Shown here: in pieces, positions 1 through 33,785 of the stretch | Layout of the letters: every line of letters begins with the position of its first letter | Numbering within the stretch: position 1 is the first letter of the stretch | From: a virus | Virus record (IMG/VR): IMGVR_UViG_3300024518_002172 | Span: 1 to 33,785 of that record | DNA: 33,785 bases | Reading direction: 5' to 3' (one strand) | Translations under genes and position numbers: made by a program | The notes under the pieces: model-generated | What the model was told of the DNA's origin: nothing | The model's input: the letters and a program-made list of their open reading frames with translations, nothing else | Databases searched by the model: none

Positions 1-16
1 TCATTGGTCTGTCTCC
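1..16. repeat. 16-bp direct repeat shared with the right end
   Basis: The first 16 bases are identical to bases 33770-33785. They hold a leftward ATG (bases 2-4, minus strand) and the GGAGACAGACCA leader of the gene that starts at 33773. Either the sequence closes on itself, or the ends fall in two copies of a leader that recurs in this genome. The leftward promoter at 196-225, with no leftward gene between it and the edge, favours circularity. Confidence 0.8.
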
Positions 17-188
17 TTGTGAAATAGTTGGCTCTGCGAACGGGTCTCGACTGAGCTTGCGGCTCAGGCGGCAGCGGCGCTCTATCTTTGCCTTCCTACT
101 GCCTCTCCGAATCTTGCTCGCGATGATGGGACCGTGGTGATGCGGGAACTCCCACCCGTTCGCGACCGCTTGTCAAAGAACCGACTTA
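17..188 (-). other. Untranslated leader below the leftward promoter
   Basis: I see no convincing gene on either strand here. Read leftward, it would be the 5' leader of the early transcript starting near 189. It contains a hairpin at 51-67 (CTGAGC, 5-base loop, GCTCAG) without a following U-run, so not a plain terminator. The hairpin may be an antitermination or stability element; this is inference. Confidence 0.4.
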
Positions 189-195
189 CAAGTGA

Positions 196-225
196 ACTAT
201 ACAGGACAGATGATACGCGTGTCAA
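196..225 (-). promoter_or_regulatory. Strong sigma70-type leftward promoter
   Basis: On the minus strand TTGACA (220-225) is followed after 18 bases by TATAGT (196-201). This is a full -35 match and 5 of 6 at -10. The start point would lie near 189. It points at the left edge and, if the genome is circular, would drive the whole leftward early block from 33773 downward. A second minus-strand TTGACA at 171-176 has no matching -10 and may be part of an operator. Confidence 0.75.
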
Positions 226-318
226 GAGGGTGGTGTTTGGGGGGTGTTCGGGGTCCACTTGGGTGGCACTTGCTGGGTGCTGGCTGTAGGGAGCCGGGAC
301 ACGCCAGGGGTGGTTCGG

Positions 319-327
319 TGGTATAGT
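319..327 (+). promoter_or_regulatory. Extended -10 promoter, probably leaderless
   Basis: TGGTATAGT is an extended -10 element (TGN plus TATAGT at 322-327) ending 8 bases before the ATG at 336. No Shine-Dalgarno sequence is present, and no good -35 lies 16-18 bases upstream. Transcription would begin at or next to the A of the ATG, giving a leaderless mRNA for the rightward late block. Inferred from spacing only. Confidence 0.5.
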
Positions 328-335
328 CTGCGAAT

Positions 336-593
336 ATGCCGGCGGATGGGACGAAGAACCTGAAGCGTACCGGGCGACTGAAGGGCGTGCCGAACAAGGC
401 GAGCGCGGCTGTTCGCATCAGGGCGAGGGCACTGGTCGAAGACCCGGTCTACGTGCTGGGGTTGAAGAAGCGCATCCTCGACGGCAAGTCGGTGCCGTTG
501 GAGATCATGCTCCACCACTACGCCTACGGGAAGCCGCGCGAATCGGTGGCGGTCGAGGGCGCTGTCTCGATCAAGATCGTCAAACCGTGGTGA
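336..593 (+). CDS. Small-terminase-like phage protein
   Basis: An 85-residue basic protein. Its N-terminus has the pattern GRLKGVPNKASAAVRIRARAL and it ends near YGKPRE. Short phage proteins of this pattern (GRPKG-x-NK, later YGKP) often lie just before the large terminase gene and are annotated as small-terminase-like. Position fits: a 71-residue gene and then the large terminase follow directly. Small terminases bind the packaging site and load the motor, but this protein is short and I see no clear helix-turn-helix. The start has no ribosome-binding site and sits 8 bases after an extended -10. The stop overlaps the next GTG start by 4 bases (GTGA). Confidence 0.6.
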   Translation: MPADGTKNLKRTGRLKGVPNKASAAVRIRARALVEDPVYVLGLKKRILDGKSVPLEIMLHHYAYGKPRESVAVEGAVSIKIVKPW

Positions 594-805
594 CCGATCT
601 TTCGGAGGTCGTCGGGCGCATCTGGGCATGGGAGGCGCGCGGCGTCTATCTCGCGGTCACCGTCGAGCCCGACTGCGAGCCAGGGATCGTCCTTGGCATC
701 CTCCACGCCGACCGCTTAGGCCCAGAGGATCACGCGTGGCTGCACGCGCACCGCGAGTGTGTGACTGCGTCAGTGGCGGCGCTGTCGGAGCTACGGGTGC
801 AATGA
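590..805 (+). CDS. Hypothetical 71-residue protein before terminase
   Basis: I do not recognise the family. The protein is acidic, with a V-Y-L-A-V-T-V-E-P strand-like stretch near residues 19-27 and HADRLGPEDHAWLHAHREC in its second half. The start is chosen at GTG 590, which overlaps the previous stop as GTGA; a GTG at 587 is also in frame. Its stop overlaps the terminase ATG as ATGA at 802-805. Tight coupling on both sides suggests a packaging-related role, possibly a terminase accessory; this is inference from position only. Confidence 0.65.
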   Translation: MTDLSEVVGRIWAWEARGVYLAVTVEPDCEPGIVLGILHADRLGPEDHAWLHAHRECVTASVAALSELRVQ

Positions 806-2118
806 GTGTCGTCGACGCGATCGATCTGGGCTACGAGCCGAGGCCGCAGCAGCGCGACCTGCACGCGGCGATCGACAACCATCGCTGGACCGTCGCGGTC
901 TGTCACCGCCGGTTCGGCAAGAGTGTGGCGGCGATCAACCACTTGATCCAAGCGGCGCTGGAATGCGAGCGGCCCCGGCCGCGCTTCGCGTTGATCGCCC
1001 CAACGTATCGGCAGGCGAAGATGATCGCGTGGGACTACCTCAAGCTGTATACCAGGAACATCCCTAGCGTCGAGCAGCGCGAGAGTGACCTGACGGTCAA
1101 CATGCCTGGGGACCGCCGCGTCACGCTCTACGGCGCCGACAAGCCGGACTCCCTACGCGGTTCGTACTTCGATGGTGTCGTCTTCGACGAGTTTGGGCTG
1201 CAGCCGGGGACGATCTTCAGTGAGGTGGTACGCGCGGCCTTAGCGGATCGGGCAGGGTGGGGAGTCTTCCTCGGCACGCCGGCGGGGCGTAACGAGTTCC
1301 ACCACATGGCCGAGCGCGCGAAGGCGAACGACGACGGCCACTGGGCGTATCAGCAGCACCGGGCGTCGGAGACGGGCATCCTCTCGGCCGAGGAACTGAA
1401 CGCGGCGCGTGCCGTGATGACGCCGGATCAATACGAGCAGGAGTTCGAGTGTTCGTTCACGGCCAGCGTGCAGGGCTCGATCTACACGCTCGAACTCGCG
1501 GCGGCAACAGCCGAGGGACGTATTGGCACGGTCCCGGTCGACAAGATTCTCCCCGTCGACACGACGTGGGACTTAGGGATTGGCGACGCGACGAGCATCA
1601 TTTTCAGTCAGGGGAACCGTGCCGGCGACATACGCATTGTCGATTACTACGAGGCGGCGGGAGAGGGGTTGCCTCACTACGCCAAAGTGCTTCAGGACAA
1701 GAATTACACCTACGGCCAGCACTGGGCGCCGCACGATATCCAAGTGCGCGAACTGGGGACGGGGCGTTCGCGCCTGGAGGTAGCCGCGTCGCTCGGTATC
1801 CGATTCGAGACCGTGCCGCGTGTGCATACCAGCACGTCAGGCGAGGTCGAGGAGGGTATCCATGCGGCGCGGATGCTCCTGTCGCGGTGCTGGTTCGACG
1901 AGACGCGGTGCAAGGCGTTACTGGAAAGCCTGCAGTACTATCGTCGCGACTACAACAGCCGACTGAACGAGTTCCGCGCGACGCCGGTGCATGACTGGTC
2001 GTCGCACGGCGCGGATGCGATGCGGTATCTGGCGACGTGGTATAAACCGGCGAAGCCGCGCTTCGTGCCACCCGCGCACGCGGCGCCGGCATCGAGCAGC
2101 GCATGGTTGGGGGCGTAA
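802..2118 (+). CDS. terL: Terminase large subunit
   Basis: A 438-residue packaging motor: an N-terminal ATPase pumps DNA into the prohead and a C-terminal RNase H-like nuclease cuts the concatemer. Walker A is CHRRFGKS at 34-41, Walker B with the catalytic glutamate is VVFDE at 126-130, and the coupling motif FLGTPAG is at 156-162. The nuclease shows DTTWDLG with D253 and D257, a central D312, and HDWSSHGADAMRYL at 397-410 carrying further metal-ligand aspartates. Length is normal for the family. An upstream in-frame start at 628 is rejected because ATG 802 overlaps the preceding stop as ATGA and gives the normal N-terminus. The stop overlaps the portal start (TAATG). Confidence 0.97.
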   Translation: MSVVDAIDLGYEPRPQQRDLHAAIDNHRWTVAVCHRRFGKSVAAINHLIQAALECERPRPRFALIAPTYRQAKMIAWDYLKLYTRNIPSVEQRESDLTVNMPGDRRVTLYGADKPDSLRGSYFDGVVFDEFGLQPGTIFSEVVRAALADRAGWGVFLGTPAGRNEFHHMAERAKANDDGHWAYQQHRASETGILSAEELNAARAVMTPDQYEQEFECSFTASVQGSIYTLELAAATAEGRIGTVPVDKILPVDTTWDLGIGDATSIIFSQGNRAGDIRIVDYYEAAGEGLPHYAKVLQDKNYTYGQHWAPHDIQVRELGTGRSRLEVAASLGIRFETVPRVHTSTSGEVEEGIHAARMLLSRCWFDETRCKALLESLQYYRRDYNSRLNEFRATPVHDWSSHGADAMRYLATWYKPAKPRFVPPAHAAPASSSAWLGA

Positions 2119-4640
2119 TGGCGACAAAAGCACAGGCAGACGTCCTCGCACTCGCGCGGTCGCGGTTCGAGTTGGCGTCCGACGCAGAGTCGGAACAGCG
2201 GAAGCGCGAGGAGGACGACCTGCGCTTCGCGGCGGGCGATCAGTGGCCGGACGATGTCCGTGCGGCGCGCGGCGGACAGGTGGTGGACGGTGTTCCGATC
2301 CCGGCGCGGCCGATGCTGACGGTCTCGAAGGTCGACCAGCCGGTGCAGCTGGTCATCAACCAAGCGCGCAACGCGCGGCTGGGGATCGAGGTGCATCCCG
2401 ACAGCGAGGACGCGACCGACGAGACGGCCGAGGTGCTGCAGGGGTTGATCCGGCACATCGAGGTGCGGTCGCAGGCCGATCAGGCGCGGAACTGGGCGTT
2501 CGAGCGCAGCGTCAAGTGTGGCCGAGGCGCATACCGTGTGCTGAAGAACTACGCCGATGACAGCGGGGAAGACTTCGATCAGGAACTGACGATCGAGCGC
2601 ATTCTGAACCAAGCGTCGGTCTACCTCGATCCCTACGCCCAGAAGCCGGACTGGAGCGACGGGGAGTGGGCGTTCATCGGCGGGTTCATGCCCGGGGACC
2701 GGTTCAAGCGCGAGTTCCCAGACAGTGTGTTAGCCAGCCAACTGAACGACACGTTCTCCGGGGTGGGCGACGATGCACCGACCTGGATGGGCGAGGGGCC
2801 AGACGGCGAACCCACCGTCCGGGTCATGGAGTATTTTGTGGTCGAGCGCACGCCGGCCGAGCGGGTGGCGTATCTCGACCAGCGTGGGGCGCTGGTGTCG
2901 GTGTGGGCCGACGAGGTACCCGACGACATCCCGCCCGAGGCGATCCAGCAGCGGCGGGAGGCGGAGCGTCGCACGGTCAAATGGTACAAGCTGAACGGCA
3001 TCGAGATTCTCGACGAGCAGGAGTGGGACGGGCGGTATATCCCGATCATTCCGGTGGTCGGACGCGAGCAGAACATCGACGGGGTGCGGACGTTCAGCGG
3101 CGTGATTGGGCCGGCGAAAGACGCGCAGCGGCTGCTGAACTATTCGATCTCGACGGCCGTGGAGACGGTCGCGCTCGAACCCAAAGCGCCGTACATCGGC
3201 TACGAGGGGCAGTTCGAGGGGCACGAGAATGCGTGGGCGCAGGCCAACACGCGCAACTTCCCGTATCTGGAGGTGAAGCCGACGACACTGGCCGGACAGC
3301 CGGCGCCGCTCCCGCAGCGCACGCAGCCCGGGGGCCAGTTGGGGCCGAGCCTCGCACTGGTGCAGCAGTCCTCTGAGTATATCCAAGCGACGACGTTCGT
3401 CTACGACCCGGGGCTGGGCGACAGTCGGGGGTCGCGGTCGGGGCGCGCCGTGATGGCGCTGCAGCAGCAGAGCGATGAGGGGAACAGCAACTACCTCGAC
3501 AACCTCGCGCAGGTCTCGATGATGTATGAGGCCAAGGTTTTGCTCGATTTGATTCCGCGCGTCTACGACCGGCCGGGGCGCATTGCGCGCATCCTGGGTC
3601 GGGACGACACGCCGAGCCGGGTCATCCTCAATGCCCCGTTTTCGATGCAGGGCAAGACGCCGGTGCCGCAGGGGGGTCCGCCTCCCGGGATGCCGGGTCC
3701 GATGCGGGGACCGGGACCACCACCGGGACCACCGCCGGGGCCGATGGGGCCACCACCTGGAGCTCCGCCGATGGGTCGACCGCCGGGTCCGCCGATGGGC
3801 CAGCCACCGATGGGTGGTCCTCCCGGGCTCGGGCCGATGGGGCCACGTCGTCCACGTCCCAATAAGGTCCGCACCTACGACTTGAGCGTCGGTCGCTACA
3901 CCGTGACGGTGTCGGTGGGCAAGGCGTTCCAGAGCCGGGTGAGTCAGGCGGCGGAGGAGATGGGGCAGGTGCTGACCGCAAACCCGTCGCTCATGCCGAT
4001 CATCGGCGACCTCTACTTCAAGTATCGCGACTTCCCGGGCCATGAGGAAATTGCCGAGCGCCTCAAGCGCCTCGTGCCGCCGGAGGCGATCGGGCCAGAC
4101 CCGGGCGACGACGGCCCTGACCCGGAGCAACTCCAGCAACAACTGCAACAGGTGCAGCAGCAGTCGGGCCAGATGATCGAGCAGTTGACCGAGCAGTTGC
4201 AGACGACGCAGCAGCAGATTCAGCAGGATCAGGTGAAGGTGCAGGGCGACCTCCAGTTGCGTCAGATGACGGCGCAGGCGGCTATGCAAGAGAAGCAGAT
4301 GGAGTTACAGGCCCGGATGCAGCAGGCGCAGATGGAGATTCAGAGTCGGCAGCAGATCGCCCAACTCCAGATGGAGAGCCAGATGCAGATCGCGCAGATG
4401 CGCGGCACCTACACGTCGCAGGACGTGGACGCGCGCATTGCGGCCGATGACCGCGACCGTGAGGACACGCAGGCGCACGAGATGGGGATCGAGGGGCACA
4501 AGGCCGTGATCGCCGATCACGCGTTTGAGCAGGGGGTGCGTGAGGCGGAGCGCACCGAGTCGGTGGCACGCGCGGCGGATGCGCTGCTGCAGCCCGAGGG
4601 AGACACGGCCGTCATTGTCGATATTGAGGAACCACGATGA
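2118..4640 (+). CDS. P22-type portal protein
   Basis: An 840-residue portal, the dodecameric ring at the vertex through which DNA enters and leaves the head. The signature around residues 430-475 (YDPGLGDSRGSRSGRAV, then ALQQQSDEGNSNYLDNLAQ) matches the P22 portal family. Residues about 511-582 are an unusual Pro/Gly/Met-rich low-complexity insert. Residues about 664-770 are a long Gln-rich helical stretch; P22 portal has a C-terminal helical barrel reaching into the capsid, and this stretch is a plausible equivalent. Start ATG 2118 overlaps the terminase stop (TAATG); an in-frame ATG at 2103 would only add five residues. The stop overlaps the next gene as ATGA. Confidence 0.93.
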   Translation: MATKAQADVLALARSRFELASDAESEQRKREEDDLRFAAGDQWPDDVRAARGGQVVDGVPIPARPMLTVSKVDQPVQLVINQARNARLGIEVHPDSEDATDETAEVLQGLIRHIEVRSQADQARNWAFERSVKCGRGAYRVLKNYADDSGEDFDQELTIERILNQASVYLDPYAQKPDWSDGEWAFIGGFMPGDRFKREFPDSVLASQLNDTFSGVGDDAPTWMGEGPDGEPTVRVMEYFVVERTPAERVAYLDQRGALVSVWADEVPDDIPPEAIQQRREAERRTVKWYKLNGIEILDEQEWDGRYIPIIPVVGREQNIDGVRTFSGVIGPAKDAQRLLNYSISTAVETVALEPKAPYIGYEGQFEGHENAWAQANTRNFPYLEVKPTTLAGQPAPLPQRTQPGGQLGPSLALVQQSSEYIQATTFVYDPGLGDSRGSRSGRAVMALQQQSDEGNSNYLDNLAQVSMMYEAKVLLDLIPRVYDRPGRIARILGRDDTPSRVILNAPFSMQGKTPVPQGGPPPGMPGPMRGPGPPPGPPPGPMGPPPGAPPMGRPPGPPMGQPPMGGPPGLGPMGPRRPRPNKVRTYDLSVGRYTVTVSVGKAFQSRVSQAAEEMGQVLTANPSLMPIIGDLYFKYRDFPGHEEIAERLKRLVPPEAIGPDPGDDGPDPEQLQQQLQQVQQQSGQMIEQLTEQLQTTQQQIQQDQVKVQGDLQLRQMTAQAAMQEKQMELQARMQQAQMEIQSRQQIAQLQMESQMQIAQMRGTYTSQDVDARIAADDRDREDTQAHEMGIEGHKAVIADHAFEQGVREAERTESVARAADALLQPEGDTAVIVDIEEPR
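3658..3861 (+). repeat. Low-complexity Pro/Gly/Met-coding repeat in portal gene
   Basis: Degenerate repeats of CCGGG, CCACC and CCGATG units encode runs such as PPPGMPGPM, GPPPGPPPGPMGPPPG and GPPMGQPPMGGPPG. The segment is in frame and interrupts the portal between the core and the Gln-rich C-terminal region. It would be flexible or polyproline-like. Such repeats expand and contract by slippage, so length may vary between strains. Confidence 0.85.
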
Positions 4641-4912
4641 ACATAGACGACACGTATAACGAATGGGCGGCGATCACCAAAAGCGACACCGTCAACTTCG
4701 ACGGCAGCACCTACTCGGCGACAGCGGCTGTCAAGGCGACCCCGGCGCTGGGGATTTATGCGGGGGGCGCCGGCGTGGTGGTGGCCGTCTCGGAGAGTGG
4801 CGCGGCGGTCAATTTCACGGTCACCGCTGGACAACTGCTACCCGTAAAGTGTATACGAGTGAACAGTACGTCCACGACCGCGACCTTGATGGTTGCGCTG
4901 TATCGCGTGTAG
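4637..4912 (+). CDS. RcGTA spike-base-like small virion protein
   Basis: A 91-residue beta-rich protein. The pattern YAGGAGVVVAVSESGAAVNF, then LLPVKCIRV and TTATLMVAL, resembles the spike base family known from the Rhodobacter capsulatus gene transfer agent (RCAP_Rcc01079 family): a glycine-rich turn, a hydrophobic strand, L-P-V-x-x-x-R-V and T-x-x-x-x-VAL. The ATG overlaps the portal stop as ATGA. Its place between portal and scaffold is odd for a tail-tip protein; head decoration or fibre attachment is equally possible. Family likeness is from memory of the motif. Confidence 0.65.
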   Translation: MNIDDTYNEWAAITKSDTVNFDGSTYSATAAVKATPALGIYAGGAGVVVAVSESGAAVNFTVTAGQLLPVKCIRVNSTSTTATLMVALYRV

Positions 4913-4921
4913 AGGGTCACT

Positions 4922-5893
4922 ATGAGTAACGACATCGCGCCAGAGCCCGTGGCTGCGCCGGACGATCACCAGTTTGAAACAGAGACGAACACCACCCCGG
5001 ACGGTGGTGCTGCCGCGTCGGATGCACAGGCATCGAGCGAGTTGTCGGATGTGGATGCCGAGACGCAGGCGCTCCAGTCTGAGGTGGCGGACGAGCCGAG
5101 TGACGCCGACGCGTCTGATGCTGGCTCAAAGCTGAATCAGAAGAAGCGCAGTCTGTCTGCGCGCAAACAGACGTATCAGAACCAGATCAACGAGTTGGCG
5201 AAACAGCGCGGTGATCTGCAACGGGCCTACGAGTCGGAGCGCCGAGAGTATGACGCGCTGCGTGCCGCGCGCACACAGGCGGCACCGGCCCAGACACAGG
5301 CACGCCCCGCACCGGTCGACCCGGATGCGCCGCACGAGGAACAGTTCGAGACCTACGGCGACTACGTGAAAGCGGCGGCGCGTCATGAGTCGCGACGCGC
5401 CGTGATGGAAGCCCAGCACCATGCGCGCCAGTCGCACGAGGCAGCCCAGCGACAGGCATGGGAATCGTCACGTAATACAGCGCACGAGCAACGTCTCGCG
5501 TCTCATCGCGCGACGAACCCTGAGTTTGATACCTTAGTGAATCGGGAAGACATCAATCTCAGTACGCCAATGGTGGACGTCATCAAGGCTTCGGACCACG
5601 GTCCCGGCCTGATGGTTCACATGGCGCAACATCCCGATGACGCTCAGCGCATTGCGTCGCTGCACCCAGTCCTAGCCTTCGGTGAAATGAAGGCGCTCGA
5701 AGCGCGGTTGGATGTCGCTCATGGCTCGACGCCACCGTCTCAACAGAAAACAATGAGCAAGGCGAAGCCTCCGATCAAGCCAGTCGGGACGACGCTGAGT
5801 GGGTCCGCCGATGACCCGAGCGAGCTAGAGTTTGGGCGCGAGTATGTCACCCGGATGAACAAGCTCGAACGGGGTCGGCGCACGCACCGATAA
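4922..5893 (+). CDS. Head scaffolding protein
   Basis: A 323-residue protein lying between portal and coat genes, the usual place for the scaffold. Residues 1-75 are acidic and disordered (many D, E, S, A). Residues about 78-115 form a charged coiled coil (QNQINELAKQRGDLQRAYES). An Ala/Gln/His-rich region and a basic tail follow (last residues LERGRRTHR), resembling the basic C-terminal coat-binding end of the P22 scaffold. Scaffolds direct coat assembly into the procapsid and leave before packaging. A Shine-Dalgarno AGAGGG lies before the ATG. Sequence identity to named scaffolds is not visible; the call rests on composition and position. Confidence 0.8.
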   Translation: MSNDIAPEPVAAPDDHQFETETNTTPDGGAAASDAQASSELSDVDAETQALQSEVADEPSDADASDAGSKLNQKKRSLSARKQTYQNQINELAKQRGDLQRAYESERREYDALRAARTQAAPAQTQARPAPVDPDAPHEEQFETYGDYVKAAARHESRRAVMEAQHHARQSHEAAQRQAWESSRNTAHEQRLASHRATNPEFDTLVNREDINLSTPMVDVIKASDHGPGLMVHMAQHPDDAQRIASLHPVLAFGEMKALEARLDVAHGSTPPSQQKTMSKAKPPIKPVGTTLSGSADDPSELEFGREYVTRMNKLERGRRTHR

Positions 5894-5910
5894 AGAGTAG
5901 AAGGTCAAAC

Positions 5911-7149
5911 ATGGCTAATAGTCTCGTCACACCAACGTGGTACACGAAAGAGGTGGCGCGTATTCTGGTGAACAACCTCAAGTTCGCCAGCAACGTGAAC
6001 CGCACCTACGATGACGCTTACGTACAGAGTGGCGCCAAAGTGGGATACACCGTCAACGCCCGGATGCCGCAGCGGTATCAGGTCACCGAGGGGCAGGCGC
6101 TGCAGACGCAGGCGCTGAACGATCAGTTCGTCCCCATCACGCTCACGCATCAGAAGAACATCGCCTACAGCTGGTCGACGGCCAGCATGACGCAGGAGAT
6201 TGACTCGGTGCGCGATCGGTATGTCAAGCCGGCGGCAGCGGCCCTGGCGAACGTCATCGACTACGACGGTCTGAACACGGTGTTCAAGGACGTCTATCAG
6301 TCGGTGGGCACACCGGGCACGACGCCCTCCACCAACCTCACCTACCTGCAGGCCGGGGCCAAGCTGACCGACAGCGCGGCGCCGACCGATGGTCGCGTGG
6401 CGGTGCTGGACCCGACGTCGATGGTGACGTTGGCGAATGCGAATCTGGCGCTGTTCAATCCCAGCGCGCAGATCAGCGAGCAGTATCGGGAGGGGCAGTT
6501 TGCGTCCCGGGCGCTCGGGGTGAGCGAGTGGTATGAGGACGCGAACGTCAGCAAGTACACCACTGGCACCTACACGGCCAGCACGCCGCTCGTCAATGGC
6601 GCGAGCCAGACGGGCTCGACGCTCGTGACGGATGGCTGGGCGAGCGGCGCCGCCACGTTGAACAAGGGCGATATCTTTACCCTTGCCGGCGTGTATGGGG
6701 TCAACCCGGTCAGCTATGCGTCCACCGGTCAACTCCAGCAGTTCGTCGTCACCACGACGACGACCAGCGTGGGGGTCAACATGGCGACGTTGCCGATTAG
6801 TCCCTCGATCATCACCTCCGGTCAACTGCAGACGGTAACCGCGTCCCCGGCGGACAACGCGGTGATCACGGTGTTGGGCACGACGGACCCGGCGGGCGGG
6901 ACGTTGGCGGCGACGGTGTCGTCGCAGTCGCTGGTCTATCATCCCGACGCATTCGCGTTGGTGATGTCCGACCTGCATCGGCCAACGTCCGGTGCGGAGG
7001 CGACGGTGGTGCGCTCGAAGGAGTTGGGCATCTCGATTCGGATGGTGCAGCAGTATCAGATTGGGACGGACAGTGAGCCGACTCGACTGGACATTCTGTA
7101 TGGCTGGGCAACTCTGCGGCCGACGTTGGCCTGCCGCGTTCAGGGATAA
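5911..7149 (+). CDS. Major capsid protein, P22 coat type
   Basis: A 412-residue coat protein close in length to P22 coat (about 430). The N-terminus MANSLVTPTWYTKEVARIL and the region around residues 40-110 (GAKVGYTVNARMPQRYQV and a QKNIAYSWS stretch) fit the HK97-fold coat of the P22 family. Residues about 245-330 contain GDIFTLAGVYGVNPV, STGQLQQFVVT and ASPADNAVITVLG, as in the inserted I-domain that stabilises the P22 coat monomer. A GAAGG ribosome-binding site lies 8 bases before the ATG. It follows the scaffold by 17 bases. Confidence 0.95.
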   Translation: MANSLVTPTWYTKEVARILVNNLKFASNVNRTYDDAYVQSGAKVGYTVNARMPQRYQVTEGQALQTQALNDQFVPITLTHQKNIAYSWSTASMTQEIDSVRDRYVKPAAAALANVIDYDGLNTVFKDVYQSVGTPGTTPSTNLTYLQAGAKLTDSAAPTDGRVAVLDPTSMVTLANANLALFNPSAQISEQYREGQFASRALGVSEWYEDANVSKYTTGTYTASTPLVNGASQTGSTLVTDGWASGAATLNKGDIFTLAGVYGVNPVSYASTGQLQQFVVTTTTTSVGVNMATLPISPSIITSGQLQTVTASPADNAVITVLGTTDPAGGTLAATVSSQSLVYHPDAFALVMSDLHRPTSGAEATVVRSKELGISIRMVQQYQIGTDSEPTRLDILYGWATLRPTLACRVQG

Positions 7150-7160
7150 GGTAGGGCAAC

Positions 7161-7754
7161 ATGGCACAGACAACCACAACGATCTCGGCGGCAGTGACCG
7201 CCTCTGATCAGATCATCCCGGTCACCTCGGCGACCGGGTTCACGGCCGGCAATTACCTCCGCATCGACAACGAGTTTATGGTGGTGGAGTCGGTCTCTGG
7301 CACGAACATCACCGTGCGGTCGCGTGGTGATCTCGGGTCAGGGGCGGTGGCGCATAACATTCTCGCCGTCGCTGACACGGGGCTCGCGAGTGATCTGGCG
7401 GTCCTCCCGTTAGGGGAGGACTCGCAGGTCGACCCCACCAAGGAGACCATCGTCTCGTATTCGGCGGCGGGGGCGATTGCGATCCCCACGCAGAACACGC
7501 TGGTGTTGCTGACGAGCGCGACGGCGCGCGCCATGACACTGGCTGGGCCGGCGCTCGACCAGGACGGTCTGCGGATGACCTTCCTCAACGCCGATGCGAA
7601 GGCGAACACGGTGACCTACACGGCCGGCTTCTACGGGGACACCACGTCGAGTGACGTGGCGACGTTCGCGGCGAAGACCGGGGCGAGCTTCTCGATCATC
7701 GCGCGCGGCGGGACGTGGGGCATTATCGCGCTCGGCAACGTCACACTGGCGTAA
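7161..7754 (+). CDS. Hypothetical structural protein after coat gene
   Basis: A 197-residue Thr/Ala/Gly-rich beta protein with few charged residues. The N-terminal part (ASDQIIPVTSATGFTAGNYL, then IDNEFMVVESVSGTNITVRSR) has a pattern common in phage head and tail proteins that line a smooth surface or cap a strand. The C-terminal half (residues 90-197) is a second beta-rich region. It starts 11 bases after the coat stop with GGTAGGG as ribosome-binding site, so it is probably co-expressed at high level. A head decoration or fibre-like role is plausible but not proven. Confidence 0.75.
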   Translation: MAQTTTTISAAVTASDQIIPVTSATGFTAGNYLRIDNEFMVVESVSGTNITVRSRGDLGSGAVAHNILAVADTGLASDLAVLPLGEDSQVDPTKETIVSYSAAGAIAIPTQNTLVLLTSATARAMTLAGPALDQDGLRMTFLNADAKANTVTYTAGFYGDTTSSDVATFAAKTGASFSIIARGGTWGIIALGNVTLA

Positions 7755-7771
7755 GACTGGACTTCGTCCAT

Positions 7772-7804
7772 CGGGGAGGCGGTCGCGTATGCGGCGCCTC
7801 CCCG
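7772..7804 (+). terminator. Hairpin after coat cassette, possible attenuator
   Basis: CGGGGAGGC (7772-7780) pairs with GCCTCCCCG (7796-7804) in a perfect 9-bp stem with a 15-base loop, followed by the pyrimidine-rich CTTCTCTCC. The T-run is poor, so it may act as a partial terminator that lowers expression after the coat genes or as an mRNA 3'-end stabiliser. Confidence 0.5.
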
Positions 7805-7845
7805 CTTCTCTCCTCGTGCCTTCGGGCGCGCGAAAGGCCAACAAC

Positions 7846-8196
7846 ATGAGCATCGTGAATACGGGCGAAACCGAAGAAGATAAAATGCGCCTCTCGTGGG
7901 AGAAACCCTACGTCTACGCGGCGTTCCCGGCGATGGTGTATCGCGGCACGTTACTACCGGACGGCAAGATCGAAGTCGCGCAGTTGATTGTCCAGACCGA
8001 GTCCGACAAACGCATCGCGGTCGGTCAAGGCTGGTGTGAGGGACCGGACATCGCGGAGGATCGCGTGCGGTCGGACGAGGACACGGTCTCTGCAGCGGCG
8101 GCGGAGTCGGCGGCAGCGGCGACGAAGATGGGCAAGAAGGCGCAGCGGGAGCGTGCGGCGCGTGACGCGTCGACGCATCGGCAGTTGACCGACTGA
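7846..8196 (+). CDS. Hypothetical 116-residue protein
   Basis: I do not recognise the family. Residues 10-70 are mixed and compact (LSWEKPYVYAAFPAMVYRG, then a KIEVAQLIVQTES stretch). The last third is charged and Ala-rich (a VSAAAAESAAAATKMGKKAQ region) and likely helical. The open frame extends upstream over the hairpin at 7772-7804, but ATG 7846 has AAAGG 8 bases before it and gives a plausible N-terminus. It lies in the head operon between the coat cassette and the connector gene, so a head or neck role is likely. Confidence 0.7.
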   Translation: MSIVNTGETEEDKMRLSWEKPYVYAAFPAMVYRGTLLPDGKIEVAQLIVQTESDKRIAVGQGWCEGPDIAEDRVRSDEDTVSAAAAESAAAATKMGKKAQRERAARDASTHRQLTD

Positions 8197-8197
8197 G

Positions 8198-8575
8198 ATG
8201 GCGTCACTCGCGTCCTTGTTGTCCCGCGTGCGGCTGGACCCTCGGCTGGAGGGATTGAGCGCACTGGAAATTGAGCAGCTGCTTCGCGGCGATCAGGGTC
8301 GACACCCAATCGGCGTGGAGATGGCGTTACCGGGTGACGGGCTTGCCCAGATCGAACTGCGTCGCGGCGAGCGTCCCACTGGACGTGCCGACTGGCGCAC
8401 TCGTGCTGGCGATCTGTCCCTGAGATCAATGCCGTATGACACGTCGGTGGGGCTACGGAACGAGGCGTGGGAGATTGAGGCGGCGAAGCGTGACTGGGGG
8501 CGCTACCTTGACCCAGCGGCACGGCCATCTCGACCGGGAGTGGGCATACGCGGGTCGTATCGGTGGCGGTTTTAG
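8198..8575 (+). CDS. Hypothetical 125-residue protein in head operon
   Basis: I do not recognise it. The sequence begins MASLASLLSRVRLDPRLEG, is rich in Arg and Asp, and ends with a GIRGSYRWRF tail. The ATG follows the previous stop by one base, so it is probably coupled. Phage genes between coat and gp4-like connector often encode small internal or maturation proteins; nothing in the sequence decides which. Confidence 0.65.
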   Translation: MASLASLLSRVRLDPRLEGLSALEIEQLLRGDQGRHPIGVEMALPGDGLAQIELRRGERPTGRADWRTRAGDLSLRSMPYDTSVGLRNEAWEIEAAKRDWGRYLDPAARPSRPGVGIRGSYRWRF

Positions 8576-8584
8576 GAGCGAGCC

Positions 8585-9298
8585 ATGACGGCATTGGAAC
8601 TGATCGGGGCGTCGATGAAGCGCATCGGCGTGTTGGACGCGAACGAGACGCCGACCGGGCAGGAAGCCAACGACGGGCTCGAACGTCTCAACAGCCTCAT
8701 TGACGGCTGGGGCACCGAGCGCCTCACGATGTATACGTCACTGCGGACCACATGGACGATCGTCTCCGGGCAGGCGGCGTATACCGTGGGCACCGGTGGG
8801 GACGTGAACATTGCGCGCCCGATCTATCTGGACGACCTTAAGTTCATTGACACGAGCCAAGACCCAGACCTAGAGATGCCGCTCGGGGTGCTGACGGTGG
8901 ACGCGTATGCCGCGATCCCGCAGAAAGCCCTCACGTCGACCTACCCGTCCTACGCCTACTACAACCTGACGTTTCCGCTGGCGACCTTGACCTACTGGAT
9001 GGTGCCCACGTCGAGCACGTTATTGGGCGTCATCTATGCGCCGGTGGCCGTGACGGAGGTGGCGCTGTCGGACACGTTATCGCTCCCTCCGGGGTATCGA
9101 CGCTTCATGCGCGACACCCTCGCGGTCGAACTGTCCCCGGAATATCAGGTCGAGCCCTCGTCGGCGCTCCGCATGAGCGCGACGGACTCCAAGGCCAACG
9201 TCAAGCGTGCGAACATTCGTCTGCAAGACCTGAGCGTGGGGCCGATGTGGCGTCCCCGGCACGGGCAATACAACATCTTCAGCGACACTGGCGCCTAA
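8585..9298 (+). CDS. P22 gp4-like head-tail connector
   Basis: A 237-residue protein matching the P22 gp4 tail accessory family. The N-terminal helix ALELIGASMKRIGVLDANET with EANDGLERLNSLIDGW is typical, as is SLPPGYRRFMRDTLAVELSP in the C-terminal half. In P22, twelve copies of gp4 bind under the portal after packaging and form the platform for gp10 and the spikes. GGAG lies 7 bases before the ATG. The gp10-like gene follows after one small gene, in the P22-like order. Confidence 0.9.
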   Translation: MTALELIGASMKRIGVLDANETPTGQEANDGLERLNSLIDGWGTERLTMYTSLRTTWTIVSGQAAYTVGTGGDVNIARPIYLDDLKFIDTSQDPDLEMPLGVLTVDAYAAIPQKALTSTYPSYAYYNLTFPLATLTYWMVPTSSTLLGVIYAPVAVTEVALSDTLSLPPGYRRFMRDTLAVELSPEYQVEPSSALRMSATDSKANVKRANIRLQDLSVGPMWRPRHGQYNIFSDTGA

Positions 9299-9317
9299 CG
9301 CCACCAAGGAGAGTCAA

Positions 9318-9677
9318 GTGCCGATCAAGAACCCGAATACGCCCTACGAGCGAGCCTACAACGCCTGGAGCTACGGAGGGGGGCAGCAGCGCGGTGAGCC
9401 GATGCCGCGCGCGCGAGATTTTCCGTCGTCTGACTCCTGGGGTCCGCGTCTGCCGAGGCCGAAACGCGTCAACCCGTGGTTAATGCCAGACGCGGCAACG
9501 CAGCAGTACGGCGGCATGCTCGCGCAACACGGCGACGTCAAGAGAGGCCAGGAACAGCGCCGCCTCGCCGAGTCACCCGACGTCGTGCAGCGCGCGCGTG
9601 CGTATGAGCAGCGTCGGCGACAGCCCCAAGGTGGCCCAGGCCGACGCATTTCCTTGGGCGCGTTAAATAGACGATGA
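9318..9677 (+). CDS. Hypothetical basic 119-residue protein
   Basis: The GTG start is supported by AAGGAGAG seven bases upstream. The protein is Arg/Gln/Pro-rich and low in hydrophobic residues (RPKRVNPWLMPDAATQQYGG, then RARAYEQRRRQPQGGPGRR), so probably disordered or nucleic-acid binding. It sits between the gp4-like and gp10-like connector genes and overlaps the latter by ATGA. It may be a small virion component. No family recognised. Confidence 0.65.
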   Translation: MPIKNPNTPYERAYNAWSYGGGQQRGEPMPRARDFPSSDSWGPRLPRPKRVNPWLMPDAATQQYGGMLAQHGDVKRGQEQRRLAESPDVVQRARAYEQRRRQPQGGPGRRISLGALNRR

Positions 9678-11113
9678 GCCAGTTTCCGCTGTTCGTGGGC
9701 GGGGCGTATACGTCCCAGTCCCCGATTGCCGACGACGAGCAGTTGATGAACTGGTATGTCGAGGTGATGGAGTCGCCGGGAGCGGTGACGAAGGCGACGC
9801 TCTATCCGACGCCCGGATTCTCCGAGTTCAGCAGCACCCCCTCGTCGGGGGGGCGCGCCATGTTCGCGCTGAACGGACGCTGCTTTGCGATTGTCAACGT
9901 CACGCTGTATGAAATCACCAGTGACGGCACGGCCACCGTGCGTGGGACCGTCGCCACGGACGGTTCCCCGGCTACGATTTGCGGGAATGGCGACGCCGGC
10001 GAGGAGCTGTTTATCACGTCCGGCGGCGTGGGTTACGTCTACGACCTACCCAGCAATACGCTCACGAGTAAGCTCTCCAGCGGCTCGGCCATGGGCGGGA
10101 TGCTCGACGGCTACTTCGTCAGCCTGAACCCGGCGACGAGCCAGTTCCGCATCAGCGACCTCAACGACGGCACGACGTGGGACGCGACCCAGTTCGCCGC
10201 GCGGTCGATTGCGCCGGACGCGTGGACGTCGATGGTGGTCACGTCCTATGGGCAAATCTGGTTATTTGGATCGCAGACCTCGGAGGTGTGGTACAACGCC
10301 GGCACGGCGCCCTTTCCGATGGCACCTGATCCGTCGGGGCTGATTCCCTATGGATGTGCGGCGCGCTTTTCGGCGAAGGAAGCGGTCAACCGCGTGGTGT
10401 GGCTGGCGACGTCCGTCAACGGCGGCTTTCAGGTCGTCGAGGCGACCGGGTTTACGCCGAACCGCATCTCGACCCACGCCGTGGAGTATGCGATCTCGCA
10501 GTATAGCGATGTGTCGGACGCGCTTGCAGATGTGTATGAGTCGCAGGGGCACCTGTTCTATGTGCTGACCTTCCCGACCGCGCAGGTGACGTGGGTCTAC
10601 GACTTCACGACGCGGCTCTGGCATGAGCGCGGGTCGTGGGACGCGCCCACCAGTACATGGAAGGCGCTGCGGACCATGTTCGGCTGCACGGCCTTCAACA
10701 AGCGCCTCGTGGCGGATCGACAAGGGGGCTCGATTTATAGCCAGTCGATTACGTTGACGGAGGACGCGGGGGGCGATCTAATTCGCCGGGTGCGTCGCTC
10801 GCCGGCGGTCTTTGCCGAGCATCAACGCGTGCGGTTTGCTGACATTGAAGTGTTTCTGGAGTCGGGGCTCGGCACCGCGAGTGGGCAGGGCGTGAACCCA
10901 CAGGTGACCTTGCGGTCCAGCAACGACGGCGGGAAGACGTGGGGCAACGAGCGGTCGGTCAGTGCCGGCGCGCAGGGGGACTATCGCACGCGTGTCCGCT
11001 TTCGTCGGTTGGGGATTTCCCGGGACCGCGTGTTCGAGATGAGCGTAACAGACCCGATCCCGTGGCGGATTGTGGATGCGTTTATGACGGTGGCCGTGGC
11101 GCGGACCAGCTAA
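9674..11113 (+). CDS. P22 gp10-like packaged-DNA stabilisation protein
   Basis: A 479-residue beta-rich protein. The N-terminus (FVGGAYTSQSPIADDEQLMN, then NWYVEVMES) and the central VYDFTTRLWHERGSWDAPT are hallmarks of the phage stabilisation family of P22 gp10. In P22 it forms a ring below gp4, closes the DNA exit and carries the tail needle and spikes. The length agrees with the family (about 470). It starts inside the previous stop (ATGA) and ends in a TAATG overlap with the next gene. Confidence 0.92.
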   Translation: MSQFPLFVGGAYTSQSPIADDEQLMNWYVEVMESPGAVTKATLYPTPGFSEFSSTPSSGGRAMFALNGRCFAIVNVTLYEITSDGTATVRGTVATDGSPATICGNGDAGEELFITSGGVGYVYDLPSNTLTSKLSSGSAMGGMLDGYFVSLNPATSQFRISDLNDGTTWDATQFAARSIAPDAWTSMVVTSYGQIWLFGSQTSEVWYNAGTAPFPMAPDPSGLIPYGCAARFSAKEAVNRVVWLATSVNGGFQVVEATGFTPNRISTHAVEYAISQYSDVSDALADVYESQGHLFYVLTFPTAQVTWVYDFTTRLWHERGSWDAPTSTWKALRTMFGCTAFNKRLVADRQGGSIYSQSITLTEDAGGDLIRRVRRSPAVFAEHQRVRFADIEVFLESGLGTASGQGVNPQVTLRSSNDGGKTWGNERSVSAGAQGDYRTRVRFRRLGISRDRVFEMSVTDPIPWRIVDAFMTVAVARTS

Positions 11114-11583
11114 TGGCGAACCCTCCCATGCCGGCGCGCGACGCCATGATCGACGAAGGGGGGATTGTGCGTCGCACATGGCAGGTGTGGTTCCGAAACT
11201 TGACGACCACCGTCGACGACGCGCCGTCTCGGATTCAGACGGTGTCGCTCGTCGGCCAGTCCGCGAGTATCGGCACCACGTCGATCCCGTCGACGTCCCT
11301 GACGGCGGGGTTGTATCGGGTGACGTGGTATCTGCGGATTACGACGGCAGCGGGGACGTCCAGTAGCGTCACGGTCACGCTGGGGTGGACGGACGACGCG
11401 GTGACGATGAGCCTGAGCGGCGCAGCGGTCACCGGGAATACGACGACGACGAGTCAGACGCAGACGTCGCTCGTGGCGGTGGACAACGCGTCGCCGGTCA
11501 CGTATGCGACCACGTATAGTAGCTCGGGGGCGCCAGCGATGCAGTATGCGCTGGACATCACCCTCGAAGCGGTCTCAGTGTAG
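11113..11583 (+). CDS. Probable small virion protein, beta-rich
   Basis: A 156-residue protein starting at the TAATG overlap with the gp10-like gene. The short N-terminal MANPPMPARDAMIDEGG and RTWQVWFRNL segment resembles the start of many small phage particle proteins. The rest is Thr/Ser/Ala-rich beta sequence (IGTTSIPSTSLTAGLYRVTW, SSSVTVTLGWTDD) like an immunoglobulin-like or jelly-roll fold. A tail-appendage role is inferred from position. Confidence 0.7.
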   Translation: MANPPMPARDAMIDEGGIVRRTWQVWFRNLTTTVDDAPSRIQTVSLVGQSASIGTTSIPSTSLTAGLYRVTWYLRITTAAGTSSSVTVTLGWTDDAVTMSLSGAAVTGNTTTTSQTQTSLVAVDNASPVTYATTYSSSGAPAMQYALDITLEAVSV

Positions 11584-11642
11584 GGCGAGCGCACGGCAAG
11601 AGTACGGTCAGTGTTAGATACCTGGAATGGTTGGATAGAACT

Positions 11643-12509
11643 ATGGACGAGTTTGATTTTGAGCAACGCGGATGGGACGAAGGCTATCAGCGACAACCGG
11701 GAGACACTGACCAAGGGACAACGGCGACCCTTCGCAATCAGGCGCTCAGGGATAACCCGTTCACGTCGGTGCCGCAGTATCTTGCATGGCTAGAGTCTCC
11801 CGAGCATCTAGCACAGTTTGGCCCACTCAATCCTGGGCAGCAGGCGGAAGTGCGGCACGTGAGAGCGAACCCTGATAAATACGAGATGAACCCTGGAGGG
11901 GATGGGGTTGCAAGCAAGCAGTGGAGTGACAAGCGTATCCTTCTCACGGGGCTCGGGCTCGCCGCCCTGACGGGGGCGGCCGTGATAGCTGCGCCAGCAA
12001 TGTTCGCGGGCGGAGCCGTAACTAATGCTTCCGGACTGACGCCGGTCGCGTCTGGTCTGATAAGTCCGGCCGCTTGGGGTGGCCCTACGTTAGCTGCGAC
12101 GGCGACTCAGGCGGCAGGCGCTGCGGGAGTCGGACAACAAGCGTGGGATTTTGCAAGCAGCGACGCGGCGTCGGCGCTTGGGAATGTCGGCGCGTGGGGC
12201 GCCGACTGGTACGGCGATCGGAAAGCCGACGAGGTGATCGCTGACGACAAAGTAGCAGCGGATGCGCGGTATCAGGCGGCACTCGACCTGATAGCGACGC
12301 AGCGCACAGAAGACCTCCAACTGGACGCGGACAGGGAGGCGGCGAAGCAGAGCAGATGGGAGGCCGAGCAGACTCAGCGCCAGACGATCTGGGATGCGCG
12401 GGAGACGCAGATGGAGCCGTATCGTCAAGCTGGACAACAGTCGCTGGCGCGGGTGGCGAATGTGCAGAGGCCGACGCACACCCCGTATCGCTCACGCTTC
12501 ATGGGATAG
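11643..12509 (+). CDS. Putative ejection/internal virion protein with membrane segment
   Basis: A 288-residue protein. Residues 1-100 are polar. A long Ala/Gly-rich hydrophobic segment (RILLTGLGLAALTGAAVIAA and beyond) lies at about 99-127 and could cross a membrane. The C-terminal third is a charged helix rich in Gln, Glu and Arg, ending near METQMEPYRQAGQQSLARV-like sequence seen in podovirus internal proteins. It lies where P22 has its ejection genes (7, 20, 16). The frame stays open to a TTG at 11631, but ATG 11643 is preferred; the ribosome-binding site (TTGGATAG) is weak. Confidence 0.65.
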   Translation: MDEFDFEQRGWDEGYQRQPGDTDQGTTATLRNQALRDNPFTSVPQYLAWLESPEHLAQFGPLNPGQQAEVRHVRANPDKYEMNPGGDGVASKQWSDKRILLTGLGLAALTGAAVIAAPAMFAGGAVTNASGLTPVASGLISPAAWGGPTLAATATQAAGAAGVGQQAWDFASSDAASALGNVGAWGADWYGDRKADEVIADDKVAADARYQAALDLIATQRTEDLQLDADREAAKQSRWEAEQTQRQTIWDARETQMEPYRQAGQQSLARVANVQRPTHTPYRSRFMG

Positions 12510-12518
12510 GAGTAGACA

Positions 12519-13823
12519 ATGCCTACAGACGCCGAACAGGTCCTCGAACTGGTACGCCAAGCGTATCGCGACGTCCTCGGGCGCGAACCGACACAGGCCG
12601 AACTCGCGGAAGGGGCGACGGTCTACACCAACGAAGGCGAGGAAGCGTTCCTTACAGGTTTGGCGGCAAGGAGTACGAATGTACCCGACAGCCAGCGGAC
12701 GATGTCGGACGAACAGGTGGGCTCATGGCGGCAGCGGCTCCAGGAGGAAGCGGCGTCTCGCGGGTTGGAGTTTGACGAGTCCGACGTGCAGGGGATCGTG
12801 CGGTGGGTGAACCACTCCGACAACGTCGGGAAAGACCCGCTAGAGGCGATCAACAACCAGATCGCGATCTACGACACACGCGCTGCGTCGGGAGGCGACC
12901 GGGACAACGGCGGCTACAACACGAACTGGGCCGATGACGACCCGCGTCGGTTCGGCGGCGAAGGACCGGGCGGGACCACCAACGGCGGGGATACGGGCAG
13001 CGTCGGGGACGGCGGTGCGTCAGGGTGGCCGACGTTTGCGCCACCTGACCCACTCTCGCTCCCAGACCCCTTCAGCTACCAGGACTATGAGGCGGAGGCG
13101 CCGTTCGCCTACGACCCGTATGAGGCGGCGGACCCGTTTGCCTACGACCCCTATACCGCCCCCGAGCCGTTTGCCTACGACGACTTCCAGGCACCGACCG
13201 GGGAGTCGATGTTGCTGGACCCGAGCTATCAGTTTCGGTTGTCGGAGGGGCAACGGGCACTGGACGCGTCAGCGGCGGCGCGTGGCACCTTACGCACGGG
13301 GGGGCACCTGAAGGACACCGTCGGGTATGGGCAACAGTTCGCCTCGCAAGAGTATGGAAACATCTACGACCGAGCGTCGCAGCAGTATGGCGTGAACCGA
13401 GGCAACGCGCTCCAGAACTACCTCACGAATGAGGGCACCCGCGCGTCGACCTACGACCGCAACCTCGGGCTGGCCCAGTCGACGTATGGCACCAACGAGG
13501 CAAACCGTCAGGGCACATGGCAGAACAATTACGGGGTGGCGAAGGACATCTACGGGATCAACGCGGCTGGACGGTTGGGCACCTATAACACCAACCGACA
13601 GAACGCGCAGGACGCGTATCAGAGCCAATACCGGACGGCTGGCGACCTGTATGGGAGCCAATACCAAACGGCGCAAGACAAATACGCATCTGAGCAGCGG
13701 CAGGCCGAGTTGCAGTTCGGGCGCGAGTGGGATTCCTACACCTACGGGCAGGATCAGGACTTCAAGTATTGGGACGCGAAGCTTCGCGCGGACACAGCGA
13801 TCGCCGGATTCGGCACGCGGTAA
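12519..13823 (+). CDS. Putative ejection protein with FAYD repeats
   Basis: A 434-residue protein. Residues 5-50 (VLELVRQAYRDVLGREPTQA and following) resemble the DUF4214-type helical repeat. Residues 184-227 are four 11-residue repeats of the type PFAYDPYEAAD. Residues about 232-285 (LDPSYQFRLSEGQRALDASA, AARGTLRTGGHLKD) resemble a segment common in podovirus internal virion proteins. Residues 290-405 are Tyr/Asn/Gln-rich and quasi-repetitive. GGAG precedes the ATG. Probably released into the cell envelope with the DNA; function is inferred from context. Confidence 0.7.
   Translation: MPTDAEQVLELVRQAYRDVLGREPTQAELAEGATVYTNEGEEAFLTGLAARSTNVPDSQRTMSDEQVGSWRQRLQEEAASRGLEFDESDVQGIVRWVNHSDNVGKDPLEAINNQIAIYDTRAASGGDRDNGGYNTNWADDDPRRFGGEGPGGTTNGGDTGSVGDGGASGWPTFAPPDPLSLPDPFSYQDYEAEAPFAYDPYEAADPFAYDPYTAPEPFAYDDFQAPTGESMLLDPSYQFRLSEGQRALDASAAARGTLRTGGHLKDTVGYGQQFASQEYGNIYDRASQQYGVNRGNALQNYLTNEGTRASTYDRNLGLAQSTYGTNEANRQGTWQNNYGVAKDIYGINAAGRLGTYNTNRQNAQDAYQSQYRTAGDLYGSQYQTAQDKYASEQRQAELQFGREWDSYTYGQDQDFKYWDAKLRADTAIAGFGTR
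13068..13199 (+). repeat. Four 33-bp in-frame repeats (PFxYDxYxAxx)
   Basis: Four degenerate 33-bp units encode PFSYQDYEAEA, PFAYDPYEAAD, PFAYDPYTAPE and PFAYDDFQAPT. The conserved core is P-F-x-Y. They lie between a helical N-terminal region and the Tyr-rich C-terminal region and probably form an extended linker or binding motif array. Confidence 0.85.
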
Positions 13824-13835
13824 GAGAGGACACAC

Positions 13836-15359
13836 ATGGCTACGACCCCCTACGTCCGCATCCCGTATGCCTCTGAGCAAGACCGGTATACCGGTCGGGC
13901 CTATACGGCGCAACAACTGGCGCTCATGCAGCGGCGGGACGCCAGCGAGTCAGCTTATGCCCGTGACCGCGCCCAGCGCATGTCCGATCGCTGGAGCGGC
14001 TTCGGGGGGCTCGTCACCGAGACGCTCGGCGACCTACGGCAGTCGCGTGAGGTGCGCGAGGCGCAGGCACTGGAGCAGTCGCGGCATGACGAGGAACAGG
14101 CACGCCTGAAGCGGATCGAAGATGAAGGCAACCGCCGATTCGGTGTAGAGGAAGAATGGCGGAGGGATCGCGCGCAACGCGACGAGGACCGGCAAACGTA
14201 TGAGGACATCTTAGGATTACCCCCGGATCAGCCGCTGACGGAGAATCATATACGCGTCTGGAACCTGTTCAACCCGGGGTCGCTACGAACCGAGGCGGGA
14301 GCCCCCGGGCGCGTCTTTGGTGATCCAGCGACCGCGCCCCCCCCAGGCCGTGACGACACCAACGTCTCACTCGGGCCGGAGGTCTTCGGGTCGGCGCCGG
14401 CGCAGATGGGGGAGCGTGCCTTTGGCGGTCTCTTCCCGGCGACGTCAGGCGGCGAGACACTGGCCGGCGTGGCGCGTGGCACGAGAGATCGGGAGACGGG
14501 CGTTGATCTGGGGATCGCACCCGACGCGCGATTCTTTGCCCCGACGCCCGGTCCCGCAGGGCCGACCCAGACATACCGTCCTCAGTCGGGTGCGGAGGCG
14601 CGGTGGGAGGAGGAGAGGGCGCAAAATGAAACCCGGTACCAGCAAGAAGTGTCGGATCGGGAGGCGGCCCGTCGTGCCGTCGTAGAAAGACAGACGGTCG
14701 AGGACGAACGGTACGATGCGCGCGCGGCGCTCGACATCGAGCGCCGCGCCCAAGACGTGGCGTGGCGGCTGGCGAACGCGGACACGCCGCTCCCGGGACA
14801 TGTGAACGATGCCATTGTGGCACTGGTGACGCAGCGGCAGGCAGGCGTGTCACGCGATCAGGCCGTCGAGGGCATGTTTGCGAAGAACTGGAAGAACTGG
14901 TCATCGCTGTTTCCAGGTCTCCAGCTGGTCGACGTGCAGAACGCGGTCGATGCGGTGTGGCCGCGTCCCGTGGCAGGAAACCAGTGGGATGCATTATTTG
15001 GAGAAAGCGTGTTGGGTGGCGGCGGAGAGCGTCAGTTGACTCCACAACAGGAGGAGGATCGGGGGACAGCGGAAGTGCTTGTCGAAAGAGGGGATTTTGC
15101 CACCATACAAGAGGCGCTGCAGTCAATAGTGGAAGCAAGGGACAGCGAGAATCCTGAGGTTCCCGTTCTAGAGGAAGCGACGCCGGTGCCTCCCGGGCCG
15201 CGACAAACAGCAGTGAGGCCCGGGCCTCCGGCTCGACCAGAAGCGCCACTTGTACGCGGAAGGGGTCCTTCGGGACGCAGTGCGTTGGTCCCTGACCCTG
15301 CGTGGATTGCTCCTCCTGCGACTCCCCGTCCAGTATATCGAAGGCCCGGGCGCAACTAA
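13836..15359 (+). CDS. Putative internal virion protein, coiled coil
   Basis: A 507-residue protein of unknown family. It has an N-terminal Arg-rich helical region, a strong charged coiled coil at about 65-130 (EQARLKRIEDEGNRRFGVEE), a Gly/Pro-rich linker, a second coiled coil at about 255-310 (RWEEERAQNETRYQQEVSDR) and a Pro-rich C-terminus. GAGAGGA precedes the ATG. It lies between two other presumed ejection proteins. Long helical, soluble proteins are typical of P22 gp20/gp16-like cargo, but no sequence motif proves it. Confidence 0.65.
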   Translation: MATTPYVRIPYASEQDRYTGRAYTAQQLALMQRRDASESAYARDRAQRMSDRWSGFGGLVTETLGDLRQSREVREAQALEQSRHDEEQARLKRIEDEGNRRFGVEEEWRRDRAQRDEDRQTYEDILGLPPDQPLTENHIRVWNLFNPGSLRTEAGAPGRVFGDPATAPPPGRDDTNVSLGPEVFGSAPAQMGERAFGGLFPATSGGETLAGVARGTRDRETGVDLGIAPDARFFAPTPGPAGPTQTYRPQSGAEARWEEERAQNETRYQQEVSDREAARRAVVERQTVEDERYDARAALDIERRAQDVAWRLANADTPLPGHVNDAIVALVTQRQAGVSRDQAVEGMFAKNWKNWSSLFPGLQLVDVQNAVDAVWPRPVAGNQWDALFGESVLGGGGERQLTPQQEEDRGTAEVLVERGDFATIQEALQSIVEARDSENPEVPVLEEATPVPPGPRQTAVRPGPPARPEAPLVRGRGPSGRSALVPDPAWIAPPATPRPVYRRPGRN

Positions 15360-15365
15360 TCTGTC

Positions 15366-18300
15366 ATGGCGCAGTCCCCAGCCCTCCGAGAAAAGATCGC
15401 ATTGGCGCGGCAAGAAGCCGCGCGGCGCCGGCAGCCGCGTCCCCCCACCATGCGAGAAAAGATCGCATTGGCGCGACAAGAGGCTACGCGCCGTAGGACG
15501 CAACCGAGTGAACCGTCGTGGACCGAGCGTGCGATTCCGATGGGGTTGCGTGTCGGCGGTGCGATTGGTGGGGGCATCCTGGGGGGCATTGCCGGCGGAG
15601 GCGTCAACCCATTGGGCTACCTTGCGGGTGGCGCGGCTGGCGCTGGTCTTGGCGAGACGGCCGCGCAGCGATACGAACAAGGCACGGGACAGCGGGAGTC
15701 CTACAACCTGCCACAGATTGGCGTGCAGACGGCTCTTGGCGCTCTTCCGATGGGGCGCGCGTTTGGCAGCACGGGGCTCCGAGTCATGGCCGGACGTGGG
15801 GCACAGGGTGGCCTCATGGGCGGCGGGGCGACCGTCGCGACCTCGCTGGCGGAGACGGGCGAGTTCCCGAGCTTGCGTGAGGTGGGCGTCGGCGCCGGGT
15901 TGGGGACGGTGCTTGGCGGTGGGATGGGTGCGGTGGAAGCAGCCGGACTCAGGAGAGCGTCACTGGCGTCATTGGCGCGCGAGGCACCCCCAGAAGCCGT
16001 GCCCGTGCCGACCCGTGAGGCTCCCATCGTCGACCCTATCCCAGCGCAGCCGACCCCAGCGCAACCGACCCCAGCGCAGCCGACACCCGTCACCCCACCG
16101 GAGGCGTTTGGCGGCGCGGTCTCACCCTCCGGGCAGATGGGGGCGCCCATTGCTGACCCGCTGGCTGGGTTTAACCCGCTGCTCGAAAAGTTTGACCCCC
16201 GGATACGAGAGGGCGTAGCGCGGGTGATTCGCGAGAACGCCGGCTTTGAGTCTCAGCGGCGCGGGGTTATCGACGCGCAGACGGCCGGCAGGTTTGCCGA
16301 TATGGTCAAGATCGACGCGTCGAAGATGCTGCCGAGGGGCACCGCCCTGAACGTGGAGCAGATCAACGCGTATGGCCGAGCGTTGCAGCAGACGTCAGCA
16401 AAAGTTAAAACCCTCGCGGAGCGTGTGAACAGCGCGAATGCGACGGATGCGGATATTCTCGCGCTGCAAGGCGCACGGGCGGAGCAGGATGTGATCGGCG
16501 CCTCGTTTTTCGGCAGTCGCGCGGAAGCTGGCCGTTCCTTGGCGGCGTTCAACTTCTGGAACGGTGTGCTGGATACCGGCGACGTCAAGCTTATCCGCGA
16601 CATGGTAAACGCCCCCGGCGCGCGGAAAGAGACCCAGCGTATTGCGCGAGAGCTTGCGGAGCTCCCGGACGACCCGCTGGTGCGCTATCGGTGGCTGGAG
16701 AAGCAGAAGCAGTCCTCGGCTATGGACAAGATTCGGTCGTATTACTACGCCAACATCCTGTCCGGCGTGAAGACCCACGAGCGCAACTTCATCGGGAACG
16801 TCGCCAACATTGCTGGCAACCTCGTCACCCATCCCATTGGGGCGGGGATTGATGCGGCGACGTCGGCCGTGACGGGGGCATCGCGCACTATGCGGCTGGA
16901 TGAGATGCCGACACAATTCGCTGGGGCGTTGGCAGGGCTGGAGCGCGGTATCCGAGATTTCGCGTTCACGATGAAGGAGGGGGTGAGCCCCGATGCGCTG
17001 TCCCGGTCCCTCCATACCGGCGAGCTTGGCAAGCTCGATATCCCACGGGTGGAGTTTGCCGGCGGCGGGGCCAATCCCTTTAACCTCCCGGGCCGGTTCC
17101 TCGATGCGTCGGACACGCTCTTCCGCAGCATCTCGAAGAACATGGAACTCTACGGCCTCGCCAGCACGACGGCGAAGAATGAAGGGCTCACGGGGCCAGC
17201 GTTTCTGGATCGCGTGGCGACGTTGCGCTCGGCCACGACGCCCGAGGGGGTCGCGCTTCGCGATCAGGCGCATCTGTTTGCACGGCGGTCGGTGTTCCAA
17301 GAGCAGCCCGGGGAGTTTGTCCAGAAGATTCAAGAGTTGTCGCGGATGTTCCCGCCGCTCACCTTCATCATGCCGTTCATCAAGACACCGGCGAACATCT
17401 TGCGCCAGGGGATCGAGTTCAGTCCGCTTGGGGTGGCGATGCCAGCGTTTCGGCAAGGGGGTCGGGCTGGGGCGCAGGCACAGGCGCGCGTGGCGGCTGG
17501 CACCGCAGCGGCCGGCGCGCTGGCGTATCTCGCCGCCACGGGGAGGCTGTCGGGGTCTGGCCCGAGTAACCCGGCCGAACGGAACGCGTTGTATGAGAAG
17601 GGCTGGAACCCGAACAGCGTCAAGATCGGCGACAAGTGGGTGTCGTATCAACTCTTCCAGCCGGTCAGCGTACAGGCGGCGATCATTGCGAATGCGTTTG
17701 AGCAAGCTGCAGAGGGAGGGGACGAGGAGTCGTACGCCACGGCCGGCGCGAATATCCTGAGCCGCTCGATGAACAGCTTTCTCAACCAGTCCTTTCTCTC
17801 GGGCCTCTTCGACTTTGTCGAGGCGATCCAATCGGTCGATCGCTCGGCGGCACGCGTGGCGGGTCGCACCGCGTCTGGGTTCGTGCCGTTGGTATCGCTG
17901 CAGCGGCAGATAGCCCAAGGGATGGACCCCGTGATCCGGCAACCGCGCACGGTGGAGCAGAACGTCCTCACCTCCCTCCCTGGACTGTCCCAGTCGGTCC
18001 CCGCTCGGTTGACGCGCTTTGGCGAAGAGGTGACGCGTCCTGGTGGGACCGTCAAGCGGCTGTTCGATCCGTTTAATATCTCCCCTGAAGTGGACGACCC
18101 GGTGGCGACTGAGTTGAGCCGACTCGGGGTGAACATCTCGGTGCCCTCTGGGCGACTGACAGTGCCGGTGCAGTTACAGGATCGCACGGGGCTCGAAGAG
18201 TTCCCGATGAGCGATGCCCAGACGACGGCGTTTCGTCAGTCGCAGGGTCGGGCCGTGCGGCAGATACTGGAGCGCGTGATGCAGTCTCCGGGGTATCGCC

Positions 18301-18515
18301 AGTTGTCAGACGTGGACCGCGAGCGGGTCATTCGGTCGGTGCGGACTCGGGCGGTGGGCGCCGTTCGCGATCAGGCGCGACGCGAACTCCTTCTTGGCAC
18401 GAGTGTGCCCGACATGGCCGGCACCCCGAGGGGCGTCGGCAAACAGTTCACGAGCGGCCCGTTCGAGGGGCAGACGTGGACAGTCGTGGACGGCCGGCCG
18501 CAGCGGGTGAACTAA
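15366..18515 (+). CDS. Giant (1049 aa) putative DNA-ejection protein
   Basis: The N-terminus has two copies of a basic helix, REKIALARQEA[A/T]RRR, 22 residues apart. Glycine-zipper-like hydrophobic stretches follow at about 58-105 (GGAIGGGILGGIAGGGVNPL), then a PAQPT linker at 226-240. The middle (SYYYANILSGVKTHERNFIG, NVANIAGNLVTHPIGAG) and RMFPPLTFIMPFIKTPANIL resemble segments shared by very large phage virion or polyvalent proteins whose likely role is entry with DNA. No Shine-Dalgarno is visible at ATG 15366, six bases after the previous stop. An alternative ATG at 15450 has none either. The stop forms TAATG with the next gene. Confidence 0.7.
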   Translation: MAQSPALREKIALARQEAARRRQPRPPTMREKIALARQEATRRRTQPSEPSWTERAIPMGLRVGGAIGGGILGGIAGGGVNPLGYLAGGAAGAGLGETAAQRYEQGTGQRESYNLPQIGVQTALGALPMGRAFGSTGLRVMAGRGAQGGLMGGGATVATSLAETGEFPSLREVGVGAGLGTVLGGGMGAVEAAGLRRASLASLAREAPPEAVPVPTREAPIVDPIPAQPTPAQPTPAQPTPVTPPEAFGGAVSPSGQMGAPIADPLAGFNPLLEKFDPRIREGVARVIRENAGFESQRRGVIDAQTAGRFADMVKIDASKMLPRGTALNVEQINAYGRALQQTSAKVKTLAERVNSANATDADILALQGARAEQDVIGASFFGSRAEAGRSLAAFNFWNGVLDTGDVKLIRDMVNAPGARKETQRIARELAELPDDPLVRYRWLEKQKQSSAMDKIRSYYYANILSGVKTHERNFIGNVANIAGNLVTHPIGAGIDAATSAVTGASRTMRLDEMPTQFAGALAGLERGIRDFAFTMKEGVSPDALSRSLHTGELGKLDIPRVEFAGGGANPFNLPGRFLDASDTLFRSISKNMELYGLASTTAKNEGLTGPAFLDRVATLRSATTPEGVALRDQAHLFARRSVFQEQPGEFVQKIQELSRMFPPLTFIMPFIKTPANILRQGIEFSPLGVAMPAFRQGGRAGAQAQARVAAGTAAAGALAYLAATGRLSGSGPSNPAERNALYEKGWNPNSVKIGDKWVSYQLFQPVSVQAAIIANAFEQAAEGGDEESYATAGANILSRSMNSFLNQSFLSGLFDFVEAIQSVDRSAARVAGRTASGFVPLVSLQRQIAQGMDPVIRQPRTVEQNVLTSLPGLSQSVPARLTRFGEEVTRPGGTVKRLFDPFNISPEVDDPVATELSRLGVNISVPSGRLTVPVQLQDRTGLEEFPMSDAQTTAFRQSQGRAVRQILERVMQSPGYRQLSDVDRERVIRSVRTRAVGAVRDQARRELLLGTSVPDMAGTPRGVGKQFTSGPFEGQTWTVVDGRPQRVN
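15387..15484 (+). repeat. Two 32-bp direct repeats, N-terminus of ejection protein
   Basis: Copies at 15387-15418 and 15453-15484 differ at two bases and are 66 bases (22 codons) apart, in frame. Each encodes the core of the REKIALARQEA helix. High DNA identity suggests a recent internal duplication. Confidence 0.9.
16041..16085 (+). repeat. Three 15-bp PAQPT-coding repeats
   Basis: Three consecutive 15-base units encode PAQPT three times, at residues 226-240 of the giant ejection protein. This is a short Pro-rich linker separating the hydrophobic N-terminal part from the main body. Units differ at one or two bases, as after slippage. Confidence 0.9.
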
Positions 18516-21493
18516 TGGCACAGGACTATCGTTATATCCCGCTCCCCGCCTCGGCCCCCCCGGGAGGGTATCGTGCCACGGCGGCGCGCCGGGAGCGGGC
18601 ACGTCTCCAGCGTGAGCGCGAGGCGGCATGGCGTCGAGAGTCGGAGGGGCTCGGGGTTCCAGTGACCGAGCCCGGGGTTCTCGCGGAATCCACAGGCCGT
18701 CGTGAGCGTCCCCCGACCTCGTGGGAGATGGTGGGAGGGCCGACGATAGCGAGAGCCGGGGGCGCGCTGGTTGAGGCGCTCGATGACCCGCCGTCGGGGA
18801 TGCGGGAGACCGTGCGTCGTCACCCTGACATGCCCTACACGACGCCACTCCGCATGTTAAACGCGACCACCGCTGTGATACCGAAAGCGGCCGGCACCGC
18901 GCTGTCGACGCTGCGGGGCACCCCGCTCTCCGAGACGACGATTGACCCGATAGCCCCCGTCGACGAGCAGACGAACTGGGTGTCGGAGTTGCAGCATCAG
19001 GGGGTGCCGGACGCATGGGCGGTCGGTCTCGGCACGACGGCGGATTTCCTGCTCGACCCTATGGACTGGGCGCTCGGTGGCGCCCCTAGCCTCGCGACGT
19101 TGCCGATAGTCGCTAAGCGCGCGACAAATCTCATTACAAGAGGCGGCGCTAGAGCGTCGGGGCGTCGGGTTAGTGGGGCAGTAGAGGCCGGAGAGCGCCT
19201 CACGAGACAAACGCAAGAGGCGGCGCGACTCGCCCAGCATGGTCAGTCATTTGATCCGATCATCGGTACACAGTTGGTGGGCTCTCAGCGCGCGGGATTG
19301 CCAAAGAGTCGCCTGTTGCAGAGCGACTACGAGAACGTCGGACGTATGATGGAGCAATACCCAGAGATGGTGGACGACCTACCGTACTTGCACGCGATGG
19401 AAGTGTCCTCCTTGTCCAGGTTCTCCCCGATTGAGCAGGGGGAGATGTTTCGGATGCGGGGGGAAACAACACCAATGCGTTTGCTGCAAGCGGCAGCGAA
19501 GGGTGGCGAGGTTAAGCGCGGGTGGTATAACGAATCGCGCGCGGCGGTCGACCACTTATATGCCAACGACGCAAAGCAATTCACTAAAATTGTGGCGTCG
19601 CTCTCGCCACGCACGACCGTTGAGAGCGATGCGTTAAACTCGGTCACATTCTTCGAGAATTGGCGGCTGGCTAACCGTCCCACCGACAATACGTCGATCC
19701 AGAACATTCTCAGCCGGAGCGTTCAGCGTAGCCAGACCGGACAGGGCGTACTTCCGGCGTGGCGTCCGAACGTCACGAGGGCCACCCAAGACGCAGATGC
19801 GTATCTCCGTGGCCCGAAGGTGCAGGCGTTCTCCCAGAACCTCACGACCGATCCACTGATGACGCCGTGGGGGCCAATGGCGGCAGAAGACGCCTACACG
19901 GCAGATGCATGGGCGGCAGGGGCGCATCAAGTTGAGCAGTCATTACTCGGGGGGCGGTCGCAACTCAAGCGTCGCGCTACACCAGAGGTGTTGCAGTTTG
20001 GAGACGCAGACACGACAGCCGCCTACCTGCGCGCGACGGCTGATGCACGCCGCGCTGGGGTGAGTATGAGTGATATTACTGGCGAGGGATTACCGTGGGC
20101 CGCGTCCGAGCTACAAGAGACGAAGTGGAGCTACTTCGGGCCGCTCTATGAGTTAGCAGAAGAACTAGGTCTATCTGCGAAAGAGGTCGTTCGGAGGGGG
20201 CTGCTAACGGACGCGAGAATTGCGGGGACGCCAGACTTCACGATGTTGGGAACCGGGAAATACGGCGCGCAAGTGAGCCGCGATCCAGCGAAGGCGGCAC
20301 GCATAAAGACACTGAAGCCCGGGAGCTTTAGGACGTCCACTCCCACGTCGCCAGCTATACAACAACTGCAATTAGATGTGGCGCAGATCGTGGATGATCT
20401 CATCCAGCGACGAAGGCTGACGACCGACTTCCATGTGGGCCGGAATAGATACTTACCAGATCACGTTCTCGCGACAAGCCCACAAGAAGCCAAGGCGGCT
20501 CGTGGCGCTCGCCTGCCAGCCTTGGGTGTCCGCTCGCAGCAGGCGGTGAATGCGGCCACCGTCGACGCCCTCGAACGCAACGCGGTCGCCGTGGCGCTAC
20601 ATGAGGGGCCGTCGGTGATTCCAGCGGCGAGAGCCACCGGGGTGTATGGGGCAGAGCGCAACCCTATGTTCGTGACTGGGACGGCGTTGCCAACTGATGA
20701 GAGCAGACGCCTCACAGCCGAAGGGGTTCAAAATCAGCAGATGGCCTCGCGTATCTCCGCTGGGATGACGATGCAGGACGCCGCCGCATGGAACGCGACC
20801 TCATTTGACCAGTCGCTTCCGCAGAATGTCTTACACGCCGCAGTACCGAAGCGGTTGACAGAGAGTCAGATACAGGGCGTCGTGCGGAAGTTTCCAGTGA
20901 GCGGGAAGAACGCCAACTTCGCACTTGTGGACCGGGGGTCGTCATTCGAGATTCTCCGGCTGGATGGCGGCACGTTCACACCGGCCGAAACGGAATGGCT
21001 CGAACGATACCTTGAGCGTGCCGTCACCCTCAAGGAGGGGAGACGGACGAAGAGCGGCCGACGGATGAACCCGGCTGTTCGGTCGGGGAGTAACATCGCC
21101 CCCCCCGATGCCTATACCGAGATGGGCGCACAGGCACCGACGGGGTCGCGCGAGGTGACACAGAAGATGTTGGGGTCAGGCGGTGGTGACTATGATGCGC
21201 TCTCCGACGAGGTGAAGCAGGCGCTCGCTGGCCCCCGCGTGAGACATCTCGCAGATACCCTCCTGCAAGAGTATCTGGACGCCGCGCGCAAGGCCGGGAA
21301 GCCCCTGCGCCCGGACTTCCAGAATATGTTGACGATCATCGCGCGCGGCGGCGTGCCGGCGTTGCGGGACGCACTGGATGACCCGTCGCAGCTACTGCCG
21401 GTGCTGGCCGCGCTCGGCGTGACCGGGACGCTGGCGTCCGGCTCCGATACACCCGCCACGTCGGCCACGGCTCGTCAGAGCCTGTTTCAATAA
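18515..21493 (+). CDS. Second giant (992 aa) putative ejection protein
   Basis: A 992-residue protein coupled to the preceding giant by TAATG; the longer frame from 18476 is rejected for that reason. The N-terminus is Arg-rich (residues 20-45). Around residues 330-385, GWYNESRAAVDHLYANDAKQ followed by FTKIVASLSPRTTVESDALN resembles a conserved domain of large phage virion and polyvalent proteins (W-Y, then ALSP-x-T-x-V, then a helix) whose activity I cannot name with certainty. Later regions such as LPDHVLATSPQEAKAARG are unrecognised. The DNA from about 19130 to 20480 is richer in A/T than its neighbours, hinting at a mosaic origin. The 3' end is overlapped by a leftward reading frame. Confidence 0.7.
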   Translation: MAQDYRYIPLPASAPPGGYRATAARRERARLQREREAAWRRESEGLGVPVTEPGVLAESTGRRERPPTSWEMVGGPTIARAGGALVEALDDPPSGMRETVRRHPDMPYTTPLRMLNATTAVIPKAAGTALSTLRGTPLSETTIDPIAPVDEQTNWVSELQHQGVPDAWAVGLGTTADFLLDPMDWALGGAPSLATLPIVAKRATNLITRGGARASGRRVSGAVEAGERLTRQTQEAARLAQHGQSFDPIIGTQLVGSQRAGLPKSRLLQSDYENVGRMMEQYPEMVDDLPYLHAMEVSSLSRFSPIEQGEMFRMRGETTPMRLLQAAAKGGEVKRGWYNESRAAVDHLYANDAKQFTKIVASLSPRTTVESDALNSVTFFENWRLANRPTDNTSIQNILSRSVQRSQTGQGVLPAWRPNVTRATQDADAYLRGPKVQAFSQNLTTDPLMTPWGPMAAEDAYTADAWAAGAHQVEQSLLGGRSQLKRRATPEVLQFGDADTTAAYLRATADARRAGVSMSDITGEGLPWAASELQETKWSYFGPLYELAEELGLSAKEVVRRGLLTDARIAGTPDFTMLGTGKYGAQVSRDPAKAARIKTLKPGSFRTSTPTSPAIQQLQLDVAQIVDDLIQRRRLTTDFHVGRNRYLPDHVLATSPQEAKAARGARLPALGVRSQQAVNAATVDALERNAVAVALHEGPSVIPAARATGVYGAERNPMFVTGTALPTDESRRLTAEGVQNQQMASRISAGMTMQDAAAWNATSFDQSLPQNVLHAAVPKRLTESQIQGVVRKFPVSGKNANFALVDRGSSFEILRLDGGTFTPAETEWLERYLERAVTLKEGRRTKSGRRMNPAVRSGSNIAPPDAYTEMGAQAPTGSREVTQKMLGSGGGDYDALSDEVKQALAGPRVRHLADTLLQEYLDAARKAGKPLRPDFQNMLTIIARGGVPALRDALDDPSQLLPVLAALGVTGTLASGSDTPATSATARQSLFQ

Positions 21494-21680
21494 AATGGCG
21501 CTCCCGAGCTTTCCATTCCGCGTAGCCTTCCGGGTCCAGCCGCTTCTGCGTGCGCGCGGACTCGGCCCATGTCTGCGTCCGCAGACTAGGATCGTGTGGG
21601 TGGGGGGCCGTGGGGCGCTCGTCTTCCGGCAACGAGGCAACCCACTGGGCATACGGTGTTCCGATTCTGGGGTAGGTCAT
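21336..21680 (-). CDS. Possible small antisense gene at end of ejection module
   Basis: A leftward frame of 114 codons starts at 21680 with a good ribosome-binding site (GAGGTGAGAC before ATG). The first 75 residues, which do not overlap another gene except at the end, look protein-like (TPYAQWVASLPEDERPTAPH, then DPEGYAEWKARERHF). The last part is Arg/Ala-rich and lies antisense to the end of the 992-residue gene, so it may be fortuitous read-through. It is the only leftward gene candidate in the late arm. A competing rightward frame at 21495-21731 lacks a ribosome-binding site. Confidence 0.45.
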   Translation of the reverse strand: MTYPRIGTPYAQWVASLPEDERPTAPHPHDPSLRTQTWAESARTQKRLDPEGYAEWKARERHFIETGSDEPWPTWRVYRSRTPASRSRRARPAPAVAATGHPVRPATPARRRAR

Positions 21681-21809
21681 GTCTCACCTCATCATACGCG
21701 GGAGAACCACCGACTCGGAGCCGGTTGGTGACCGTCACAGGGCCGCGCCCCTCGGGTCGTCTGGATGAAGTCGTCGTAATTCGTTAGTATACCATCGTAA
21801 AGGAACCAT

Positions 21810-22817
21810 ATGGCCGCTACCGTCTGCCCTGCACCTCAGTTCGTCGGCCTGGACAATTCCGGCAACCCGTTGTCAGGCGGCAAGCTGTATTCCTACAGCG
21901 CCGGCACCACCACCAACCTCAATACGTTCAGCGACTCCGACTTGTCTGTCGCGAACGCGAACCCGGTCATTCTTGATGCCGGCGGTCGTGCGACGGTCTA
22001 CCTGTCGGCGAGTTCCTACAAGTTCAAGCTGACCTCGTCCGGCGACGACGTCATCTACACCCAGGACAATGTGATCAGCTCGGCGCCCTACGACGTCGAC
22101 CTCGATGTCCCGTTCGTGGCCGGCGAAGCCGTGACGGCTGGGCAAGCGATCTATCTGTCGGACGGCACCGGGTCGCGCACCGCCGGCCGGTGGTATCTCA
22201 CCGACTCAGACACGGCGGCGTATTCGACGCTGCCGATCACCGGCTTTGCGGTGGCCGCTGTGGCGCTGGCGGCAACCGGGTCGGTGCGGTTACTCGGGAG
22301 CGCGTCGGTGCCGGGGACGCTGAGCGTCGGCGCCACGTATTTCCTCGGCGCCACCCCGGGCGCGCTGGCATCGAGCGCCGGCACGTTCTCTAAAGCGATG
22401 GGCGTGGCGGATACCGCGTCGACGCTGGTGATGACGGTGCAGCAGACGATCACTTCCGTCGCGAACCTGCTGGTGACCGGAACATTGACCGTCAACGGCG
22501 TCGCGACCTTTGACGTGAAGCCGATCCTCTCGTCACTGACCGCGAGTCAAGCGGTGTTTACGGACGGCAGTAAAGGGTTGGTGAGTAACGCAATTACTGG
22601 CACTGGCAATGTGGTGATGTCAGCGAGTCCGACGCTGACCGGCACGATTGGCGCGGCAGCGTTGACCCTCTCGACGCCGCTCGTGGCGGGAAGCGGTGGA
22701 ACTGGCCTCAGTGCGGCGGGCACGAGCGGAAATGTGCTCACGTCAAACGGCTCTGCGTGGACATCGACTCCCGCAGGCGGCAATGATTTCCTCCAGGTTG
22801 AAGTAATGGTGAATTGA
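21810..22817 (+). CDS. Tail fibre/spike with P22-like head-binding N-terminus
   Basis: A 335-residue protein. Residues 8-90 (PQFVGLDNSGNPLSGGKLYS, YSAGTTTNLNTF, NPVILDAGGRATVYLS, YKFKLTSSGDDVIYTQDN) match the N-terminal domain that anchors many podovirus tailspikes and fibres to the neck. The rest is Thr/Ser/Gly-rich fibre sequence ending with GGTGLSAAGTSGNVLTSNGS, a common fibre motif. No enzyme domain is apparent and it is short, so it may be an adaptor bearing another receptor-binding protein. AAAGGA precedes the ATG. It follows a 316-base gap and may have its own promoter, though I see no strong one. Confidence 0.85.
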   Translation: MAATVCPAPQFVGLDNSGNPLSGGKLYSYSAGTTTNLNTFSDSDLSVANANPVILDAGGRATVYLSASSYKFKLTSSGDDVIYTQDNVISSAPYDVDLDVPFVAGEAVTAGQAIYLSDGTGSRTAGRWYLTDSDTAAYSTLPITGFAVAAVALAATGSVRLLGSASVPGTLSVGATYFLGATPGALASSAGTFSKAMGVADTASTLVMTVQQTITSVANLLVTGTLTVNGVATFDVKPILSSLTASQAVFTDGSKGLVSNAITGTGNVVMSASPTLTGTIGAAALTLSTPLVAGSGGTGLSAAGTSGNVLTSNGSAWTSTPAGGNDFLQVEVMVN

Positions 22818-23185
22818 TGGCAAATGCGACAGCGATGATTCCGTTCAGCGGCAGCACACAGGGGCAAGGCGTGAAGGTCGTCGCGACCTCGACGGCGGGT
22901 ACGCTGATCCATACGACAGGCACGAGCGCGACGGTTGTGGATCGCCTCTCGATCTGGGCCTACAACGCGCACTCGGCAGATGTGCTGCTCACGATTGAGT
23001 TCGGTGGGGCCACGGCCCCGGACCAGAATATCGTGCAGACCGTCACGACCAAGACAGGGTTGACGCTCGTGGTCGATGGCCTCATCCTGCTCGGTGATGG
23101 GTCGTCGGCACTGACCGTCAAGGCGTTTGCGGCGACGGGTTCTGTAATTGTCCTGTCAGGCTACGTGATGCGGGTGACCCCGTGA
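22817..23185 (+). CDS. Small tail-fibre-associated protein
   Basis: A 122-residue beta-rich protein (MIPFSGSTQGQGVKVVATST, then DVLLTIEFGGATAPDQNIVQ and a LTLVVDGLILLG stretch) of a type commonly found just after fibre genes in environmental phages. The start is ATG 22817, overlapping the fibre stop by one base (TGATG). Translation is therefore coupled to the fibre. It may be part of the fibre tip or base; no catalytic motif. Confidence 0.75.
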   Translation: MANATAMIPFSGSTQGQGVKVVATSTAGTLIHTTGTSATVVDRLSIWAYNAHSADVLLTIEFGGATAPDQNIVQTVTTKTGLTLVVDGLILLGDGSSALTVKAFAATGSVIVLSGYVMRVTP

Positions 23186-23538
23186 AGTCCGGGATCAGCG
23201 CTCACCAACTCTGGACGCAGACACCGCTTGCGAATAGAACAGTGTCGCTTGGGGCTGGCGCATCAGGGACACTTAAAAGTATCCAGCGCGGCACCTGTAG
23301 CATTACTGGCACGAATGCCACTAACGATGCCACATTGTCCCCTGCGGTGGTGACCGCTAACAGCCAACTCGCCTACCTCGGGCAAGGGCAAGATACCGCT
23401 GATTCCGGCTGGGGAACGAAATATAGACTACGTTTGTCTATTCAGTCGACGACCGCCGTTAGAGCCACACGCGACGATGCTGGCAACATCGGGACCCAAG
23501 TGGCGACCATAAACTGGCAAGTCACCGAGTGGTACTAG
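23182..23538 (+). CDS. Small fibre-associated protein
   Basis: A 118-residue protein starting at a GTG that overlaps the previous stop (GTGA). The sequence (IQRGTCSITGTNATNDATLS, then PAVVTANSQLAYLGQG, and a final ATINWQVTEWY) resembles small beta proteins found in phage fibre regions. Its DNA is lower in GC than its neighbours, which fits recent acquisition of host-range genes. Confidence 0.7.
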   Translation: MKSGISAHQLWTQTPLANRTVSLGAGASGTLKSIQRGTCSITGTNATNDATLSPAVVTANSQLAYLGQGQDTADSGWGTKYRLRLSIQSTTAVRATRDDAGNIGTQVATINWQVTEWY

Positions 23539-23547
23539 GAGAGCATC

Positions 23548-23853
23548 ATGCACACACGAAGCTATGTAACCCTGAACGATAGTGGTGTTGTTGTTGGTGA
23601 TGTCGAAAGCAGCACCTCACACGCTGAGTGGGAGACGTTCGACCTGCTCCCGCTCCCGCCGACGCAGATCGATGTGACCGGACACCCGGACTGGCAGGGT
23701 GTTGGGTCGCTGATCCGACACACGCGAGACGCAGCGACAGGGAGGTTTACACCCCCGCCACCGCCACCGCCCGTTGATCCCCTGGATGAGCCGCTGACGC
23801 CGCGAGAGCTACGGCAGATGATGGCAGACGTCGCGGCGATCAGGTCGGCGTGA
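23548..23853 (+). CDS. Hypothetical protein, proline linker
   Basis: A 101-residue protein with a strong ribosome-binding site (AGGAG) before the ATG. Residues 1-65 may form a small beta domain (SYVTLNDSGVVVGDVESSTS). A run of seven prolines at about 69-75 leads to a helical C-terminus (LTPRELRQMMADVAAIRSA). It lies after the fibre genes, where assembly factors often occur. Chaperone activity is speculative. Confidence 0.7.
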   Translation: MHTRSYVTLNDSGVVVGDVESSTSHAEWETFDLLPLPPTQIDVTGHPDWQGVGSLIRHTRDAATGRFTPPPPPPPVDPLDEPLTPRELRQMMADVAAIRSA

Positions 23854-23857
23854 CGCA

Positions 23858-24076
23858 GTGGACGACACGGTAGAGCAGTTACTGAAGGAGCGTCACACGC
23901 AAGTGATGGCCGCTATCATCGCCATCCATCAGAGGCTTGACCAACTCAATGGCCGCACGCGGACGACCGAGCAGCAAGTGGCGATCCTCGCTGACCGCAG
24001 CAGTCGAAGTAACGCGCTGTCCTGGTCGAGCATCGGTGCAGTGGTCGCCGGCGGGTTGTATTGGCTGCTGCGGTGA
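23858..24076 (+). CDS. XhlA-like coiled-coil/membrane protein, possible holin component
   Basis: A 72-residue protein with a GTG start. Residues 1-50 form an amphipathic coiled coil (ERHTQVMAAIIAIHQRLDQL, NGRTRTTEQQVAILAD). Residues about 55-71 are one membrane helix (WSSIGAVVAGGLYWLLR). This layout matches XhlA-type proteins that help holins or endolysins in some phages. The stop overlaps the next gene as GTGA, placing it in a lysis cassette. The ribosome-binding site is weak. Confidence 0.65.
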   Translation: MDDTVEQLLKERHTQVMAAIIAIHQRLDQLNGRTRTTEQQVAILADRSSRSNALSWSSIGAVVAGGLYWLLR

Positions 24077-24552
24077 CGATCTACGTTACCCGCGATGACT
24101 GCACCCCAGACCGTACCCTTGGCACAATGCGGTTTGAGGATGGGTTCGTTTGTCAAACGCTGGAAGACCCTGTGCGCGAGGATGGGAAAGTGTACGGCGA
24201 CACCGCGATCCCGCTCGGCACGTACCGGGTCACGATCACGAGATCAAAACGGTTCAACAAACTGATGCCCTTGTTGCACAATGTCCCGAACTTTGGCGGC
24301 ATTCGAGTACATTGCGGCAACAACACGGATGATACGAGCGGTTGTATCTTGGTCGGCATGGGCCGTAACGCCGATGCGGATTCGGACGGGTTGCAGTTGC
24401 TCGACTCGCGTGACGCGATGGACGAAGTGCAGCCACGGATTGCGTTTGCGTTGGCCCGTGGCGAGGAGGTGTGGCTCGATATTGTGCAGCCTCGCGTCAC
24501 GACCACAGCAACATTCCATGTGGCGGAAGAGGATGCCACGGGTGTCCCGTGA
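24073..24552 (+). CDS. DUF5675-family protein, possible lysis factor
   Basis: A 159-residue protein. CQTLEDPVRE (27-36), YGDTAIPLGTYRVTITRSKR (41-60) and VPNFGGIRVHCGNNTDDTSG (71-90) followed by C91 fit the DUF5675 family. The arrangement G-I-R-V-H ... D-T-x-G-C-I resembles the His/Cys active-site motif of L,D-transpeptidase-like (YkuD) proteins, with H80 and C91. It sits between an XhlA-like protein and a holin-like protein, and no classical endolysin is seen, so it may act on peptidoglycan. This is inference. GTG 24073 is chosen because it overlaps the preceding stop; a TTG at 24061 is an alternative. Confidence 0.7.
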   Translation: MTIYVTRDDCTPDRTLGTMRFEDGFVCQTLEDPVREDGKVYGDTAIPLGTYRVTITRSKRFNKLMPLLHNVPNFGGIRVHCGNNTDDTSGCILVGMGRNADADSDGLQLLDSRDAMDEVQPRIAFALARGEEVWLDIVQPRVTTTATFHVAEEDATGVP

Positions 24553-24785
24553 AGATTTTGGAGACGTTGCGGCTATACAGGGCTTTTTCAAAGCTCTATG
24601 GCTTATTGGAGGAGGCGAAAATGAAGAAGAAACTCTGGCGGAGCAAGACCTTCTGGTTCCAGGTTCTGAGTGTCGCGGCGGCGGTGTCTGGGGCGATTCC
24701 GCTCCCTGCTGATATCACGGCAGCGATTGTCGGGGTCATTAACGTCGGCCTCAGGCTGGTGACTAGTGAAAGCGTGGGAGTCTAA
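24549..24785 (+). CDS. Pam3-gp28-like putative holin, two possible starts
   Basis: The core from residue 25 (KLWRSKTFWFQVLSVAAAVS, then ITAAIVGVINVGLRLVTSES) has the pattern of the Pam3-gp28 putative holin family: a short basic N-terminus, hydrophobic segments and the final INVxLRLxTS. Two starts are credible. GTG 24549 overlaps the DUF5675 stop as GTGA and gives 78 residues. ATG 24621 has a near-perfect GGAGGAGG and gives 54 residues. Production of two forms would recall the dual starts of lambda holin. Holins set the time of lysis by forming holes in the inner membrane. Confidence 0.7.
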   Translation: MKILETLRLYRAFSKLYGLLEEAKMKKKLWRSKTFWFQVLSVAAAVSGAIPLPADITAAIVGVINVGLRLVTSESVGV

Positions 24786-25018
24786 TGGCGCGCCCACTGA
24801 CGCCCCGTGTCCGCGCCGCGCGCGCCAAGCCGGGAGGATCAAACGTTGGTAAGTATCCGAGCGTGAAGTCGTTTGCTGGTCCGAGCGGAGGCGCCCCGAA
24901 GGGGAGCTTCCCGATCAACACCCGGGCTCGCGCTCAGTCGGCGCTGAAGCTGGCGCACAATGCGCCACGACCGGCTGGGATTCGGCAGGCCGTCAAGCGG
25001 AAGTATCCGGGCCTGTAG
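24785..25018 (+). CDS. Conserved small phage protein (SFPINTxxRAxSAL type)
   Basis: A 77-residue basic protein, start overlapping the holin stop (TAATG). The stretch APKGSFPINTRARAQSALKL, followed by AHNAPRPAGIRQAVKRKYP, is a recurring motif of small phage proteins and of the C-terminal part of some phage-encoded fusion proteins (similar to DUF6582). Function unknown. Residues about 15-31 are encoded in a 50-bp segment duplicated at 25444-25493. It is the last rightward gene and its 3' part is overlapped by a leftward frame. Confidence 0.7.
   Translation: MARPLTPRVRAARAKPGGSNVGKYPSVKSFAGPSGGAPKGSFPINTRARAQSALKLAHNAPRPAGIRQAVKRKYPGL
24828..24877 (+). repeat. 50-bp direct repeat, copy 1
   Basis: This segment, starting AGCCGGGAGGATCAAACG and ending TTTGCT, recurs at 25444-25493 in the same orientation with one mismatch in 50 bases. 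Here it is coding and belongs naturally to the gene at 24785-25018, so this is probably the source copy. Confidence 0.95.
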
Positions 25019-25135
25019 TGTCGAGGGGCCACGTTTTAGCGAAGACCTGACAAAACCACTGGTCACCGGGGCGCACGCCAGCTCCTGAAGATACAAGGCG
25101 CGGGCCTCGTCGTCGCTCCAGCCGTGGCGCGTCAT
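24839..25135 (-). CDS. Hypothetical last gene of leftward arm
   Basis: The ATG overlaps the previous stop as ATGA. The first 40 residues (TRHGWSDDEARALYLQELAC and on) look like real protein with a charged helix. After that the frame runs antisense through the gene 24785-25018 for 180 bases and becomes Arg/Ser-rich, so the C-terminal half may only be the shadow of that gene. It faces the end of the rightward arm tail to tail. No function recognised. Confidence 0.5.
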   Translation of the reverse strand: MTRHGWSDDEARALYLQELACAPVTSGFVRSSLKRGPSTLQARILPLDGLPNPSRSWRIVRQLQRRLSASPGVDREAPLRGASARTSKRLHARILTNV

Positions 25136-25347
25136 TCCTTCATCTGCGTCTTTAGCGCTGGATCACCAAAGACCTTTGGGGTCTGCACCGCTAACCGCGC
25201 CTTCTCATGTTCCTCTTGCAACGCAGTGTAGAGGCTGTAGTGGCCTAGAATTGAGCCAGCCACGCCATGAGCTTGCAGCCAGTCGGCGACATGATTCGTC
25301 AGAGAGTCGACTTCCTCATAGTCAAGGCCGCCCAAGTGTCTCGCCAT
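25132..25347 (-). CDS. Hypothetical 71-residue protein
   Basis: The ATG at 25347 has GGGGGGAGGA just upstream and overlaps the stop of a gene remnant (TAATG). The protein is mixed charged with a central hydrophobic part (HVADWLQAHGVAGSILGHYS) and is probably helical. The open frame extends further upstream but that part is non-protein-like. The stop overlaps the next gene as ATGA. No family recognised. Confidence 0.7.
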   Translation of the reverse strand: MARHLGGLDYEEVDSLTNHVADWLQAHGVAGSILGHYSLYTALQEEHEKARLAVQTPKVFGDPALKTQMKE

Positions 25348-25443
25348 TAGTCCTCCCCCCTCGTCCGTTCCAAGGTGACGTGAGGCCACGGCTCCGGTGT
25401 GACCCCCGGCACCGTAATCTCGCTGTCCGCCGCTGCGCGTCGT
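25347..25443 (-). pseudogene. 3' remnant of a paralogue of the 25786-26154 gene
   Basis: Read leftward, this patch encodes RRAAADSEITVPGVTPEPWP and a short tail before a TAA at 25347-25349. The corresponding end of the intact gene at 25786-26154 reads RKAAADSEIAVPGITPEA. DNA identity over about 53 bases is roughly 85 percent by eye. Upstream, the frame is cut by a TGA inside the 50-bp repeat and there is no start with a ribosome-binding site. It looks like the tail of a lost paralogue joined to an unrelated repeated segment. Confidence 0.7.
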
Positions 25444-25493
25444 AGCCGGGAGGATCAAACGTTGGTAAGTATCCGAGCGTGAAGTCATTTGCT
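25444..25493 (+). repeat. 50-bp direct repeat, copy 2
   Basis: A copy of 24828-24877 with one mismatch, 616 bases away, same orientation. Here it is not coding in its original frame. It supplies the last codons and the TGA of the leftward gene 25485-25712 and abuts the gene remnant at 25347-25443. Its borders mark a likely rearrangement junction. Confidence 0.95.
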
Positions 25494-25712
25494 CTGCCCT
25501 CCCTTGGCCGCATCCATCTGCGCGAGGAGGGCATCGAGTTCGTCTAGACGTGTTGCTTGCTCGTGATCCTCTCGTGACGCGAAGCAGTCCGCACATACCA
25601 CCGTGCCGGTGATAATGCTGTCTTCGTCTATCCTGAACGTAGGGCAAGCGCCGTCCGTTTCCTTCCGCCACTTCGCGCTCAGTTCTTTTAGCTTCGCTCG
25701 CGTGTCAGTCAT
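25485..25712 (-). CDS. Hypothetical 75-residue protein with Cys pairs
   Basis: The start is ATG 25712, which overlaps the stop of the 26-residue gene upstream (ATGA) and has GGGGGAG close by. The protein is charged, with C23 and a later CADC pair (about residues 40-43) that might bind zinc, and a C-terminal Glu/Leu-rich helix (EQATRLDELDALLAQMDAAK). The last two codons and stop lie inside the 50-bp repeat, so the original C-terminus may have been replaced. A GTG at 25766 would add 18 residues. Confidence 0.7.
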   Translation of the reverse strand: MTDTRAKLKELSAKWRKETDGACPTFRIDEDSIITGTVVCADCFASREDHEQATRLDELDALLAQMDAAKGGQSK

Positions 25713-25789
25713 CGGCTCCCCCGTCTCGGTTTGCACAGCCACACCACCAGCATCAACACCGGCCACTTCCAGCCGTAGGCTTTTGTCAT
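25709..25789 (-). CDS. 26-residue membrane peptide gene
   Basis: A very short gene: ATG at 25789, TGA at 25711-25709. The peptide has a basic/aromatic N-terminus (MTKAYGWK), one hydrophobic helix (WPVLMLVVWLC) and a basic end. It overlaps the upstream stop (ATGA) and the downstream start (ATGA), so it fits exactly between two coupled genes. That fit and the membrane-like composition support it as real. Function unknown. Confidence 0.6.
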   Translation of the reverse strand: MTKAYGWKWPVLMLVVWLCKPRRGSR

Positions 25790-26154
25790 CTCACGATGGG
25801 TGTCGCCCCGGTGCGCGGGGCGCACGCCTCCGGTGTGATTCCCGGCACCGCGATCTCGCTGTCAGCCGCTGCCTTTCGTAGTCGAAACACCCCGCGCATG
25901 TCGGGGTTCCGCTGCATGATGAGCCGCGCGAAGAACGGACGCCACCGGTTGCTAAGCTTGAAGTCGTCACCCTTCGTCTCGATGCTCGTATACCACCGCG
26001 CTCGGGCGTGGACGAAGTCGATGCCGATGTGCGCGTGACCCGCCTCGAATGCCTGCCGCGTGAACCGCTCCAGGACGACGAGGACATGCGGGTTCTCATC
26101 GTTGTATTTCTCGAACGCCGTCTGCTCCCAAAATGGTAGCCGTGGTGTTGTCAC
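25786..26154 (-). CDS. Conserved phage protein of unknown function
   Basis: A 122-residue protein. FEKYNDENPHVLVVLERFTR, RWYTSIETKGDDFKLSNRWR and PFFARLIMQRNPDMRGVFRL match a pattern seen in many phage and prophage proteins (FDxxHxxNPxV, then RWxTxVExxGDDFKxNNxxxPxYARxFMxxxP). Its role is unknown. GTG 26154 is the preferred start because it overlaps the preceding stop (GTGA) with GGGAGG five bases upstream; GTG 26160 is an alternative. A partial copy of its 3' end lies at 25347-25443. Confidence 0.85.
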   Translation of the reverse strand: MTTPRLPFWEQTAFEKYNDENPHVLVVLERFTRQAFEAGHAHIGIDFVHARARWYTSIETKGDDFKLSNRWRPFFARLIMQRNPDMRGVFRLRKAAADSEIAVPGITPEACAPRTGATPIVR

Positions 26155-26258
26155 CCACACCTCCCGCAGCCGCTATGAGGCTGCACGGCGTAGACAGTGC
26201 GTCGGCAGCACAACCACGTCACCAGTCGCGCCGCCACCTGCCGGTCGTCGTAACTCAT
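26151..26258 (-). CDS. 35-residue Cys-rich peptide gene
   Basis: ATG 26258 overlaps the previous stop as ATGA and the TGA overlaps the next start as GTGA. The peptide begins MSYDDRQVAARLVTWLCC and ends SGCGRCG, with four cysteines in two pairs. A zinc-binding or membrane-associated role is possible. No family recognised. Existence is supported by the exact fit between coupled neighbours. Confidence 0.55.
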   Translation of the reverse strand: MSYDDRQVAARLVTWLCCRRTVYAVQPHSGCGRCG

Positions 26259-26437
26259 CGGCATACCGCCTCCAGTGTCGCGACGCGGCCGGCGAGGACG
26301 CTGACCTCGTCCGAGAAGTGCGCGATCGTCACGCGCGCATCAGCCTCAACGTCACTCCGCACGAGCCACCCGCCCGTGAGACAGCCCATCGCGTAGACCG
26401 ATACCGCGCACAGCGCCGCGAGCCCGAGGCGCGTCAT
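26255..26437 (-). CDS. Small membrane-anchored protein
   Basis: A 60-residue protein with an N-terminal membrane helix or signal anchor (LGLAALCAVSVYAMGCLTGG) and a polar, helical remainder (SDEVSVLAGRVATLEAVC). The start ATG 26437 overlaps the 27-residue gene's stop (ATGA); ATG 26443 is two codons upstream. The layout of one anchor plus a periplasmic helix is like small spanins, but it lies in the early arm, away from the lysis cassette. Confidence 0.65.
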   Translation of the reverse strand: MTRLGLAALCAVSVYAMGCLTGGWLVRSDVEADARVTIAHFSDEVSVLAGRVATLEAVCR

Positions 26438-26517
26438 CGCCATCTTTGCTCGCGTGAGACCGCGTAGTAGATGGCCGCGCAGGACGCGGCGATGATCGCC
26501 GCACAGATAAGTCTCAT
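26434..26517 (-). CDS. 27-residue membrane peptide gene
   Basis: ATG 26517 overlaps the stop of the upstream gene (ATGA) and its own TGA overlaps the next ATG. The peptide is one hydrophobic helix (MRLICAAIIAASCAAIYYAV) with a basic tail (SREQRWR). G-rich bases (GGGGGGGTGACGT) precede it. Function unknown. The overlaps at both ends support expression. Confidence 0.6.
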   Translation of the reverse strand: MRLICAAIIAASCAAIYYAVSREQRWR

Positions 26518-26741
26518 ACGTCACCCCCCCCGCGAGATGAGTGTGATGCCACGACCGTAGGGCGCCTGATCGTCTGTGACGTGATCGGCCACGTCCACGT
26601 CGGCCCGTCGATCCCGCGCGTCCCTGACCGGTAGTTCTGATCCCTGCGCCAGTGGTCCGAGAGCGGCTCCCCGAACCTCGGACGCAGGAGCCGTCGCCAC
26701 CAGCCAGAGACGGCGAGCCAGAGCGCGGAGACCCACCTCAC
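26514..26741 (-). CDS. Hypothetical Trp-rich small protein
   Basis: A 75-residue protein. GTG 26741 overlaps the stop of the ribbon-helix-helix gene (GTGA) and its stop overlaps the next ATG (ATGA). The N-terminus (MRWVSALWLAVSGWWRRLLR) could be a short membrane anchor or amphipathic helix; the rest is polar (SDHWRRDQNYRSGTRGIDGP). Another frame at 26521-26736 is open too but is not coupled to the neighbours. Confidence 0.65.
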   Translation of the reverse strand: MRWVSALWLAVSGWWRRLLRPRFGEPLSDHWRRDQNYRSGTRGIDGPTWTWPITSQTIRRPTVVASHSSRGGGDV

Positions 26742-26875
26742 TGCTCCGCTTCCAACACCCAGCGCGCGAGGAGCTGCGTGATAACGTATTTCTGCGTGCG
26801 CCCCTCGGCCGCGCAGCGCGCCTTAAACGCCTCTAGCACCTCGTCCGGGACATTCCTGGCTACTATGTTTGCCAC
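26738..26875 (-). CDS. Ribbon-helix-helix DNA-binding protein (Arc/CopG type)
   Basis: A 45-residue protein with a short strand (NIVARNVP), helix A (DEVLEAFKARCAAEG) and helix B (TQKYVITQLLARWVLEA). This is the minimal ribbon-helix-helix fold; such proteins bind DNA as dimers through the strand and usually repress their own promoter. GGAGG lies nine bases before the GTG start at 26875. A palindrome at 26927-26963 upstream is a candidate operator. The stop couples to the next gene (GTGA). It heads the chain of tiny genes down to 25485 and could control it. Confidence 0.85.
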   Translation of the reverse strand: MANIVARNVPDEVLEAFKARCAAEGRTQKYVITQLLARWVLEAEQ

Positions 26876-26926
26876 TGTCGTATACCTCCGGTGCCAGCCT
26901 AGCACACCTACCTGTTGTCACCGGTT

Positions 26927-26963
26927 GGAATTACGCATTTCCGAGATGGAAATACTGCATTCC
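26927..26963. promoter_or_regulatory. Palindromic operator candidate upstream of RHH gene
   Basis: GGAATTACGCATTTCC (26927-26942) and GGAAATACTGCATTCC (26948-26963) form an imperfect inverted repeat around five bases. Each 16-base half is itself partly symmetric. It lies in the 115-base gap between the initiator gene's stop and the ribbon-helix-helix gene, about 50-90 bases before the latter's start. No classical promoter is obvious beside it. Confidence 0.55.
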
Positions 26964-26990
26964 GTACGCTCCCTATAAACCGTCACAGTT

Positions 26991-27875
26991 TCAGCCGCCG
27001 ACCGGGCGCGCGACCTCCTCGTCGTCCCACCGGCCCTCGCTCAACCTCGCTCGCTCGTCGGAATACATCGGCAGAGTCTCGAACAGGTCACACGCGTGGC
27101 GGCTCCCGTGCATCGGCTCGCCGTCCTTGATGTGCGGACACACCCAGTCCGACGCCGCGACGCCGACGCCGACCGGGCGCGCGACCTCCTCGTCGTCCCA
27201 CCGTCCCTCATTCAGCCAGCGCGCGGGGTTCGGGATGTAGCCCTCCCTCCATTGCCGTGACTGCCCCGCCGTGGCGACAGCGGCCACAATAGCCGCTGAG
27301 AGGCTCTCAGAGGGCCGTAGGCGCTTCCACACCTTCAATGCCGCAGCTTTCCCTGCCTTCTTCGGATAGGCGCTCCAGAAGGCCGTGAAGGCGTCGGGGG
27401 TGTTAGTCGCCGCAGGCGACGGTACCTCCGTACGTACCTTTGTATCTGCTATCTGTATCTGTATTGGGTCACCTGATACATTGTCCTCGACGTGTGGTGA
27501 CACATTCGACGCCTTCCGTTTCCGATACTCCGACTGCTTGATCCGGTTGTATTCGCGGACGTCCTCGACGCCAGTCCGATTCCGGTAGTCTTGGAAGTTC
27601 AAGATAGCCCACCCTCCAGGGATGGCCTCGATGCGACGGCCCTCGTGCGCCGTCGTCCGCGACCATTCGTCAGGCGCCGAGAGTTCCGCGAGCGCCGCGA
27701 CACACTCGTCGAGCGTGATTCGGGCGATGTCGGCGAGACCAGGAACGGACCCTTCGACGGTGCCTGACTTCGTGGTGAGCGTGAGCATCGTGATCCAAAG
27801 GATGCGAGTCGGGTGCGGCGCCCTCCAGATGGTCGAGGTGTTGATTGAGTGGAATAGCTTTGTGTAGTTGGACAT
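26991..27875 (-). CDS. Phage replication initiator (wHTH plus C-terminal domain)
   Basis: A 294-residue protein. Residues 1-105 look like a winged-helix replication protein domain (TKLFHSINTSTIWRAPHPTR, GLADIARITLDECVAALAEL, GGWAILNFQDYR). Residues about 165-230 (FWSAYPKKAGKAAALKVWKR and IPNPARWLNEGRWDDE) match the C-terminal domain common in phage O-like or DnaT-like replication proteins that load the host helicase. It lies next to an origin-like region. No helicase or primase gene is seen, so host enzymes are probably recruited. The start has no ribosome-binding site but an extended -10 lies 6 bases upstream. The C-terminus carries a second copy of EGRWDDEEVARPVG, 57 residues after the first. 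Confidence 0.85.
   Translation of the reverse strand: MSNYTKLFHSINTSTIWRAPHPTRILWITMLTLTTKSGTVEGSVPGLADIARITLDECVAALAELSAPDEWSRTTAHEGRRIEAIPGGWAILNFQDYRNRTGVEDVREYNRIKQSEYRKRKASNVSPHVEDNVSGDPIQIQIADTKVRTEVPSPAATNTPDAFTAFWSAYPKKAGKAAALKVWKRLRPSESLSAAIVAAVATAGQSRQWREGYIPNPARWLNEGRWDDEEVARPVGVGVAASDWVCPHIKDGEPMHGSRHACDLFETLPMYSDERARLSEGRWDDEEVARPVGG
26997..27038. repeat. 42-bp direct repeat, copy at 3' end of initiator gene
   Basis: Matches 27168-27209 with one mismatch, 171 bases (57 codons) apart and in frame. It encodes EGRWDDEEVARPVG just before the stop, so the last part of the gene may have arisen by duplication. Confidence 0.95.
27168..27209. repeat. 42-bp direct repeat, internal copy in initiator gene
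   Basis: This copy encodes the EGRWDDE motif that normally ends the C-terminal domain of such initiators, so it is probably the original. See 26997-27038 for its partner. Confidence 0.95.
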
Positions 27876-27890
27876 ACATAATGTATATCA
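27874..27890 (-). promoter_or_regulatory. Extended -10, leaderless start and palindrome of initiator gene
   Basis: On the minus strand TGA plus TATACA (-10 at 27882-27887) ends six bases before the ATG (27875-27873), with no Shine-Dalgarno between. This mirrors the site at 319-336 and suggests a leaderless mRNA. The palindrome ATACAT-A-ATGTAT (27874-27886) covers the -10 and the start codon, so a dimeric repressor or the initiator itself could block it. Confidence 0.5.
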
Positions 27891-27920
27891 CACTTGACGA
27901 ATGTAGGCGGTCCCAATTTT

Positions 27921-27970
27921 GGCTACCTTATTCGTACAGTTTCAGCGCGAGTTGTACGAATGAGGTAGCC
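27921..27970. repeat. Long palindrome, copy 1, flanking origin-like region
   Basis: An 18-base arm (27921-27938, GGCTACCTTATTCGTACA) pairs with 27953-27970 with one mismatch around a 14-base loop. Bases 27932-27968 are identical to 28244-28280. It lies just upstream of the initiator promoter and borders the GGTGACG array, fitting an initiator or regulator binding site or a replication structure. Confidence 0.9.
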
Positions 27971-28012
27971 AGGGGGTCGGACCAGCACGCCCCACAAAGG
28001 TCTGTTTACATT

Positions 28013-28171
28013 CGTCACCATCGTCACCATCGTCACCCAGGCCTGAAAACCGCGCTCTTTCGGGTGACGAAGGGGGTGACGCAGAGCGGCATTCGTCACC
28101 GGCTTCGTCACCAGGAAACGTCGATAACGCCAATAAATACGGTCGGGGTGACGCAGGTGACGAAGGTGACG
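28013..28171. other. Iteron array, candidate replication origin
   Basis: Ten copies of GGTGACG are present. Minus-strand copies start at 28013, 28022, 28031, 28094 and 28106; plus-strand copies at 28063, 28075, 28147, 28156 and 28165. The outer triplets have a 9-base period and the inner pairs a 12-base period, so the order is 3 inverted, 2 direct, 2 inverted, 3 direct, almost symmetric about 28090. An A/T-richer stretch lies at 28113-28146. With palindromes on both sides and the initiator gene next door, a replication origin is the best reading. The unit loosely recalls the GGTGAACAG iterons of phage P4. Confidence 0.65.
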
Positions 28172-28234
28172 CAGCGAAACAGCTCTTTTCTGTAACACTT
28201 TCGGCCGCGCACACGCGTCGGGCACCTAATTTGA

Positions 28235-28280
28235 CTACCTAACTCGTACAGTTTCAGCGCGAGTTGTACGAATGAGGTAG
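28235..28280. repeat. Long palindrome, copy 2, flanking origin-like region
   Basis: A 16-base arm at 28235-28250 pairs with 28265-28280 (14 of 16) around the same 14-base loop as copy 1. The 37-base core (28244-28280) is identical to 27932-27968. The right arm is fully conserved between copies while the left arm has drifted. Confidence 0.9.
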
Positions 28281-28305
28281 TGGCCGGTGTGTACGAGTCG
28301 CGTCT

Positions 28306-28387
28306 CCTCGCGTTTCCTCGCCTTGATCCTCGCCTTTCCTCGCCTTGATCCTCGCCTTTCCTCGCCTTTCCTCGCCTTGATCCTCGC
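28306..28387. repeat. Tandem array of 10/12-bp units beside the origin
   Basis: Units CCTCGCCTTT (10 bases) and CCTCGCCTTGAT (12 bases) are joined in the order 10-12-10-12-10-10-12 plus a partial unit; the first unit has one change. No protein-like reading frame with a start uses it. It lies between the nuclease gene's stop (28432) and palindrome copy 2, and could be a protein-binding array or simple slippage product. Confidence 0.9.
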
Positions 28388-28431
28388 ACCCGTTCTGTCG
28401 GCAGGGCACCAAGGTAGTGCGGGTCTGTTTT

Positions 28432-28755
28432 TTACGCGGTGCCATGTTCACTGTGGGCGGCGAACCACCGCTCGATGTCCGCGAGCCCCTGCGTCTGGAC
28501 GTGATCCGGCGTCGTGCGGAGCACCGACCAGCCAGCGATCGCGGCGGAGTTGAGCTTCTCGATGTCGCGCAGGAACCCGGACCCCCGGGTGTGCCGGCCG
28601 CGCGTCCAGACCCCGCCGTCCACCTCCAGCGCCAGCATGTCCTCGGGCCACGCCCAGTCAAACCTCCACCGCCGAGGCGCAGCGAAGCGGAACTCGGCCA
28701 CGGGCTCCGGTATGCCGGCCAGGACGCACAGTTGCGCGACGGTTAACGGCGCCAC
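28432..28755 (-). CDS. Putative PD-(D/E)XK-like endonuclease
   Basis: A 107-residue protein with WRFDWAWPEDMLALEVDGG (about 30-48) and TRGRHTRGSGFLRDIEKLNS (51-70). This is the pattern of small phage nucleases related to DUF559/VSR-type folds (R-x-D-F-A-W-P, then L-A-x-E-V-x-G-G-x-W). D33 and E44 are likely metal ligands. Role could be junction resolution or nicking in recombination and replication. The GTG start at 28755 overlaps the HNH gene by 13 bases. Confidence 0.75.
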   Translation of the reverse strand: MAPLTVAQLCVLAGIPEPVAEFRFAAPRRWRFDWAWPEDMLALEVDGGVWTRGRHTRGSGFLRDIEKLNSAAIAGWSVLRTTPDHVQTQGLADIERWFAAHSEHGTA

Positions 28756-29036
28756 GTAAACACCGCGCTCACCGCGTCGCCGGAGAGGTCGACCTCGTGC
28801 CGGTGTACGGCGTCGTGGCAGCGCGCACAGAGAACGATCAGGTTGTCGGTGCTGTCGGTACCGCGCTGCGATCTATAAATGATGTGATGATGATGCCTCG
28901 CGTCGCCGACCCATACCCCGCAACAGCGGCACGCGTCACCGTCGCGCTCATCGACGACGGAGCAGACGCGTCGGTATATGACGCGCCGCGCAGCCGTACG
29001 TGCAGATCGTGCCCTGGCCGTCGGCCCCGGCGTCAC
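28743..29036 (-). CDS. HNH endonuclease
   Basis: A 97-residue protein. Cysteines at 36, 38 and 39, a run of four histidines at 48-51, N65 and the CARCH motif at 70-74 make an HNH nuclease with a structural zinc. Small phage HNH proteins nick or cut DNA and often assist packaging or recombination; this one lies with the recombination genes. The GTG start overlaps the NinB-like stop as GTGA. The N-terminal 18 residues are Arg/Ala-rich. Confidence 0.85.
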   Translation of the reverse strand: MTPGPTARARSARTAARRVIYRRVCSVVDERDGDACRCCGVWVGDARHHHHIIYRSQRGTDSTDNLIVLCARCHDAVHRHEVDLSGDAVSAVFTWRR

Positions 29037-29443
29037 GCGTCGGCCCCCGGCCGGCCGTCCCAGTCCGTCAGGTCTGCGCCGTAGTCGATGAGCAGCCGCA
29101 TCGCGGCGTCGGCGTAGGCCACAAACTCGGCACTGTCTAGCATCGAGGTGGAGGTTCGGCGCGGGGTGCCCAGCACGGGGTCGTTGTCGATCCTGAGTAA
29201 GCGCATCGCGACGGCCTCGTGTAGATCATTTACTTGGTCGAAGCCCAATTCTAAACTTCCGACGTGGAGCATCGACCAGTAGCGTCGGTTCGCATTCGAG
29301 GAGCGCGCAGGACGGGCGCGCGCGAGGGTGAGGGTGACACTGTGGCCCTTGTGGCGCGCGAGCAGCGTGGCGATACGCCGGCGCACCTGCTCGGGCAGGT
29401 GGCCGGTCGCATCCACGCGCGCCGTGATCGACGCGGGGGGCAT
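29033..29443 (-). CDS. NinB-like recombination protein
   Basis: A 136-residue protein. SSNANRRYWSMLH near residues 48-60, then DLHEAVAMRLLRI and STSMLDSAEFVAYADAAMRL, follow the pattern of the NinB/Orf family (RSNxQNxxxW, E-H-E-xxK, T-x-x-L-x-x-x-E-F). In lambda this protein binds single-stranded DNA and helps replace RecFOR in recombination. The start ATG 29443 overlaps the previous stop by one base (TGATG); the longer upstream frame is rejected. Confidence 0.75.
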   Translation of the reverse strand: MPPASITARVDATGHLPEQVRRRIATLLARHKGHSVTLTLARARPARSSNANRRYWSMLHVGSLELGFDQVNDLHEAVAMRLLRIDNDPVLGTPRRTSTSMLDSAEFVAYADAAMRLLIDYGADLTDWDGRPGADA

Positions 29444-29757
29444 CAGAACGGGATGTCGTCTTCGGTAATGGGCGCGACGGGTGCCGCGCTCGTCTCCTTG
29501 ACCCCCTCCCATTTCTCTCGGGGCCGCACGATGTCCCAGTCGGGGCGGCGCGATCCTTCCGGGTCGTTCGACGTGTCCCGGCGGAACACCACCAGCGGCA
29601 CCCGCTCGCGCGCAGTCAGTGTCGCGATCACCCACTGGAGCGTCGCATCGTCCCAGCGGCTCGGGTCGATCTGACCGGTCAGGTACGGGCCTCGCGCTGA
29701 TGTTTTGTCCCAAAACGCGCCGAGCCGGTTGTTCGTCGCAGTCTGCGTGTCAGTCAT
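29443..29757 (-). CDS. Putative ssDNA-binding or SSB-tailed protein
   Basis: A 104-residue protein. LGAFWDKTSARGPYLTGQID and PLVVFRRDTSNDPEGSRRPD resemble the compact beta domain of DUF736-like phage proteins (GxxWkk...GxyxsG, vvvFxN, PD). The C-terminus EDDIPF matches the acidic tip of bacterial SSB, which recruits DNA-repair enzymes. It may coat single strands for the ERF/exonuclease pair. It overlaps the preceding gene by 8 bases and has AAAGGA upstream. Confidence 0.7.
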   Translation of the reverse strand: MTDTQTATNNRLGAFWDKTSARGPYLTGQIDPSRWDDATLQWVIATLTARERVPLVVFRRDTSNDPEGSRRPDWDIVRPREKWEGVKETSAAPVAPITEDDIPF

Positions 29758-30028
29758 GTGTGTTGTCCTTTGGAAACCCCTCTACGACGCGCTTCAAATG
29801 AGCAATGGTGCCGCGTGGGAAATTGTAATTGTCCTTTAGAAACCCAGACTCGTGCCACGCAGACTTGTCATTGCTATCTAGAAGTCGGTAGACACCCTTG
29901 GTAAATGTTGGCGCTATCACCCACCGTCCACACCCTGATACCAATGGTCGACGATGTCCACGCGGCGTCTTCGACATCGCGTCCTTCGCACGATCTATAT
30001 GGGGAATCTGTGACCACTTAATTTTCAT
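29750..30028 (-). CDS. Hypothetical 92-residue protein
   Basis: The start is ATG 30028 with AGAGGAGAG upstream and an ATGA overlap with the exonuclease stop; the open frame further upstream is not protein-like. The protein is basic (MKIKWSQIPHIDRAKDAMSK, then GCGRWVIAPTFTKGVYRLLD) and ends with a helical part. Its DNA is less GC-rich than its neighbours, suggesting a separate origin. No family recognised. It is inserted between exonuclease and SSB-like genes. Confidence 0.7.
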   Translation of the reverse strand: MKIKWSQIPHIDRAKDAMSKTPRGHRRPLVSGCGRWVIAPTFTKGVYRLLDSNDKSAWHESGFLKDNYNFPRGTIAHLKRVVEGFPKDNTHD

Positions 30029-30675
30029 AGTCTCTCCTCTGCCTTTTTGGCGATAGCGGCGGCTGTCTCCGCGACCTCCGACAAGAATAAGTCGAGCGCG
30101 GTCGCGTAGCCGTCGAGGTCGAGCATCGCACGCGTAACGTGCGTGATCACGAGTTGTAGGGCCGGAGGGAATCGCGGGTCGTATGAGACGAAGTCGAGCC
30201 ACGGCACGTCGTGGCAGACATGCAGCGCGTGCGTAAGTTGCGCGGAGTGGAGCCCCGTACCACCGCGTTGCAGATAGCCCCAGTGCGTCGCCGAGCGGGG
30301 CACCTTGATCTCGACGAGCCCCTCGTAGTCGCCGATGGCGCCGTCCGGCGAGTAGCCGATCGGCTGCCGGGTCGAGGAGACGAAGCCAACCTCGCGGACG
30401 ACACGCCCGGTGGCGATTTCATACACCGCCCGGGCTTCCGCTTCGAGGTCGATTCCTCGCTGCATATCGCCGTTGACAAACCCACGCTCGTCGAGCGATG
30501 TCTCCAGCACGTTTTCGAGCGCCAACTGGACGCGGAGGTCGCGGCGCGATGCCGCTTCCCCCTTACTCACGTTTGCCATCACGGCCTTCGCGGTCGAGCC
30601 GTTCACACGGCCGGCGCGCAGCGCGTGCCACGCGTCCGTCCGCTGCTCCACGTCATGCTCGATGTAGTCTCTCAC
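30025..30675 (-). CDS. YqaJ/lambda-exonuclease-type nuclease
   Basis: A 216-residue 5'-3' exonuclease of the PD-(D/E)XK class. QRTDAWHALRAGRVNGST (about 11-28) is the entry motif, E78/E80 follow, and YSPDG with D111 plus VEIK with E122 and K124 form the catalytic core. Such enzymes resect double-strand ends and hand the strand to a partner annealing protein, here the ERF protein encoded just upstream. GTG 30675 overlaps the ERF stop (GTGA); the longer upstream frame is an artefact. Confidence 0.9.
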   Translation of the reverse strand: MRDYIEHDVEQRTDAWHALRAGRVNGSTAKAVMANVSKGEAASRRDLRVQLALENVLETSLDERGFVNGDMQRGIDLEAEARAVYEIATGRVVREVGFVSSTRQPIGYSPDGAIGDYEGLVEIKVPRSATHWGYLQRGGTGLHSAQLTHALHVCHDVPWLDFVSYDPRFPPALQLVITHVTRAMLDLDGYATALDLFLSEVAETAAAIAKKAEERL

Positions 30676-31247
30676 GACTTCACCGCCGCGTTCTTGAGCG
30701 CGTTCCAGAGAGACGCGTTCGCCCGGAGCCTCGCCTTCTGGGCGTCGGTGCCAGCGTTGACAGCGGCGATCAGCGCCTCGTAGCCGTGCGACGTCTCCGC
30801 CTGCAGCGACGCGACCCACGCGTCATAGGTCGGGTCCGTCGCCGGAGGCGCACTGGCCGCGTTCCCGTCGTCGTCCGCGTCCGGGTCAGACACGATGCCG
30901 AGCAGGGAAACGGCGCCGTAGCGACGGGCGTAGGAGATCAACGAGCCCAGTGCCTGCGGGGTCGCCGGACCCGTTGCGGTCAGAGTGAGTGCCGAGGAAA
31001 ACTCCGCGCCGCTAGCGTGGAGCAGCATCGTGGTCACAGTGACCGACGCGCCGTCGGCCGTGACAGGCTGCAGCAGCGCGAGGTTATGTCGCGCCAGGAT
31101 CGGCCGGACCCCCTCGACGAGCGTCTGCAGGGTGAGGTAGCGGCTCCGAAAGTGCGGGTTCGACCCGTCCTGTCCGAGCGTGCGAAGTTCCGCTAGTGCC
31201 GCCACGAGGTCGGCGGCGAGTGGGTTGTTAGTCTGTTTTATGGTCAC
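30672..31247 (-). CDS. erf: ERF-family single-strand annealing protein
   Basis: A 191-residue recombinase. NPHFRSRYLTLQTLVEGVRP (30-49) and QALGSLISYARRYGAVSLLG (98-117), followed by an Asp-rich stretch at 121-128, are hallmarks of the ERF family, known from P22 Erf. It anneals complementary strands made by the exonuclease downstream and can circularise incoming terminally redundant DNA. The GTG start at 31247 is fixed by the GGAGACAGACA leader; upstream in-frame sequence is not protein-like. Confidence 0.92.
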   Translation of the reverse strand: MTIKQTNNPLAADLVAALAELRTLGQDGSNPHFRSRYLTLQTLVEGVRPILARHNLALLQPVTADGASVTVTTMLLHASGAEFSSALTLTATGPATPQALGSLISYARRYGAVSLLGIVSDPDADDDGNAASAPPATDPTYDAWVASLQAETSHGYEALIAAVNAGTDAQKARLRANASLWNALKNAAVKS

Positions 31248-31258
31248 TGTCTGTCTCC
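31248..31258 (-). promoter_or_regulatory. Conserved leader/RBS of erf
   Basis: GGAGACAGACA directly before GTG 31247. One of seven near-identical leaders in the leftward arm; it decides the erf start. Confidence 0.8.
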
Positions 31259-31276
31259 TGTGTGTGTGTTTCGTGG

Positions 31277-31468
31277 TCACGATTGTAGCACGTTGGTGGC
31301 CCTCGCGTGCGCCGTCAGGGCCACTTGATACTGGGTCTCGAAGCGTGCCCAGTCGCTGAAGATCGCGCCCCACTGCTCCGGGGTGATATGGGGCGAGAGT
31401 CGCCGCTGCGTCGCGTAGCTCACATATGTCAAGTAGTCGAGCGCCTCGCCGTCTGTGCTAATGTGCAT
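31277..31468 (-). CDS. Hypothetical 63-residue early protein
   Basis: The start ATG 31468 is set by the conserved leader. The protein (STDGEALDYLTYVSYATQRR, TPEQWGAIFSDWARFETQYQ) is probably all helical and mixed charged. It lies upstream of erf, separated by 29 bases, and downstream of the helix-turn-helix gene across a stable hairpin. It might be a small inhibitor or an accessory recombination protein; no family recognised. Confidence 0.75.
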   Translation of the reverse strand: MHISTDGEALDYLTYVSYATQRRLSPHITPEQWGAIFSDWARFETQYQVALTAHARATNVLQS

Positions 31469-31479
31469 GGTCTGTCTCC
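31469..31479 (-). promoter_or_regulatory. Conserved leader/RBS
   Basis: GGAGACAGACC directly before ATG 31468. Confidence 0.8.
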
Positions 31480-31486
31480 GTTGGAT

Positions 31487-31524
31487 GAGGGGGTCCGGTT
31501 GGTCGCCGGCCCCCTCAATTTTTA
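31487..31524 (+). terminator. Terminator-like hairpin in antisense orientation
   Basis: GAGGGGG (31487-31493) pairs with CCCCCTC (31510-31516) and CCGG with CCGG inside, around a 7-base loop, followed by AATTTTTA. It is a good intrinsic terminator for rightward transcripts, although the genes here run leftward. For the leftward mRNA it is a strong hairpin between the HTH gene's stop and the next leader, and may separate their expression. Confidence 0.65.
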
Positions 31525-31755
31525 TTCCCCGTCCAGCACCCTCAGCCAATACGCGTGTAACTGGTGCGCGCCGAGGTCTGAGATTTTGTGGCCGGCCAAA
31601 AAACGGTGGATCGTCGAGTGACTGAGCCGGTCCAGCGGAGCCTCCACGAAGCCAATCTCGTTCCGCTCCGCAGCGCGGAGATAGAGCTCGCGGTAGGTGA
31701 GGCCGGCGTCGAGCCGGTGCTGGCGGAGCGCGTCGCGCAGTTCATTCTTGGTCAC
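31522..31755 (-). CDS. Helix-turn-helix regulator candidate
   Basis: A 77-residue protein. LRQHRLDAGLTYRELYLRAA (10-29) and LSHSTIHRFLAGHKISDL (44-61) form a lambda-repressor-type helix-turn-helix with a longer connection; the second gives the recognition helix. It could be a Cro-like switch for the early block. GTG 31755 is preferred (GGGGGG upstream, small overlap with the previous gene); an in-frame ATG at 31809 would add 18 residues. No larger CI-like repressor is present. Confidence 0.75.
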   Translation of the reverse strand: MTKNELRDALRQHRLDAGLTYRELYLRAAERNEIGFVEAPLDRLSHSTIHRFLAGHKISDLGAHQLHAYWLRVLDGE

Positions 31756-31963
31756 GTCTATACCCCCCGGCCAGTCCGACGAATCGACGACCGGCCCCCG
31801 CGCAGTCATCACATATCCGGCTTCCGACTCGGCCCAAATGCCAGCCGTTACCGCCGCAGCCGCACACCACCCAGACATCCTCCGGGTTGGCTTGCGTCGG
31901 GGCGTCGGGTGCGTCCTCGATGCGGACGTTCTCGACATCGTGTTGTGGGTCAGGGTTGCTCAT
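31742..31963 (-). CDS. Zinc-ribbon-like small protein
   Basis: A 73-residue protein. The N-terminal half is acidic. VCGCGGNGWHLGRVGSRICD followed by DCAGAG contains C-G-C-G-G and I-C-D-D-C pairs, the spacing of a DnaJ-type or rubredoxin-type zinc knuckle. Small proteins of this kind bind RNA, DNA or partners. The start is set by GGAGAACAGACA. It overlaps the HTH gene by 14 bases. Confidence 0.75.
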   Translation of the reverse strand: MSNPDPQHDVENVRIEDAPDAPTQANPEDVWVVCGCGGNGWHLGRVGSRICDDCAGAGRRFVGLAGGYRRDQE

Positions 31964-32256
31964 TGTCTGTTCTCCTTGGAAGTCACGTCGGTGCCGTCAC
32001 CCCCCGCAGCCGAGTCCAGCCCCGCCTCGGTTAAACGCACGGTCCGCCTGTATTTGTAAATGAGCCCCTTCCGAACCAGACTGGGTGCAACATGGGTAGC
32101 ACTAGCCGTGTTTAGGAGTCCTGTCAGCCCGTCTCTGGAAGAGGCTGGCAAGTGGTCGAGTCTCACCCAGTGGCCTTGTCGAACTGCCGCTCCACCATGG
32201 GCTACGGCGGTGTTGATCTTCTCTAACAGCGCCCGTTCGTTCGTTGTGATGTTCAT
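31960..32256 (-). CDS. Small winged-helix-like protein
   Basis: A 98-residue protein. LLEKINTAVAHGGAAVRQGH, then THVAPSLVRKGLIYKYRRTV and RLTEAGLDSAAGG fit a small winged helix, with the last part as the wing. It may bind DNA, but the pattern is weak. It has its own leader and lies 22 bases below a candidate promoter at 32279-32308. Its stop overlaps the next start (ATGA). Confidence 0.65.
   Translation of the reverse strand: MNITTNERALLEKINTAVAHGGAAVRQGHWVRLDHLPASSRDGLTGLLNTASATHVAPSLVRKGLIYKYRRTVRLTEAGLDSAAGGDGTDVTSKENRQ
31964..31975 (-). promoter_or_regulatory. Conserved leader/RBS
   Basis: GGAGAACAGACA before ATG 31963, overlapping the end of the preceding gene. Confidence 0.75.
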
Positions 32257-32269
32257 TGGTCTGTTCTCC
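32257..32269 (-). promoter_or_regulatory. Conserved leader/RBS
   Basis: GGAGAACAGACCA before ATG 32256; one extra A compared with the commonest form. Confidence 0.8.
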
Positions 32270-32278
32270 TTCTAGGTC

Positions 32279-32308
32279 AATATAGCACGACTGGGACAAG
32301 TGGAACAA
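32279..32308 (-). promoter_or_regulatory. Internal leftward promoter candidate
   Basis: On the minus strand TTGTTC (303-308 of the 32 kb block, i.e. 32303-32308) is followed after 18 bases by TATATT (32279-32284). The -10 matches 5 of 6; the -35 only 3 of 6. It would start transcription just before the gene at 32256, giving a second entry into the early arm. Confidence 0.4.
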
Positions 32309-32309
32309 G

Positions 32310-32420
32310 CTATGGGACCGGCTCCCAGAACCCGGCCGCGCCCAGCAGGACGTAGGCCGCGAGCCCTCCAACAGCGAGCGCGACGAGCGCGACGTTGCGG
32401 GGGCGCGGGGCGAGGCTCAT
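32310..32420 (-). CDS. 36-residue membrane peptide gene
   Basis: ATG 32420 overlaps the previous stop as ATGA. The peptide has a basic N-terminus (MSLAPRPRN), one hydrophobic helix (VALVALAVGGLAAYVLLGAA) and a short tail (GFWEPVP). The promoter at 32279-32308 lies just behind its stop. Function unknown; possibly a membrane factor acting early in infection. Confidence 0.6.
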   Translation of the reverse strand: MSLAPRPRNVALVALAVGGLAAYVLLGAAGFWEPVP

Positions 32421-32632
32421 ACCTCACCCCCCGGCGCTTGTCCGACGGACAGCCCGTCGGCGATCATCCCCTCGGCGAGCGCCTCGACATACCGAGGCTC
32501 GACGACGAGGGCGTTGACCCAGCGTTGGGCCTCCGGGTCGACGTGGTCGTCGATCCACGCCGTCCCTGCCGGGGTGCGGGGATGCACGAGGACGACTGAT
32601 CCGTGGTACGCGAGCGTGATGTCAGTGTTCAT
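32417..32632 (-). CDS. Conserved hypothetical phage protein, 71 residues
   Basis: The sequence (GSVVLVHPRTPAGTAWIDDH, then ALVVEPRYVEALAEGMIADG) follows a pattern familiar from many small phage and prophage proteins (G-S-I-V-x-L-x-P-x-T-x-x-G-x-A-W, then L-V-V-E-P-R-Y). Function unknown. GAAGGAGGG precedes the ATG, which overlaps the previous stop (ATGA). Confidence 0.75.
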   Translation of the reverse strand: MNTDITLAYHGSVVLVHPRTPAGTAWIDDHVDPEAQRWVNALVVEPRYVEALAEGMIADGLSVGQAPGGEV

Positions 32633-32913
32633 CGTCCCTCCTTCAGCGCGTCGATGGCGGCGTCAACGGTGTCCGCCTTGGCGACGAGCAGGTAGCGCCA
32701 ACCCGGGCCGAGCCCGGTCTTCCTGGTGAGATGGTCCGGCGCCGTCGAGTGCAGCGGCACCTCGGTCGCGGTATCGAACGGGATCGCGATGCGCCGGCCG
32801 ACGTCCCGGTGTCCAAGGTCGTGGTTGTGGAAGACGCCGATCCACGTCGAGCCGTCGGCGAGCCAGCGGCTAAACGTCTCTCGGGTTGCGTCCGTCTGTG
32901 TTTCAATAGGCAT
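32629..32913 (-). CDS. Hypothetical 94-residue early protein
   Basis: The ATG at 32913 has the conserved leader GGAGACAGACCAA. The central part (WIGVFHNHDLGHRDVGRRIA, then IPFDTATEVPLHS) looks like a compact beta domain, and the end (YLLVAKADTVDAAIDALKEG) a strand plus helix. I do not recognise the family. The stop overlaps the next start. Confidence 0.75.
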   Translation of the reverse strand: MPIETQTDATRETFSRWLADGSTWIGVFHNHDLGHRDVGRRIAIPFDTATEVPLHSTAPDHLTRKTGLGPGWRYLLVAKADTVDAAIDALKEGR

Positions 32914-32926
32914 TTGGTCTGTCTCC
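32914..32926 (-). promoter_or_regulatory. Conserved leader/RBS
   Basis: GGAGACAGACCAA before ATG 32913. The TAG stop of the upstream gene lies at the start of this leader. Confidence 0.8.
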
Positions 32927-33465
32927 TAGGAATCGGGGCGGTCATGGTGACCCGCCCCCGGTGGTGTTACCGGCGCGTGGCCTTCTTGGCCTTCCGCGCC
33001 TTCCGCACTTGCCGTGGTTGATGAGGCGCCAGCCGCCCTCCACTTTCTCAATTCGGCGCCCTTCCTGCCGGCTCTTGTCCGAGCCTTCTTGAGCGCCTCG
33101 GGGTTGCCGACTTGCTCCCCACGCGCACGCTTGTCGGCGACGACGCGCCGCGACGTCTTCCGCCGCGCTTTGGTGATGAGCCCCGACTGATGCCGGTTGA
33201 TGGACGACGTCACCGTCGGCGGCAGCACCAGCCGGATGTAGCCGTCGTTCCCTCCGCGCTGGAGGAACGCCGTGACGTCGCTGCCGACGCGGTAGAGGTC
33301 GAGTACCCAGGTCGTCACGTTGCCGTAGTCATCCTCGACGTCGATGCGGCTCGTCGCCGCCACGGCCTCGGGGTGATTCGTGAGTTCGCGCCGGCGCTCG
33401 GTAAACTCATCGCGCGAGAGGCGCACCGTGGGTGCCTCGTGGTCAAGCCCTGTGTAGTTGCTCAT
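32926..33465 (-). CDS. Hypothetical basic early protein, 179 residues
   Basis: Residues 40-85 form a small alpha/beta unit (DVEDDYGNVTTWVLDLYRVG, SDVTAFLQRGGNDGYIRLVL). Residues 90-145 are very basic (KARRKTSRRVVADKRARGEQ, then NPEALKKARTRAGRKG) and could bind nucleic acid. The tail is Ala/Gly/Pro-rich. Related layouts (beta unit, L-V-L-P-P, basic helix) occur in many phage early regions with no known role. The start is set by the conserved leader. Confidence 0.75.
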   Translation of the reverse strand: MSNYTGLDHEAPTVRLSRDEFTERRRELTNHPEAVAATSRIDVEDDYGNVTTWVLDLYRVGSDVTAFLQRGGNDGYIRLVLPPTVTSSINRHQSGLITKARRKTSRRVVADKRARGEQVGNPEALKKARTRAGRKGAELRKWRAAGASSTTASAEGAEGQEGHAPVTPPGAGHHDRPDS

Positions 33466-33476
33466 GGTCTGTCTCC
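33466..33476 (-). promoter_or_regulatory. Conserved leader/RBS
   Basis: GGAGACAGACC directly before ATG 33465. Confidence 0.8.
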
Positions 33477-33494
33477 TGCGGCGCTGTGGCCGCG

Positions 33495-33773
33495 TTACGA
33501 TGTAACCTTCAGTTTTCCGGTGACACTCTGCACGCCCATCCTGATCCGTTCCTCTCTCTCGACTTTGAGCAGGGACAACTCCTGAATGCTTGCAGAAAGC
33601 TCATCCATTAGTGACTCGTCAAAACGCACCGACAACCTGTCGCACAGTTCAGACTGGCGGTGCGCCTGAACTGCGATGGCCGCGTTGACCACAGCCACGT
33701 TCGCCTCAAGTTGACGAGCCTTCGCCGTTTCCGCTGCCATCTGTGCCCACATCAGTTCCGTTGTTCGTCTCAT
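33495..33773 (-). CDS. Hypothetical coiled-coil protein, first leftward gene
   Basis: A 92-residue protein that is nearly all helical (ETAKARQLEANVAVVNAAIA, SASIQELSLLKVEREERIRM). No family recognised. The ATG is preceded by GGAGACAGACCA, which runs to the last base of the window. If the sequence is circular, its leader continues at base 17 and its promoter is the strong one at 196-225, making it the first gene expressed in the early arm. Confidence 0.75.
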   Translation of the reverse strand: MRRTTELMWAQMAAETAKARQLEANVAVVNAAIAVQAHRQSELCDRLSVRFDESLMDELSASIQELSLLKVEREERIRMGVQSVTGKLKVTS

Positions 33774-33785
33774 TGGTCTGTCTCC
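33770..33785. repeat. 16-bp direct repeat shared with the left end; conserved leader
   Basis: Identical to bases 1-16. Bases 33774-33785 are the leader GGAGACAGACCA (minus strand) of the gene starting at 33773, the fullest form of the repeated leader. Confidence 0.8.

Follow-up and report, generated by a model that had tools for sequence, protein, structure and literature searches.

A cluster of ten GGTGACG units at 28013-28171 is probably (we put it at about 0.82, judging from sequence) the iteron cluster of a phage replication origin. The phage is known from the IMG/VR record IMGVR_UViG_3300024518_002172, a 33,785-bp virus sequence that was analysed at its full length and is called the window here. 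The putative origin is best read as one of the lambda type that has been moved out of its gene, enlarged and rearranged. The evidence lies in the sites and their layout, in the homology of the initiator encoded next door, in the iteron family of that initiator's relatives and in the weak DNA that adjoins the array. A first-pass annotation had called 27876-28431 an origin-like region, and the iterons, the initiator gene and the GTRACG iterons of the relatives all speak for that description, while cumulative GC skew does not.

The segment and its repeats

IMG/VR classes the record as linear. Positions 1-16 and 33770-33785 form an exact 16-bp terminal repeat (TCATTGGTCTGTCTCC), and with identical ends the record may be a complete genome, either circular or with terminal redundancy. 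The rightward genes include the late ones (terminase, portal, scaffold, major head protein and Hc3), the leftward genes those of replication and recombination. The ORF list agrees with the earlier statement that no gap in the leftward arm is larger than 27876-28431. None of the ORFs in this segment matched PHROG, and a coding reading was dropped on that account; a known-RNA reading went the same way, with at most a sub-threshold miRNA match. A blastn search of the segment against plasmids and phages matched nothing, the near records whose major head protein matches at 75-99% are short and none holds the segment, and no close relative holding it was found. The sole match of the arm (26500-32500) to the DNA of an annotated phage is a 72% match at 28529-28696 to a hypothetical gene of Bordetella phage vB_BbrS_PHB09. 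The features of the segment and of the gene beside it are as follows.

26991-27875, minus strand: replication initiator gene, 294 aa, matching PHROG 9474 (E 5e-21) and PHROG 270 (E 5e-18), 'replication initiation protein'
27434-27483, no strand: linker stretch of low stability (sense ...CAATACAGATACAGATAGCAGATACAAAGG), ranking 4th among the record's least stable 50-mers, z 3.6
27840-27889, no strand: candidate site of unwinding, covering the start codon of the initiator; no 50-mer in the 33.8-kb record is less stable, z 4.1
27920-27971, no strand: palindrome 1, 19-bp arms with 1 mismatch and a 14-nt spacer, the record's strongest inverted repeat
27996-28188, no strand: the full dyad, imperfect, with 77% complementarity between its arms (27996-28043 and 28141-28188) and its centre at 28092.5
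28013-28037, minus strand: iteron group A, 3 x GGTGACG (CGTCACC at 28013, 28022 and 28031), period 9
28063-28081, plus strand: iteron group B, 2 x GGTGACG (at 28063 and 28075), period 12
28094-28112, minus strand: iteron group C, 2 x GGTGACG (CGTCACC at 28094 and 28106), period 12
28147-28171, plus strand: iteron group D, 3 x GGTGACG (at 28147, 28156 and 28165), period 9
28234-28281, no strand: palindrome 2, weaker, 17-bp arms with 2 mismatches, fourth among the record's inverted repeats
28305-28387, minus strand: purine-rich tandem array, 8 x GCGAGGA, period 10/12, i.e. 22 bp

The units had been described as three inverted, two direct, two inverted and three direct with 9- and 12-base periods, and exact copies were located for all ten, the spacings within groups A to D being 9,9, 12, 12 and 9,9. 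The ten occupy 160 bp (28013-28171), against 22 sites in all the remainder of the record (0.66 per kb). Every copy lies in non-coding DNA, 138-296 bp upstream of the initiator start codon. The unit itself is an asymmetric 7-bp sequence with no inverted repeat inside it for an O dimer. The triple-iteron pattern was found at three other loci, two of them coding and one (L082) in a different genome. Coding collagen-like repeats account for L083 and L084, but not for the array in the window.

The two palindromes lie 312 bp apart with 37 shared identical bases (TCGTACAGTTTCAGCGCGAGTTGTACGAATGAGGTAG), just as first reported, and compared as direct repeats their 56-mers are 91% identical. Their fully conserved spacer suggests either a recent duplication or a site that is recognised as DNA by a protein such as a dimeric regulator. 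TCGTACA/TGTACGA occurs in the record only in the palindromes and in an extra TGTACGA half-site at 28290, immediately to the right of palindrome 2. We rejected the palindromes as intrinsic terminators, neither being followed by a T-run and a terminator search giving no match. In relatives, the palindrome was absent from about 4.5 Mb of fetched loci, and no exact copy was found elsewhere. The GCGAGGA tandem array may give the origin a second element. Its purine-rich strand is the sense strand of the initiator, as it is for the GCAGAAG repeats found after the iterons in relatives; this is a resemblance only, and the array sits on the opposite side of the iterons from those repeats. A reading of the tandem array as iterons of MARIRTIKPEF-type initiators was dropped, its similarity to L007 and L021 being merely loose.

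The initiator and its relatives

The 294-aa protein is a lambda-O-like initiator, and its PHROG matches bear out the earlier claim that an initiator-like gene lies directly beside the array. The probable leaderless promoter proposed for that gene gained no support; no sigma-70-like promoter was found. The AlphaFold2 model has a confident winged-helix N-domain (about 1-92), a long helix (94-124) and a C-domain (160-229), with low confidence in the linker between the N- and C-domains. Foldseek against the PDB returned weak winged-helix matches, none of them significant, which leaves the model as the main basis for assigning the fold. Residues at about 222-238 (EGRWDDEEVARPVG) recur at the extreme C-terminus (about 279-294). 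Among the scanned genes of the leftward arm there is no other large replication protein, and there is no P-type helicase loader among the scanned genes, the small genes at 26255-26741 lying outside the scan.

A profile search with the N-domain, in which no DNA motif was used, retrieved 80 IMG/VR viral loci and 13 bacterial-genome contigs, mostly metagenome-assembled. Periodic repeats of at least three copies occupy the initiator-gene linker (nt 330-490) in 62 of 76 non-redundant relatives against a background of 3.2% of random 160-bp windows, a count that is an upper bound for true binding sites because it includes the GCAGAAG-type repeats that come after the iterons. Such repeats fall within 160 bp upstream of the ATG in 16 of the 76. 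Typically, a run of short repeats spaced about 10.5 bp apart lies directly after the N-domain, at nt 355-470, as in lambda O. The window's counterpart of this position, where relatives carry iterons and then GCAGAAG/AGATAC repeats, is the AGATAC stretch at 27434-27483; neither iterons nor any periodic repeat were found in the linker of the window's own gene. Since most relatives keep their iterons in the linker, the window phage would appear to have moved the cluster into non-coding DNA and enlarged it there.

The commonest core in the family is GTRACG. Of 72 relatives, 27 contain it at least three times in 200 bp, versus 21 of 690 control windows drawn from the relatives' own loci. GTGACG is the minor form of this core (G at 18% at that position), and other members use GTAACG, GTCAAC/TGTCAAC, TGTCCC, TCCGAC or something similar. 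In several loci a single core serves both the upstream and the in-gene set: TGTCACGC in L278, GTAACGC in L277 and TGTCCC in L221 and L247. The L172 gene contains nine GGTAACG in alternating direction and the L301 gene seven GTGACG (GTGACGAAGCGTGACGC), close to the window's GGTGACGAAGGGGGTGACGCAG; mixed orientation is common (L172, L229, L226, L265 and L245). The search for the array beside the initiator genes of relatives had a divided outcome, with the motif conserved but not its position and arrangement. Of the relatives examined, L005 alone resembles the window in having its whole set upstream, and this set is near the ATG; ten copies in a separate non-coding array together with palindromes were seen in no relative examined. 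By association, the GGTGACG units appear to belong with the window's initiator family, and the window initiator probably binds them.

Mirror symmetry, here and in other phages

The record's strongest 200-bp dyad is centred at 28092.5 (54% versus a mean of 27%, z 5.7), and three of its best four inverted repeats fall within one 360-bp stretch, groups B and C together making up the second-best. The array had been described as nearly symmetric about 28090. The centre holds, at 28092.5, but the inner gaps of 25 and 34 bp differ by 9. Eight of the ten sites pair within 3 bp in the mirror, a result that 5.6% of trials equal when these spacings and orientations are shuffled (p about 0.06). The DNA at the centre is not unusually unstable. 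The array would be two back-to-back half arrays of sites, and whatever effect the mirror layout may have, two-sided helicase loading is one hypothesis for it.

A search for two inverted units followed by one direct unit yielded 87 viral loci, more than 20 of which have at least eight GGTGACG copies per 300 bp. Arrays of 8-17 copies adjoin VapE-like/NrS-1-type and D5_N primase-helicase genes, and they also occur inside MARIRTIKPEF-type initiator genes, whose N-domain is remotely similar to the window's by profile comparison. In six MARIRTIKPEF-type loci (L327, L333, L304, L380, L331 and L312) there are GTRACG arrays of 7-10 sites inside the initiator genes. At four loci, 11-12 GGTGACG units are arrayed in a near-perfect mirror on the two sides of a centre of 90-95 bp.

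L318, 8183-8480: VapE-like primase-helicase beside the array
L376, 5288-5563: VapE-like primase-helicase beside the array
L320, 1756-2037: D5_N primase-helicase beside the array
L344, 2283-2564: the same layout

Mirror pairing in L318, L320 and L376 has p 0.003-0.007 by shuffling, and the window's initiator is absent beside these arrays. With mirrored arrays next to primase-helicase genes in unrelated phages, the layout in the window is not unique. Because the loci were selected by motif, they establish that such arrays exist elsewhere, not how frequent they are; and because the arrays adjoin unrelated primase-helicase genes, the motif alone does not identify its binder. It is tempting to see in the dyad-symmetric array a portable module for origins, common to phages whose initiators are unrelated (primase-helicases of the VapE-like and D5_N kinds, and O-like proteins with either of two N-domain types), its mirror selected for the loading of two helicases in opposite directions, but we think this rather unlikely.

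A proposed mechanism, its rivals and known origins

How might such an origin work? The initiator (26991-27875) would use its winged-helix N-domain to bind the GGTGACG units and form a multi-protein complex as it fills the array. The resulting strain would melt the adjoining weak stretch on the gene side, and a host helicase would then be recruited and loaded. The best candidate for the melting site is 27840-27889, even though about 120 bp, including a palindrome, separate it from the closest iteron; the linker stretch at 27434-27483 is the other. The array may also serve autoregulation alongside its putative function as an origin. Cumulative GC skew, proposed earlier as a check, did not point to the array: its maximum lies near 25 kb, where gene direction switches. 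Third-position skew in the leftward genes differs weakly between the left (+0.055) and the right (-0.050) of the array, with the sign expected for forks leaving the array, yet over too few bases to decide. We set skew aside as evidence for an origin, finding it dominated by transcription and uninformative.

Could the array be mainly regulatory, with the initiator or another phage regulator repressing early leftward transcription from it and the true origin lying in the linker at 27434-27483? In favour are the position of the array, immediately upstream of that gene, the additional copies that overlie the start codon in some relatives, and the low-stability AGATAC stretch retained in the linker. 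That linker is without iterons, however, so an origin inside the gene would lack binding sites, and ten copies spread over 160 bp, at a distance of 138 bp from the start, exceed the autoregulatory sets of three or four found near an ATG. We consider this reading unlikely. The arrays of 8-17 copies beside VapE-like/NrS-1-type and D5_N genes and inside MARIRTIKPEF-type genes raise another thought, that GGTGACG arrays are a cis-element of many phage replicons bound by some factor other than the O-like initiator, such as a host protein. Those loci were chosen by their motif, which biases any sharing, and the core varies within the window's initiator family as sites specific to an initiator should and those of a shared host factor should not; a common factor of this kind is very improbable. 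As for repeat-rich non-coding DNA with no part in replication, serving structure, packaging or recombination instead, it might be suggested by the presence of two palindromes and a tandem array beside the iterons, but motif and adjacency fit the iterons of the initiator family, and we give the idea almost no credence.

An iteron origin that has left its initiator gene is the reading we prefer. It provides a concrete, testable origin candidate for an uncultured phage and, if true, a natural case of an origin outside its initiator gene. The relatives form a large O-like family with readable candidate sites, useful for predicting origins and for studying how initiator specificity changes. Should mirrored arrays direct two-sided helicase loading, the near-perfectly symmetric ones would be good models.

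Among the closest known systems are the uncharacterised O-like relatives that share the N-domain (L172, L301, L278, L277, L005 and others), most of them 46-59% identical in that domain and many with the GTRACG core. Their iterons have a period of about 9-12 and in some cases mixed orientation, as in the window, with its GTRACG core and similar period. They lie in the gene linker and/or as three or four copies just upstream of the ATG, whereas those of the window lie farther upstream, 138 bp from the start. The mirrored loci L318, L320, L344 and L376 have in common with the window the 7-mer, the dyad-symmetric layout and the adjoining replication genes; they differ in a more exact symmetry, with 11-12 sites around a 90-95 bp centre, and (in L318, L320 and L376) in a VapE-like or D5_N replication protein.

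In ori-lambda, the iterons are inverted repeats of about 19 bp inside the O gene, each binding an O dimer, and to one side of them lies a 40-bp A+T-rich tract (PMC7466680, PMC5043065). Lambdoid origins and the window alike have a cluster of repeated sites tied to an O-like gene, which in the window directly adjoins them. A low-stability tract is nearby in both, though the window's candidate (27840-27889) is about 120 bp away from the iterons. Unlike ori-lambda, the window has 7-bp units that are not inverted repeats, outside the gene and in four groups of alternating direction. The origins of PICI/SaPI elements, which lie 3' to the pri-rep gene, have two sets of iterons flanking an AT-rich region (PMC6092414). 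The window is similar in having iterons on either side of a centre and different in that this centre is not AT-rich and its initiator is O-like. It is the mirror arrays of L318, L320 and L376 that resemble the PICI plan of two iteron sets around a melting region (PMC6092414).
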